Assembly (NCBI GenBank): GCA_020628165.1
Contig: JAHDFM010000002.1
Coordinates: 1-51,795 of the forward strand
Origin: Bdellovibrionales bacterium
GTDB taxonomy: Bacteria; Bdellovibrionota; Bdellovibrionia; Bdellovibrionales; UBA1609
Length of the DNA stretch: 51,795 bases
Reading direction: 5' to 3'
This document shows positions 1 to 51,795 of the stretch, piece by piece. The notes below the pieces were generated by a model, which was not told where the DNA came from, did no database searches, and was given only the letters and a program-made list of their open reading frames with translations. Both the position numbers and the translations under genes were made by a program. Each line of letters starts with the position of its first letter. Positions within the stretch are counted from its first letter, which is position 1.

Positions 1-398
1 ACTTTTAAACGGTGATTTTCAGTTTCCAAGTTCTGGAAGTTATTTAAGTTATCGACGGCACTGATCAACTCGGCGATATTGAAGGGTTTAGTAATAAAGT
101 GGCTGGCCCCTTTTTTTGTGGCGTCCACAGCCGTCTCAACGCTGCCGTGACCTGTAAGAATAATTACTTTGATATGAGGATGATGGTTTTTAAGTTCAGT
201 CATTAAATGAAGTCCATCACCGTCAGGTAGTTTTAAGTCGAGCAGAGCTAAGTCGAGCTTTAAATCGGTTTGCATGAGACCAGCTGCTTCAGCATAGTTA
301 GCTGCAGTTATTACCTGGTATTTTTTATTTAGAGATCTAAAAAGAGCAGTTCGTAAGCTACTATCATCATCAACAATCAATACTCTCTTTATGCTCAT
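1..398 (-). CDS. Response regulator, NtrC-like receiver (partial, runs off the left edge)
   Basis: The reading frame starts at an ATG at 398 with a strong AAGGAAGG ribosome site and stays open to base 1, so only about 132 residues are visible. They form a complete receiver domain. The acidic pocket is D10-D12, the phosphoacceptor is D54 in LLDLKLPDGDG, the switch Thr is T82 in LTGHG, and the conserved Lys is K104 in KPF. A heptad-like linker (NLETENHRL) begins at the edge, as in NtrC-family activators that continue into an AAA+ domain. That second half is not visible, so the NtrC class is inferred. It lies 101 bp downstream of the histidine kinase on the same strand and is its likely partner. 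Confidence 0.9.
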   Translation of the reverse strand, partial: MSIKRVLIVDDDSSLRTALFRSLNKKYQVITAANYAEAAGLMQTDLKLDLALLDLKLPDGDGLHLMTELKNHHPHIKVIILTGHGSVETAVDATKKGASHFITKPFNIAELISAVDNLNNFQNLETENHRLK

Positions 399-499
399 TA
401 ACACCTTCCTTGGTCTTGATAAATTCTCTCGATAACAGTACAGCTGCTAGTTTCAGAGTGTAATGCCTTTTTTATGTTATTGAATGAGCAGGAAAAGTG

Positions 500-1882
500 T
501 CAAATTTTTGTGTCAAAAACTTGTCTCTCATCTAACAAATCTAGTCGTTGGAATGACAATTTTGCCTCAACCCCCATCTTTGGCTGGGAAGAAAAGTCGA
601 TGTTAAAGCTGTGGTCTTTTAATATTTTATAGGCAACTGTGAGCTCAAGATTGTTGAGGTTGTTAAAAGGATTGTACTTATCAGAAACTTCGCGATTATC
701 ACTGATAGTGATGATGCCTTTAGACCTGTCAGTGGATTCTCGAAAATCGATTTTAATGACGAGTTGTTGACGGCTTGATTGAATATTATTGAGATAATGA
801 CTAATGGCATTGTTAACAATATTTTGTAAAGCTTGAGTGAGTAAATTTTTATTGCCAGTGACTTTGACGTCATCGTGGGTGCTTGAAAGTTGAATTTTTA
901 TATCATTATCACCAATGACCTTTTGTGCTTGCTCTTTACAAGACTTGAGCACGCTAATTAGATTTATGCTATTGATTTCATTGGTGGCTGTTTTTCTTGA
1001 AAAGCCAAGAAGATTTTCAACAATGCTTTTGCATTTTAAGCCGGCTTGTTCCATTTCGTTGATATCTTCTGCAAAGAGTGAATCGTCGGGCAAATCATTT
1101 TTTATGAGTTGAACAAAGGCAAGAATTCCTGCCAGTGGGTTGTTGAGTTCGTGAGCGATGGAGCTTCCAATGGTTCCAAGCTCAGCCAATTTGGCCGATT
1201 CAAAAATCTTTTTTTCGAGTTTAGAATTTTCAGTAATGTCTCTAAAAACTATCAAATATTTTTTTGGTCGAAATAAAGTTGATGTATTTTTATGTGTGAT
1301 CAACTGGCATTGAACATCAAAGGTCTTCACTCCCTTTTGAACCAGAGCAGAAAAGTGATTGTCTTCTTTACCGGCTTTAAAGCTAATATTTTTGGTGCCA
1401 AAAAAAGTTTTAAATACATTTTTGCCAACTAATTCTGGCCCACTCATATTGATAGAGTTGGAAAAGAGAGTGTTAGACTTGGTGATATTAAAGCTCTCAT
1501 CGGTCAAGCATATGGGAGTGGAGATAGAATTAAATGTGGAGTCCCATTGATGCTTTAAGTGTTCACTGCGTTCCAGTTGAATGAGTTTGTCGCAACAAAT
1601 GATAATTTTTTTGCCGACTTTGTCTAAATATTTTTTTTCTTTTAACGAGAATTTTTTATCCTTCAAAAATAAAATTTGCAGTTTGTCGGTAAAAACATAA
1701 GATTGCAATTCTGTATTTTCAACGAAAGACAAACCGTCAGACATAGACGGCATTAACTGAATTTTTACAGATTCTAAGTTGAGTTGTCTTTTTAAAGTTC
1801 TAGTGGCGATCTGTTCAATTTCTACTATGCTATGAGCTTGTTGTAACTCAGTGATGATGTGATAGAAATTAAAAGTGTTCAT
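500..1882 (-). CDS. Cytoplasmic PAS histidine kinase, NtrB-like, with degenerate ATP-binding domain
   Basis: This 460-residue protein has no membrane segment. An N-terminal sensor-like region (about 1-100) is followed by a PAS-like domain (about 110-220) and a HisKA domain with the phospho-acceptor H244 in SIAHELNNPL, typical of NtrB-type kinases. An N-box with paired asparagines (NIVNNAIS, about 354-361) is present. The C-terminal catalytic part is abnormal. Where DxGxG is expected it reads ISDNREVS (about 393-400), and the glycine-rich GTGLGL lid is absent, replaced by a short NPFNNLNNLELTVAYKI stretch. The protein may therefore bind ATP poorly and act as a phosphatase, scaffold or pseudokinase. 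It sits between the MpaA-like gene (14 bp upstream) and the response regulator, probably in one operon. Confidence 0.88.
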   Translation of the reverse strand: MNTFNFYHIITELQQAHSIVEIEQIATRTLKRQLNLESVKIQLMPSMSDGLSFVENTELQSYVFTDKLQILFLKDKKFSLKEKKYLDKVGKKIIICCDKLIQLERSEHLKHQWDSTFNSISTPICLTDESFNITKSNTLFSNSINMSGPELVGKNVFKTFFGTKNISFKAGKEDNHFSALVQKGVKTFDVQCQLITHKNTSTLFRPKKYLIVFRDITENSKLEKKIFESAKLAELGTIGSSIAHELNNPLAGILAFVQLIKNDLPDDSLFAEDINEMEQAGLKCKSIVENLLGFSRKTATNEINSINLISVLKSCKEQAQKVIGDNDIKIQLSSTHDDVKVTGNKNLLTQALQNIVNNAISHYLNNIQSSRQQLVIKIDFRESTDRSKGIITISDNREVSDKYNPFNNLNNLELTVAYKILKDHSFNIDFSSQPKMGVEAKLSFQRLDLLDERQVFDTKI

Positions 1883-1896
1883 ATATAAATCATTGT

Positions 1897-2559
1897 CTAT
1901 ATAGTTGATTTATTCAACAAGCTTTTAAAAGCTGGTTGAAAACGATTCCAGGACTCATCGGCATCTACATGTTCAGCTTCTTCAATGCAAATCACAGGTA
2001 TTTTATAGTTCTGCCAACAGAACTGACCTAAGCTGCCAGGTGTTGGGTAACCAATATCATGCATCAGTTCGTAGTTAGATGACTGCGAAAACAGTTGGGC
2101 AGGTAGATATCCTTCAGGCCCAGTTAGGATGATCGAGGGCTTCCAAGAGTGAAAGTGCACCACCAACTCTGGTTTTTGAGTTTGAACTAGCTCACTGAGA
2201 GCTTTAGCTTCAGGTTCGGAGCCTGCTTGTGAGCCAGGGTAGTATCTTTTTTTAGTAAATTCAGGTGACCAATCGAGAGACGGAAAGTTTCTATTCAGAT
2301 CGACGCCATTGGCGTTGGTGCGCTGACTGATCTTGGCTCCATCTGGGTTAAGGCAAGTGATCAGGGCCCAATCTTTAGAAGTTGTGTTATTTTGTAAATA
2401 GGTGAGTAGGTTGTTGGCTAAGTTGATCCCTTCTGGCTCATCGCCGTGAACACCTCCGACAAACAGAATGAATTTTGACAAATTTTTAAGTTCAAGAGAG
2501 CTAAAAAGCTCAATTTTTTCACCCTTCACCGAATGACACCATTCATTAATTACATGCAT
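1897..2559 (-). CDS. mpaA: M14-family murein peptide amidase (MpaA-like)
   Basis: This 220-residue zinc carboxypeptidase-like protein probably cleaves the gamma-D-Glu-meso-DAP bond of murein peptides, as MpaA does in peptidoglycan recycling. The zinc ligands H38 and E41 lie in GGVHGDEPEG, the substrate-binding Asn-Arg in DLNRNFP (88-94), the third zinc ligand in VVHFHSW (H135 or H137), and the catalytic glutamate in VICIEEAEH (about 193). No signal peptide is seen, which fits the cytoplasmic recycling enzyme. The gene precedes the kinase by 14 bp, so murein turnover and two-component signalling may be linked; this is inference. Other M14 peptidases with this compact fold remain possible. Confidence 0.82.
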   Translation of the reverse strand: MHVINEWCHSVKGEKIELFSSLELKNLSKFILFVGGVHGDEPEGINLANNLLTYLQNNTTSKDWALITCLNPDGAKISQRTNANGVDLNRNFPSLDWSPEFTKKRYYPGSQAGSEPEAKALSELVQTQKPELVVHFHSWKPSIILTGPEGYLPAQLFSQSSNYELMHDIGYPTPGSLGQFCWQNYKIPVICIEEAEHVDADESWNRFQPAFKSLLNKSTI

Positions 2560-2566
2560 AAATTCA

Positions 2567-2597
2567 ATTATATAAATATTTGGCTAAGTTGTCTCAA
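2567..2597 (-). promoter_or_regulatory. Candidate promoter for the mpaA-kinase-regulator unit
   Basis: On the minus strand TTGAGA (2597-2592) is followed after 19 bp by a perfect TATAAT (2572-2567). Transcription would begin around 2560, directly at the ATG (2559), and no Shine-Dalgarno sequence precedes that ATG, so the message may be leaderless. The long spacer weakens the call. Confidence 0.35.
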
Positions 2598-2742
2598 TTA
2601 TTGGGCCCAATTTGTACTGAACTAGACCGCTTTAAAAAAGACCTAGGGTAAAGCTTTTTAGCGAAGTGTAAAAAAACATCTATAGCTAAAAAAAGGGAGG
2701 CATCCATTTGACCCTGTTCCTATAAGGAGGGATCTTCATTAT

Positions 2743-4107
2743 ATGAGTGCGAAAGAACCTATCTTCACTGCTATTGTATTGGCCGCAGGCAAAGGGTCTC
2801 GAATGAAAACGACCTTGCCAAAAGTCCTGCACCCTGTAGCAGGTGTTCCTATGATCTACAAAGTCATTGATGAAGTGAACAAAGCAGGTGCTAACGAAGT
2901 TCGAGTCGTGGTAGGCCAGGGTGAGTTTCTCATTCGCCAGGTGGTTGATCCACTGGGTGGAATTTGTTTCAAGCAAGAAAAAGCCAACGGGACTGCAAAA
3001 GCTGTCGAAGCGTGTCGCATAGACAAGCTTGAGGGGTTAACTTTAATAATAAATGCTGACCACCCTTTGGTGACAGCGCAACAAATCAAAACCATCTTAA
3101 AACAACATGTGGCACAGAGCCATGATTTCAGTGTGGTGTCTTGTCAAAAAGAAGACGGTGGGGAACTTGGCCGTGTAGTGCGACATATGGGGCAACTGAA
3201 AGCCATCGTTGAACCACAAAACGCATCTCATGAAACATTAAAAATCACTGAAGTGAATTCAGGAATCTATGTAACGGATGCTGAGTTTTTATCAGAGTAC
3301 TTGCCTTTAATAAAATGTGAAAATCAACAAGAAGAATATCACCTCACCGACTTAGTTGAGATTGGGTCCAACAATAAATTAAAAGTGGGACTCATTGAAG
3401 GAGAGCCTGAGTTGGCTATGGGTGTGAACAATCAAAAGGAATTAGCAATGGTTACCAAAGAGCTATTTAGAAAAAAATGTCAAAACTTAATGGAACAAGG
3501 TGTGGTCATCATTGATCCTGAAAACACCTACGTAGAAGAAGATGTGACGGTTGGAGAAGGAACGATTTTGTACCCTGGAGTGTATTTAAAAGAAGCTAGT
3601 GAAATTGGCAAAATGTGCATCATTGAGCCAAACGCTTTCATCATAAATTCTAAGATTGGCAATGAATGTCAGATCAAAGCAGGAAGTTATTTATCTAAGT
3701 GCACGATTGGTGAAAAAGCAGCTATTGGCCCCTATGCACATGTTCGCCCTGATTCTGAAATAGGCGATGAAACAAAAATTGGAAATTTTGTAGAGCTTAA
3801 AAAAGTCAAGTTTGGCAACAAATCAAAAGCTGGCCATCTTACTTACTTAGGGGATGCCATCATTGGTGAAGATGTTAACATTGGGTGCGGAACAATCACT
3901 TGTAATTATGCTGCCGACAAAAAGAAGTACTTAACAAAAATTGGTGATGGCTCTTTTGTTGGAAGTGACACTCAGTTTGTAGCACCTGTTGAGGTTGGAA
4001 AGAATACTGTGATTGGATCAGGTTCAACCATCACTAAAAATGTACCTGACAATGCTCTAGCTGTAGCTCGAGGCAAGCAGTTCAATAAAGAGAATTATAC
4101 AAAGTAA
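2743..4107 (+). CDS. glmU: Bifunctional GlcNAc-1-P uridyltransferase / GlcN-1-P acetyltransferase
   Basis: GlmU (454 residues, normal length) makes UDP-N-acetylglucosamine for peptidoglycan and lipopolysaccharide. The N-terminal nucleotidyltransferase shows LAAGKGSRMKTTLPKVLHPVAG-type loop residues near the start, with the key Arg and Lys in place. The C-terminal half is a left-handed beta-helix of hexapeptide repeats, including the conserved RPDSEIG and NFVELKK segments of the acetyltransferase site and GCGTITCNYAA. The start is supported by AAGGAGGG at 2724-2731. glmS follows after 13 bp, giving the common glmU-glmS pair. Confidence 0.97.
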   Translation: MSAKEPIFTAIVLAAGKGSRMKTTLPKVLHPVAGVPMIYKVIDEVNKAGANEVRVVVGQGEFLIRQVVDPLGGICFKQEKANGTAKAVEACRIDKLEGLTLIINADHPLVTAQQIKTILKQHVAQSHDFSVVSCQKEDGGELGRVVRHMGQLKAIVEPQNASHETLKITEVNSGIYVTDAEFLSEYLPLIKCENQQEEYHLTDLVEIGSNNKLKVGLIEGEPELAMGVNNQKELAMVTKELFRKKCQNLMEQGVVIIDPENTYVEEDVTVGEGTILYPGVYLKEASEIGKMCIIEPNAFIINSKIGNECQIKAGSYLSKCTIGEKAAIGPYAHVRPDSEIGDETKIGNFVELKKVKFGNKSKAGHLTYLGDAIIGEDVNIGCGTITCNYAADKKKYLTKIGDGSFVGSDTQFVAPVEVGKNTVIGSGSTITKNVPDNALAVARGKQFNKENYTK

Positions 4108-4120
4108 TTGGAGATAGATT

Positions 4121-5950
4121 ATGTGTGGAATTGTTGGTTGCGTCGGAAGAGACGATGCACAAGATGTTATAATTAAAGGTCTTAAATCGTTAGAGTACAG
4201 AGGGTATGACAGTGCTGGAATTGCTATGCACAATGGCGATTATATAAATAGAACTCGAGCTAAGGGTAAGCTCATGAACTTGGAGCAAAAGCTAGCTAAA
4301 GACCCTCTCATAGGTAAAAATGGAATCGGTCATACTCGCTGGGCCACGCACGGCCCACCTAGTGAAAAGAACGCACATCCTCACAGTATTGGTGGTGTGA
4401 GCATCGTTCACAATGGTATCATAGAAAACTATTTAGAACTGCGCGATCAATTAAAGAGCATGGGGCTGGATATCTATTCAGACACAGACTCAGAACTCAT
4501 CGCTCACCTTGTTAACATAGAGGTTAAGAAAACAGGTGAACTTGCTTCAGCGGTTAAAAATGTCATCCCACAGTTGGAAGGTGCCTTTGCCGTTTTAGTT
4601 TTGTCTGAAAAGCATCCTGATGAAATGATTGCCTTTACCAATGGTCCGCCTCTTTTGGTGGGTTTCGCAGAAGAGTCATTCATAATTGCCAGTGACCTGT
4701 TAGCGATCATGCCTTACACAAATAAAGTCACTTACTTGTCAGAAGGTGAAATCATTTATATCAATAAAACCAATTATAAGTTTTTTAATAACGATTTAAA
4801 AGAGATTCAAAAAAACATTGAAACTGTGGATTGGTCCGATGAGCTTGTGGAAAAGTCTGGGTATTCACACTTTATGCTTAAAGAAATTTTTGAGCAGCCT
4901 AGAAGTATGGCCAAATCACTTGAGCCCTACATCGATGTCGACAACCACAGCATCACCATGCCAGAGCTTGAAAAGCATGCGGATTTCTTCAAATCTGTAG
5001 AGCAAGTGTACATCATAGCCTGTGGCACCAGTTTTTACTCAGGGATGGTCGGTGAGTATCTGATTGAAAAAATTGCCGGCGTTTCATGTAAAGTAGACAT
5101 CGCTAGTGAGTTTAGATATCGCGAGCCAAAACTTATTAAAAACTCATTGGTGATTTTGATTTCACAAAGTGGTGAGACTGCTGACACCTTGGCAGCACTG
5201 AGGCTTGCTAAAGAGCAAGGTGTAAAGACCATGACTCTTTGTAATGTTCAGCACTCCAGTATGGACAGAGAGTCCGACATTCAGACTTATATGAATGCTG
5301 GTGTTGAAATTGGTGTTGCCAGTACGAAAGCTTTTATTTGTTCTTTGTCCGTGTTGAATGTTTTTTCTGGATTTTTGGCCAAAGTTAAAGGGAATTTTGA
5401 AAAGTCCGAGGAAGAAAAACTAGTGAAGGCTCTGCTTGCAACGCCAAGCCATATGGAGTCGGTACTAACCTACGATAAGTTTTTTGCTGACGCTGCTGAA
5501 AGGTTAAAGTCTTATAAGGGTTTCCTTTACATGGGACGAGGAGTGCACTTTCCAATAGCTTTAGAGGGCGCACTCAAATTAAAAGAACTTGCCTACATGC
5601 ACGCCGAAGGTTACGCCGCCGGTGAAATGAAGCATGGCCCGCTAGCCTTAATTGACGAGCAAATGGCTGTGGTGATGTTGGCTCCGCAAGATGATCTCTA
5701 CGAAAAAACCATCAGTAACTTAGAAACAGCAAAAGCCAGAGGTGGTCAGGTGATCTCCATTGGAACCATCCAAGATAAAAAGTTGAAAGAATTAAGCATC
5801 AACTTTTTGTCACTCCCAGAAGTGGACTGGAACATCAATCCATTTTTAGCGGTGATTCCGCTACAGTTATTGTCGTTTCATGTAGCTAATGCTTTGGGGC
5901 ACGATGTGGATCAACCAAGAAACTTGGCAAAGTCGGTGACCGTCGAATAA
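4121..5950 (+). CDS. glmS: Glutamine--fructose-6-phosphate aminotransferase
   Basis: GlmS (609 residues, full length) converts fructose-6-phosphate and glutamine to glucosamine-6-phosphate, the first step toward UDP-GlcNAc. The nucleophilic Cys follows the initiator Met (MCGIVG), so the N-terminal glutaminase domain is intact. Two SIS sugar-isomerase domains follow, with ACGTSFYSG, SQSGETADTLAAL and the C-terminal DQPRNLAKSVTVE ending typical of the family. It is co-transcribed with glmU (13 bp gap). No glmS ribozyme-like structure is seen; the gap is too short for one. Confidence 0.98.
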   Translation: MCGIVGCVGRDDAQDVIIKGLKSLEYRGYDSAGIAMHNGDYINRTRAKGKLMNLEQKLAKDPLIGKNGIGHTRWATHGPPSEKNAHPHSIGGVSIVHNGIIENYLELRDQLKSMGLDIYSDTDSELIAHLVNIEVKKTGELASAVKNVIPQLEGAFAVLVLSEKHPDEMIAFTNGPPLLVGFAEESFIIASDLLAIMPYTNKVTYLSEGEIIYINKTNYKFFNNDLKEIQKNIETVDWSDELVEKSGYSHFMLKEIFEQPRSMAKSLEPYIDVDNHSITMPELEKHADFFKSVEQVYIIACGTSFYSGMVGEYLIEKIAGVSCKVDIASEFRYREPKLIKNSLVILISQSGETADTLAALRLAKEQGVKTMTLCNVQHSSMDRESDIQTYMNAGVEIGVASTKAFICSLSVLNVFSGFLAKVKGNFEKSEEEKLVKALLATPSHMESVLTYDKFFADAAERLKSYKGFLYMGRGVHFPIALEGALKLKELAYMHAEGYAAGEMKHGPLALIDEQMAVVMLAPQDDLYEKTISNLETAKARGGQVISIGTIQDKKLKELSINFLSLPEVDWNINPFLAVIPLQLLSFHVANALGHDVDQPRNLAKSVTVE

Positions 5951-6077
5951 GTCTGCTAAAGAAAATCAATGCGCTATTTTACAACTGACAACCAATAAAA
6001 GCAGAACGAGAGCCTTTGATTTTTACCAACAGCTGGGCTTTACGCCCAGCCATGAAGGGTTCAAATTAAACCTTTAG
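5946..6077 (+). pseudogene. Remnant C-terminus of a GNAT acetyltransferase
   Basis: In the frame starting at 5946, overlapping the glmS stop, 43 codons read to a TAG at 6075. They contain ILQLTTNKSRTRAFDFYQQ and then LGFTPSHEGFKLNL, the end of a GNAT N-acetyltransferase (motif B helix and the SHEG-type terminal strand). Such enzymes are normally about 150 residues. There is no start codon, and the upstream two-thirds has been replaced by glmS, so this is a decayed fragment. Its last codons overlap the end of the convergent GST-like gene. A GCTGGGC/GCCCAGC hairpin (6032-6050) lies inside the remnant. Confidence 0.75.
6032..6050. other. Stem-loop between convergent genes
   Basis: A perfect 7-bp GC-rich inverted repeat, GCTGGGC-TTTAC-GCCCAGC, lies between glmS and the GST-like gene. 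It has no T-tract on either side, so it is not a classical intrinsic terminator, though it could limit read-through or protect 3' ends. It also encodes part of the GNAT remnant and may be fortuitous. Confidence 0.4.
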
Positions 6078-6773
6078 TTGTTCATTCATTCTTTGTATAT
6101 AGGATTCTAAATTCGCATGCTCGTTAAGTGCTGCTTGCAGTCTTGGGTTAAGATCTAAGTATTTGATGTTGGATAAATAGGCCCAAGCAGTGATATCTAA
6201 GCTACTGACTTGATCACCAAAAGCAAACTGTCGATCTCCGAGCAGTTTTGCAAAAGCATCAACACAGCGAGCTCCAAGGCGGTGAATTTCATCGGTGTCG
6301 TGATTACCCATTCCGTGCCCGTTTAACCTTTTTTCCTGACCTTTGCGAACAATATTGGTTATAAAACTGCGCAATACTCCAGGGACATGAGCAAAAAATG
6401 ATTTTTTTAACTGAGTGAAATTTTCATCCACCATCCATCGTTCATTGAGGATGGCCCAGTACAAATACTCATCAAACATTTTTCGATAGGCAAAAGAGAT
6501 GCCTTGGTCAGTTTCGTTGAGGTGTTTGTCTAAGTCGATGTTGAAAGTTTTGTTGAGATACTCTTCGATAAACCAAGAGTCGCACACGGTTTTGTTATCA
6601 TGTTTTATAACGGGGAGTTTTCCTTTAGGGAACTTAGCTGGGTTGCCATTAAAGGCTTTGTAGCGAAAATCAATGTTGTTGTATTTTAAATAGGCTTCAG
6701 TTTTAGCACAAAAAGGGCTTGCGTTAAAAAGATTAGGGTTGTCTGGTTTTGGAAAAGAGTAAAGCTCGATCAT
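6066..6773 (-). CDS. Glutathione S-transferase-like protein
   Basis: This 235-residue protein has a thioredoxin-like N-terminal domain (LYSFPKP...SPFCAKTEAYLK, with a Cys near 23, and the GKLPVIKHD cis-Pro loop) and a mostly alpha-helical C-terminal domain ending in LGDRQFAFGDQVSSLDITAWAYL, the conserved GST N-capping segment. The pattern is closest to the metaxin or FAXC-like branch of the GST superfamily, whose substrates in bacteria are mostly unknown. A clear AAAGGAG precedes the ATG. It is convergent with glmS and shares its last bases with the GNAT remnant. Confidence 0.8.
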   Translation of the reverse strand: MIELYSFPKPDNPNLFNASPFCAKTEAYLKYNNIDFRYKAFNGNPAKFPKGKLPVIKHDNKTVCDSWFIEEYLNKTFNIDLDKHLNETDQGISFAYRKMFDEYLYWAILNERWMVDENFTQLKKSFFAHVPGVLRSFITNIVRKGQEKRLNGHGMGNHDTDEIHRLGARCVDAFAKLLGDRQFAFGDQVSSLDITAWAYLSNIKYLDLNPRLQAALNEHANLESYIQRMNEQLKV

Positions 6774-7075
6774 TTCTTGCTCCTTTGAAAATATATTGTG
6801 TTGTTGTTTTTCTAGGTCTATTAGTAGAACTTATTATACATGGCTCAATAGATATTGAAAGGTGTGGTTATGTTAAAAGGTGTCAGTTTTGGTAGTGCCT
6901 TTTGGAAAAAGTATGGCTTCTACTGTCAAGTTGTCTTTGCTAGAATTTCAATATGTTTTTAGTTTCACGACAATTATAAAAAAAGAACTCTTTCATCTTA
7001 GGACATTGATAAAAAACGCTAGAGGATTAGGATATCTGTTTACAGATTTTGTTATTTTACGTAGTCTTGCATCTA
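6774..7075. other. 302-bp intergenic region, mostly featureless
   Basis: This A+T-rich stretch separates the divergent GST-like and ABC transporter genes. The only signal picked out is a possible promoter for the ABC genes, TTGATA (7006-7011), 16 bp, TAGGAT (7028-7033). Short frames here, including one of about 76 codons that overlaps the ABC gene start, show no recognisable protein features and are probably chance. Confidence 0.4.
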
Positions 7076-7984
7076 ATGGAATCAATTATCTCAATTTCAA
7101 AGCTCAATAAGACATTCAAGGGTGGTTTTCAAGCCTTAAAAAATATCAACCTAGAGGTGAAGCCTGGAGAAATATTTGCTTTGCTTGGGCCCAACGGTGC
7201 CGGTAAGACCACACTGATCAAAAGTATCTGCGGTTTAACGATGCCAACTGAAGGTAAGATCTTAGTTGGTGGTTACGATATTGTTGAAGATTATAAGAAG
7301 GCTCGCCGCTTAGTTGGTTTAGTCCCACAGGAGCTAACTACAGATGCCTTTGAAACAGTTTGGAACACCGTCTGTTTCAGTCGTGGTGTCTTTGGTAAAA
7401 AGAAAGACTCACAATTCATTGAAAAGATTTTAAAAGACCTCAGTCTTTGGGATAAAAAAAGTAATATCTTAAGAACACTATCAGGCGGGATGAAACGACG
7501 AGTGATGATCGCAAAGGCTCTCTCGCATGAACCTAAGGTGCTGTTCCTCGATGAGCCGACAGCCGGAGTTGATGTCGAATTGCGTAAAGGTATGTGGGAT
7601 TTAGTGAGCGAGCTCAAGGCTCTTGGAGTGACCATCATTTTAACCACACATTACATCGAAGAGGCTGAATTGATGGCCGATAGAATTGGTTTCATTAAAA
7701 ATGGTGAAATTATTATGGTCGAAGACAAAGATAAGATCATGAAAAAAATGAGTCAAAAAACAATAGAGGTGACTCTGTCTGATAAGCTGGACAACGTACC
7801 TACAGAATTGAAGCATTTAGATGTTCGTTTGTTCGGGGATAAAATGAATTATTTGTATGATGAATCAAAAATGAATATGCAAAGTTTTTTAAATGTTCTT
7901 GTGCAAAAAAATATCAATGTTCAAGACATACAAACCAAAGAGTCTTCCCTTGAAGATATTTTCGTGCAGTTGGTGAAAAAATGA
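7076..7984 (+). CDS. ABC-2 type transporter, ATP-binding subunit
   Basis: About 302 residues when started at ATG 7076, which begins [14 protein letters not shown], the usual N-terminus of the family. A TTG nine codons earlier is possible, but neither start has a good ribosome site. Walker A is GPNGAGKTT (38-46), the signature is LSGGMKRRV, Walker B is [11 protein letters not shown], and the switch His is in TTHYIEEAE. The C-terminal extension is typical of DrrA/YadG-like exporters. It overlaps the permease gene by four bases (ATGA). The cargo cannot be told from sequence. Confidence 0.93.
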
Positions 7985-8742
7985 ATATGACAGCGATTGG
8001 TGCCATCTATAAATTTGAAATGGCGAGAGCTTGGCGAACTTTAGCACAAACCATTGCAGCGCCGGTAATTTCAACATGTCTATACTTTGTTGTATTTGGC
8101 TCGGCCATTGGTTCAAGAATCGATGAGGTGGACGGAATTAGTTATGGGTCCTTCATTGTTCCAGGCTTAATTATGTTATCTGTTCTTACTCAAAGTATTT
8201 CCAACTCCGCTTTCGGGATTTACTTTCCAAAGTTCACTGGCACTATCTATGAGGTGTTGTCAGCGCCCTTGTCTTTTTTAGAAATAGTGGTCGGCTATGT
8301 TTGTGCAGCAGCAAGTAAGTCCATAATTTTGGGCTTACTTATTCTAGGGACAGCTCACTTTTTTGTTGATGTCACTATCAGTCACCCATTTTGGATGTTA
8401 TTTTTCTTGGTGTTAACTGCTCTCACATTTAGTTTGTTTGGATTCTTAATTGGAATTTGGGCAGAAAGTTTTGAAGAGTTGCAGAGAATTCCTTTGTTGA
8501 TTGTGACACCATTGGCTTTTTTAGGCGGAAGTTTCTATTCTATAAGTATGCTACCACCGATCTGGCAAAAGATTTCCATGCTAAACCCAGTAGTTTACTT
8601 GATCAGTGGTTTTCGCTGGAGCTTTTACAACCAAGCTGATGTCAAAGTCAGCACCAGCCTAATTATCATCGGCTGTATTTTAGCAATATGCATTTACTTA
8701 ACTTATTTAGTCTTCAAAACCGGCTACAAACTAAAGCCATAA
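7981..8742 (+). CDS. ABC-2 type transporter, permease subunit
   Basis: This 253-residue protein has about six hydrophobic segments and the ABC-2 permease pattern. It has an amphipathic N-terminus, the periplasmic loop [20 protein letters not shown], and the late motif [16 protein letters not shown] that marks YadH/NodJ-like permeases. It is translationally coupled to the ATPase by an ATGA overlap, and together they form a complete two-gene half-transporter pair. Similar pairs export drugs, polysaccharides or lipids. The convergent S9 peptidase gene ends 12 bp downstream. Confidence 0.92.
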
Positions 8743-8754
8743 TAGTAAATAGAG

Positions 8755-10866
8755 TTAGTCAGTCAAACCAAGAACATCAGCCATAAGGGTATACTTCAAA
8801 GCAACTTTAAAAGCAGTTTCCTTATTGTTAGCAGCCCCAGCGTGTCCACCGTCAATGTTTTCGTAGTAATGCAAGTTAGGAATGTTCATACTTTTCATTT
8901 TCGCAAACATCTTTCTGGCATGACCGGGGTGCACGCGATCATCTTTAGTAGAAGTAAAAAACAACACTGTCGGATATTTAGTGTCTTTTTTAAGGTTTTG
9001 GTAAGGCGAATATTTGAGAATAGTTTTTCTTTGCTCAGGAATGTCAGGGTTGCCGTATTCAGCCATCCAGCTCGCTCCAGCAAGAAGTTTGTGATATCTC
9101 ATCATATCGAGTAGAGGAACTCCGCAGTAAACAAATCCGAAAAGGTCTGGCCTTTGCGTCATAACAGCGCCGACGAGTAGGCCACCATTACTGCCACCAC
9201 TGATTGCAAGCTTTTTTGGACTTGTGATTTTTTGAGCGATAAGGTCTTCAGCGATGGCAATAAAGTCGTCATAAGATTTTTGCTTGTTTTCTAAAATAGC
9301 AGATTGATGCCACTCCACTCCAAACTCTCCGCCACCTCTAATGTTTGATAGTACGTAGACACCACCTTTTTCTAACCAGAGCTTACCAATGAATTGGCTG
9401 TAGTATGGTGTAAGAGTGACATTAAAGCCACCATAACCATAGAGTTCCGTGGGTGCATTTCCTTTTTCTAAAACGTCTTTTTTGCCAACAAGAAAATATG
9501 GAATAAGTGTTCCATCTTTGCTTTTGACCCACTGTTGTCTCACTTCAACATCTTGAGCGTTAAACTTATCTTTTAACTGTTTGAGCAAATGGTCTTTACT
9601 TTTATCAAAGTTATAAAATCCAAAAGTTCTTGGTTTGTTGAAGTTTTCAATGGTGTACGTAAATATATTTTTCTTTTTACTAGACGCCATGACTTCAAGG
9701 TGAGCATTTGCGTGCAAGTCTAGAGTTTTAACTTCAAAATTTTTGAGGTTAAAATATTTAATTTGGCCTTTAATATTATTTAGCTCATTGATCAGTATGT
9801 AGTCTTTAAGCTTTCTATAACTTAAAGCGCTGCTTTTGTTGTCGGGTTGGTATATTTTTTTTACGGTCGAGAGCTTGAGCTGCGTGCCTTTGTCATGGGA
9901 CAGTTCAATAGACAAAAGGGTATTGGCCGTGAATTGAGTGTTGTTAACTTCCCAATCTTCCTCTAGAAGCAATAACATATGGTTGTCTGTGATAGTGATT
10001 ATGTTTGATTTTTTAGGGATATTAATTTTAGTTAATGAATTATCTGCATTGATAAAATAAGAGTAGAATTCATAAAAATTTATAGACTCATAAAAGATAT
10101 CATATTTTTTAGTTTCAGCATTAACACGGTAAGTTCCAGCAGAGTTATACTCTTTTTTAGTCTCAGCGATAACTATGGCTTCATCTAGTTTTTGTCCACG
10201 CTTAAGAAATTTGACGACTCTTGGGTAACCACTGTTTGTCGCTGAACCCTCTCCAAAATCCGTTGCAATAAAAATATGATCTTCGTCACGCCATGAGAAT
10301 CTAGATTTAGCCTCTGGAATGAAAAAACCGTCTTTTACAAATTGTTTGGTTTTTTTATTAAACTCTCGTATTTCCAAAGCGTCTTTCCCACCATCTGAAA
10401 GCATAACTAATGCTAACTCAGGCTTTTCTTCGAGAGAAACACTTCCTTTGTAAACCCAGTTTTTATCTTCTTTTTTTGCGAGCTCATCAAAATCAAGAAT
10501 AGTTTCCCACTTTGTATTTTTTGATTGGTAATTTTCAAGAGTCGTTTTTCGCCAGAGACCACGGACATTTTTTTCGTCTCTCCAGAAATTTTCGATATGA
10601 TTTTCGAAGATTGAAAAGTATGGAATTTTCTCTTTGTCATTCAGCTGATTTAATGCGAAGTCAAAATTGGATTGATAATTTTTTAATGACTCAACTTTCT
10701 TTTTTGAAAGAGCATTTTGAGTTTTCACCCAATCCATATTTTCTTTTGAATCGATGTCTTCTAAATGTATAAAATCATCTTTAAGCTTTTCTTCCATAGT
10801 GGCGCATCCTTGTGTCAGGGGAGTTAATAAAAATATGATAACAATATATAGTCTAATGAGTCTCAT
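8755..10866 (-). CDS. Prolyl oligopeptidase (S9) family lipoprotein
   Basis: This 703-residue peptidase has a lipoprotein signal peptide ending LTPLTQGC, so it should be anchored in an envelope membrane. An N-terminal seven-bladed propeller region (about 60-440) covers the alpha/beta-hydrolase domain. The catalytic triad is visible: S559 in GGSNGG, D643 in KDDRV and H675 in GGHAG. The spacing is that of true prolyl oligopeptidases, which cut short proline-containing peptides. It lies 22 bp downstream of trmFO on the same strand and is probably co-transcribed, although the functions look unrelated. A role in degrading imported peptides is inference. Confidence 0.93.
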   Translation of the reverse strand: MRLIRLYIVIIFLLTPLTQGCATMEEKLKDDFIHLEDIDSKENMDWVKTQNALSKKKVESLKNYQSNFDFALNQLNDKEKIPYFSIFENHIENFWRDEKNVRGLWRKTTLENYQSKNTKWETILDFDELAKKEDKNWVYKGSVSLEEKPELALVMLSDGGKDALEIREFNKKTKQFVKDGFFIPEAKSRFSWRDEDHIFIATDFGEGSATNSGYPRVVKFLKRGQKLDEAIVIAETKKEYNSAGTYRVNAETKKYDIFYESINFYEFYSYFINADNSLTKINIPKKSNIITITDNHMLLLLEEDWEVNNTQFTANTLLSIELSHDKGTQLKLSTVKKIYQPDNKSSALSYRKLKDYILINELNNIKGQIKYFNLKNFEVKTLDLHANAHLEVMASSKKKNIFTYTIENFNKPRTFGFYNFDKSKDHLLKQLKDKFNAQDVEVRQQWVKSKDGTLIPYFLVGKKDVLEKGNAPTELYGYGGFNVTLTPYYSQFIGKLWLEKGGVYVLSNIRGGGEFGVEWHQSAILENKQKSYDDFIAIAEDLIAQKITSPKKLAISGGSNGGLLVGAVMTQRPDLFGFVYCGVPLLDMMRYHKLLAGASWMAEYGNPDIPEQRKTILKYSPYQNLKKDTKYPTVLFFTSTKDDRVHPGHARKMFAKMKSMNIPNLHYYENIDGGHAGAANNKETAFKVALKYTLMADVLGLTD

Positions 10867-10888
10867 AAATAAATGTCCTTAATTGTAA

Positions 10889-12202
10889 TTAATGAAAGGT
10901 GCTAAAATTTTCTTGAGCGTTCTTGATCTGTAGGTCTCTGCGTTTTTCACGCCCTTTGCGACCACGCATGCCATCGCCTTCAACCTTTGGAAATAAACTG
11001 AAATTAATGTTGGTTGGTTGAAAGTGCTTTTTGTCCTCGGTGATGCCATTGAGTAAAGACCCAAAGGCGGTGTATCTATTAGGAAGTTGAATATCTAGAT
11101 TATTGACGTACTGGTGAACGAAGTTGGCGACGAGCAGGCCAATACAGGTAGAATCAAAGTAGCCTTCTACGCCGGTGATTTGTCCGGCAAAAAACAAACC
11201 AGGATCTTTTTGGCTCGAAAGGTGAGCTGTTAATTTTTTTGGGGTGTGGATATAAAGGTTGCGATGAATGCTACCTAACTTTAAAAAGTCTGCGTCCTCT
11301 AACCCTGGAATCATTCTAAAAATGCGTTTTTGCTCTCCGTAAGCCATTTTAGTTTGAAATCCAACCATGTTGTAGGCGGTTGCTTGTTTGTTCTCTTGTC
11401 GCAATTGCACGATGGCGTATTCATCTTTATCAGTTTTTGGGTTAGGTAATCCTTTTGGAGACATCGCTCCAAATCTTAGTGTGCGGTCACCTCTTTCAAC
11501 GACGGCTTCCACAGGCATACACCCTTCAAAATATTTGACGTCCTTTTCAAAGTCTTTGGGTTCTACTTTCCTAGCTGCTTTGATCTCTTCGATCAAATTA
11601 AAGTACTGTTCTTTGTTGAGCGGGCAGTTGATGTAGTCATTCGTTCCCTTGCCCCAGCGGTCGGCCTTCCAAGTGATATCGTAGTCGATACTTTCACTAT
11701 CGATTATTGGGGCAATGGCATCATAAAAATATAAAAAGTCGCCATCAAAATGATCTTTTAAACTTTGTGATAAACTGTCGTGGGTGAGTGGGCCTGTAGC
11801 AATAACTGCAGGACGAGGAATTTCATCAATTGATAAAACAGTTTCTTCGATCACTTTGATGTTGGGGTGAGATCTTACTTTGTCAGTGATGTGTTGGGCA
11901 AAAATAGTTCGGTCTACACCGAGCGCCATGCCGGCAGGCACCCTAGCCAGTTCTGCAGCTTCTAAAACAATAGAGCCGTGTTTCCTGGCTTCCCATTTGA
12001 GCTGGCCAGGAGCAGAGTAGTCTGTGAGGCTACCTAAAGAATTAGAGCAGACAAGCTCACCAAAGAGTGATGTTTTGTGAGCTGGAGTCATGGTCTTTGG
12101 GCGCATTTCATATAGGTGCACCTGATGTCCAAGCTGAGCGAGCTGGTAAGCACATTCACTGCCAGCTAGACCGGCTCCCACTACGCATATAGACTTCTTC
12201 AT
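10889..12202 (-). CDS. trmFO: Methylenetetrahydrofolate--tRNA-(uracil-5-)-methyltransferase
   Basis: TrmFO (437 residues, normal length) is a folate- and FAD-dependent enzyme that makes ribothymidine at position 54 of the tRNA T-loop. The FAD-binding dinucleotide fold is at the start (VVGAGLAGSECAYQLA), followed by YEMRPKTMTPAHKT, SNSLGS, ATGPLTHDSL, PVEAVVERG and QITGVEGYFDS, all family hallmarks. It replaces the SAM-dependent TrmA in Firmicutes and in several Gram-negative groups including deltaproteobacteria. Its start codon is only 22 bp from that of the divergent DciA-like gene. Confidence 0.96.
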   Translation of the reverse strand: MKKSICVVGAGLAGSECAYQLAQLGHQVHLYEMRPKTMTPAHKTSLFGELVCSNSLGSLTDYSAPGQLKWEARKHGSIVLEAAELARVPAGMALGVDRTIFAQHITDKVRSHPNIKVIEETVLSIDEIPRPAVIATGPLTHDSLSQSLKDHFDGDFLYFYDAIAPIIDSESIDYDITWKADRWGKGTNDYINCPLNKEQYFNLIEEIKAARKVEPKDFEKDVKYFEGCMPVEAVVERGDRTLRFGAMSPKGLPNPKTDKDEYAIVQLRQENKQATAYNMVGFQTKMAYGEQKRIFRMIPGLEDADFLKLGSIHRNLYIHTPKKLTAHLSSQKDPGLFFAGQITGVEGYFDSTCIGLLVANFVHQYVNNLDIQLPNRYTAFGSLLNGITEDKKHFQPTNINFSLFPKVEGDGMRGRKGREKRRDLQIKNAQENFSTFH

Positions 12203-12224
12203 AAAATACCTCGAATATGGATAT

Positions 12225-12587
12225 ATGGCAGACTATAAAAAAAATCGCAAGAAAAAGGGTGAGCTAGAATCGACATCGGCTGTGCTCAACAGCTTGTTCA
12301 AAAATTCTAAGTTATCTCAGCAGTTTACCAGGTGGTCCGTGTGGAACAATTGGGAAAAAATTGTAGGGTCAGAAATTTGCCAATACTCTTCACCTATCAA
12401 CTACTTCAATCGCACCCTCACCATCTGGGTGGAGCACCCCATACACATTCAAAACTTGCAAATGATACAGAATGAATTGATCACCAAAATCAATGAATTT
12501 GTTGGTCGAAGCTGGGTCGGCCGTTTGCGTTTTGATCTCAACGCTACTAACAAACCTACTGGTGAAGTTAGCGATAAGTTTTTCTAA
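12225..12587 (+). CDS. DUF721 / DciA-like protein
   Basis: This 120-residue protein is basic at the N-terminus (KKNRKKKGEL) and carries the DUF721 core, with W38 to W42 and then WEKIVGSEICQYSSP, a hydrophobic beta strand (RTLTIWVEHPIHIQNLQ), and the closing ELITKINEFVG helix. DciA-type members help load the DnaB replicative helicase in bacteria that lack DnaC; that role is known for the family and inferred here. The gene is divergent from trmFO with only 22 bp between start codons, so its promoter must overlap trmFO coding DNA or a more distant sequence. Confidence 0.8.
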   Translation: MADYKKNRKKKGELESTSAVLNSLFKNSKLSQQFTRWSVWNNWEKIVGSEICQYSSPINYFNRTLTIWVEHPIHIQNLQMIQNELITKINEFVGRSWVGRLRFDLNATNKPTGEVSDKFF

Positions 12588-12698
12588 AAGGTAAATTATT
12601 AAAGGTATTAAACTAAATACAACTGATTGGAAAGACTCATCACTTGAAGTTCTAGCGGTCCATTCAAGCACATTTATTGTTCGTAATTTAATAAAAAA

Positions 12699-13283
12699 TT
12701 ATTGTGGGCATTCGTCATGTAAAAGAGATCCAAAGGCTCCAGACATTACAAGTGAATTTTTAAGTATAGGCATAACCTTACCCCCTCCGGATCGATAAAC
12801 ATCGTCATATACTAATTCTAAGCATTTATTTTTATAATCAAAAAAATATCCGTAGTTTCGAGCAAATGGGATCTCTTTACCGTTAATTATTCCCTTTAAA
12901 GTATAATGATCCATTCGTTTTCGTTTTTCTTTTGTAACTTCTACTTCTTTTGTTGGTTGTTTCAATTCTTGTAAGCTAATGCATGTTTTTTTTACTAATT
13001 TCCCAAAATCAGCTTGTTGATCAATTCGTATTTGCTCATTAAGAGGTAACTCATGATCGTATTTTCGCTTGATGAAGTAGTCCTCAATATGAATACAATC
13101 ATTATCTGCGTCTTCTCTATAGGCGTATTGACGAATAAAGTTATCAAAGTCACCTTTTCCAATATCAGTAACAAACTGAAGTTTGTTAGTTGATGTGATG
13201 TTTCTACTTTTGTTCAATGATTTATGACCAGTGGTGCATGATAAATTTATCAAAAATGTAATGAAAATAATAAATTTGAGCAT
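12699..13283 (-). CDS. Lipoprotein of unknown function
   Basis: This 194-residue protein has a lipoprotein signal (FITFLINLSC, lipid-modified Cys near 16) preceded by a GGAGGT ribosome site. The mature part is hydrophilic, rich in Lys and Asp, with three or four further Cys (DNDCIHIEDYF, KKTCISLQEL, KNKCLELVYDD, HDECPQ) that could form disulfides. I do not recognise the family. It is convergent with the DciA-like gene (111 bp gap, no terminator seen) and divergent from the flagellar unit. Confidence 0.75.
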   Translation of the reverse strand: MLKFIIFITFLINLSCTTGHKSLNKSRNITSTNKLQFVTDIGKGDFDNFIRQYAYREDADNDCIHIEDYFIKRKYDHELPLNEQIRIDQQADFGKLVKKTCISLQELKQPTKEVEVTKEKRKRMDHYTLKGIINGKEIPFARNYGYFFDYKNKCLELVYDDVYRSGGGKVMPILKNSLVMSGAFGSLLHDECPQ

Positions 13284-13341
13284 AAATACCTCCGCTATAT
13301 TTTAGTTTACAAGACTAACTATTTGAATGAAATTACAATTA

Positions 13342-13496
13342 AGATTCCAGGCCTTAGATATAGATGCAATGTCTACAGATTTAAAATCTGGAACATTTGC
13401 GAGTCAATGTTTTGACTTGGATCAAAAAAGTGAACACACCATTGGTCGGTGAATCTTGACTTAATGAGAGGAAAAAACAGTTAGATTCAAGGCCTT
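13342..13496. repeat. Pair of near-identical AGATTC(C/A)AGGCCTT motifs
   Basis: AGATTCCAGGCCTT at 13342-13355 and AGATTCAAGGCCTT at 13483-13496 match at 13 of 14 positions and lie 141 bp apart in the same orientation. Each centres on AGGCCT or AAGGCCTT, a palindrome as expected for a dimeric DNA-binding protein. The first lies about 160 bp before the candidate sigma-54 promoter, the usual distance for an enhancer. The second lies just upstream of the -24 element. A role as activator sites is inference. Confidence 0.4.
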
Positions 13497-13511
13497 GGTT
13501 TTGCAAAAAAA

Positions 13512-13529
13512 TTGGCACTGTTTATGCTT
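13512..13529 (+). promoter_or_regulatory. Candidate sigma-54 (-24/-12) promoter of the flagellar unit
   Basis: The sequence TTGGCACTGTTTATGCTT has the invariant GG (13514-13515) and GC (13526-13527) exactly 10 bp apart, with TTGGCAC matching the -24 box very well and TATGCTT resembling the -12 box. Transcription would start near 13539, almost at the GTG start codon of the first gene, so the message would be nearly leaderless. The presence of a sigma-54 activator as the second gene supports the call; the short leader argues for caution. Confidence 0.5.
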
Positions 13530-13540
13530 TAATAGCTTAT

Positions 13541-16204
13541 GTGCTAAAAGTAGTGTTGTATTCATTTATGGGTCTCTTGGTTGTGGGCTCATTATTTTCT
13601 AACTCAGTGTTTGCCTCTGATATCAGTACTCAGTTTAAAAAATTAGACATTGCTGAAAACCTGTCTTTCACAGGCGCTTCCAGGTGGGATTATAAAATCA
13701 ATAAAACTTCTGGCAATAGCATCACCATAAAATTTCCTGAAAAATTAAGTGCTTCCAGTGTCAGTAAAATAAAGGGCGTCACAGGCAAGTACATACAGTC
13801 TGCTAAAGTTTTAAAAAATGAGTTAACGGGTGCGGAGGTGCAAATCAAGTTAAGAAAAAATGTGTCTTACTTTGATTACCTAACCGATCAGCCGTCTAGC
13901 CTTGTTATTGATTTCTATGAAGATAAGGCCAAAAAAGCTAAGGCTATTAAGAAGACCAGTAAAAAAATAGCTAAAAACAAAAAATCAAATCAACGTAAAC
14001 CAGCAAGCACAGAGTTCATTTCGTTTGATCAGATCGGTAAAGACATCGATAAAATTCTTAACGGGGATAACGATAATTCTTTGATTCGTACGGGGGTGTT
14101 TGACTCTGCAGACCCAAACTATGGCCGTTTTGAGATTCCAGTGCGTGAATTTGATTATACAAAAATCAATGAGAATTTAAAAAAAGACGTTTTTATGAAG
14201 TTCCCCATTCTTTATAGAGAGTCGAATCAGCTTAAAACTTTGCTCAGTGACTTACCACTTCACATTATCAGAACAAAAAACAATAAAGAAACTAAAGAAG
14301 CTCAATTAATACATAAGCTTTATACATCTAAAGTGTGGGCTGCATTTCATAAAATGTATCAGTATTTCACTAAAGCCTATCCAGATTCAAAATATGAAAA
14401 TCTTTTAAGGTCATTAGCTACAAGTGCTTATTTTGAACTTTGGAAAAACACCAATGACAAACACTACTTAAACTTAGCAGAGAAAGAGTTCTTAAAGTTT
14501 AAAAAAGATCTCCCTGAAAACCGCGTGACTGAATATTGGGACAAAATAATGTTTTACACAAGCCTACAGCTAAAACATGGTTTAGAAGCGGCTAGGCGTG
14601 GTGAAGCCATATTAAAGAAATACCCATTAGCGGAAGACTTAGAAAAAGTTCGATTGAACTTAGCTGATGCCTATTTGCAGGCCTCTCAATTTACCGAAGC
14701 CAGACGAGTCTATAAAGGGCTTGTAAACAGTGATGATCCATTTGTAAAAAAAGAAGCACAGTTTTCTTTGCCGATTGTTGATTTTAAACAAGACAAAATG
14801 AATATTGCTACTAGCAAATATATTGAAGCAAAGAAAAATTACCCATTAGGAGATGACCCGAGTTACTACTTCAATATGGGCGAGGCTTACTTCTGGCAAG
14901 GTGAGTATAAAAAAAGTGCCGAGCTTTATAAACAGTTCATTAAAAAGTACCCAAAACACTTTATGAACAACTACGCCATCACAAGAATTGGTGAGATCAT
15001 GAGCTTAGTTGGCTATCCCATAAAAAAATACAAGCCCATGTTTTTAGAGAGTGTTTATAGGTTTAAAGGGCTCAAGGGTGCTGATATTGCTGAAATGAGA
15101 ATCAATAGTCTCAAAGTTGGTAAACGCAAAGCCATTGAAAGCGATCATTACATTTCTGAGATTAAAAGACTTGCCAGTAAATATGATGACATTGAAATGC
15201 GCTACTTTGAAGAGATTATAATTGCTGACTCACTCACAAGGTCAGAAAAATATTTACCATCTAATGAGTATTTAATTAAATCCTATAAACGCAATCCCTA
15301 CTCAAAGATTGCAAATCAAATTAAGCCAAGAATCATTGATAACCTCCAAGCACAAATGGAGCAGTACTTGCGTGACAATCAGTATCTGTCAGTGATTGAG
15401 CTTTATGAATCGAATCGTTCTAATTGGCTTGCTAAATCTAAAAAACTTGGATTTAAGCGTATTTTAGCTCGTAGTTTTGAATTGGCAGGAATGAACAATT
15501 ACTCACTCGCTCATTACGTTGATTATGTTGATAACAAGAAAAAAGCAAACTTACCAATTAGTAACCAAGTGATTTTGTCGATGGCGACACTTTATCAAAA
15601 GAATAAAGATTATGAAAATATGGACAAGTACCTTAAGGTTCTGAGTAATATGAACAATCTGACGGATCAAGAAAAATATCAAGCTGTCAAATTAAAGTTC
15701 GATGTCTTTAAAGAAAAGGGTGTGTACGATCGTGCAGAAAAACTAATAACTGCTTACAACAATTCAAATATTACCAATGTGAAAGTAAAAGCGGATACGG
15801 TTTTTTCTCTCTCTGATTTTTATAGAGATCGAGCGAAGTATAATGAGGCTTTGAAAGAACTTAAAAAAGTTGAATCAACTTTTAGTGAAAATAGTGAGTT
15901 TTTCTATCCTTTATCAAAAAGAATTATCAAATTACAGCTAGATAATAGCAATGACTCTGAAGCCCTTAATAAAGTAGATCAAATTATAGGTCATAAAGAC
16001 TTTCTTAAAGATGAGCCTTTTATCTTTTTTGTTGGCGACTTATTGTTAAAAAATAATGAGCGTGAAAAAGCGGACGAAGTTTGGAGCAAAATCAGTGACA
16101 AAAAAAGTATGTATGTAGAAATGATTAAAGAAAAAAAGAAACACAATAATTGGCAGAAAAGTTACGGTAAATACATTGATAGAATACCTGCAATGAACGA
16201 ATAG
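13541..16204 (+). CDS. Secreted TPR-repeat protein heading the flagellar unit
   Basis: This 887-residue protein starts at GTG 13541, the start that gives a normal signal peptide (h-region to VFA at about 25); an ATG nine codons later would remove the basic n-region. Residues about 40-127 form a beta-rich AMIN-like domain ending in SLVIDFYED. A very basic linker follows (about 129-153). From about 270 on there are many TPR-like helical pairs, for example ADAYLQASQFTEARRVYKGL and GEAYFWQGEYKKSAELYKQF. It is probably periplasmic. The next gene starts 9 bp after its stop, so it belongs to the flagellar operon. A role in basal-body assembly or peptidoglycan anchoring is inference; no close family was recognised. 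Confidence 0.85.
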   Translation: MLKVVLYSFMGLLVVGSLFSNSVFASDISTQFKKLDIAENLSFTGASRWDYKINKTSGNSITIKFPEKLSASSVSKIKGVTGKYIQSAKVLKNELTGAEVQIKLRKNVSYFDYLTDQPSSLVIDFYEDKAKKAKAIKKTSKKIAKNKKSNQRKPASTEFISFDQIGKDIDKILNGDNDNSLIRTGVFDSADPNYGRFEIPVREFDYTKINENLKKDVFMKFPILYRESNQLKTLLSDLPLHIIRTKNNKETKEAQLIHKLYTSKVWAAFHKMYQYFTKAYPDSKYENLLRSLATSAYFELWKNTNDKHYLNLAEKEFLKFKKDLPENRVTEYWDKIMFYTSLQLKHGLEAARRGEAILKKYPLAEDLEKVRLNLADAYLQASQFTEARRVYKGLVNSDDPFVKKEAQFSLPIVDFKQDKMNIATSKYIEAKKNYPLGDDPSYYFNMGEAYFWQGEYKKSAELYKQFIKKYPKHFMNNYAITRIGEIMSLVGYPIKKYKPMFLESVYRFKGLKGADIAEMRINSLKVGKRKAIESDHYISEIKRLASKYDDIEMRYFEEIIIADSLTRSEKYLPSNEYLIKSYKRNPYSKIANQIKPRIIDNLQAQMEQYLRDNQYLSVIELYESNRSNWLAKSKKLGFKRILARSFELAGMNNYSLAHYVDYVDNKKKANLPISNQVILSMATLYQKNKDYENMDKYLKVLSNMNNLTDQEKYQAVKLKFDVFKEKGVYDRAEKLITAYNNSNITNVKVKADTVFSLSDFYRDRAKYNEALKELKKVESTFSENSEFFYPLSKRIIKLQLDNSNDSEALNKVDQIIGHKDFLKDEPFIFFVGDLLLKNNEREKADEVWSKISDKKSMYVEMIKEKKKHNNWQKSYGKYIDRIPAMNE

Positions 16205-16213
16205 GAGAAGAGA

Positions 16214-17158
16214 ATGCAAACCATATACACTCAAAATTATCAAATGAAAAAAATAATAGATCTCATTGATAGGGTGGCTAACAGTCGTGCAACTGTGCTC
16301 TTACAAGGCGAGAGTGGAACAGGTAAAGAGCTCTTTTCAAGGTACATACATCAAAAAAGTGCTCGCCATCAACATCGCTTTTTTGCCATCAATACGGCTG
16401 CCGTTCCAGAAAATTTACTTGAAAGTGAATTGTTTGGTTATGAAAAAGGAGCCTTTACGGGTGCTCAACAAAGAAAGATCGGAAAGTTTGAGCAAGCTAA
16501 TGGCAGCACGATCCTTCTCGATGAGATCAGTGAAATGCCTTTGCTTTTGCAAGCAAAAATTTTACGTGTCTTACAAGAGAGTGAAATAGAAAGAATTGGT
16601 GGCACAGAGACAATTCCAGTGAATGTACGTGTGATTGCTGCTACCAATAAAAATCTTGCAGAACTTGTGAAAGAAGGTAAGTTCCGTGAAGACCTTTACT
16701 ACCGTTTGAATGTCATTCCCATTAACATTCCGCCTCTGAGATCAAGAGCCAATGACATTGCTGTTCTTGCACCGTTTTTTTTACAAAGCATTTGTGAAAA
16801 AAATAACATTCCGTTAAAGCAAATATCACCGGAAGCTATAGAGAAACTCAAGAAGTGGAGATGGCCAGGCAATGTGAGAGAGCTAAGAAATATTCTTGAA
16901 AGATCTTGCTTATTAACCTCTAGTGAGTTTTTGCGAGAGAATGATATTATCATTGAAAACTTTGAACAGTATCAATCGAATGAGTTGTCACCAGGCATGA
17001 CGGTGTCTGTGGCTGAAAAGTTACTAATTTTAAAGACGTTAGAATTTACCAATCAAAATAGAACACACGCAGCCGAGATGTTGGGAATCAGCGTTCGTAC
17101 TTTAAGAAACAAAATCAACGAGTATAAAAAAACTAACGATTACCAAGTAGGAGCCTAA
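16214..17158 (+). CDS. Sigma-54 interacting activator without a receiver domain (FlrC/FlbD-like)
   Basis: This 314-residue AAA+ enhancer-binding protein has Walker A GESGTGKE (32-39), the sigma-54 contact loop GAFTGA (79-84), Walker B TILLDE (to 104) and a C-terminal Fis-type helix-turn-helix (NRTHAAEMLGISVRTLRNKI, about 278-297). It begins directly at the AAA+ domain and lacks any receiver or PAS domain, so its ATPase must be controlled by another protein or be constitutive. An AGGAGA site precedes its ATG, and flgB follows after two bases. It most likely controls flagellar promoters, possibly including the one in front of its own operon. Confidence 0.93.
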   Translation: MQTIYTQNYQMKKIIDLIDRVANSRATVLLQGESGTGKELFSRYIHQKSARHQHRFFAINTAAVPENLLESELFGYEKGAFTGAQQRKIGKFEQANGSTILLDEISEMPLLLQAKILRVLQESEIERIGGTETIPVNVRVIAATNKNLAELVKEGKFREDLYYRLNVIPINIPPLRSRANDIAVLAPFFLQSICEKNNIPLKQISPEAIEKLKKWRWPGNVRELRNILERSCLLTSSEFLRENDIIIENFEQYQSNELSPGMTVSVAEKLLILKTLEFTNQNRTHAAEMLGISVRTLRNKINEYKKTNDYQVGA

Positions 17159-17160
17159 CT

Positions 17161-17574
17161 ATGGCTGAATTATTTGATAAAACAACGTCGGCATTGGGAG
17201 CGGCAATTAACTACAGGCAGTTGCGACAGTCTTTAGTGTCATCGAACATTGCTAATGCTGAAACTCCTGGGTACAAAGCAAAAAGATTGCAGTTTGAAGA
17301 CGCCCTCACAAGGGCCGTTGATCTGCACGGTAAAACAGCCATGTTGGTGTCCGACCCAGAACACTTCGCCAATGGTCCAGGTAAAATTTCAAATATAAGA
17401 GCAGATATTTTTGAAGACCCAGACATTAACTTAACTAACGATGGCAACACAGTTGATATGGAAAAAGAAATGGCCATATTGAAAGAAAACTCATTGATTT
17501 ATAAGGCTGCTGTTCAGTTGATCAATAAAAAGTTGGGTGCTTTAAAATACGCTGTGACCGAGGGAGGTAGATAA
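17161..17574 (+). CDS. flgB: Flagellar basal-body rod protein FlgB
   Basis: This 137-residue proximal rod protein shows the family N-terminus (LGAAINYRQLRQSLVSSNIANAETPGYKAKRLQFEDAL) and a C-terminal helix (ENSLIYKAAVQLINKKLGALKYAVTEG). It is exported by the flagellar type III system and assembles on the MS ring in the periplasm. Its stop overlaps the flgC start by one base. Confidence 0.97.
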   Translation: MAELFDKTTSALGAAINYRQLRQSLVSSNIANAETPGYKAKRLQFEDALTRAVDLHGKTAMLVSDPEHFANGPGKISNIRADIFEDPDINLTNDGNTVDMEKEMAILKENSLIYKAAVQLINKKLGALKYAVTEGGR

Positions 17575-18011
17575 TGGATTTTTCAAAATCATTACGTGTT
17601 TCGAGTAGTGGCTTGACGGCACAAAGACAGCGGTTGAATGCCATATCCAGTAACATTGCCAATGTGAACACGGTGAGAACAGCTGAAGGTGGACCCTACC
17701 GACGAAAGGATGTGGTGTTTGAATCTCGCCCTGAGACCAGAAATTTCGGTGAAATATTAACAGAGGTTGGCGACACCAATGTACAACGAGTCAGCGTTGT
17801 TGAAATGGCTGACACACAAAAAGAACCTTTACTAAAGTATGAGCCCGACCACCCAGAGGCTGATGCAGATGGTTACGTAGCTTACCCGAACATTAATATC
17901 ATTGATGAAATGACTAACATGATTCAGGCAACACGTTCTTACGAGGCTAACGTCTCGGCAATAAAAGCGACAACTGATATGGCCTTAAGTGCCCTTCAGA
18001 TAGGACGTTAA
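17574..18011 (+). CDS. flgC: Flagellar basal-body rod protein FlgC
   Basis: This 145-residue proximal rod protein carries the rod signature (SSGLTAQRQRLNAISSNIANVNT) and the C-terminal YEANVSAIKATTDMALSALQIGR. It follows flgB with a one-base overlap, the standard flgB-flgC-fliE order. The 55-bp gap to fliE is A+T-rich and contains TATAAT (around 18036) but no convincing -35. Confidence 0.97.
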   Translation: MDFSKSLRVSSSGLTAQRQRLNAISSNIANVNTVRTAEGGPYRRKDVVFESRPETRNFGEILTEVGDTNVQRVSVVEMADTQKEPLLKYEPDHPEADADGYVAYPNINIIDEMTNMIQATRSYEANVSAIKATTDMALSALQIGR

Positions 18012-18066
18012 TGTATTTTATTTAAAAAGAGTTTATAATTAATATGTATTTATAGAGGAATATGCC

Positions 18067-18405
18067 ATGGATGGTTTAACTATTTCAAATTTAGACAAAA
18101 TGTTAGAGACTGGTAAAACAACTAGCCAGCTCAAACAAAGTCAGTTTAAAAATAAAGTTTTAAAGGAATCTTTAGACAAACCCGCCGAGACTTTTTCTTC
18201 CACACTTAAAAATGCTATTCATTCAGTGGATAAATTGCAAAAAGATGCCGACACCATGGTTCAAAAACTTGCCACTGGGGAAACCAAAAATATACCTGAA
18301 GTTTTAATTTCTGTCGAAAAAGCTGATATTGCTTTGCGATTGATGATGCAAGTAAGAAACAAAGTAATAGATGCTTACCAAGAAATTATGAAGATGCAGG
18401 TTTAA
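18067..18405 (+). CDS. fliE: Flagellar hook-basal body complex protein FliE
   Basis: FliE (112 residues) joins the MS ring to the rod. The C-terminal half has the family pattern (VDKLQKDADTMVQKLATGE, VLISVEKADIALRLMMQVRNKVIDAYQEIMKMQV). The N-terminal part is less conserved, as usual. AGAGGAA precedes the ATG. It lies between flgC and fliF in the normal order. Confidence 0.95.
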   Translation: MDGLTISNLDKMLETGKTTSQLKQSQFKNKVLKESLDKPAETFSSTLKNAIHSVDKLQKDADTMVQKLATGETKNIPEVLISVEKADIALRLMMQVRNKVIDAYQEIMKMQV

Positions 18406-18428
18406 TTGAGACATAAAAAGGCTGGGGT

Positions 18429-20096
18429 ATGTTTGATTCGTTAAAAAAATTATTTGGTGGTTTTTTAGTTCAGTTTAAAATGTTCTATAAAACGCTGACG
18501 CCGCTTAAGAAGAATGCAATTCTCGCATCAGGGGCGATGTTATTTATAACAATTGTTCTGATTAGCTTAGTCATGCCTAACCAAAAATATAGCGTTCTTT
18601 TCTCAAATGTATCATCTGATCAATTATCTATAATAATTAGTCAGTTAAAAGCCAGTAAAGTTCCATACAAATTGAAAGAAGATGGTTCGACCATTACAGT
18701 GCCATCTGATTTACTGCGATCAACACAGATGTCAGTGATGACCAAGCTCAGTGAGTCCGATGCCGGCAGTGATGGATTAGAGATTTTTGCTAAACAAGAC
18801 TTCGGAACGACCTCATATGCACAAAAAGTTAATTTTCAACGTGCCCTTCAGGGTGAGCTCATTCGTGCCATCAATACAATAAGGGCAGTTAAAAAATCTA
18901 AAGTAATTTTAGCGATGCCACCAAAGAAAACTTTTCTAGAAGAAACGGGTGAGACCTCGGCATCTGTCGTTGTTGAGCTTTTTCCAGGAAAAAAACTGAG
19001 TGGTGAACAGGTCAAAGGAATCACTTACCTTGTGGCTAACTCTGTTGAAGGGCTGAACAGCGAAAAAGTCACAGTGATCGACAATAAAGGAAATATTATT
19101 TCCAGAAACTACAGTTCAGAATCAGCTGTGACCAGTGAGCTGATGGATTTGAAAGAAAAAGTTGAACAACGTTTAGAAAATAAAATTCAATCCATGCTCG
19201 AAAAAGTTGTTGGTGGTGGCAATGTGATCGCTAAGGTGGATGCCCTCGTCAATAATAAACAAATACAAATGGTCGAGGAGATCGTCGATCCCGATGGGAT
19301 TGCTTTAAGAAGTAAAACCACTGAGGAAGAAAGTTTAAGAGGTGCTAGAAACACACCTTATGGCATACCTGGTGTGCGTTCCAACATTCCTGATGAGGCA
19401 AGGGGCCCTGCAAGTAATACAAATCCGTCATACACTCAAGACGTGAATAAAAACTTAGTGACTGACAATTATGTCGTTCCTAAAACGACGAAACAAATTC
19501 AAGAATCAGCTGGAAAGGTTGAAAAAGTCACTGTCTCAGTACTCATTGATCATAAAAAAGTCACGACTGAAAAAGATGGTGAGCTTATTACAGAGCTCGT
19601 AGCACGTAGCCCAGAAGAGATTGCAAAGTATGAAGCGATCATTAAAAACGCTGTAGGATTTAATGAAAGACGTGGCGATTCCATCACTGTGGAGAGCATC
19701 AAGTTTCAACATGAAGACTTCACCGAAGCTGAACAGTTATTCACGGCCTTAGAAAAAAAGAGATTTATCAAAAACACTTTTAAATGGGGCATTCTGCTCA
19801 TCAGTTTATTGCTTTTCTTCTTCCTAGCACTGCGTCCGTTTATGAAGTGGCTCACAGATGCTTTCAATGAGACTGTCGAAGAAATGTTGCCAAGAACCAT
19901 CGAAGAGCTGGAAGAACTGCAAGCCATGGAAGATGGATTACCAAATATCAATGGTGTTATTCCATCACTTGAAAGAACATTAGACCCTGACAAAGCTGAA
20001 ACTGAGCTTCTAAAAGAGAAAATCATTGATCTCTTCCAAGAGGACGAGGAAAAAGGTGTGAGTGCTGTTAATGAATGGTTAAGGAGAAGAGATTAA
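18429..20096 (+). CDS. fliF: Flagellar MS-ring protein FliF
   Basis: FliF (555 residues) builds the inner-membrane MS ring. Two membrane segments are visible (about 28-50 and 448-470) around a large periplasmic part with the ring-building motifs (FSNVSSDQLSIIISQLKASKVPYKL, FQRALQGELIRAINTI). The cytoplasmic C-terminus ends in an acidic stretch and AVNEWLRRRD, the FliG-binding end. Its last codons overlap the ribosome site of fliG. Confidence 0.97.
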   Translation: MFDSLKKLFGGFLVQFKMFYKTLTPLKKNAILASGAMLFITIVLISLVMPNQKYSVLFSNVSSDQLSIIISQLKASKVPYKLKEDGSTITVPSDLLRSTQMSVMTKLSESDAGSDGLEIFAKQDFGTTSYAQKVNFQRALQGELIRAINTIRAVKKSKVILAMPPKKTFLEETGETSASVVVELFPGKKLSGEQVKGITYLVANSVEGLNSEKVTVIDNKGNIISRNYSSESAVTSELMDLKEKVEQRLENKIQSMLEKVVGGGNVIAKVDALVNNKQIQMVEEIVDPDGIALRSKTTEEESLRGARNTPYGIPGVRSNIPDEARGPASNTNPSYTQDVNKNLVTDNYVVPKTTKQIQESAGKVEKVTVSVLIDHKKVTTEKDGELITELVARSPEEIAKYEAIIKNAVGFNERRGDSITVESIKFQHEDFTEAEQLFTALEKKRFIKNTFKWGILLISLLLFFFLALRPFMKWLTDAFNETVEEMLPRTIEELEELQAMEDGLPNINGVIPSLERTLDPDKAETELLKEKIIDLFQEDEEKGVSAVNEWLRRRD

Positions 20097-20098
20097 TC

Positions 20099-21136
20099 AT
20101 GAAGTATGAAAATGGAAAACGAATCCTTGAATTTGGCAGCCTCAAAGGTCGTGAGAAAGTGGCAATTTTACTCAACTTTTTAGGTGAAGGTGTTACCAAG
20201 CAAGTATTTGCAAATTTAGATGACAACAATATTAAGAAGATTGTTTCTTATATGAATAAATATCAAATTGTACCAGTTGACCTCACTAAACGCATACTCG
20301 AAGAGTTTTATGAAATGTTTAGTGAAAATGAAAATTTCATCTTTTCTAAGAAAACTTTTTCCAAAGAACTCATTGCTGAAGCTATTGGTGAGGATAGAGT
20401 CCGTGGGGTATTGGGAAGTCTAAACGATAAAAACAATCCAGCAAGAAATTTAGAAAGCTTGGAGATGATAGACTCAAAGTCACTAACAACTTTTTTAGTC
20501 AATGAACATCCACAAACCATTGCTGTGATTCTAGCACACTTAGAGCCAGATAAAAAAGGAGAAGTGTTAAGTAGCCTGCCGGAAGTGATTCAGTTAGAAG
20601 TTGTGATGAGACTTTCACAGCTGGAGCACGTCGACCCAAGTTTAATCAAAGAGGTGGATAAAGTTTTAAGAGAAGAGTTAGCTTCTACTGGAACAACGGA
20701 TCGATCAAATCTTGGTGGAGTACAAACTGTTGCAGATATGTTGAACGTATTAGATAAAAACACTGAGCAAAACATCCTCACTCAGTTAGAGGGCAGAGAC
20801 CCTGATCTCGCTGAAGAAATCAGAAACCTTATGTTTGTTTTCGAAGACCTTATCAAAATTGATGACAAAGGCATGCAAAGTCTTCTTAAAGAGATTCCAA
20901 ACGACAAATTGTTGTTGGCCCTTAAAACAGCCAATGAAGATGTAAAGGACAAAATATTTAAGAATATGTCAAAAAGAGCGGCAGAAATGGCCAGAGAAGA
21001 CCTTGAAATGATGGGGCCTTCGAGAGTTTCTGATGTTGAAGCGGCTCAAAGTGAAATCATTAACATTGCTAAACGCCTCGAACAAAGTGGTCAGATCATG
21101 GTTGATCGTGGTGGAGCAGAGGACGCCCTAGTATAA
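20099..21136 (+). CDS. fliG: Flagellar motor switch protein FliG
   Basis: FliG (345 residues from ATG 20099) sits on the MS ring and receives torque from the stator. The start at 20099 is preferred over an in-frame ATG at 20075 because AAGGAG (20081-20086) lies correctly before it. Visible hallmarks are GREKVAILLNFLGEG, the middle-domain EHPQTIAVILAHL, and the C-terminal torque helix region around FEDLIKIDDKGMQSLLKEI with its charged residues. It runs directly into fliH, whose ATG immediately follows the stop. Confidence 0.97.
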   Translation: MKYENGKRILEFGSLKGREKVAILLNFLGEGVTKQVFANLDDNNIKKIVSYMNKYQIVPVDLTKRILEEFYEMFSENENFIFSKKTFSKELIAEAIGEDRVRGVLGSLNDKNNPARNLESLEMIDSKSLTTFLVNEHPQTIAVILAHLEPDKKGEVLSSLPEVIQLEVVMRLSQLEHVDPSLIKEVDKVLREELASTGTTDRSNLGGVQTVADMLNVLDKNTEQNILTQLEGRDPDLAEEIRNLMFVFEDLIKIDDKGMQSLLKEIPNDKLLLALKTANEDVKDKIFKNMSKRAAEMAREDLEMMGPSRVSDVEAAQSEIINIAKRLEQSGQIMVDRGGAEDALV

Positions 21137-21889
21137 ATGTTTAAAAAGTTTAAGTTAAAAGATGAAGAGTCTCATGTCGAAAGCTTTGAATTTAAAAAGT
21201 TTGGTTTGCGTGCAACTAAATCTGCGGTTGATTACGAAGAGCAAATCTTTAAAGAAAAAAAGCCTTTTGAAATCAATAAAAATTCATCGCAAAGGTCCGG
21301 TGTTTCTTATCTCAAAGAAGAGCGCATAAGACAAACCATAGAAAAAGAAGTTAATGATATCATTGAGGAAGAAAAACGTCTTGTGTTGGCCGAATTTAAA
21401 GTTAAGGGTTATGACGAGGGCTACGCTGAGGGTCTTGAAAAAGCGAAACAAGAGTCATTACAGAAATACACAGATAGAATAGAAAAAGGTTTGTTTGAGA
21501 TAGATAGCTTACTTAAAAGCATTGATGCCTTCAAACAAGAACTGATTTTAAAGAAAGAAAATGATATCAAAGAGTTTGTTAAACTGTATTCTGAAAAAAT
21601 TTGTTTGTATGAAGTGGAAGTCAATGAAGATCACTTCAAAAAGGTTTTGAGTGTTATTGTTGATGATCTTCCAACCGCAGTGCAAATAAAAATCAGAGTT
21701 CATCCAGATGTGCATAACAATCAACAATTTCTTATTGAACAAATCAATCAACAAGATTCAGAAACTCAACTAGAGTTGGTGGCAGATCCAAGTTTGAATG
21801 CCAATGACTTAATTGTGGAGACAGAAAATGGAGAAATCGATTGCAGTCTTGATGAAAGAATGAAGCGTGTCTGGGGAATTTTAAAATAA
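21137..21889 (+). CDS. fliH: Flagellar assembly protein FliH
   Basis: FliH (250 residues) is the stator-like regulator of the FliI export ATPase. The protein has a charged, variable N-terminus, a GYDEGYAEGLEKAKQESLQK segment (the glycine-containing repeat region), a long coiled coil, and a C-terminal domain ending VETENGEIDCSLDERMKRVWGIL that matches the FliH/YscL family. It has no gap to fliG, and its stop overlaps the fliI start (TAATG). Confidence 0.93.
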   Translation: MFKKFKLKDEESHVESFEFKKFGLRATKSAVDYEEQIFKEKKPFEINKNSSQRSGVSYLKEERIRQTIEKEVNDIIEEEKRLVLAEFKVKGYDEGYAEGLEKAKQESLQKYTDRIEKGLFEIDSLLKSIDAFKQELILKKENDIKEFVKLYSEKICLYEVEVNEDHFKKVLSVIVDDLPTAVQIKIRVHPDVHNNQQFLIEQINQQDSETQLELVADPSLNANDLIVETENGEIDCSLDERMKRVWGILK

Positions 21890-23208
21890 TGCAAAGCCTT
21901 GATTTACAAAAGTACTTTCCTATGCTTGAGACTTGCGTGAATACCAAGGTGTTAGGAAAGGTTTTAAAAATTCAGGGTGTTTTAATTTCGGCCAAACTGC
22001 CTCAATGTCAATTGGGCAATGTTTGGAAGGTTGACACTCAAGGGTCTCAGCCGATTCTTGCTGAGGTAGTTGGTTTTGAACAAGACACAGCTTACTTAAT
22101 GTCCTATTCCAATTTGTTTGGCATCAACTCAGGATCTACTTTAGAGTTAATTGCTAAAAGCCCGCAGATTCAAGTTTCACATGGATTGCTAGGACGAGTA
22201 ATTGATGGTGAGGGAAACCCGCTGGACGGCAAGGGTCCTATATTGAACCATACCACGGCCAGTCTTTACGGTGACAAAATCAATCCACTCGACCGCGCTT
22301 CCATCGATAAAGTGATGAGTGTTGGTGTAAAAGCATTAGATGGGTTTATAACAGCAGGTGTGGGCCAACGTTTAAGTTTGATGGCGGGGTCTGGAGTCGG
22401 TAAGTCCATGTTATTGGGTATGATCGCTAAGAATTCGAGCTCAGATATTAATGTCATAGCATTAATTGGTGAACGTGGCCGAGAGGCCAAAGAGTTTGTC
22501 GAACAAACACTCGATGCAGAGAGTTTAAAAAAATCCGTTGTTGTTGTTGTGACATCTGACCAGAGCCCTGTCACACGTGTGAGAGGAGCTTACTTGGCAA
22601 CAGCCATTGCCCGCTATTTCAGTTCAAAAAATAACGATGTTTTACTTATGATGGACTCGATCACTCGTTTTGCTATGGCCCAAAGGGAGATTGGCCTCAG
22701 TGTTGGTGAGCCACCAACATCAAAAGGTTATACGCCGAGTGTGTTCACTCATCTACCAAAGCTTCTAGAGCAGGCTGGAAATTTTGAAAATTCAGGGAGT
22801 ATTACTGGTCTGTACACAGTTTTGGTCGAGGGCGATGATATGAATGATCCCATTGCCGATTCGGTGAGATCAATTGTCGACGGACATATTGTTTTGACGC
22901 GAGATCTAGCTGAGCGAGGTCATTATCCAGCCATTGATGTGTTAAAAAGTGCAAGCCGTTTGTTGCCACAAATTTGTGATCAAGAACACCAAAGCAATGC
23001 ACTTAGTTTGAGAAAGGCCTTGGCTACTTATCAAGAAGCCCAAGATTTGATCAACATAGGAGCCTATCAAATGGGAGCGAATCCAGATATCGATAGGGCG
23101 ATCACATTAATAAAACCGATCAACGAGTTTTTGCAACAACATTATCAAGAGAGTTTTAACTACGATTATTGTCGCATTGAAATGAGTAAGCTATTGCGGG
23201 AGAGCTAA
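21889..23208 (+). CDS. fliI: Flagellum-specific ATP synthase FliI
   Basis: FliI (439 residues) is the hexameric ATPase that energises export of flagellar substrates. Walker A is AGSGVGKS (166-173), with GERGREAKEFVEQ and the Walker B region VLLMMDSITRFAMAQREIG, plus the GEPPTSKGYTPSVF loop typical of F1-like type III ATPases. It is coupled to fliH by a one-base overlap, and fliJ starts directly after its stop. Confidence 0.97.
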   Translation: MQSLDLQKYFPMLETCVNTKVLGKVLKIQGVLISAKLPQCQLGNVWKVDTQGSQPILAEVVGFEQDTAYLMSYSNLFGINSGSTLELIAKSPQIQVSHGLLGRVIDGEGNPLDGKGPILNHTTASLYGDKINPLDRASIDKVMSVGVKALDGFITAGVGQRLSLMAGSGVGKSMLLGMIAKNSSSDINVIALIGERGREAKEFVEQTLDAESLKKSVVVVVTSDQSPVTRVRGAYLATAIARYFSSKNNDVLLMMDSITRFAMAQREIGLSVGEPPTSKGYTPSVFTHLPKLLEQAGNFENSGSITGLYTVLVEGDDMNDPIADSVRSIVDGHIVLTRDLAERGHYPAIDVLKSASRLLPQICDQEHQSNALSLRKALATYQEAQDLINIGAYQMGANPDIDRAITLIKPINEFLQQHYQESFNYDYCRIEMSKLLRES

Positions 23209-23658
23209 ATGTTCAAATTTAATTTGGAAGTTCTTCACAAAGTTAGAAAGTTAAAAAAAGATAAGATCATTAAAACTTGGACAGCTGAAGTTGAGATGTT
23301 GAACCATTTAGTGCGTGAAAAAAACAATTTGGTTGAATCACATAATGATTACAAAAAAAAATATGTGAGCTCATTAAATGAAGGCAATCAGGCGAGGACA
23401 CTCATACTTAAAAACTATATTGACACTTTTAAAGAGCGATTTCGACAGAGCCAAGTTAAAATTGATGAACAACAGCAAAAAATGAGTCATTTACGGGAGC
23501 AAGTTTTATCTGTAAGCCGTGACTTTGAGATCATAGAAAAATTAAAAGAAAAAAAATATCAAGCATATTTACAAGAGAAAGAAAAAAGAGAGATCAAACA
23601 AAATGAAGAGTTAATTGTTTTAAGGAGCAAGAGGGGTAATAAAATTGGATCCATATAA
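23209..23658 (+). CDS. fliJ: Flagellar export protein FliJ
   Basis: This 149-residue, highly charged, almost fully alpha-helical coiled-coil protein begins FKFNLEVLHKVRKLKKD, the family N-terminus. FliJ is the central stalk of the FliI hexamer. Its position directly after fliI, and overlap by 14 bases with the next gene, support the call even though coiled-coil proteins are poorly conserved. Confidence 0.88.
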   Translation: MFKFNLEVLHKVRKLKKDKIIKTWTAEVEMLNHLVREKNNLVESHNDYKKKYVSSLNEGNQARTLILKNYIDTFKERFRQSQVKIDEQQQKMSHLREQVLSVSRDFEIIEKLKEKKYQAYLQEKEKREIKQNEELIVLRSKRGNKIGSI

Positions 23659-24388
23659 AACACACTTAAAAAAGATGAAAAAAAACAAAGTCAATAATAA
23701 AAGGGGTCAAAAACCTAAGGCTAAAGCAAGAGTTCGCAAAAAAACTAAAAAAAGATCGAAATTTCCCATTGGAATTTTTATTTACACCTTAATTATATCA
23801 GTGAGTGCTTGGTTAGGGCTGAATCACCTCGACCAAATAGAAGCTTATTTAAGCAAAGTGAGCGTAAATTTCATTGGTGGGGTCAAAGCTCAAAACAATC
23901 AGCCGGAAAAAAAGGGGCCAGAACAAGGTGTGAAAAAGGAAAATTCTGCTGTGGTACCTAAGTCAGAACTCACACCTATATCGAATGTTCCCAAAAAGAA
24001 AGATATAAATTATTTTAAGATGTTAGAGGAAAAAGAGTTGGTTTTACAGCAGCGCGAAGAGCGCCTTAAAAAGTTGGAATCTAACTTGCAACAACAAAGG
24101 GAAGAGTTACTTGTAAAAATCAAGGAGCTCGAACAATTAAGGGCAGATATAAGTTTGTCTTTAAAAGATAAAGTAGACACGGACAAAAAAACGGTTGAGA
24201 AGTTGGTTCAGGTCTACGCTAATATGAAGCCAAAGTCTGCGGCTCCCGTATTAGAGAAAATGAATGAAGAGTTGGCAGTGAAAATACTGCACAATATGAA
24301 GAAGAAAAATGCAGCAGCTATTTTGAATGTTATCGATGCCGAGAGGGCAAAGTACTTAACAGAAAAGATAGCAGGATACCAAGATTAA
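23645..24388 (+). CDS. MotE-like flagellar chaperone (MgtE-N domain)
   Basis: This 247-residue protein probably starts at TTG 23645, which has a GAGGGG site about 9 bases upstream within the end of fliJ. The N-terminus is very basic (many Lys and Arg up to 39), followed by one membrane segment (about 41-59), a coiled coil (about 118-175) and a C-terminal MgtE-N-like domain (KLVQVYANMKPKSAAPVLEKM and AVKILHNMKKKNAAAIL). This matches MotE, the MotC chaperone found between fliJ and fliK in many non-enteric flagellar operons. An effect on motor or export assembly is inferred. Confidence 0.8.
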   Translation: MDPYKTHLKKMKKNKVNNKRGQKPKAKARVRKKTKKRSKFPIGIFIYTLIISVSAWLGLNHLDQIEAYLSKVSVNFIGGVKAQNNQPEKKGPEQGVKKENSAVVPKSELTPISNVPKKKDINYFKMLEEKELVLQQREERLKKLESNLQQQREELLVKIKELEQLRADISLSLKDKVDTDKKTVEKLVQVYANMKPKSAAPVLEKMNEELAVKILHNMKKKNAAAILNVIDAERAKYLTEKIAGYQD

Positions 24389-24399
24389 AGGGAGAGCCA

Positions 24400-25821
24400 T
24401 TGAAGGCCAATTTTTTTAGCAACAATTTGATCTCTAATAAAGTTGCTGAAAACAATATTAACAAGTTCTCTCGGTCTGAGTTTTTATCATCGTCAAATCA
24501 ATTTAAAAACTTAATAAAAAAATCAGAAGAAAAAAATAATGAAGAAAAAGAAAAGTACGAGAAAAAAGATCTTCATTTAGAAAAACTCAACGACAAGATT
24601 GCCAAGTCAAAATCACCAGAACAAGACGACCTATTTGCAATGCTCAGCGCTCAGGGCGAAGTTAAGCCAGTTGATTTATTTCAGCTCGACAAATCTGAGA
24701 TGACGGTTGAACAAGCGAATATGTTAGATAAAAGACTTCAATCTCTAGGAGTGAAGGAAGATTTAAAACAGATTTTATCAAGTGTTGATAAGCTAAGCTC
24801 TGTTGCAAATAATACAGAGATCGAAGACTTAGGAAAGTTTAAACTTACAGATGACTTTAAAAAAGTAGATGATCTAAAATTAGATCAAAAAATCAAGTTA
24901 CAAGATGATCTAAAGAACGTGGATCTTAAAAATATTGGCAAGCTTGAACATCAGAAAGAGGCTGCCAAAAGTGCAAAGTTAGGTTTGAATAGTTTAGATG
25001 CAAAGTTTAAAAATGAATTTAATATTCAAAATTCACTGCGTTCTAAAAGTTTAGACGTCAAAAATAAAATTGGTCAAATAAAGGCTGCCAAAGCCTATGA
25101 GCAGGCTCAACCTAATATAGCAACCAAATCTGGACCGAAGTTAACTGAAGGAACAAAAGAAGTTGCTGCAGTCAATGGCAAGCGCGTGAAGCCGGTTAAA
25201 AATTTAAACCTTACCAAAACTAACTCAGACACCTTAAAGAATGACCTACTCAATAATAATTTAGAATTTGAAGCAAAAATTGAGAAGAACCAAGATGTTG
25301 GAAAGAATGAATTCTCAAAACTTATGAATCTACAAAATCAGTTTAAGGCTGAGGGTACTGAGGACATTATCAAACAAGCGCAATTCCTCGCCAATAAAGG
25401 GGGCGGAGAAATGAAGCTACTCCTTAACCCTAGAGGTTTAGGTGAGCTTAAATTGAAAGTTCTAATGGAAGAGAATCAAATCAAGGTAGAGATGTTAACG
25501 GACAATAGCGATGCAAAAGAGGTTATAGAGGCGACTCTCAATGATTTACGCAAAGCTTTGGGAGATAATCAAATTCAGGTGGATGAGATCACTGTCGACT
25601 CTTACGAACGTTTGACAGACTTAATTACAGACACAGAAAAAGAAGCTTCTCAGGAGTTTGCAAGAGATTTTTTAAGTGAGTTCAGACAACAAAATAATGA
25701 ATTCAGACAAGGGTTGATTGACTTTCCAGTTGTGAAACGTCGTCGCTCTCAAATTATTGAAGACGGTACAGTGAATGTTAAACAAAAAGATCCCAATAGA
25801 AAATTGGATCTAGTGGCATAA
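24400..25821 (+). CDS. fliK: Flagellar hook-length control protein FliK
   Basis: This 473-residue protein probably starts at TTG 24400, behind GGGAGA. The first 300 residues are low-complexity, rich in Lys, Asp and Asn, as expected for the molecular ruler. The C-terminal Flg_hook domain is clear: GGGEMKLLLNPRGLGELKLK, VEMLTDNSDAKEVIEATLNDL and IQVDEITVD. FliK measures hook length and switches the export apparatus to filament substrates. It lies between the motE-like gene and flgD. Confidence 0.93.
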   Translation: MKANFFSNNLISNKVAENNINKFSRSEFLSSSNQFKNLIKKSEEKNNEEKEKYEKKDLHLEKLNDKIAKSKSPEQDDLFAMLSAQGEVKPVDLFQLDKSEMTVEQANMLDKRLQSLGVKEDLKQILSSVDKLSSVANNTEIEDLGKFKLTDDFKKVDDLKLDQKIKLQDDLKNVDLKNIGKLEHQKEAAKSAKLGLNSLDAKFKNEFNIQNSLRSKSLDVKNKIGQIKAAKAYEQAQPNIATKSGPKLTEGTKEVAAVNGKRVKPVKNLNLTKTNSDTLKNDLLNNNLEFEAKIEKNQDVGKNEFSKLMNLQNQFKAEGTEDIIKQAQFLANKGGGEMKLLLNPRGLGELKLKVLMEENQIKVEMLTDNSDAKEVIEATLNDLRKALGDNQIQVDEITVDSYERLTDLITDTEKEASQEFARDFLSEFRQQNNEFRQGLIDFPVVKRRRSQIIEDGTVNVKQKDPNRKLDLVA

Positions 25822-25831
25822 GGAAGATGGA

Positions 25832-26848
25832 ATGATAGGCTTGGATAGACCAACATTAGGATCTCGACAAGACATACAGATGTTCAAAAGTGATCAAGGT
25901 AAACAAGTTGACGCCAACTTAATGAAAAAACATTATGGTGACAAAGACATTGGTCAAATCCTTAATGAAGTGGCTGACCCTAATTTTGCTCAAAATAAAA
26001 AAGCAAGAACTCCCAATAATAAGATGGGCAAAGAGGCGTTCTTAAAGTTGTTGTTAACACAGTTGCAAAACCAAGACCCAATGTCTCCACTTGAGAGTCA
26101 CGATATGGCAGCTCAATTGGCTCAGTTCACATCACTCGAGAAATTAGATGGTATAGATTCTGGTATTAATAAATTAAGTCAATCTAACGGTAAGAAGACA
26201 AGTTTTGAATCACTTGAGCTCATTGGCAAAGAAGTGAGTGGTGATTCATCAAAAATCATTCGTAATGCTCTTGGTGATGAGCATGAAATCAGTTTTAATT
26301 TAAAAACACCAGCTCAAAAGGTGAGAGTGGAAGTCCTAAACTCTGTTGGAGAAACTGTCTTTCAAAATGAGCTAATGAACATTGATAAGGGAAAGCACAG
26401 CATCAACTGGAACGGCATTAGCCCCAATGGAGTGGATGCGCCATTAGGTGGTTACAACGTAGTGATCAATGCAGTTGACAATCGCGGAGCCAACGTGCCA
26501 GTGAATACACAGTTCACAGGCAAGGTCACAGGAGTGAATTTCACAGCTCGCGGTCCTGTTTTATTAGTGGGTAAAAAACAAATTCCACTGGCAGAAGTGA
26601 AGACAATTCAACTGCCTCAAGCTGGCAATGTACCGGTGAGACACGCCCCAACACAAGGGCAAGCGCTTGACCCGAATCAATTAAATAGAAAATTAACCAA
26701 GCAGAATATGGTGCCAGAAAGTGGGGCAACGAGGGCAAATCCATTAAAAAATATTTCTACTCTAGAAAGTTTAAAAAATGGACCACTGAGTAAAATGAAC
26801 CTCAGTACAGAAATGATAAATAAGATTAATAATACGTTAAAGAAATAA
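25832..26848 (+). CDS. flgD: Hook assembly (capping) protein FlgD
   Basis: This 338-residue protein carries the FlgD signature MGKEAFLKLLLTQLQNQDPMSPLESHDMAAQLAQF (about 65-100), then FlgD-Ig and Tudor-like domains (NGVDAPLGGYNVVINAVDNRG, TGKVTGVNF). It caps the growing hook. It is longer than the enterobacterial protein (about 230 residues) because of an extra C-terminal tail of about 90 residues that is rich in Asn, Lys and Pro and has no recognised function. flgE follows after 25 bp. Confidence 0.95.
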   Translation: MIGLDRPTLGSRQDIQMFKSDQGKQVDANLMKKHYGDKDIGQILNEVADPNFAQNKKARTPNNKMGKEAFLKLLLTQLQNQDPMSPLESHDMAAQLAQFTSLEKLDGIDSGINKLSQSNGKKTSFESLELIGKEVSGDSSKIIRNALGDEHEISFNLKTPAQKVRVEVLNSVGETVFQNELMNIDKGKHSINWNGISPNGVDAPLGGYNVVINAVDNRGANVPVNTQFTGKVTGVNFTARGPVLLVGKKQIPLAEVKTIQLPQAGNVPVRHAPTQGQALDPNQLNRKLTKQNMVPESGATRANPLKNISTLESLKNGPLSKMNLSTEMINKINNTLKK

Positions 26849-26873
26849 AGATCAATCCAAGGAGGCAGTATAT

Positions 26874-28154
26874 ATGATGACATCTCTTTACACCGGCGTT
26901 TCAGGTTTATCAGCACAAGGCGAAGCTATGAACGTTATTGGTGATAACATTGCCAACTCTAGAACCACTGGTTTTAAAGCCAGTCGAGCAGAGTTTGAAG
27001 ATATGATGGCTAGGCACTTAACCGGAATACTGGGAGGCAATGAAGTCGGGAGAGGGGTGCGCGTTGCAGCTGTAAACCCAATCATCACTCAAGGGGCGAT
27101 CGATAACACCGAAAAGTCCACAGACATTGCCATTGATGGGCAAGGGTATTTTGTTGTTCGCGGTCACGATGGACAAAGCTATAGTCGAGACGGTTCATTT
27201 CATTTTGATAAAGATGGGTATCTAGTCAACAATGACAAACATAGAATCCAAGGCTTTATGTCTGACGAACGTGGGCAGATGACCAATGAGCTAGGCGATG
27301 TGCGCTTTCCAAAGGCATTGATTCCTGCTGTTTCTACTTCAAGAATAGATTTAGATATGAATTTAGACTCTAGAGTCACAGACCGCAAAGTTTTTGACCC
27401 AAGTAACCCACACGACACCAGTCACTTTTCTACGGGTGTCGAAGTGTATGATTCACAAGGGAATAAGCACCTTGTCACTTTATTTTTTAACAAAGTGGCC
27501 GATCGTGTTTGGGAGTTTCGAGGTATGTGTGATGGTTCAGAAATCACAGGAGCTGAAGACGATAAGCTTGCCGAAGTGCTGGCTGGCCGCTTGGCATTCA
27601 ATGAAAATGGTAAGCTTGAAACAGAGCAAGTGATGCGTTCAAACTGGAACTTCAGAGGTGGTGCTAAGCAAAATCAAAAAATTGAAATCAATTTTGGTAC
27701 AGCTATGTTAGATGAGGGTGGAGATGGCCTCAATGGTTCTAAACAGTACGGTAGTAAGTCAGAAGTCATCACGTGGAAACAGGATGGACATGCCGCTGGA
27801 ACCATTCAAGATATTTCTTTCAATGGAGATGGTGTGTTGACGGCTTTATATAACAATGGTCATACAGCTGATTTATCACAGTTAGCGTTGGCAAAATTTG
27901 AAAATCCTGAAGGTTTATTCAAAGTTGGACACAATCGTATGAAGCAATCGCGTGAGTCAGGTGAAGTGGCCATAGGAAAAGCCATGACGAGTGGCCGTGG
28001 CCGTTTTTATGCAAAATCATTAGAGAGATCGACAGTTGATATTGCCAAAGAGTTTGTTGAGCTCATTCAAACTCAACGTGCCTTCCAGGCAAATGCAAAA
28101 ACCATTACTACATCTGATGAGATGTTAGCCGAAGTGATCAACCTTAAGAGGTAA
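26874..28154 (+). CDS. flgE: Flagellar hook protein FlgE
   Basis: FlgE (426 residues) forms the hook. The N-terminus (LYTGVSGLSAQGEAMNVIGDNIANSRTTGFKASRAEFEDMM) and the C-terminus (VDIAKEFVELIQTQRAFQANAKTITTSDEMLAEVINLKR) are the conserved rod-hook helices. The middle contains the hook D1-D2 regions (VYDSQGNKHLVTLFF). A strong AAGGAGG (26859-26865) precedes the start; two ATG codons stand in tandem there. It is the last gene of the unit, followed by an intrinsic terminator. Confidence 0.97.
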   Translation: MMTSLYTGVSGLSAQGEAMNVIGDNIANSRTTGFKASRAEFEDMMARHLTGILGGNEVGRGVRVAAVNPIITQGAIDNTEKSTDIAIDGQGYFVVRGHDGQSYSRDGSFHFDKDGYLVNNDKHRIQGFMSDERGQMTNELGDVRFPKALIPAVSTSRIDLDMNLDSRVTDRKVFDPSNPHDTSHFSTGVEVYDSQGNKHLVTLFFNKVADRVWEFRGMCDGSEITGAEDDKLAEVLAGRLAFNENGKLETEQVMRSNWNFRGGAKQNQKIEINFGTAMLDEGGDGLNGSKQYGSKSEVITWKQDGHAAGTIQDISFNGDGVLTALYNNGHTADLSQLALAKFENPEGLFKVGHNRMKQSRESGEVAIGKAMTSGRGRFYAKSLERSTVDIAKEFVELIQTQRAFQANAKTITTSDEMLAEVINLKR

Positions 28155-28196
28155 TTAATTAGAATTTAACCGAAAGGAAAACCCCAACTCCTTTTG

Positions 28197-28227
28197 AGCC
28201 AAGCCCCTTGTGGCTTGGCTTTTTTTT
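28197..28227 (+). terminator. Intrinsic terminator of the flagellar operon
   Basis: A perfect 9-bp stem AGCCAAGCC / GGCTTGGCT with a 6-base loop (28197-28220) is followed by eight T residues. It lies 42 bp after the flgE stop and marks the end of the unit of at least 14 kb. Confidence 0.93.
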
Positions 28228-28891
28228 ACTCTTCTTCGTAAGAGCCTACGAGTGTTAATAATTCATCTGTACTCAGATTAGAATTGTCAATGAGAGCTCC
28301 AGTTGGAACATTGTTCTGAGAGGGATAAGTAATCACTTTGTAACCAAAAGTTTTGATAGGTTTGTCAAAATACCAAATAGTGGTCCACTGATTCGCATTT
28401 AAATTAAAGTTGAACAGGAAGTTATTAATATAGTTGGAGTTGAGGCGCAGTGTCGAAAAGGTTGGTTCTTCAGCATTTTGGTTAACTACACCGATGAGAT
28501 AAAACTTACTTGGTTGATTGTAACCTTCAAACGAATGTTGAGTTCCATAAATTTTAGAATCATACCAAAGTTTTTCAGTCAGATTTTCAAAGACATCACT
28601 TTTAAAGTGGTCAATTTCAACTTGTACAATAATATTATTGTTGTGATTACAGAGTTGAATGTATTTGTGCATGAACTCATTTGTTGGTTCGTATATAAAC
28701 TGGTAACGGTCTGGATTCTCAGTGTCTTGTTTAAAACTATAGTTTTCATATTCTTTGTAGTTTTTCAGTAAAGAATCAAGAGTTTCGGGAGAGTGAATAG
28801 GATCGTCACATATACTTTTTGTGTAGGAAACAAAACAACCAGTTAAAAGGTTCATCAGCAAAAGTGTTAAAATGACTCTAAGTGCTGTCAT
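28226..28891 (-). CDS. Lipoprotein of unknown function
   Basis: This 221-residue protein has a lipoprotein signal peptide ending NLLTGC (Cys about 19). The mature part is hydrophilic with alternating polar and aromatic residues. I recognise no domain. A second Cys pair (KSICDD, IQLCNHN) could form a disulfide. It is convergent with flgE; its last codons overlap the T-tract of the flagellar terminator. Confidence 0.75.
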   Translation of the reverse strand: MTALRVILTLLLMNLLTGCFVSYTKSICDDPIHSPETLDSLLKNYKEYENYSFKQDTENPDRYQFIYEPTNEFMHKYIQLCNHNNNIIVQVEIDHFKSDVFENLTEKLWYDSKIYGTQHSFEGYNQPSKFYLIGVVNQNAEEPTFSTLRLNSNYINNFLFNFNLNANQWTTIWYFDKPIKTFGYKVITYPSQNNVPTGALIDNSNLSTDELLTLVGSYEEE

Positions 28892-29115
28892 CGGGCCTCC
28901 ATGACATTAAATTTATTGTTAATTCCAATGTAAGGTTTAGCCATGAGCCTGTAAATGGTTAGACTATGGCTTATGAAATTATTACTTGCACATATAAATC
29001 AGTGTAATGCCTATAAACATATTCTATATGTCGTTTTTTCTCCTTTTCAACGAATTTGTCTTAAGGCCATAATTATTAGATAAGCTTATAAAAACAAAAC
29101 TTTTAAGTGTGAAAC

Positions 29116-29661
29116 ATGAATAAAATTATTTTTATAATTTATATCTTATTACAGGCACCAGTTACTTATTCACAACCTGTGAATAATGAAATAGCTCGTA
29201 ATTATTTTTATAATTTTATGATCTTTATGGAGAACCACCAGTACAGAATGTATGATCCATCGCTATTAGCAGGATTAAAAAAAAATGTTTGCGAGGTGTG
29301 GCACATAGAGAATCACGCTGAACCGTACTCAACGTCCTTACAGGTCATTACAAGAAAAGGAATTTTGAGATTAAAACCTGCCCTGAACCACTTATTGAGA
29401 CTCAATTTTAATTACGCCAGAATTCCTAACAACGACCATGTTGAAAGATTTATATTTTCAGAAATTAACATTTATGACTTGGGTCGTGACCCATCTTTAG
29501 ATAATTCTGAGTTTTATGAGGTGACATTTGAGACAGAACAAAGGTTTTCAATAGTTAATAAGTTGTATGTGCGACGATTTATGTATCGACCTACCGAGAA
29601 TGACAAACCTAAATTAGTAGAAGAGTATTATTGCTTTCTGGTAGAAGAAGAAACTCATTAA
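29116..29661 (+). CDS. Secreted protein of unknown function
   Basis: This 181-residue protein has a Sec signal peptide (KIIFIIYILLQAPVTYSQ, cleavage near 20). No family is recognised. The mature part is rich in Arg, Tyr and Glu, with two Cys (KKNVCEVW, EYYCFLVEEE). It is preceded by 224 bp of A+T-rich intergenic DNA and followed after 60 bp by another secreted protein, which may be in the same transcript. Confidence 0.65.
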   Translation: MNKIIFIIYILLQAPVTYSQPVNNEIARNYFYNFMIFMENHQYRMYDPSLLAGLKKNVCEVWHIENHAEPYSTSLQVITRKGILRLKPALNHLLRLNFNYARIPNNDHVERFIFSEINIYDLGRDPSLDNSEFYEVTFETEQRFSIVNKLYVRRFMYRPTENDKPKLVEEYYCFLVEEETH

Positions 29662-29721
29662 GATATTAAAGTTCACTAAAAAATAGGGTGAGTTTTAAAA
29701 AACAATTTAAAGGAACTTAGA

Positions 29722-30273
29722 ATGTATTTCAAAGATACAAAATTTAAAGTAAATGGACAGATCATTCATTTTTCTTATTTTATGCTTATATTTTTTTTGC
29801 TTCTAGCACATACGACACAGGCAGAGTTTGATCGCCAAGCTCGTAATATATGTGATGACCTTACATCGGCTCAAGATTTTGTTCGAAGTTCAATGCTCAT
29901 TCGGGGGGAGTCTTTAGGTGATGAGGCTTTTCAACCAGCTAGGTACAGTCCAGAAGGAGAGGAGTTCACAGCTGAAGAGTTACAAACTGAAGATGACCCA
30001 GTTGAAGTTAATTTAAAGTTTCAATTTTACCCCAAAAAACACACCCCTCGAGATATGATAGAGTTAGCTAAAAAAGGTGAGTTTTTAAAGTGTTTTGCTC
30101 GTCATACGACGCGTCCATCGGCATTCAACCGTGCTAAGCACTTGAACGATTTGTTACTTGAGGTCTGGCCCCCCTACAACGTGATCTACAAGTTCATGGC
30201 TGTGGATTACAATTTAGAAGAGCCTAAAAATAAAGTGGTCGTTTATATCGAAGAAATTGTCAGAGAAGAGTAG
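29722..30273 (+). CDS. Secreted protein of unknown function
   Basis: This 183-residue protein has an AAAGGA ribosome site and a signal peptide with an unusually long n-region (about 20 residues before FMLIFFLLLAHTTQA); an internal ATG at residue 21 would give a shorter one. The mature part is acidic at first (EGEEFTAEELQTEDDP) and then basic-aromatic. Two Cys (NICDDL, LKCFARH) may pair. No family was recognised. Confidence 0.65.
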   Translation: MYFKDTKFKVNGQIIHFSYFMLIFFLLLAHTTQAEFDRQARNICDDLTSAQDFVRSSMLIRGESLGDEAFQPARYSPEGEEFTAEELQTEDDPVEVNLKFQFYPKKHTPRDMIELAKKGEFLKCFARHTTRPSAFNRAKHLNDLLLEVWPPYNVIYKFMAVDYNLEEPKNKVVVYIEEIVREE

Positions 30274-30391
30274 TTTTTTAGTTAAATGCCTGACAATTTT
30301 TTTTAAACTTAGGTCCTGGCAATTAAAGAGATTCTAAACTGACCATTCATAATTTTATGATGCCTGAAAGCCTTTATAATATACAAAACCT

Positions 30392-30400
30392 TGCTATAAT
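30392..30400 (+). promoter_or_regulatory. Candidate extended -10 promoter for msrBA
   Basis: TGCTATAAT at 30392-30400 is a perfect extended -10 element, 48 bp before the msrBA start. No good -35 is present, as is acceptable for extended -10 promoters. A second TATAAT lies at 30375-30380. Confidence 0.45.
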
Positions 30401-30448
30401 TAAAATTACCTATTTGCAATAACCTCAACATCAACCTTGGAGTAAATC

Positions 30449-31507
30449 ATGCGCTTGATCTTTTTGCTATGTTGTTTTTTACTTTCTCAAAACTTATTGG
30501 CTTGGAATGCAGCCGACTTTAAAAAGCCTTCTGAAACTCAACTTAAAAAGCAACTGACCTCCGAGCAATTCAAGATCACTCAAAGAGACGGCACAGAAAC
30601 ACCTTTTAAAAATAAATATTGGGATAATAAGGAGCCCGGTATTTATGTTGATATGGTCAGTGGTGAACCTTTATTTAGCTCACTAGATAAGTTTAAATCG
30701 GGAACGGGTTGGCCGAGCTTCACGAGACCTCTTGAAAAAAAGAACATGGTTTACAAGGTGGATAAAAAACTCTTTAGAGAGCGCACTGAGGTCCGCAGTA
30801 AGCATGCTGACTCTCACTTGGGCCATGTTTTTGATGACGGCCCTCAGCCTACGGGCAAGAGGTACTGTATCAATTCAGCAGCGCTTAAGTTCATCGCTGC
30901 AAAAGATCTTAAAAGCGGTAAGTACGCTAAGTATGCAAGCCTATTTGAAGCTGAAAAAAAAGCAAAAGCAGATGGAACATTCAAAAAAGCCTATTTCGCT
31001 GGCGGTTGTTTTTGGTGCATGGAACCTCCTTTTGAAAAAATGAGTGGGGTGTCTGAGGTGCTTTCAGGCTATTCTGGTGGCATTAAGGCTTTCCCTAAGT
31101 ATAAAGAGGTTTCCAGTGGTAAAACACAGCACATCGAGGCCATCGAAGTCACCTATGATCCCCAAAAAGTGACTTACGCTGAGTTATTAAAAGTATTTTG
31201 GGAACAAATTGATCCCACTCAAGCCAACGGTCAGTTTGTTGATAAGGGTCCACAGTACCGCTCTGCCATTTTCTATCAAAACGACAATGAAAAAGTCTTA
31301 GCGCAAGCTTCATTAAATGAGCTCAAAAAGCATAAGTACTTTAAAGATAAAAAAATTGTAACAGAATTATTAAATTTTAAAAGCTTTTACAAAGCGGAAG
31401 ACTACCACCAAGACTATTACAAAAAGAACCCAGTTCGATATAATTTTTACCGCTTCAATTCAGGAAGAGATAGCTTTTTAAAGAAAGTTTGGGGTGATAA
31501 AAAATAA
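30449..31507 (+). CDS. msrBA: Periplasmic methionine sulfoxide reductase MsrB-MsrA fusion
   Basis: This 352-residue protein has a signal peptide (to LLAW, about 19), then an MsrB domain (about 35-150; [28 protein letters not shown] with catalytic Cys) and an MsrA domain (about 178-335; [13 protein letters not shown] with catalytic Cys). It reduces both R and S methionine sulfoxides in exported proteins. The four zinc-binding Cys of classical MsrB are absent: the positions read VDMVSG and RSKHADS. The usual resolving Cys site reads SGTGWPS. The B-A order is the reverse of the PilB-type A-B fusion and is seen in many bacteria. Confidence 0.95.
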
Positions 31508-31650
31508 TATTGATTTAACGGTAATTAGTGATGAGCTATTTAGTTATTTATTTAACAGCATAATCGAGAGTTTGAAGCGAGCTTAGTTAAATTCTAAAGG
31601 CCCCAGAAAATGATTAGTCATTGTTTGATATTTTTAATTCAATTTGAGGC

Positions 31651-31683
31651 AAAAAAAAAGCCTGGTAAAAACCAGGCTTTTTT
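31651..31683. terminator. Bidirectional intrinsic terminator between msrBA and the HU gene
   Basis: A 9-bp stem AAGCCTGGT-AAAA-ACCAGGCTT is flanked by an A-run on the left and a T-run on the right, so it can stop transcription in both directions. It serves the convergent HU gene (21 bp away) and perhaps msrBA. Confidence 0.9.
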
Positions 31684-31703
31684 AAATTCAAAGTTCTTAA
31701 AAA

Positions 31704-31979
31704 TTACTTTTTAAGCATAGATTTGAACTCAGAACCCGGACGGAATTTAGGGTACCAAGCAGCTGGGATTTTAATCGCTTTTCCAGTTTGTGGATTGCGG
31801 CCAGTTCTAGCTTTTCTTTTAGTTTTTGTGAAAGTTCCGAAACCAACTAATTTTACTTCGTCGCCTTTTTTAACTGACTTACGAATGATGTCTACAGTTG
31901 CATCTAACATTCTTTCAGTTTGAGCTTTTGTGCTATCAGTAGCGTGAGCAATTTTTTCAACTAATTGAGCTTTGTTCAT
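31704..31979 (-). CDS. HU-family nucleoid protein
   Basis: This 91-residue protein is a standard HU subunit: MNKAQLVEKIAHATDSTKAQ at the N-terminus, GDEVKLVGFGTF in the middle, and the DNA-binding arm RKARTGRNPQTGKAIKIPA with the intercalating Pro, ending PKFRPGSEFKSMLKK. AGGAGA lies before its ATG. The gene is monocistronic with a strong terminator. It is HU rather than IHF by length and by the GRNPQTG arm. Confidence 0.97.
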   Translation of the reverse strand: MNKAQLVEKIAHATDSTKAQTERMLDATVDIIRKSVKKGDEVKLVGFGTFTKTKRKARTGRNPQTGKAIKIPAAWYPKFRPGSEFKSMLKK

Positions 31980-32189
31980 ATTGATCTCCTGTTGTTATTA
32001 AACTTTTTGTTGTTTATCTTCAGTAATAAATTGAATACTTTACAGTGATTGCGGTCAAATAATTTCTTAAAAAAAATGATTATTTTTGAAATGTGGTTCT
32101 TTTTTTACTAAAAAAAGACAAAAATACATGTAGAATTTCGAGCTTAACATAATAATAGTGCAGTTTTTAAGCAAGTAAGGTGCTTTCCA

Positions 32190-32360
32190 ATGATCGTCAA
32201 ATGTCCACAGTGTAAGAAAAAAACGAAATACTCTAAAGAAAATCAGTTTCGACCGTTTTGCAGTGAAAAATGTTATCTCATTGATTTAGGTGCTTGGTTT
32301 GAAGAGAGTTACAAAATTGAAGACAAAGAAAATACTGTGAGCCAACCAGAGGAACAATAA
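32190..32360 (+). CDS. yacG: DNA gyrase inhibitor / zinc-finger protein YacG
   Basis: A 56-residue frame from ATG 32190 to TAA 32360 encodes the four-Cys zinc knuckle of YacG: CPQC near the N-terminus and FCSEKC further on, followed by LIDLGAWFEESYKI, which is nearly invariant in the family. YacG binds zinc and inhibits DNA gyrase GyrB in E. coli. AAGGTG lies a few bases upstream. It is alone on its strand between HU and a lipoprotein. Confidence 0.93.
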   Translation: MIVKCPQCKKKTKYSKENQFRPFCSEKCYLIDLGAWFEESYKIEDKENTVSQPEEQ

Positions 32361-32391
32361 AAAAAAAGTGTGATGATAACATCACACCCGT
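32361..32391. terminator. Stem-loop terminator (strongest on minus strand)
   Basis: The inverted repeat GTGTGATG-ATAA-CATCACAC (32369-32388) is followed on the minus strand by eight T residues (32368-32361). It ends the lipoprotein gene at 32411 and, by position just after the yacG stop, may also end yacG. Confidence 0.85.
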
Positions 32392-32410
32392 TTAAAAAAA
32401 TTTAGTAAAA

Positions 32411-33055
32411 TTATTGAACTCGTAAAACTGTAAATCTTGCGACTTCTTCTCTTTTATAATCTAAGTAAACAAAAAAGTGATCGCTGGTAATATCGCCGTG
32501 AAATTCAATGGAGACATTTCTTTGAAAATTGCTTGGGTAAAAAGCGGCATTAAGATCAGCGTAGTAATAAGAGTCTTCACCCTTAGGCTCGAGATCAACA
32601 ACTTGATCAATGATCAGTTTAAGTCGTTGTCCTACAAAAGTACTAATGGTGTAATACTTAATGTGAACTCTTTTTTCACCAACAAAGGCAATTTCTAAAT
32701 GAGCATCATCATTCCACTTGCTACATCTGTTAAGTGCAGAGCCAAGACCACTAATGATCAAAGTTTCCCAGATATTGTAAGATGGAAAAATAAATGGAGC
32801 ATCACAGGAGCCATAAACTGACTTAAGGAAGTTATCATAATGATCGCTATCGGCTATGGTGAAGTTACCATTGTGATAAACAGCAAAACCATTTTGACCG
32901 CCGCCACCGCCTCCGCCACCGCCGCCTCCACATGAGTTTGTGAGTTGACAGTTTGGTTTTGTTGGAGTTGTAGCTTTTTTAGACTCATTATCTCCACAGT
33001 TCACTAAAATAGCTAAAGAGATAATACTAATTAATATGAATTTTACGGGTTTCAT
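32411..33055 (-). CDS. Lipoprotein with poly-glycine tract, unknown function
   Basis: The start is set at ATG 33055, behind AGGAGGGG five bases away; a start 33 bases upstream would spoil the signal peptide. The 214-residue product has a lipoprotein signal (SLAILVNC), then a short Lys/Thr/Pro spacer, a run of 11 Gly just after NSC, and a C-terminal domain of about 150 residues that begins QNGFAVYHNGNFTI and is rich in beta-prone residues and Tyr. The Gly run probably acts as a flexible tether. The family is not recognised. Confidence 0.75.
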   Translation of the reverse strand: MKPVKFILISIISLAILVNCGDNESKKATTPTKPNCQLTNSCGGGGGGGGGGGQNGFAVYHNGNFTIADSDHYDNFLKSVYGSCDAPFIFPSYNIWETLIISGLGSALNRCSKWNDDAHLEIAFVGEKRVHIKYYTISTFVGQRLKLIIDQVVDLEPKGEDSYYYADLNAAFYPSNFQRNVSIEFHGDITSDHFFVYLDYKREEVARFTVLRVQ

Positions 33056-33185
33056 AACATCCCCTCCTAATGCTAACATTAATTTCATGAAATATGCCAG
33101 CTCAGCTCAAAATAAACCCACTTTCAAGCAAAGCCAGAAACCCGAAGACAATTTTTGTTATAAAAAAAGACCAACCCTAAACAAC

Positions 33186-33202
33186 TGTCTCAAAACGAGA
33201 CA
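33186..33202. repeat. Small perfect inverted repeat TGTCTC-AAAAC-GAGACA
   Basis: A 6-bp perfect stem with a 5-base loop lies 8 bp from the first copy of the dispersed repeat, between two minus-strand genes. It lacks an adjacent T-run and may be part of the repeat element or an independent hairpin. Confidence 0.4.
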
Positions 33203-33210
33203 CCCCCAAA

Positions 33211-33234
33211 AGGTACCTGATTTCCAATGGTAGC
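33211..33234 (-). repeat. Dispersed repeat, copy A
   Basis: Read on the minus strand this is GCTACCATTGGAAATCAGG followed by TACCT, a 24-base unit matching copies at 34291 and 35063 at most positions. It lies 26 bp downstream of the NUDIX gene stop. Confidence 0.65.
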
Positions 33235-33259
33235 AATTCTGCGTTAAAAAAAGTTGTGG

Positions 33260-33754
33260 TTATTTTGATTTATCTCTGTTTATTACAACTTCTATGTTGT
33301 TTGAGATGTTAAGAAGTTTATCAGTAAGAAATTGAGGTTTTATAGTTCTAGAATTCAAATCTTCAAGTGCAACCCATTCAAAGTACAACTTATAGTCTTT
33401 TCGATTGTCGTAGTAAGATTCTAAACCCATAAAACTTTGTTGCTCATAAAGGCGCTTTGAATTTTCTGTAAAATCAAACCTGTAGTAAAAACCAACTTCA
33501 TGCCACTTAGCTTCGTGCATTTCAAAGAAGTTTTCAACAACCCAAATCAGTGGGCCGACTTCAATATTTGCATTAATTTCTTCAGAGATTTCTCGCTTTA
33601 ATGCATTTTGAGATTCCTCACCAAATTCACATGACCCACCAGGCAATGCCCAAAAATCATCAATTTCTGCTCGGTGCAAAAGTACTTTGTTATTGTATAT
33701 TGCAACGCCTGCAACTCTATAGGTGAACATTTGATTATTTTGTTTAAATCTCAT
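33260..33754 (-). CDS. NUDIX hydrolase
   Basis: This 164-residue protein (from ATG 33754; a GTG lies one codon earlier) contains the NUDIX box GGSCEFGEESQNALKREISEEI at about 40-62, with the catalytic REISEE intact. The family hydrolyses nucleoside diphosphates linked to another moiety; this member resembles MutT/ADP-ribose-like housecleaning enzymes, but the substrate cannot be assigned. No Shine-Dalgarno is seen before the start. It is divergent from a small secreted protein gene. Confidence 0.9.
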   Translation of the reverse strand: MRFKQNNQMFTYRVAGVAIYNNKVLLHRAEIDDFWALPGGSCEFGEESQNALKREISEEINANIEVGPLIWVVENFFEMHEAKWHEVGFYYRFDFTENSKRLYEQQSFMGLESYYDNRKDYKLYFEWVALEDLNSRTIKPQFLTDKLLNISNNIEVVINRDKSK

Positions 33755-33856
33755 CACAAATTTTAAACAGAAAGGATCTGCGTTGTAAAAGAAAATTCTT
33801 AACTCTCAGTGATACAGGTGGTAGTTGATGGTTAATCAAAAACATAAGGGGGAAGA

Positions 33857-34258
33857 ATGAAAGGTTTAATTTTAACGTTTTTATTTGCAGCTACATCTGT
33901 ATGGGCAAGCTCTGAATTAACAAAAATTAAAATAGAAAAAAAAGATCAGAAGAATTTAAAAAATCCTGAGCTGATTTACTTAGCAAACGAAGCTCTTCAA
34001 GGACTGGAGGGAGGTGAAATTTACTACGGGATAGAGCAAGACATGAGCGATATCAAAATTGTAGCTGTTTACAAAAATAGTGAAGGTCGCGTAGCTCGCA
34101 TTGATCTTGTCGGTGACGGCTTAGTGAGTGCTGTCGACAAAGAGTTTGGCGATCCAGTTTTAGATAACGAACCAACGACTTGCTACGTTGCCATCGAGTT
34201 TGAAGGTGATAATAAGAACGCAGTCGATGCTAGTTGCGATATTGGTGACTGGCTCTAA
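33857..34258 (+). CDS. Small secreted protein of unknown function
   Basis: This 133-residue protein has a GGGGGAAG ribosome site and a clean signal peptide (KGLILTFLFAATSVWAS, cleavage after about 17). The mature part is acidic, with two Cys (TTCYVAIEF, DASCDIGDW) likely to be disulfide-bonded. I recognise no family. Its stop codon overlaps the left arm of the repeat hairpin. Confidence 0.7.
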   Translation: MKGLILTFLFAATSVWASSELTKIKIEKKDQKNLKNPELIYLANEALQGLEGGEIYYGIEQDMSDIKIVAVYKNSEGRVARIDLVGDGLVSAVDKEFGDPVLDNEPTTCYVAIEFEGDNKNAVDASCDIGDWL

Positions 34259-34318
34259 AGGCACATGTTTCCTTTTGGTGTCGCACCTGCGCTACCAAAG
34301 GGAATCAGGTTCCTTTTT
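34257..34318 (+). repeat. Dispersed repeat copy B within a 28-bp imperfect hairpin
   Basis: Two 28-base arms (34257-34284 and 34289-34316) pair at 22 of 28 positions around the loop ACCT. The right arm contains the repeat unit GCTACCAAAGGGAATCAGG (from 34291). A T-rich tail follows, so it could act as a terminator for the gene that ends at its first bases. The structure resembles a REP-like palindromic element. Confidence 0.65.
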
Positions 34319-34372
34319 CTTGGCCTTTGATTTGCTTTATCTCGATATAACTATTGAAAAAGGAATAAAGCG

Positions 34373-35035
34373 ATGATTAGTAGAATTATTTTCATGTTTG
34401 TCTTGTTTTTTTACACTATATTTTTACAAGCACAAACGCAGTTTAGTTGTGATAATAATTATGATTTTAATCTCACTAATATGAGTATGATCCAAACGAC
34501 TCCATTAAAGGTGGGTCAAAAAACAGACTTTGAAGAAAAATACAGCGCTTTTGATGCATCTATTTACAAGGACAAAGTCGTTGTCTTTATGTTTTCAGCA
34601 ACCTGGTGCGGTTGGTGTCACCGCGATTTGATTGAAACAGAGAAGTGGCTTGAATCGACGACAGCTGAGAAGAGTGATGTTGTTTTTATTCATTTGTTTT
34701 ATAATTCATCATTAAGAAATGTTGATCCAACTCAGGAAGACAACTATGAAAAAGCAAAAGCCTTTATCGATACTCCAACTTACCGAAAGTATTCAGAGGA
34801 TGAAAAATTAATAGATGTCCCATTAAATATCTCAGGCAGTGACTTTTATTTTCACAATGATTTGATAACAAATCTTTTTGAAGGAGCAAGTGGAACACCC
34901 TTTGGCTTGATCTTTGATAAGAAAGGAAAGTTACAATTTTATGGCTATTTCACCAATGGCAAGATGTCGACCCAGCAAAAGTTTGATAATAAATTTGCAT
35001 ACATTGAAAAGTTGTTGAATGGGGAGTGTAATTAA
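34373..35035 (+). CDS. Secreted thioredoxin-like protein with CGWC motif
   Basis: This 220-residue protein has a signal peptide (SRIIFMFVLFFYTIFLQAQ) and a thioredoxin fold with the redox motif ATWCGWCHRD. It has an Asp/Tyr-rich insert, and a late cis-Pro region (GTPFGLIFDKKGKLQFYGYF). It probably acts as a periplasmic thiol reductase or TlpA/ResA-like protein. The reduced His after CGWC is uncommon but seen in the superfamily. The repeat copy C lies 28 bp downstream. Confidence 0.85.
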   Translation: MISRIIFMFVLFFYTIFLQAQTQFSCDNNYDFNLTNMSMIQTTPLKVGQKTDFEEKYSAFDASIYKDKVVVFMFSATWCGWCHRDLIETEKWLESTTAEKSDVVFIHLFYNSSLRNVDPTQEDNYEKAKAFIDTPTYRKYSEDEKLIDVPLNISGSDFYFHNDLITNLFEGASGTPFGLIFDKKGKLQFYGYFTNGKMSTQQKFDNKFAYIEKLLNGECN

Positions 35036-35062
35036 GCTTTTGTGATTTGGTAACTCACTATT

Positions 35063-35086
35063 GCTACCAAAGGGAATCAGGTACCT
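35063..35086 (+). repeat. Dispersed repeat, copy C, overlapping the end of the halogenase-like gene
   Basis: GCTACCAAAGGGAATCAGG followed by TACCT is nearly identical to copy B and, on the opposite strand, to copy A. Upstream TTTGGTA (35046-35052) can pair with TACCAAA (35065-35071). The minus-strand gene uses bases of this repeat as its last codons: GGT ACC TGA. Confidence 0.7.
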
Positions 35087-36309
35087 ATCAGGTTGGCTAG
35101 GGTTGAGAGGCGTCTTTTTGAGTTGCGTGTGTATGGGTTTTCGGGATCCCAGGTGTAGCCGGCTAAAATTGAGCAGATCATTTGTTTAATTTTTGGCTCT
35201 GGTTTTGGAGCCATGATGATGGTTTGTAGCTCGCCGGTGTACCAACTCTCAACGAAGGCTTTAAAAGTATTCACGCCTTTTTTTAACTCGTTTGAAAATT
35301 CATTTTCCCAATCGACACTTTCTCCTTTTAGCTGCTTGGTGATCAAAGGAGCCGCTAAGGTGGCCGAGCGCAGAGCAATTGTTACTCCCGATGAAAACAC
35401 AGGGTCTAAGAACTCACCAGCGTTGCCTAAAAGAACAAAGTTATCACCGTAGAGTGATTTTACGTTGCTGGCGTAACCTTTGATTGTTTTTATGTCTTGG
35501 TGAAATTCTGCGTTTTGTAAAAAAGCACTGAGCTGTTTTGAACCACTGACAAAGTGATCAAGCTTTTCTTTGCTGGTGCCCTCAATGGCATCAAAGTACT
35601 TTTGCTCTCCAACAACTCCTAAGCTGCTGGTGCCGTCGCTGAATGGAATGACCCAAAACCAAATGTCAGGGTTTTCATCATGAACGGCCACGAGAATTTT
35701 TTGTCGGTCAAAGTCTTGTGAAAAATTATCTTTGAAATGGCAGAACAAAGATTGCCTGCTAGGGAAGTCACTTGGCAAGTCAAGATCAAGTTGTTTTGGG
35801 AGAGCTCGCCCAAAGCCGCTGGCATCGACAACGAATTTAAAATTCACCTGTTGTTCGACGCCTTCTTTATTTTGAAAGTAGGCTTTTGAAGTGCCCTCAT
35901 TGTTAATGTCAATTGACTTCAATTCGCGATCAAATTGGACTTGCACACCCATTTTTTGGGCCTGCTCAATAAGTGCGTTATCAAATTGAGCTCTTTGAAC
36001 CTGATAAGTGGTGGAAGGTCCGTCGCTGAACTTATCTTTGAATAAAAATGATGAAAATTGTTCTTTGAAAGTGAAGTTAGCTCCGTCTTTGACTTGAAAG
36101 TTTTGCTGTTGAACTGCCTCAAGAAGGCCAGCTTTTTCGAGGTCAACCATGCACTGTGGAAGTAAGCTTTCACCGATACTGAACCTCGGAAAAACAGTCT
36201 TTTCCATAACTAAGACGTCGTGACCAGAGTTTGTAAGCATTGATGATACGGCGCTTCCAGCTGGGCCAGCACCTATTACGAGTACATCTGTAGAAAGTAT
36301 CTGATTCAC
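35077..36309 (-). CDS. FAD-dependent halogenase-like oxidoreductase at the polyene cluster border
   Basis: This 410-residue flavoprotein starts at GTG 36309. It shows the dinucleotide fold (VLVIGAGPAGSAVSSML), the PRFSIGESLLPQ segment, VVDASGFGR and the second FAD motif LLGNAGEFLDPVFSSGV. This is the signature of the tryptophan-halogenase / geranylgeranyl-reductase-like branch. Relatives occur in aryl-polyene, flexirubin and xanthomonadin clusters, where they may halogenate the aryl head or desaturate. Divergence from the adjacent cluster and shared intergenic region suggest co-regulation. The actual reaction is unknown. Confidence 0.82.
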   Translation of the reverse strand: MNQILSTDVLVIGAGPAGSAVSSMLTNSGHDVLVMEKTVFPRFSIGESLLPQCMVDLEKAGLLEAVQQQNFQVKDGANFTFKEQFSSFLFKDKFSDGPSTTYQVQRAQFDNALIEQAQKMGVQVQFDRELKSIDINNEGTSKAYFQNKEGVEQQVNFKFVVDASGFGRALPKQLDLDLPSDFPSRQSLFCHFKDNFSQDFDRQKILVAVHDENPDIWFWVIPFSDGTSSLGVVGEQKYFDAIEGTSKEKLDHFVSGSKQLSAFLQNAEFHQDIKTIKGYASNVKSLYGDNFVLLGNAGEFLDPVFSSGVTIALRSATLAAPLITKQLKGESVDWENEFSNELKKGVNTFKAFVESWYTGELQTIIMAPKPEPKIKQMICSILAGYTWDPENPYTRNSKRRLSTLANLIGT

Positions 36310-36338
36310 ATTTTTTCCATTGTGTATGTTTAGACATA

Positions 36339-36368
36339 AATATATATGAAATTTGAAGTAAAGTTCAA
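36339..36368 (-). promoter_or_regulatory. Candidate promoter of the halogenase-like gene
   Basis: On the minus strand TTGAAC (36368-36363) is separated by 18 bp from TATATT (36344-36339), 30 bp before the GTG start. The match is fair but the region is very A+T-rich, so chance is possible. Confidence 0.35.
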
Positions 36369-36452
36369 GTTTTATTAAACTTTAGGCTTAATTGTCGTTT
36401 CATTGAGCTGTTTTAGTTATAAGGCCTTTCTGTATTTGAATTAACCACCCAA

Positions 36453-36516
36453 ACCAATTTAGCAATTGGTACCAGCCACAGAAAACACTGCCTTTTGTTA
36501 ATTGAGCTCAGCTGAG
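36453..36516. promoter_or_regulatory. Candidate operators between the divergent halogenase-like gene and the polyene cluster
   Basis: Two strong dyads lie here. ACCAATT-TAGC-AATTGGT (36453-36470) has perfect 7-bp arms. CTCAGCTGAG (36507-36516) is a 10-bp perfect palindrome. Both sit in the 270-bp region between the divergent starts, the natural place for a shared regulator to bind. Neither has a T-run, so they are not terminators. No regulator gene is seen in the window. Confidence 0.4.
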
Positions 36517-36589
36517 TAAAGAGAGCTTCATAAAACGGCATTTGAACTAATGTTTGAAATAACCATAATCAACTAGGGAGAAATGAATT

Positions 36590-36958
36590 ATGAAAGTTGT
36601 AGTAGCGCTAATGTCCTTTTTATTTTTTGTTGGCTGTAAAACCATGCCACTCACTAACGTTGAAAACGTAGAAATCAACCCTCCTAAAAAAGTGTCTTAT
36701 GTTGAAAAAGCCATTCAAGAAGCGGCAAGAGATCGCGGTTGGAGAGCGAAGACCATCAAGCCAGGTGTGATCAAAGCAAAACTTTTTGCAAGATCCCATG
36801 AAGTTACAGTGAAAATTCCATTCTCAAAGTCCAGCTATAGCATTCTTTATGTCGATAGCAAAAACATGGCTTACGACGGCGAAAACATTCATAAAAAATA
36901 TGGCAAATGGGTCAGTATTTTACAGCGTGATATCGATCGCTTGTTGTTCGACGAATAA
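36590..36958 (+). CDS. Small lipoprotein, first gene of the aryl-polyene cluster
   Basis: This 122-residue lipoprotein has a GGGAGA site and signal peptide ending LFFVGC (Cys about 16). The mature region contains KAIQEAARDRGWRAKTIKPGVIKAKLFARSHEVTVKIPFS, a pattern found in small lipoproteins that accompany aryl-polyene clusters. Its biochemical role is unknown; a part in outer-membrane handling of the pigment is inferred from context. Confidence 0.75.
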   Translation: MKVVVALMSFLFFVGCKTMPLTNVENVEINPPKKVSYVEKAIQEAARDRGWRAKTIKPGVIKAKLFARSHEVTVKIPFSKSSYSILYVDSKNMAYDGENIHKKYGKWVSILQRDIDRLLFDE

Positions 36959-36964
36959 TTCAAC

Positions 36965-37609
36965 ATGAACATTAAAGTTTGTAATTACAGTGCTTGGTAC
37001 CAATCCTCATCTGACTTTGAGCAGGTTGATGAGGATTATTATTATAAACAGTCACTTAATTATGAGCTGCAGGTATTAAATAAAAGACAAACTCGTCGTA
37101 TGAGTGAGCTCACTCGTTTGACTGTTGATAAGGCTTTACAAACTTTAGAGACACAGCCTATTGATCATCTCATTCATGTCAGTCAGCACGGGGAGCTTTT
37201 TAACAGCACTGTCCTTATTGACTTAATTAATGACAATGAGGTGTTATCACCGATGAAGTTTTCTCAGTCAGTCCACAACACAGCAGCCGGACAGATCACA
37301 ACCCTTCTAAAAAAGCAGTTCAGTAGCGTATCTATTGGTTGTGAAAAGCAGCTCTTTCTTACAGGCCTATTGAGTGCGCAGGGATATCTTGATGAAAACC
37401 CTGGCCATAAGGTATTGCTTTTGGTGTCTGATGTGAAAACACCTGAGCGTTTTCAGGCATTAGTACCAATTGAAGAAAATAGAACTTACGTGGCCTCATT
37501 TATAATTTCGTCAGGTGATAGTCATAAGAATCTACCCTCGAGGACTCTTTTAGATTTAAGTCACCTTATGTCACAACAGCCTCCAAAAAAACAGGAACTA
37601 CTTACGTAG
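36965..37609 (+). CDS. Ketosynthase-like chain length factor (beta-ketoacyl synthase family, truncated)
   Basis: This 214-residue protein matches the short N-terminal ketosynthase-like family (Ketoacyl-synt_2) found in aryl-polyene clusters. The core includes IDHLIHVSQHGELFNSTVLI, SPMKFSQSVHNTAAGQITTLLK and the C-terminal VLLLVSDVKTPERFQALVPIEE. The usual catalytic Cys and His residues are absent, so it should act as a chain-length or partner subunit rather than a condensing enzyme. It follows the lipoprotein after 6 bp. Confidence 0.85.
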   Translation: MNIKVCNYSAWYQSSSDFEQVDEDYYYKQSLNYELQVLNKRQTRRMSELTRLTVDKALQTLETQPIDHLIHVSQHGELFNSTVLIDLINDNEVLSPMKFSQSVHNTAAGQITTLLKKQFSSVSIGCEKQLFLTGLLSAQGYLDENPGHKVLLLVSDVKTPERFQALVPIEENRTYVASFIISSGDSHKNLPSRTLLDLSHLMSQQPPKKQELLT

Positions 37610-37619
37610 TTAACGGCCG

Positions 37620-38399
37620 ATGTTTTTAGTTCATTTTTTACTTAAAATTTATAAAGGCATCTTATCTTTAATTGGTTTTGTTGGTTTTGGTTTAATAGGT
37701 GTTTTATATACTTATCTCATTTTTCCAGTGATAAAATTCATTTATAAAGATCAGAGAGTTTACGAGCCAAAGCTGAGACTTTTAGTCCATTACGCTTTTA
37801 AAAGTTTAATGTACTTTATGCACTATACGGGTGCCATAAAATTTGAAGTGATTGGTCAGGAACAAATTGATCGAGACAAGTCTTGCTTGGTTGTTGCTAA
37901 CCACCCTTGTCTAGTTGATGTGGTTTCGATCATTGGTGTTTACAAAAACGCCTGCTGCATTGTTAAAGATAAATTATGGAAAAATATTTTTTGTCGAGGA
38001 GTGTTGCAAGGAGTGGGTTACATACCCAACTCTGAAGACCCTGAAGAGTTATTAAGTCGTTGCCGTAGTTCCATTGATAATGGGGATGTCTTAATCATTT
38101 TTCCAGAGGGAACTCGAACTGTCTTGGGTGAAAAAATGACATTGCAAAGAGGGGCTGCTCGCATCGCTTATTTTTTAAAGTGTCCTATTCGCACTCTGCG
38201 CCTTGAGGTTGGGCAAAATTTTTTAACAAAAACAACGGCTTGGTATAATATTCCACCTGGACGAATCCCATTTCGTTTGTCTGTGTTTGGGATGATCTCA
38301 AAACAGCAGGTAGTAGAGCATGAAAAGCCATCCATTGCTGCAAGGCGCATAACCCAGGAGATTTCCAAACATATTGATTTTGAAAGTCAGTTATTATAA
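37620..38399 (+). CDS. PlsC-like lysophospholipid acyltransferase
   Basis: This 259-residue membrane-associated acyltransferase has hydrophobic N-terminal segments (about 1-45) and the PlsC motifs: H95 and D100 in NHPCLVD, and FPEGTRT (161-167). Such enzymes in aryl-polyene clusters are thought to transfer the polyene acyl chain onto a lipid acceptor. The start follows the preceding stop by 10 bp. Housekeeping phosphatidate synthesis is an alternative, but its position inside the cluster argues against it. Confidence 0.88.
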   Translation: MFLVHFLLKIYKGILSLIGFVGFGLIGVLYTYLIFPVIKFIYKDQRVYEPKLRLLVHYAFKSLMYFMHYTGAIKFEVIGQEQIDRDKSCLVVANHPCLVDVVSIIGVYKNACCIVKDKLWKNIFCRGVLQGVGYIPNSEDPEELLSRCRSSIDNGDVLIIFPEGTRTVLGEKMTLQRGAARIAYFLKCPIRTLRLEVGQNFLTKTTAWYNIPPGRIPFRLSVFGMISKQQVVEHEKPSIAARRITQEISKHIDFESQLL

Positions 38400-38433
38400 C
38401 CAAATAGTATTCAAACAAATTTAGGGGCTTAAA

Positions 38434-38685
38434 ATGACTTTGGAAAATGAGGTTAAACAATTACTTATTGAAACCCTCAACCTCGAAGACCACACTGTTG
38501 ACGATATTCAAAACGAGGCTCAATTGTTTGATGGTGGACTTGGTCTTGACTCAATTGACGCCCTTGAGTTAGGTGTCGCAATCAAAAAAAAGTACAATGT
38601 TTCTTTAGATGCCGATGGTGCTGGTGCAGAACAGCACTTTCAATCCATTAATACTTTAGTTAGTTTTATCCAGGACAACCAATAA
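38434..38685 (+). CDS. Acyl carrier protein 1
   Basis: This 83-residue ACP has the phosphopantetheine attachment Ser at S40 in GLGLDSIDALEL. It carries the growing polyene. It is followed after 5 bp by a second, distinct ACP, the normal paired arrangement in aryl-polyene clusters, where one ACP may be specialised for the starter unit. AGGGGCT precedes the ATG. Confidence 0.95.
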   Translation: MTLENEVKQLLIETLNLEDHTVDDIQNEAQLFDGGLGLDSIDALELGVAIKKKYNVSLDADGAGAEQHFQSINTLVSFIQDNQ

Positions 38686-38690
38686 GATAT

Positions 38691-38981
38691 ATGAAGTACA
38701 CGGATCAGGAAATCTATTCTAAAATTGTTTCAGTGATGGAAGAGCTCTTTGAGATCCCAGCTAATGAAGTGAAGTTAGAAAGCCGTATCAGTGAAGACCT
38801 CGATCTTGATTCTATTGATGCTATCGACCTTATCACCGAGTTACAAAATTTTATCGGACACCGAATTCAACCTGAACAATTTAAAAATGTGAGAACCGTT
38901 ATCGACATTGTAAAAGCTTCGCAAAGAGTTCTTAGTGATATCGAGAATGAAAGTAAGACTCAACAGCGAACCAGCGTCTAA
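38691..38981 (+). CDS. Acyl carrier protein 2
   Basis: This 96-residue ACP has the attachment Ser S41 in DLDLDSIDAIDL. The sequence differs greatly from ACP 1 apart from the helix II motif, so the two are not a recent duplication. The C-terminal extension after SQRVLSDIE is Thr/Ser-rich and overlaps the start of the next gene. Confidence 0.95.
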   Translation: MKYTDQEIYSKIVSVMEELFEIPANEVKLESRISEDLDLDSIDAIDLITELQNFIGHRIQPEQFKNVRTVIDIVKASQRVLSDIENESKTQQRTSV

Positions 38982-39528
38982 ATTCTCAAACGCGTTAATT
39001 TTTACGGTCTTTGCAACATATCCTTTGTTGGTTTTTTTCTTATTAAAGCATTACGGTTTAAATTTTGTTGTTTTCCTTTTATTGTCTGTTGCCGTTTTTA
39101 AGCTCTTACTGCAAAGAAATAAAAGCTCTTTATTGTTATTTTTGATCACAGTGATTTTATGTGTACTGAGTTCTCTTTTTAATGCAGATACGTATGTCAA
39201 ATTACTGCCTGTTTTAATAAATATAGGTCTTTTCTCAGTGTTTTGCTCAAGTCTTTTTAAGACGCCTATGGTGCAAATTTTTGCAGAAAAATTTGAGGGA
39301 CGCAAACTCACTAGTAAGGAGCTCAATTACACTCGTTCAGTTACAAAAATTTGGACCGTTTTCTTTTTAGTCAATGCTGCAATTGCCTTCTACACGTCTT
39401 TGTTTTCATCTTTAGAAGCTTGGTCTTTTTATAATGGTTTTCTGAGTTATATTTTGGTTGGGGTTCTATTTGCTGGAGAGTATGCTGTACGGCTTTTTAT
39501 GAAATCAAGGTGGCAAAGTGAAGTATAG
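38947..39528 (+). CDS. Membrane protein of the aryl-polyene cluster (COG4648-like)
   Basis: From ATG 38947 this is 193 residues; a GTG four codons earlier is less likely. It has about five hydrophobic segments and the LNYTRSVTKIWTVFFLVNAAIAFYTSL segment typical of the small inner-membrane proteins of aryl-polyene clusters. The function is not established; it could help handle the polyene-lipid at the inner membrane. It overlaps the ACP 2 gene by 35 bases and the AMP ligase start by 11. Confidence 0.8.
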   Translation: MKVRLNSEPASKFSNALIFTVFATYPLLVFFLLKHYGLNFVVFLLLSVAVFKLLLQRNKSSLLLFLITVILCVLSSLFNADTYVKLLPVLINIGLFSVFCSSLFKTPMVQIFAEKFEGRKLTSKELNYTRSVTKIWTVFFLVNAAIAFYTSLFSSLEAWSFYNGFLSYILVGVLFAGEYAVRLFMKSRWQSEV

Positions 39529-40789
39529 AATTGATGAGCCACTATGTGATCAGCCACAAACAGACTTTTATGCTTGTGTTCAGCACTGGACAAAAATTTT
39601 TTCAAGGTTAGAGCACGAGCAAATTGTTCTGAGTTTAGAAAATAGTTTTTCTTTTTTAGTTTGTTGTTTGTCGGCCTGGATGAGTAACAAAAAAGTCATC
39701 GTTCCAGCCTCGTTAAATCATCGGCTGAATATTGATTCAGGTGATAACTTTTTTATAGTTGACGATGATCAATTTGATCAACAAGAACTTTCAAAGTCGA
39801 CTTATTTGCCTCAAGATCTTGATCCTATTTCATTAGACAGCCAAATAGTATTTTACACTTCGGGCAGCACTGGTGACCCTAAAAAAATCACTAAGACATT
39901 TGCTAATATTTTATCAGAGGTTAGGGTGTTAGAAGCGACTTTTGGAAAAGCCACTGACAATGCCAAGTTTGTTTCGAGTGTTCCACATTATCATATGTAT
40001 GGATTTTTATTTAAACTGTTCTGGCCTTTTTTAACAAAAAAGAGTTTATCATTTTCTGGGGTCAAATATCCGGAAGAATTACAAAATATTACGGAGCCAT
40101 TTGTTTTTGTCACCACTCCTGGCTTTTTACAACGAGTTTACTTCAATGATTCAGTGACGTTTAGTCATTGTTTGCAAGTATTCACTTCTGGTGGAGCTTT
40201 GCAAGAGGAGCAAAGAGCTATCTCTAACAAATACTTTGCTCAACATCCTGTTGAGATCTACGGCAGCACTGAGACCGGCGGCATCGGTTACAAGTCTTCA
40301 GCTTCAAGACAGTGGCAACTTTTTGATGAGGTCGAACTTCTGGCTCAACAAAATGAAACGTACATTCAAAGCCCATTTTTTTTCGAAGATGAACTTCATC
40401 TTGACGATAATGTTACTTTGCTTTCAGACAACAAGTTTGTTTTGGGACAAAGAAAAGATAGGGTTGTAAAAATAGAAGAAAAAAGAACTAGCCTAACTTT
40501 AATAGAAAACTTGATTCAAAAACAATCATGCGTTGAGCAATGCAAGTGCCTAACCTTGCCTGTGAATGGTCGAGACAAGGTGGTTGCAGTCATTCAATTA
40601 AGGCGAGAAAACAAAAACTTAATGACTAATGACCGTCTTAAACTAACGAGTCAAATTAAAAGAGTTTTATCACAACACATTGATAAAGTGTTTTTACCTA
40701 AAAAAATAAGATATGTTGAACGCATCCCAACCAATGAGATGGGAAAAATAACACAAGAGCTTTTGGAGAAATTATTCAATGACCAATAA
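39518..40789 (+). CDS. AMP-dependent acyl/aryl ligase
   Basis: This 423-residue adenylate-forming enzyme starts at GTG 39518 within the previous gene. The P-loop-like A3 motif is FYTSGSTGDPKK (112-123), the A5 region is EIYGSTETGGIG, and the C-terminal lysine is in NEMGKITQELL. It is shorter than typical acyl-CoA ligases (about 500 or more), as in aryl-polyene clusters, where it loads the aryl acid onto an ACP. The exact starter acid is unknown. Confidence 0.9.
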   Translation: MKYRIDEPLCDQPQTDFYACVQHWTKIFSRLEHEQIVLSLENSFSFLVCCLSAWMSNKKVIVPASLNHRLNIDSGDNFFIVDDDQFDQQELSKSTYLPQDLDPISLDSQIVFYTSGSTGDPKKITKTFANILSEVRVLEATFGKATDNAKFVSSVPHYHMYGFLFKLFWPFLTKKSLSFSGVKYPEELQNITEPFVFVTTPGFLQRVYFNDSVTFSHCLQVFTSGGALQEEQRAISNKYFAQHPVEIYGSTETGGIGYKSSASRQWQLFDEVELLAQQNETYIQSPFFFEDELHLDDNVTLLSDNKFVLGQRKDRVVKIEEKRTSLTLIENLIQKQSCVEQCKCLTLPVNGRDKVVAVIQLRRENKNLMTNDRLKLTSQIKRVLSQHIDKVFLPKKIRYVERIPTNEMGKITQELLEKLFNDQ

Positions 40790-41126
40790 CTTACCTGAAT
40801 TTAGCGTAATCAATAAAACGGACAACGATTTGAGCTTGCAACTGTCGTTTGGCAAAGATTATATTTTTTTTAAAGGACATTATCCAACATTTCCATTGCT
40901 ACCAGGCATGATACAAACTCATTTGGCCATTGAGTTTGCTAAGCAAGAATTGAACATTAATGATGCTTTCACTGGGGCGAGGTCTATAAAGTTTGCACAG
41001 CCAATTCGTCCAGAGTCGACGATTGAACTCAATTTAAAATACGATTCAGAAAAAAAAATCTTACAATTCAAATACCTCGCAGATGAAGATAGTTTTTACT
41101 CAAAAGGAGTTTTAACATTTCAATAA
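40779..41126 (+). CDS. Hotdog-fold 3-hydroxyacyl-ACP dehydratase (FabZ/ApeI-like)
   Basis: This 115-residue hotdog-fold protein contains FKGHYPTFPLLPG (32-43), the FabZ-type catalytic motif with H34. It is one of two dehydratases in the window; the other is at 48292. With the ketoreductase it makes the repeated double bonds of the polyene. The start overlaps the ligase stop by 11 bases. Confidence 0.88.
   Translation: MTNNLPEFSVINKTDNDLSLQLSFGKDYIFFKGHYPTFPLLPGMIQTHLAIEFAKQELNINDAFTGARSIKFAQPIRPESTIELNLKYDSEKKILQFKYLADEDSFYSKGVLTFQ
41104..41119 (+). promoter_or_regulatory. Ribosome site placing a non-canonical ATT start
   Basis: AAGGAG (41104-41109) sits 7 bases before ATT at 41117. No ATG, GTG or TTG occurs in this frame between the upstream TAG and TTG 41159, and TTG 41159 has no ribosome site. 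See the glycosyltransferase-acyltransferase entry. Confidence 0.55.
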
Positions 41127-42781
41127 CTCCCACTCTCGCTTATAAGCCTTGTTTTGTTTTGCCTTGTTATCAACACTCGCAATTCATTGACTCTGTTTTA
41201 GATGGACTCAAAGACTATGATTTACCTGTAATAGTTGTGAACGACGGCAGTGACTCCGAGCACACAGAAGTGCTTAAAAAAATAGACAGCGAGAAGCCTT
41301 GGGTGAGTGTTATTCACCACAAGAAAAATCAGGGCAAAGGTGGGGCGGTGAAAACAGCGTTGCGTGAAGCTCATAGCCGTGGGTTTTCACACGCCTTGCA
41401 AGTGGACTCCGATGGACAGCATGAGCTAGTAAAGGTGAAAGACTTTTTGAGGCTTTCACAAAAATCTCCGAACAGTGTTATTTCTGGGGAGCCTCAATTT
41501 GATGAGAGCATTCCTAGTTCTCGATTGTATGGTCGCAAGTTCACCCAGATGTGGGTGACTTTCGAAACTCTCAGCACTGACATCAAAGACAGTATGTGCG
41601 GCTTTCGCATATACCCACTCAAACAAGCTATAAAAGTATTAGACACTTATAAACTTGGTCAGAAGATGGATTTTGACATTGAGTTTTTGGTTAAGTTTTA
41701 TTGGCAAGGTGTAGACATTGATTTTTTACCAGTCAAAGTGAACTACCCTGAAGAGGGTGTTTCCCATTTTAATTTGTTTAATGACAATTGGTTGATCACT
41801 AAAATGCACACGCGCCTCATGTTTGGTATGTTATTTCGCTTGCCTAAGTTATTGTGGCGTAAAAAAAAAGATCAATCTCATTGGGCAAAAATCAATGAGC
41901 GCGGTGGGCACTTTGCACTAACAACAGTTTTTTGGATTTATAAAGTTCTTGGTTTTAGAGTGATTAGCTGGCTTGTGAAGCCAGTGGTTTTTTATTTTTA
42001 TTTATTTGCTAAAAAAGCCCGAGCTCACTCAAAGAATTACATTGAAATATATAAGTCCTATTGTAAAAGCCAAGGTGTGCAGTCCAAAAAAATTAGCAGT
42101 CACTCTCACTTTCAGTCGTTTGGACAAATGGCTGTTGATAAAATGGCTGTGTGGCATGATGATTTAAAGTTTGAACAATTGAATCAAAACAATGTTGCTG
42201 AGCTCAACAATCTTCATGATGAAAATGAAGGGCGTGTTTTTATCAGTTCTCATTATGGCAATATTGAAATTTGTCGAGCTATGAGTGCAAACTTTCCTTA
42301 CATAAAAATAAATGCGTTGATGTACCAAAGCAATGCCAAGCATTTTTTCAAATTGCTCAATCGTTTAAATGTAAAATCAACCATCAATGTGATTTACATC
42401 GATAAGTTTGGCATTGATTTAGCCATGCGTTTGCAAGAAAAGGTGGCTCAGGGAGAGTGGATCTTTATCCTTGCTGACCGCGAGTCTGTTGGATCTAGCC
42501 AGCATAGCCTTGAGTGCGACATGCTGGGTCAAAAAGTCAGTCTCCCTAAGGGGCCGTTTTTATTAGCCTCTTTGCTTAAGGTGCCGTCCTACGTTTTTCA
42601 TTGTTTTAAGGGTAAAAATAAATTTAACTTTCGTATAAAACCATTGATAAATCAACAAGATATGGGGAAACGAGGGCGCCGAAATTTAGACAACATGGCA
42701 CAAGTCTATGCTGATGAATTGCAGGAGCTTGTCTTGAATGACCCTCATCAGTGGTACAACTTTTTTAATTTTTGGAAGTGA
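41117..42781 (+). CDS. Fused GT2 glycosyltransferase and LpxL-like acyltransferase (predicted ATT start)
   Basis: The N-terminal half is a GT-A glycosyltransferase: the frame upstream of TTG 41159 reads AYKPCFVLPCYQHSQF, giving the first beta strand, then VVNDGSDSEHT, the DxD region VDSDGQHE and MCGFRIYP. The C-terminal half is an LpxL/LpxM-like acyltransferase, with the HX4E-type motif SSHYGNIE and later FILADRESVG. The fusion (about 554 residues) is characteristic of aryl-polyene clusters, where it may glycosylate and acylate the lipid-linked polyene. Starting at TTG 41159 would delete the first strand and has no ribosome site, so an ATT (41117) or ATA (41123) start is proposed. The dehydratase stop lies at 41124-41126, overlapping this start. 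Confidence 0.85.
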   Translation: MSITPTLAYKPCFVLPCYQHSQFIDSVLDGLKDYDLPVIVVNDGSDSEHTEVLKKIDSEKPWVSVIHHKKNQGKGGAVKTALREAHSRGFSHALQVDSDGQHELVKVKDFLRLSQKSPNSVISGEPQFDESIPSSRLYGRKFTQMWVTFETLSTDIKDSMCGFRIYPLKQAIKVLDTYKLGQKMDFDIEFLVKFYWQGVDIDFLPVKVNYPEEGVSHFNLFNDNWLITKMHTRLMFGMLFRLPKLLWRKKKDQSHWAKINERGGHFALTTVFWIYKVLGFRVISWLVKPVVFYFYLFAKKARAHSKNYIEIYKSYCKSQGVQSKKISSHSHFQSFGQMAVDKMAVWHDDLKFEQLNQNNVAELNNLHDENEGRVFISSHYGNIEICRAMSANFPYIKINALMYQSNAKHFFKLLNRLNVKSTINVIYIDKFGIDLAMRLQEKVAQGEWIFILADRESVGSSQHSLECDMLGQKVSLPKGPFLLASLLKVPSYVFHCFKGKNKFNFRIKPLINQQDMGKRGRRNLDNMAQVYADELQELVLNDPHQWYNFFNFWK

Positions 42782-42790
42782 ACAAGTAAC

Positions 42791-44332
42791 GTGATTGAAT
42801 TTAGTGCAGAACAATTTTCGATAGAGAGTCTTTGTCAACTTGCCGTTGGTGATGAGAAGGCACAATTATCTCAATCTCCTGAATTCAAAGATCAAATTGA
42901 TTCATCCTATAACTTTTTACAGACTCTTTTAAAAACTGGAAAAGAAATTTACGGAGTTAACACAGGCTATGGCGATTCGTGTGTGCGCAAAGTTTCTGAA
43001 CACAATGTTAAAAACTTACCGCTGCAATTAACTCGTTATCATCAATGTGGTTTGGGTGAGTATTTTTCGTTTGAACAAGCTCGTGCCATACAAGTGGCCA
43101 GAGTGGTTTCGTTAAAGCAAGGCAAATCGGCTGTTCGTTACGAACTACTTAATTTTATGGTCGATCAGCTCAATAAGGGCATTGCTCCTTTGATTCCACA
43201 AGAGGGGTCGGTGGGCGCAAGTGGTGACTTAACTCCACTTGCTTACTTAGCAGCCACCTTGGTAGGTGAAGGGCATGTGATGTACCAAGGTGAGGTATAT
43301 CCAACCAGCGAGCTGTATAAAAAGCTAGAGATCACTCCTTTAGAGTTACAACCAAAAGAAGGCTTGGCACTCATGAACGGCACTGCGGTGATGACAGCTC
43401 TTGCTTGTCTTGCCTATGAAAAGGCCGATTACCTTGCACGTTTGGCTTCAAGGATCACATCTCTTGCTAGCCTTGCTCTCAAGGGAAATGCTTATCACTT
43501 TGCGGAAGGTTTATTTGAAGCTAAGCCTCATCAAGGGCAAAGTTTAATTGCGCAAAGAATTCGTCAAGACTTGCAATCTAAATCATCTCGACAAGAGCAA
43601 GACAAGCGCATTCAGGACCGTTACTCCATTCGTTGTGCACCTCATATCATCGGTGTTTTGCAAGACTTTTTGCCATTTGCAAAAAACACCATCACAACTG
43701 AGTTGAACAGCGCCAACGACAATCCACTCATTGATCCTAAACGTGAGCAAGTTCTTCACGGGGGCAATTTTTATGGGGGTCACATTGGTTTTGTTATGGA
43801 CTCACTTAAAAATTTAATTGCTAACGTTGCTGATTTGATTGATCGTCAAGTCGCTTTACTTGTCGATACCAAATTTAACAATGGTCTTCCATCAAATTTA
43901 TCCTTTTTAAAAGACAAAGAAGATATAAGCATTAACCATGGTTTTAAGGCCTTACAAATTTCAATCTCAGCTTGGACGGCAGAAGCTCTAAAAAACACCA
44001 TACCTGTCAGTATTTTTTCTCGCTCTACTGAGTGTCACAATCAAGACAAGGTTTCCATGGGAACAATCTCAGCCAGAGATTGTTTGAACGTGATTAGACT
44101 GACAGAGCAATGTGCCGTGGCTGGTTTGATGATCTCTTACCAAGGAGTTCGTTTGAGGGCGCATCAGTCAGAACTAGAAATGAAAGACTTATCTCAAGAC
44201 GTCCTCAGTTTTATGGAGTCCTTTTCAAAAGAATTCACTCTCTTGAGCGAAGACCGCCCATTAGAACCAGACTTGCGCAATTTACTAACTCTTGTGAACG
44301 AGCAAAAATGGTCGTTGTATCCAAACAATTAA
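42791..44332 (+). CDS. Aromatic amino acid ammonia-lyase (HAL/TAL family)
   Basis: This 513-residue lyase starts at GTG 42791 and has the MIO cofactor triad A143-S144-G145 in GSVGASGDLTPLAYLA and the catalytic Tyr near 54 in IYGVNTGYG. The selectivity pair, which is Ser-His in histidine lyases and His-Leu in tyrosine lyases, reads Tyr-His here by eye alignment (TRYHQCGLGE). It should release ammonia from an aromatic amino acid, probably to give the aryl acid for the polyene. Such genes occur in some aryl-polyene and flexirubin-like clusters. The substrate is not proved. Confidence 0.9.
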   Translation: MIEFSAEQFSIESLCQLAVGDEKAQLSQSPEFKDQIDSSYNFLQTLLKTGKEIYGVNTGYGDSCVRKVSEHNVKNLPLQLTRYHQCGLGEYFSFEQARAIQVARVVSLKQGKSAVRYELLNFMVDQLNKGIAPLIPQEGSVGASGDLTPLAYLAATLVGEGHVMYQGEVYPTSELYKKLEITPLELQPKEGLALMNGTAVMTALACLAYEKADYLARLASRITSLASLALKGNAYHFAEGLFEAKPHQGQSLIAQRIRQDLQSKSSRQEQDKRIQDRYSIRCAPHIIGVLQDFLPFAKNTITTELNSANDNPLIDPKREQVLHGGNFYGGHIGFVMDSLKNLIANVADLIDRQVALLVDTKFNNGLPSNLSFLKDKEDISINHGFKALQISISAWTAEALKNTIPVSIFSRSTECHNQDKVSMGTISARDCLNVIRLTEQCAVAGLMISYQGVRLRAHQSELEMKDLSQDVLSFMESFSKEFTLLSEDRPLEPDLRNLLTLVNEQKWSLYPNN

Positions 44333-44823
44333 TTTATATAGTTATTAGTTTATTAATTTGCGGTTTTGTGAATGCCGAAATGGTGTTTCCACCAAAGTCA
44401 GGAACTTATGTCCAAGAGCGTTTTGTAAAAGACATAGCAGATGGGTTCAGGTCGAGTGGTTCTTACTCGTACAAAGATGGTGTTCTGAATTGGCAACAGG
44501 AAAAACCTCAAGAAAGTCTGTTTCAGGTGTCTAATATACAAGTGCTTCAAAAAGTCAATGGCTTGCCGGACCAGGTCTACACTTATGAGTCTCACCCGCA
44601 TATTTTTTCCTTCATAGATATTTTATTCTCTGTGATCAAAGGCGATGAAGAGAAAATTAGAAAACACTTTCAAGTGAAACAGGAAAATAAATCTTTAATA
44701 CTGAAACCAAAGAATAAAAACATAGGAGCTATTGTAAGACGTATCTTTGTAGCAGAGAACGGCAGAAAGATTATAATTCATAACAATAACGGGGGGCGCA
44801 CCCAGTTAAGTATACAGAACTAA
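44308..44823 (+). CDS. LolA-like lipid carrier protein
   Basis: Started at ATG 44308, within the lyase gene end, this gives 171 residues with a signal peptide (SKQLIYIVISLLICGFVNA). The mature protein shows LolA-like beta strands (GTYVQERFVKDIADGFRSSGSYSYKDGVLNWQQ). An open frame extends upstream in the lyase but lacks support. Such LolA-like proteins are part of aryl-polyene clusters and probably shuttle the polyene-lipid across the periplasm. It overlaps the exporter gene by one base (TAATG). Confidence 0.85.
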   Translation: MVVVSKQLIYIVISLLICGFVNAEMVFPPKSGTYVQERFVKDIADGFRSSGSYSYKDGVLNWQQEKPQESLFQVSNIQVLQKVNGLPDQVYTYESHPHIFSFIDILFSVIKGDEEKIRKHFQVKQENKSLILKPKNKNIGAIVRRIFVAENGRKIIIHNNNGGRTQLSIQN

Positions 44824-46976
44824 TGAAGCAGACATTGTCACGATTTTTTCCGTATGTTTTAATTGTTACCTCATTAGTTGTATTGTGGTTAAGTCCTCTA
44901 CAAATTCAGTCCAATTTCACAGATACTTTACCAAAATCAGTGACAGACAGCGAATGGGAAGCTGGCTACCAAAAGCTTGAACAGCATTTACAAAAGCAAG
45001 TTGTCTTTGCGGTTGAAGCTAGCACTCAAGAAAACTCACAACTGCTGACCGAGTTTATTCAATCTTTATCGACATCAAATCTTTTTAAAAATGTTATCTA
45101 CAACCTAGAAGATTCTGAAAAAAAGAGTTTGTTTGCTTTTTATGAGTCTTTAAAAGGGCAAATGTTATCGACTGAAGATCGCAGCCTGTTGTTGAGCAAT
45201 CAATATGAAAAAATTAAAAACAAAAGATTGGCTGAAGTCTATTCTCCATTTGGCATGATGCCATTGGGTGATTTAAAGTCAGACCCTTTTGGCTTTCATA
45301 ATCGATTTTTAAAAGACTTTGCCAGCGGTCAGTTTGCCCAAGATGCTGAAGGTCGATTTAAAATAACGCAAAAAAAAGGAAAGTCGTATTACATCGTGAG
45401 GGCGATCATCAAAGACAACATTGATGAAAAAAAACTTTTAAAATTATACGGTGATTGCAAATTAAGATTTACTCAAAATGATCAACAGTTTTTAGCTCTG
45501 GCGGCACAATTGTATTTAGCTAAAGGCAATCAGTTGGCTATGACCGAGGCGAGTGTGATTGGTGGATTGTCATTGCTTTTAATTTTATTGATCTTTCTGT
45601 ATTTTTTTAAAAATATAAAGCAGCTTTATTACGTCATTATCCTGATATCCACATCTGTGTTGAGTGCTCTTGCTTTATTTTCGCTTCTTCAATCAAATGT
45701 GCATATCATCAGTCTCATATTTAGTGTTTCTATCATAGGGCTAGTTGTTGATTATGCCATTCATTTGTTTGCTCATAATAATGATGGGTCAGCTGTTAAG
45801 AAGATTTTTAAACCCATGACCTTAGCGCTCATTTCAACTTGCATAGGTTATGTACTTTTGTACGTTTCAGGTTTGAAAGTCATACAGGACACAGCTTTGT
45901 TCTCTGTTGTGGGTTTAGTGGTAGGCTATGTATGTGTTTTATTTTGGTCTCCATTAAAAAACGTTCAAATTAAGACCACTACCAATGTTAAAATAGATTT
46001 TATTCAGAAAAAACATTTGTGGGCATTGCTGGTAATATTACTGGGTTTGCCTTTTGTGAAGTTTGTTGATGACGTTGAGACACTGAGACCAACACTTCAG
46101 CAGTTATATAGCGATGAGCAAGCCATGCAATCAATCTTTGGCATATCAAATGAGAGTGGCTATTATTTGGTGAAAGGGGCTTCAGTTGATCAGCTATTAT
46201 TAGCTGAAGAAAAGTTTAAAGCACCATTTGAAGACCCAGTTGTCTCTCTCACAAGTTTTTTGCCAAGTTCACAACAACGAACTCAAAACTGGCAGCTCAT
46301 CAATGACTTTACCACCTCTCAGTCTGTTTTTTTAAAAGAGTTACAGCTGGGCTCGGTGACCTCACTGCAATATAATGATCTTGGTCAGAAGCATCTGGAC
46401 GAATTTTTAAAACTTGAAATTTTATCTAACTACTATTTGGGAAAGTTAAACGACGGGAACTACTACTCGATGCTATTGGCACCACTTAAGGAAGCTGTGA
46501 CCTCCAAACAAGCGAATTTTTATGATCGTTTGGGAGATTACTCTAACTATTTTAAAAACTTGCGCCAAAAGGTGTCGCTAATTTATATTATAGCTCTTCT
46601 CACAATCATGTGTTTTTTAATGCTGTTCATGCCAATTAAAAAAGCTGTGATGGTATTAATGATACCTGCGGTGTCTGTTTTATTCAGCTTGATTGTTTGT
46701 TCGCTCATAGGCCCATTGAATATTTTCCACACGCTCGCGGTCATTTTAGTGTTTACGTTGGGCTTAGACTACTGTTTATTTTTTATTTTTGCCGAACAAA
46801 AACACACGAACTCAGTGAGGCTTTCCGTTTTTATTTCTGTGCTCACAACTTTATCTGGTTTTGCCGTTTTAGTATTCAGTTCTACTCCTGCCATACAAAG
46901 TTTCGGTGCTATGGTCTTTTTTGGTCTTTGCTTCGTTTACCTAATCGCTAAAACTTTTCTAAGTGAACAAGCATAA
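44823..46976 (+). CDS. MMPL/RND-family lipid exporter
   Basis: This 717-residue protein shows the MMPL layout: one N-terminal membrane segment, a periplasmic loop, five segments (about 240-370), a seventh segment, a second loop, and a second block of five segments at the C-terminus. The first block contains VVDYAIHLFAHN and the second TLGLDYCLFFIFAEQK, the paired GxxxDY motifs of proton-driven pumps. It probably lifts the polyene-lipid out of the inner membrane toward the LolA-like carrier. The transcription unit appears to end or pause here. Confidence 0.92.
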   Translation: MKQTLSRFFPYVLIVTSLVVLWLSPLQIQSNFTDTLPKSVTDSEWEAGYQKLEQHLQKQVVFAVEASTQENSQLLTEFIQSLSTSNLFKNVIYNLEDSEKKSLFAFYESLKGQMLSTEDRSLLLSNQYEKIKNKRLAEVYSPFGMMPLGDLKSDPFGFHNRFLKDFASGQFAQDAEGRFKITQKKGKSYYIVRAIIKDNIDEKKLLKLYGDCKLRFTQNDQQFLALAAQLYLAKGNQLAMTEASVIGGLSLLLILLIFLYFFKNIKQLYYVIILISTSVLSALALFSLLQSNVHIISLIFSVSIIGLVVDYAIHLFAHNNDGSAVKKIFKPMTLALISTCIGYVLLYVSGLKVIQDTALFSVVGLVVGYVCVLFWSPLKNVQIKTTTNVKIDFIQKKHLWALLVILLGLPFVKFVDDVETLRPTLQQLYSDEQAMQSIFGISNESGYYLVKGASVDQLLLAEEKFKAPFEDPVVSLTSFLPSSQQRTQNWQLINDFTTSQSVFLKELQLGSVTSLQYNDLGQKHLDEFLKLEILSNYYLGKLNDGNYYSMLLAPLKEAVTSKQANFYDRLGDYSNYFKNLRQKVSLIYIIALLTIMCFLMLFMPIKKAVMVLMIPAVSVLFSLIVCSLIGPLNIFHTLAVILVFTLGLDYCLFFIFAEQKHTNSVRLSVFISVLTTLSGFAVLVFSSTPAIQSFGAMVFFGLCFVYLIAKTFLSEQA

Positions 46977-47001
46977 GAAGCCGCCATTCCGTTTAAGTGT
47001 A

Positions 47002-47010
47002 TGATATAAT
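47002..47010 (+). promoter_or_regulatory. Candidate extended -10 promoter for the second polyene transcription unit
   Basis: TGATATAAT at 47002-47010 is a perfect extended -10 element with no good -35, 107 bp before the ketosynthase start. It would create a leader of about 100 bases that contains two hairpin-forming repeats. Confidence 0.5.
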
Positions 47011-47028
47011 TGTAGAATTACCTGTTCA

Positions 47029-47079
47029 GCTGCGATATTGAAAACCTCTTAGCAGCGAGCCATAGGGGGTTATTCCCTA
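47029..47079 (+). promoter_or_regulatory. Two small inverted repeats in the leader of the second polyene unit
   Basis: GCTGC (47029-47033) can pair with GCAGC (47052-47056), and TAGGG (47063-47067) with CCCTA (47075-47079). They lie between the candidate promoter and the ketosynthase gene. They could be an attenuator or protein-binding leader, or random; no T-run follows. Confidence 0.3.
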
Positions 47080-47116
47080 GCCCTCTCATCTAAAATTATG
47101 TATATGTGTAGAGTTT

Positions 47117-48295
47117 ATGAGCACAATATACTTGAATGATATGGGGCTGTGTTGTTCACTTGGCAATGATCCTAAAACGGTCTTTGGCGAGTTGATCTCA
47201 GACAAACCCAATTACAATTGTAGAGTCGAGCCTCTTGTATCAGGCAAGTCGACGCAATTCTTTTATGTCAAAGATTCACAAGAGCTAACACTTGAGAGTT
47301 TGTCTGAAGGTTGGCGATCGAGAAATAATTATTTAAGTGCTATTGCAATAGCTCAGTTTAAAGATCAAGTAGAGACATATAAAAACAAATACGGTTCAGA
47401 CCGGATTGCAGTTGTTGTTGGGACAAGCACCTCTGGCATCAGCGCTTATGAACAAGAAATTATTGAGAGAAAGAACTCACAACTTGAAGATTATAACTAC
47501 AGTTTGCAACAAATTGGAAACACCGGTGAGTTTATAAAAAATCATTTGCAACTTGATGGAGTGGCTTACACCGTTTCCACCGCTTGTTCTTCAGGGGCTA
47601 AAGCCATGATGGAAGGGTGCCGGTTGATCAACGCAGGGTTAGCTGATGCTTGTATCGTCGGTGGCTCGGACAGTTATGCAAAGCTCACCTTAAACGGCTT
47701 TGATAGTCTGGAAGCCGTTTCCATGGAACGCACAAATCCTTTCAGCACAAACAGAAAAGGCATAAATATTGGAGAAGCATCTGCGCTTTTTTTAATAAGC
47801 AAAGAAAAAGGTTCTATTGCAATTGCAGGTTATGGAGAGTCCAGTGATGGTTATCATATCTCTTCTCCAGACCCGACGGCTCAAGGGCCAGCCATGGCTT
47901 TAAACAAAGCTATGACGATGGCCAATATAAAACCTGAAGACATTGGCTACATTAATTTACATGGAACGGGCACAAAAAAAAATGATTCCATGGAAGCTAA
48001 ACTTGTTTCCGACTTTTTTTCTAATAAGACACCTGTGAGCAGCACAAAGCCCTTAACAGGTCACACTCTTGGCGCTGCTGGTGCCTTAGAGGTTGCTTTT
48101 TGTAGTTTACTCATCGGAAAAGAAAACGAACATAAAAAACTACCCATTCACTTTTGGGATCAACAGCCTGATGAAGCCATTGCTCCTGTTCAATTTGTTT
48201 CATCTACAACAACACTTCACAAAAAATACATCATGAGCAATTCTTTTGCTTTTGGTGGTAACAATGCGTCTGTGATTTTGGAGAGAGTTGAGTGA
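47117..48295 (+). CDS. Beta-ketoacyl-ACP synthase (FabF-like), polyene elongation
   Basis: This 392-residue ketosynthase has the full Cys-His-His triad: C157 in TACSSGA, H282 in NLHGTGT and H316 in LTGHTLGAAG. It is therefore catalytic, and is one of two active ketosynthases in the window. It should condense malonyl-ACP with the aryl-polyene chain, perhaps with the chain-length-factor-like partner at 36965. The start codon at 47117 is preceded by no strong ribosome site. Its stop overlaps the dehydratase start. Confidence 0.93.
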   Translation: MSTIYLNDMGLCCSLGNDPKTVFGELISDKPNYNCRVEPLVSGKSTQFFYVKDSQELTLESLSEGWRSRNNYLSAIAIAQFKDQVETYKNKYGSDRIAVVVGTSTSGISAYEQEIIERKNSQLEDYNYSLQQIGNTGEFIKNHLQLDGVAYTVSTACSSGAKAMMEGCRLINAGLADACIVGGSDSYAKLTLNGFDSLEAVSMERTNPFSTNRKGINIGEASALFLISKEKGSIAIAGYGESSDGYHISSPDPTAQGPAMALNKAMTMANIKPEDIGYINLHGTGTKKNDSMEAKLVSDFFSNKTPVSSTKPLTGHTLGAAGALEVAFCSLLIGKENEHKKLPIHFWDQQPDEAIAPVQFVSSTTTLHKKYIMSNSFAFGGNNASVILERVE

Positions 48296-48735
48296 AGGCT
48301 GTCATTGAAGATTTAATTTTACAAAGGCACCCGTTATTGTTGCTGGATGAAGTGATTAACAGTTGTAAATCTTGGTACACGACGAAGGTTTATATCACTG
48401 AGGAGTCTTTGCTTTGCACGGATAAAGGGGTTCCCGCTTGGGCAGGAATTGAGTATATGGCTCAGTCGGTAGCAGCTTACAACACCAGTTTCATTTGTCA
48501 GGAGATGGAGCCGCAAGTGGGGTTCATAATTGGTGTGCGTCAGTTTGAGTGTGATATTGAATCATTTCCGGTGGGCAGTGAGTTGTCTATTTATGTACAA
48601 GAACTTTTTATTGATGAGCAGTCGGGTTCCTTTGATTGTAAAATCAATTTGGATTCACACCCTGTTTGTCGCGCTCGTTTAACCACCTACATTCCCACAC
48701 ATCAACAACTTGTAGAATTTGGAGAAGTCTTATGA
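48292..48735 (+). CDS. Hotdog-fold 3-hydroxyacyl-ACP dehydratase (ApeP-like)
   Basis: This 147-residue hotdog protein starts at GTG 48292, overlapping the ketosynthase stop. The N-terminal segment LQRHPLLLLDEVI (with H13) is typical of FabA/FabZ-like ApeP proteins; the rest includes GIEYMAQSVAAYN and GFIIGVRQFECDI. It differs from the 40779 dehydratase, and together they form the two-dehydratase set known in aryl-polyene systems. It is followed by the ketoreductase with a four-base overlap (ATGA). Confidence 0.87.
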   Translation: MKAVIEDLILQRHPLLLLDEVINSCKSWYTTKVYITEESLLCTDKGVPAWAGIEYMAQSVAAYNTSFICQEMEPQVGFIIGVRQFECDIESFPVGSELSIYVQELFIDEQSGSFDCKINLDSHPVCRARLTTYIPTHQQLVEFGEVL

Positions 48736-49454
48736 AGAGAGTTTTAGTCACAGGAGCTAGTAAAGGCATTGGTCAAGCTGTTGCCATTGAGCTTGCTAAA
48801 AGTAAACACAACGTTGTGATTCATTATGGTCGCGATAAAGCGGGCGCTGAAAAAACCTTACAACAAATTTTTGAAATCGACGGCAAAGCGAGCATTTTAC
48901 CTTTTGATGTCAGCGAGCGTGAAGATGTGAAAGAGAAATTAACTAAAGACATGCAAGACAATGGGACTTATTACGGAATTGTGACCAACGCTGGTATTTG
49001 TCGGGACATGGCCTTTCCTGCGATGGAAGACAGTGATTGGGATGATGTTATCAACGTGAACTTAGGTGGTTTTTATAACGTAGTGAAACCTTGTATTATG
49101 CCAATGGTAAGAAGTCGTAAGCCCGGCAGAATCATTGCCATGACGTCTTTATCAGGAGTTGCCGGTAACCGCGGACAAGCTAACTATGCCGCTAGTAAGG
49201 CTGCCGTTGCCGGCGCTGTGAAGTCCATCGCCATTGAGTTAGCTAAAAGAAACATCACTGTGAACTGTGTAGCGCCTGGTTTGATAGATACTGGTATGGT
49301 GACTGATGAGGTTTACGAGCATGCAAAAAAAATGATTCCCATGCAAAGAATGGGGCAAACAAATGAGGTTGCTAGTTTAGTGAATTATTTAATGAGTGAG
49401 AACGCGTCTTACATAACGAGACAAGTGATTTCAGTGAATGGCGGGATGATTTGA
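48732..49454 (+). CDS. 3-oxoacyl-ACP reductase (FabG-like), polyene ketoreductase
   Basis: This 240-residue short-chain dehydrogenase begins at ATG 48732 in an ATGA overlap with the dehydratase stop. The NADPH motif TGASKGIG is at 7-14 and the catalytic YxxxK is in NYAASKAAVAG, with the Ser in TSLSG. An upstream extension inside the dehydratase gene is not supported. It reduces the beta-keto group in each polyene elongation cycle. Confidence 0.95.
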   Translation: MKRVLVTGASKGIGQAVAIELAKSKHNVVIHYGRDKAGAEKTLQQIFEIDGKASILPFDVSEREDVKEKLTKDMQDNGTYYGIVTNAGICRDMAFPAMEDSDWDDVINVNLGGFYNVVKPCIMPMVRSRKPGRIIAMTSLSGVAGNRGQANYAASKAAVAGAVKSIAIELAKRNITVNCVAPGLIDTGMVTDEVYEHAKKMIPMQRMGQTNEVASLVNYLMSENASYITRQVISVNGGMI

Positions 49455-50683
49455 TGAAAAGAGTCGTCGTTACGGGAATGGGTGGTGTTACATCTTTAGG
49501 CAATGATATTGAACAAGTTTTTGTTGGCTTAAAGGAAATGAAAAATGCCGTAGTTAAAATGCCTGACTGGGAACAGTTCAAGGGTTTAAACACGCGTTTA
49601 GCAGCCCCAATCTTTGATTTTAAAATGCCGGAGCACTATTCGCGCAAAGATGTACGTTCAATGGGACCTATTTCAAAGATGTCGACCTATTCCATCGAAC
49701 AAGCTTTGATTCAAGCGGGTCTTCTTAATGACCCCGTCTTGAAAAGTGGCAACACCGGGATTGCCTATGGTTCAAGTGCGGGGAGCACAAAACCTGTTTT
49801 GTCATTTTGCAATATGTTTACCAGTCAAACCACCAAGGGCATTACAGCGACCTCCTATATAAAAATGATGAGTCACACCTGTGCGGTGAATGCTGCTATT
49901 TATTTTGGTGTGTGCGGTCGAATCATTCCTACATCGACTGCCTGCACGTCGGGGAGTATGGCCATTGGTTATGCTTATGAAGCTATTAAAAATGGACAAC
50001 AAAAAGTGATGATTGCCGGCGGAGCCGAAGAGCTCTGCCCAAGTGAAGTGGCTGTGTTTGACACTTTATTTGCTACGAGTTGTAAAAATGACGATCCATT
50101 ATTAACTCCTAGACCCTTTGATAAACAGCGTGACGGTTTGGTCATAGGAGAGGGTGCAGGAACCTTTATTTTAGAAGATTACGATCATGCCAAAGCTCGG
50201 GGAGCTCACATATTAGCAGAAGTCATAGGCTTTGGAACCAACTGCGATGCAGCTCACATCACTCACCCTAAAAAAGAAACCATGCAAAGAGCGATTGAAC
50301 TTTCACTTGCTGATGCCGAAGTTTCGCCAGAGCAGATTGGATACATCAGTGCCCACGGCACAGCGACGGACCGTGGAGATGTCGCCGAAACTTCAGCAAC
50401 GGCCAATGTCTTTGGTTCAAGCACTCCGATCAGTTCTTTGAAAAGTTATTTTGGTCACACTCTTGGTGCTTGTGGTGCGATAGAGGCTTGGCTGTCGATA
50501 CAAATGATGAACACAGGTTGGTTTGCACCAACTATTAATTTAGAAGAGGTCGATACTGAGTGTGGAGACCTTGATTACATCACAGGTAAAGGGCGTGAGA
50601 TAGATTGCGATCTTATAATGTCTAATAACTTTGCCTTTGGCGGGATCAATACCTCTTTGATTTTTAAAAAGCATGACGCTTAA
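49454..50683 (+). CDS. Beta-ketoacyl-ACP synthase (FabF-like), second polyene ketosynthase
   Basis: This 409-residue ketosynthase (from ATG 49454; a TTG one codon earlier is less likely) has C164 in TACTSGS, H301 in SAHGTAT and H334 in FGHTLGACG, a complete active site. Its last codons overlap the phosphopantetheinyl transferase start. Pairing of the two ketosynthases with the chain-length factor is expected from known aryl-polyene systems; which does elongation cannot be told from sequence. Confidence 0.94.
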   Translation: MKRVVVTGMGGVTSLGNDIEQVFVGLKEMKNAVVKMPDWEQFKGLNTRLAAPIFDFKMPEHYSRKDVRSMGPISKMSTYSIEQALIQAGLLNDPVLKSGNTGIAYGSSAGSTKPVLSFCNMFTSQTTKGITATSYIKMMSHTCAVNAAIYFGVCGRIIPTSTACTSGSMAIGYAYEAIKNGQQKVMIAGGAEELCPSEVAVFDTLFATSCKNDDPLLTPRPFDKQRDGLVIGEGAGTFILEDYDHAKARGAHILAEVIGFGTNCDAAHITHPKKETMQRAIELSLADAEVSPEQIGYISAHGTATDRGDVAETSATANVFGSSTPISSLKSYFGHTLGACGAIEAWLSIQMMNTGWFAPTINLEEVDTECGDLDYITGKGREIDCDLIMSNNFAFGGINTSLIFKKHDA

Positions 50684-51425
50684 CTCGCCAACTCTTTATT
50701 ATTTTAATTATTCAAGTCTTCCAGAGTTTGATGCCGTTTTTAAATCGTTATCATTGTTTAGTGGAGATTCACGTTTAAAAGCAATGCAAGCTAAAAAAAG
50801 AAGTGAAGAGTACAAGTGGTCTCGGTATTTGCTCAATGAACTTGTTGTTCAGCAATTTGGTTTGCAGGATCATTTGCAAATACATATTAATCAACAGGGT
50901 AAGCCTGCTTTAAAGAATTGCGATTTTAAATTTAATTTATCCCATTCGCAAAAATCCATTGTAATTGCTTTGGCCAAAGAAGATGTTGGTGTTGATATTG
51001 AGTCATTAACAAAAAAGAATTCTTATTTAAAAATTGCTCAGGAGTATTTTTCTGAGAAGGAGTTTCAACTTCTCAAAGCTTGTGAATCAGAAAAGTTACT
51101 GCAAGAAAAATTCATCAAACTGTGGTCGATGAAAGAGGCAGCTTATAAGTTGTTTTCTAGCACTTTCGATGCAGAGTCTGTGCGTTTTTATTTTGATTTG
51201 GATCAGCATAAAATCGATCAAATGCCGGCCCAGTGGCAAGACAAAGGCTTGTTTGTCTGTAACTTTAAACATCAAGATAACCAAGTCAGTTTTGCAAGTT
51301 GTTACCTGGCAAGTGACCTTAAAGTTGTAAATATTGAAATTGATTCTAGTTTTGCCAGCTTGAGTTTTCATGAGATTACAGATAAATTAGTTTTGCAAGA
51401 ATACATTAAAAATAATGAGATGTGA
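50673..51425 (+). CDS. 4'-phosphopantetheinyl transferase (Sfp-type)
   Basis: This 250-residue enzyme has the Sfp-type motifs FNLSHSQK, VGVDIESL and LWSMKEAAYKLF, with the metal-binding Asp and Glu in place. It activates the two ACPs by transferring phosphopantetheine from CoA. It starts inside the end of the ketosynthase gene (ATG 50673). A dedicated transferase within the cluster is typical. Confidence 0.92.
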   Translation: MTLNSPTLYYFNYSSLPEFDAVFKSLSLFSGDSRLKAMQAKKRSEEYKWSRYLLNELVVQQFGLQDHLQIHINQQGKPALKNCDFKFNLSHSQKSIVIALAKEDVGVDIESLTKKNSYLKIAQEYFSEKEFQLLKACESEKLLQEKFIKLWSMKEAAYKLFSSTFDAESVRFYFDLDQHKIDQMPAQWQDKGLFVCNFKHQDNQVSFASCYLASDLKVVNIEIDSSFASLSFHEITDKLVLQEYIKNNEM

Positions 51426-51460
51426 CCTTATCTCGTTATTGAGTTGATAAGGAGCCCAAT

Positions 51461-51795
51461 ATGAAAGCGTTTATTTTATTTGCCATTATATTTTCATTGT
51501 TTCAAGCACAGGCAAGAGATGACCACAACAAGTACAGCATTGAAGATGCGATGACATCGATCAAAGCAAAGTCCATCGTAAATCCAGAAATTAAAATGTA
51601 CTGGGGCAAAAGCAAGTATCCAAAAGTTAGAGAAAATCTCGGAGAGATCAGAACCAACAAAAAAACCAGAGGCTTGGGTCGAACTGACCGCGCAGCCTGT
51701 GAACATGTTTTTCTTTCAGCTATTAAACAATTGCAAAAGAAAGCCCGCATCATGGGTGGCAACGCCATTGTAAACATAAAAAGCAATTACCGAAA
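51461..51795 (+). CDS. Small secreted protein of aryl-polyene clusters (partial, runs off the right edge)
   Basis: The frame from ATG 51461, behind AAGGAG, is open to the window end, so the C-terminus is missing. A signal peptide (KAFILFAIIFSLFQAQA) is followed by a basic mature region and a segment ACEHVFLSAIKQLQKKARIM then GGNAIVNIKS. This resembles the short protein often annotated as an excinuclease ATPase subunit in aryl-polyene clusters, which has no excinuclease features, and shares the GGNAIV-type end with YbjQ-like domains. Function unknown. Confidence 0.75.
   Translation, partial: MKAFILFAIIFSLFQAQARDDHNKYSIEDAMTSIKAKSIVNPEIKMYWGKSKYPKVRENLGEIRTNKKTRGLGRTDRAACEHVFLSAIKQLQKKARIMGGNAIVNIKSNYR

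Follow-up and report, generated by a model that had tools for sequence, protein, structure and literature searches.

A putative AUU or AUA start codon for apeJ in an aryl polyene cluster of the Bdellovibrionales

Where does translation of apeJ start in a bacterium in which the reading frame of this gene has no ATG, GTG or TTG ahead of its conserved N terminus? The question is posed by an aryl polyene cluster in the window, i.e. the whole stretch of 51,795 nucleotides analysed here, which is part of a contig of 199,806 bases from a Bdellovibrionales genome (3.19 Mb, 56 contigs). Judged from the sequence, apeJ is probably a real and intact gene that is translated from a non-canonical AUH codon within the overlap with apeI, with AUU as the likeliest codon, followed by AUA. 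The features concerned are listed in Table 1.

The cluster spans ~36.6 kb to 51.4 kb and its gene order, compared by eye from lists of open reading frames, is that of the sister genome G003, a genus-mate in which the neighbours of apeJ stand in matching order. Pfam was applied to apeD (acyltransferase), apeH (AMP-binding), apeI and apeJ; the other cluster genes are named by order or by eye. According to its Pfam matches (PF00535, E 4.9e-14; PF03279, E 2.8e-10) and folds, apeJ encodes a family-2 glycosyltransferase followed by a lipid-A-type acyltransferase, and it adjoins apeI within the cluster. The structure model of ApeJ, for which 28 sequences were used (mean pLDDT 81, pTM 0.57), resembles GtrB/ArnC and PatA/LpxM in Foldseek, and the H-x4-E residues of the acyltransferase are retained. 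ApeJ of E. coli (c1194), a glycosyltransferase/acyltransferase encoded after apeI in the order apeA-R (PMC8253772, in part), has the same domain pair and the same place. Within the order, three of 140 genomes carry apeJ at E <= 1e-60, the source genome included. Directly after apeJ, at 42791-44332, follows a gene that by eye resembles those of aromatic ammonia-lyases, as in G003; it may supply the aryl starter. Weak candidate starts are seen at other genes of the cluster, namely GTG at apeH (39518), at the ammonia-lyase-like gene (42791) and, within a GTGA overlap, at apeP (48292), and possibly TTG within a TTGA overlap at apeR (49451), where the next codon is ATG.

Table 1 Features around the apeI/apeJ junction (positions in the window)
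Feature	Position	Strand	Remarks
apeI, hot-dog dehydratase	40779..41126	+	ORF; Pfam PF22818 ApeI-like, E 2.1e-15
In-frame TAG closing the apeJ frame upstream	41090..41092	+	
Shine-Dalgarno-like AAGGAG	41104..41109	+	-8.4 kcal/mol with anti-SD; within the codons for Lys-Gly of 'SKG' in apeI
Possible hairpin GGAGUU (41106-41111) / AACUCC (41125-41130)	41106..41130	+	exact 6-bp inverted repeat over the SD; ATT and ATA in the loop
ATT, favoured putative start codon of apeJ	41117..41119	+	7-base spacer from AAGGAG; geometry as infC ATC in the same genome
apeJ	41117..42781	+	554 codons counted from ATT; GT2 + lipid-A-type acyltransferase
ATA, alternative putative start codon of apeJ in ATAA overlap	41123..41125	+	aligned with G003 ATG in ATGA overlap
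apeI stop TAA	41124-41126	+	
Predicted beta-1 strand of the GT-A domain (P-C-F-V-L-P-C)	41147..41167	+	model residues 11-17 from ATT; conservation
TTG, first canonical codon of the apeJ frame	41159..41161	+	would remove 4 of 7 beta-1 residues; SD +0.4 kcal/mol

The apeJ frame lies -1 to that of apeI, which it overlaps from 41093, and runs from there to 42781 over 562 codons without a stop or frameshift. An earlier note on this DNA had stated that no ATG, GTG or TTG exists upstream of TTG 41159 in the open frame, and the frame scan, starting at 41093, is in full agreement. A late first canonical codon is by itself not special, and apeJ stands out only in its context: 13 of the 156 contig ORFs with 150 codons or more, apeJ being one of the 13, have their first canonical codon at least 18 codons into the frame. 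Of the 12 others, ten were analysed with Pfam, a set without one frame that extends over two stretches and one that contains masked bases; eight gave a match, in no case starting before the late codon, and two gave none.

Can TTG 41159 be the start? A genome scan found 171 relatives, of which the best 80 were used as the homologue set, with codon positions numbered from the P of the PxYxH motif. All 80 of these best homologues have a canonical codon at least seven codons before the motif, the nearest such codon being exactly 10 codons upstream in 52 of the 80, and the gene in the window has none. Cys at codon -4 (79/80), Phe at -3 (78/80) and Tyr or Phe at -7 (76/80) are conserved in the same best 80 of 171, and the window's apeJ encodes Cys, Phe and Tyr at these positions, whereas TTG 41159 is codon -1. 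Counted from ATT it is residue 15, inside the predicted beta-1 strand, and the pairing with the anti-SD in front of it contrasts with a median of -5.95 kcal/mol for 154 long open reading frames of the contig. TTG 41159 as a normal start was therefore rejected: since it lies within the predicted strand and after the conserved Cys-Phe pair and lacks a Shine-Dalgarno (SD) site, translation should begin upstream. Thus, both the homologue N termini, whose alignment had been proposed as a check, and the predicted structure uphold the earlier claim that the first GT-A strand is encoded upstream of this codon. Like known genes with AUH starts, apeJ has no canonical codon upstream of its conserved N terminus, and the reasonable start codons there are ATT 41117 and ATA 41123 only. 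AGG 41105, also one mismatch away, was set aside as it falls within the SD.

The AAGGAG placed seven bases before ATT 41117, pointed out in the earlier note, is indeed there, giving an AUH codon with a strong SD at a compatible distance. In pairing energy it surpasses 79% of the 154 long contig ORFs, a conservative comparison because the start of each control was chosen partly by SD energy. Motif rarity was rejected as evidence, since AAGGAG followed after five to nine bases by ATH was seen 10 times in the window, with 7.76 expected and 25 of 100 shuffles reaching 10. The AAGG part of the SD belongs to a Lys-Gly pair that the relatives L002/L031, L003/L045 and L032 also encode; the gene of the uncultured Bdellovibrionales bin L031 is identical in sequence to that of G003, and that of the Pseudobdellovibrionaceae bin L045 to that of G011. 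At gene ends, five of 156 long contig ORFs (apeI, being too short, is not among them) have within their last 12 codons an ATH, in one or the other of the two remaining frames, whose SD reaches at least the strength of -8.4 kcal/mol, and none of these five leads into a long frame that lacks an adjacent canonical codon. Among the best 80 of 171 homologues, codons -25 to -8 contain an open in-frame ATH in 22, in no case with an SD that reaches -8.0 kcal/mol. Evidence against an AUH start of apeJ is that the codon is not conserved, that the SD is partly due to the Lys-Gly codons of apeI and that the combination of SD and ATH occurs at the five other gene ends; chance is possible.

The lineage appears, from its sequences, to be able to use AUH starts, because among 14 genomes of the order, 13, the source genome included, have AGGAG six to seven bases before an in-frame ATC, ATA or ATT at infC, and because four of the 14 (G047, G048, G002 and G008) lack any in-frame canonical codon ahead of the IF3 core. 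In the remaining genome, G004, the nearest core is AAGGA, nine bases before ATT. The infC gene of the source genome would start at ATC with the same 7-base layout as the ATT of apeJ; an ATG follows three codons after the ATC. In E. coli, infC is autoregulated (PMC13009471, in part). The two genes are alike in having AGGAG followed after six to seven bases by AUC, AUA or AUU in place of AUG, and differ in that the codon of apeJ is not conserved and its product is not IF3. With a changed initiator tRNA in view, ARAGORN was applied to 29 tRNA loci and yielded 28 distinct tRNAs, two of them with CAT; among these 28, with 150 of 231 candidates scored, neither a typical initiator tRNA nor tRNAs for His, Ile and Pro were identified. 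In E. coli pcnB, an AUU start reportedly limits translation of an enzyme, and AUU as start of an enzyme gene is what is favoured for apeJ. Unlike apeJ, pcnB is not known to begin in an overlap with the stop of a preceding biosynthetic gene in an operon. A search of the source genome for pcnB gave two matches, both below the family cut-off.

AUH starts are also described for Staphylococcus aureus, i.e. AUA for ccpN and citZ and AUU for cvfC1, with ~10% of the expression obtained with AUG in poor medium and, for ccpN, up to 30% in rich medium; ccpN and cvfC1 have an extended SD, and the AUA of citZ is confined to one strain lineage (PMC13009471, in part). Those starts were mapped by ribosome profiling and reporters, whereas that of apeJ is predicted from the sequence. 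The SD of apeJ is stronger here than in G003 (-8.4 vs -3.8 kcal/mol), and by analogy a stronger SD may accompany a weaker codon in apeJ as it does in infC, cvfC1 and ccpN of S. aureus (same source). However, this gain over G003 could be drift in two bases. The non-canonical codon is not kept among relatives: G003 has ATG and none of the best 80 of 171 homologues is without a canonical codon, so that the codon conservation of a regulatory AUH start of the infC or ccpN type is not found in apeJ.

Which of the two codons is used? The overlap reads ATAA and not ATGA and thus holds no canonical start codon; the ATA shares these four bases with the apeI stop, and the overlap of the two genes would be 10 bases with ATT and four with ATA. 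Coupled ATGA overlaps, with stop and start overlapping and the SD inside the upstream gene, are described (PMC6728339, in part), and apeJ is alike in the stop/start overlap and in the SD within apeI and unlike in its AUA or AUU start. A search of that paper's text for ATAA gave no match. A start at AUA 41123, in which an ancestral ATGA overlap became ATAA with the apeI stop kept and AUA serving coupled re-initiation, has in its favour that its codon offset from the SKG motif of apeI equals that of the ATG in G003, that weak codons in four-base overlaps occur at apeP and possibly at apeR, and that AUA is used by infC, ccpN and citZ of S. aureus (PMC13009471, in part). In G003 the ATG has a weak SD, so this start probably relies on coupling, and the ATA of the window could do so likewise. 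Against AUA, it is 13 bases away from AAGGAG, whereas ATT has the infC-like spacing of seven bases. The earlier note had named ATT 41117 or a coupled ATA 41123; both geometries were confirmed, and so was the strong SD at ATT, while ATA is at the position of the G003 ATG. Going by the sequence we would favour ATT over ATA on modest evidence: AUU 41117 as the start codon is a tentative assignment, somewhat short of an even chance, and AUA is rather unlikely, both shares being contained in the probability given above for a non-canonical AUH start.

A start at AUU or AUA may work as follows. Ribosomes finishing apeI at the UAA would unfold whatever local structure covers the SD and would restart on the weak codon with low efficiency, which would result in a low ApeJ output coupled to apeI. 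The start should also be sensitive to initiation factor IF3, since in vitro, with AUU read by a CAU anticodon, less full-length product was made when IF3 was raised (PMC10158994, in part). In E. coli, partial pigment and late intermediates remain upon deletion of apeJ (PMC8253772, in part), so low ApeJ could be tolerated. A possible hairpin over the SD was noticed after the fact. It folds with -7.2 kcal/mol (z -0.68), which is not significant as 42 of 200 shuffles fold as well; an exact partner is present at two of the 98 AAGGAG sites of the contig, that of apeJ included, and the hairpin was not seen in the relatives L031, L032 and L045. As a proven element it was rejected on account of its z score and its absence from these three relatives. 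A deliberate double brake, in which AUU is read only under lax IF3 discrimination and the hairpin hides the SD unless apeI is translated, is quite unlikely; if true, how much pigment is attached to its lipid anchor would depend on translation of the polyene dehydratase as well as on the state of the initiation machinery.

The most probable of the explanations without an AUH start, although unlikely, is a wrong assembled base, or a minority strain variant in the consensus, that conceals an ordinary start in the overlap. G003 has an ordinary ATGA overlap exactly here, and the 56-contig assembly may be a metagenome bin: 16S rRNA was not found in it, in a search that also missed five of 14 control genomes. 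On the other hand, the neighbouring cluster genes showed no broken frame, the stronger SD would be left unexplained, and by base rates a natural non-AUG start should be commoner than a single consensus error that falls on one of ~3,000 start codons. It is slightly less probable still that the start was lost and apeJ is on its way out, being silent or giving a little truncated product from TTG 41159. This codon is the first canonical one, and the partial pigment of the E. coli apeJ deletion (PMC8253772, in part) suggests that a loss is perhaps tolerated, but the long frame without stop or frameshift and the kept H-x4-E residues speak against it, and TTG 41159 is without an SD and cuts beta-1. 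Both a consensus error and a recent start loss would leave mostly the same picture as a non-canonical start, except for the SD gain over G003.

Fusion of ApeI and ApeJ by -1 ribosomal frameshifting from apeI, for which the relative frame and the overlap from 41093 would be suitable, is very improbable. On inspection, A-AAA at 41102-41105 could let one Lys tRNA slip, but a two-tRNA slippery heptamer was not found. A fusion was rejected since none of the best 80 of 171 homologues is fused: in 76 the end of apeI lies in a different frame, in three it shares the frame but is followed by a stop, and in one apeI was not identified, and the open apeJ frame extends at most 56 codons above the motif.

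Starts at AUU and AUA are already known elsewhere, and a start of apeJ at one of these codons would be one further instance, seen once, that leaves the understanding of translation initiation unchanged. A search of the literature on AUU and other non-canonical starts, infC, coupling, aryl polyenes of Bdellovibrio and biosynthetic clusters gave no aryl polyene case among the papers listed. If true, a gene of a biosynthetic cluster would be added to the few bacterial genes that start at AUU or AUA, and annotation restricted to ATG, GTG and TTG would clip the first GT-A strand of ApeJ. As one change can remove the AUG from an ATGA overlap and yet spare the upstream stop, such starts in coupled operons may be under-reported.
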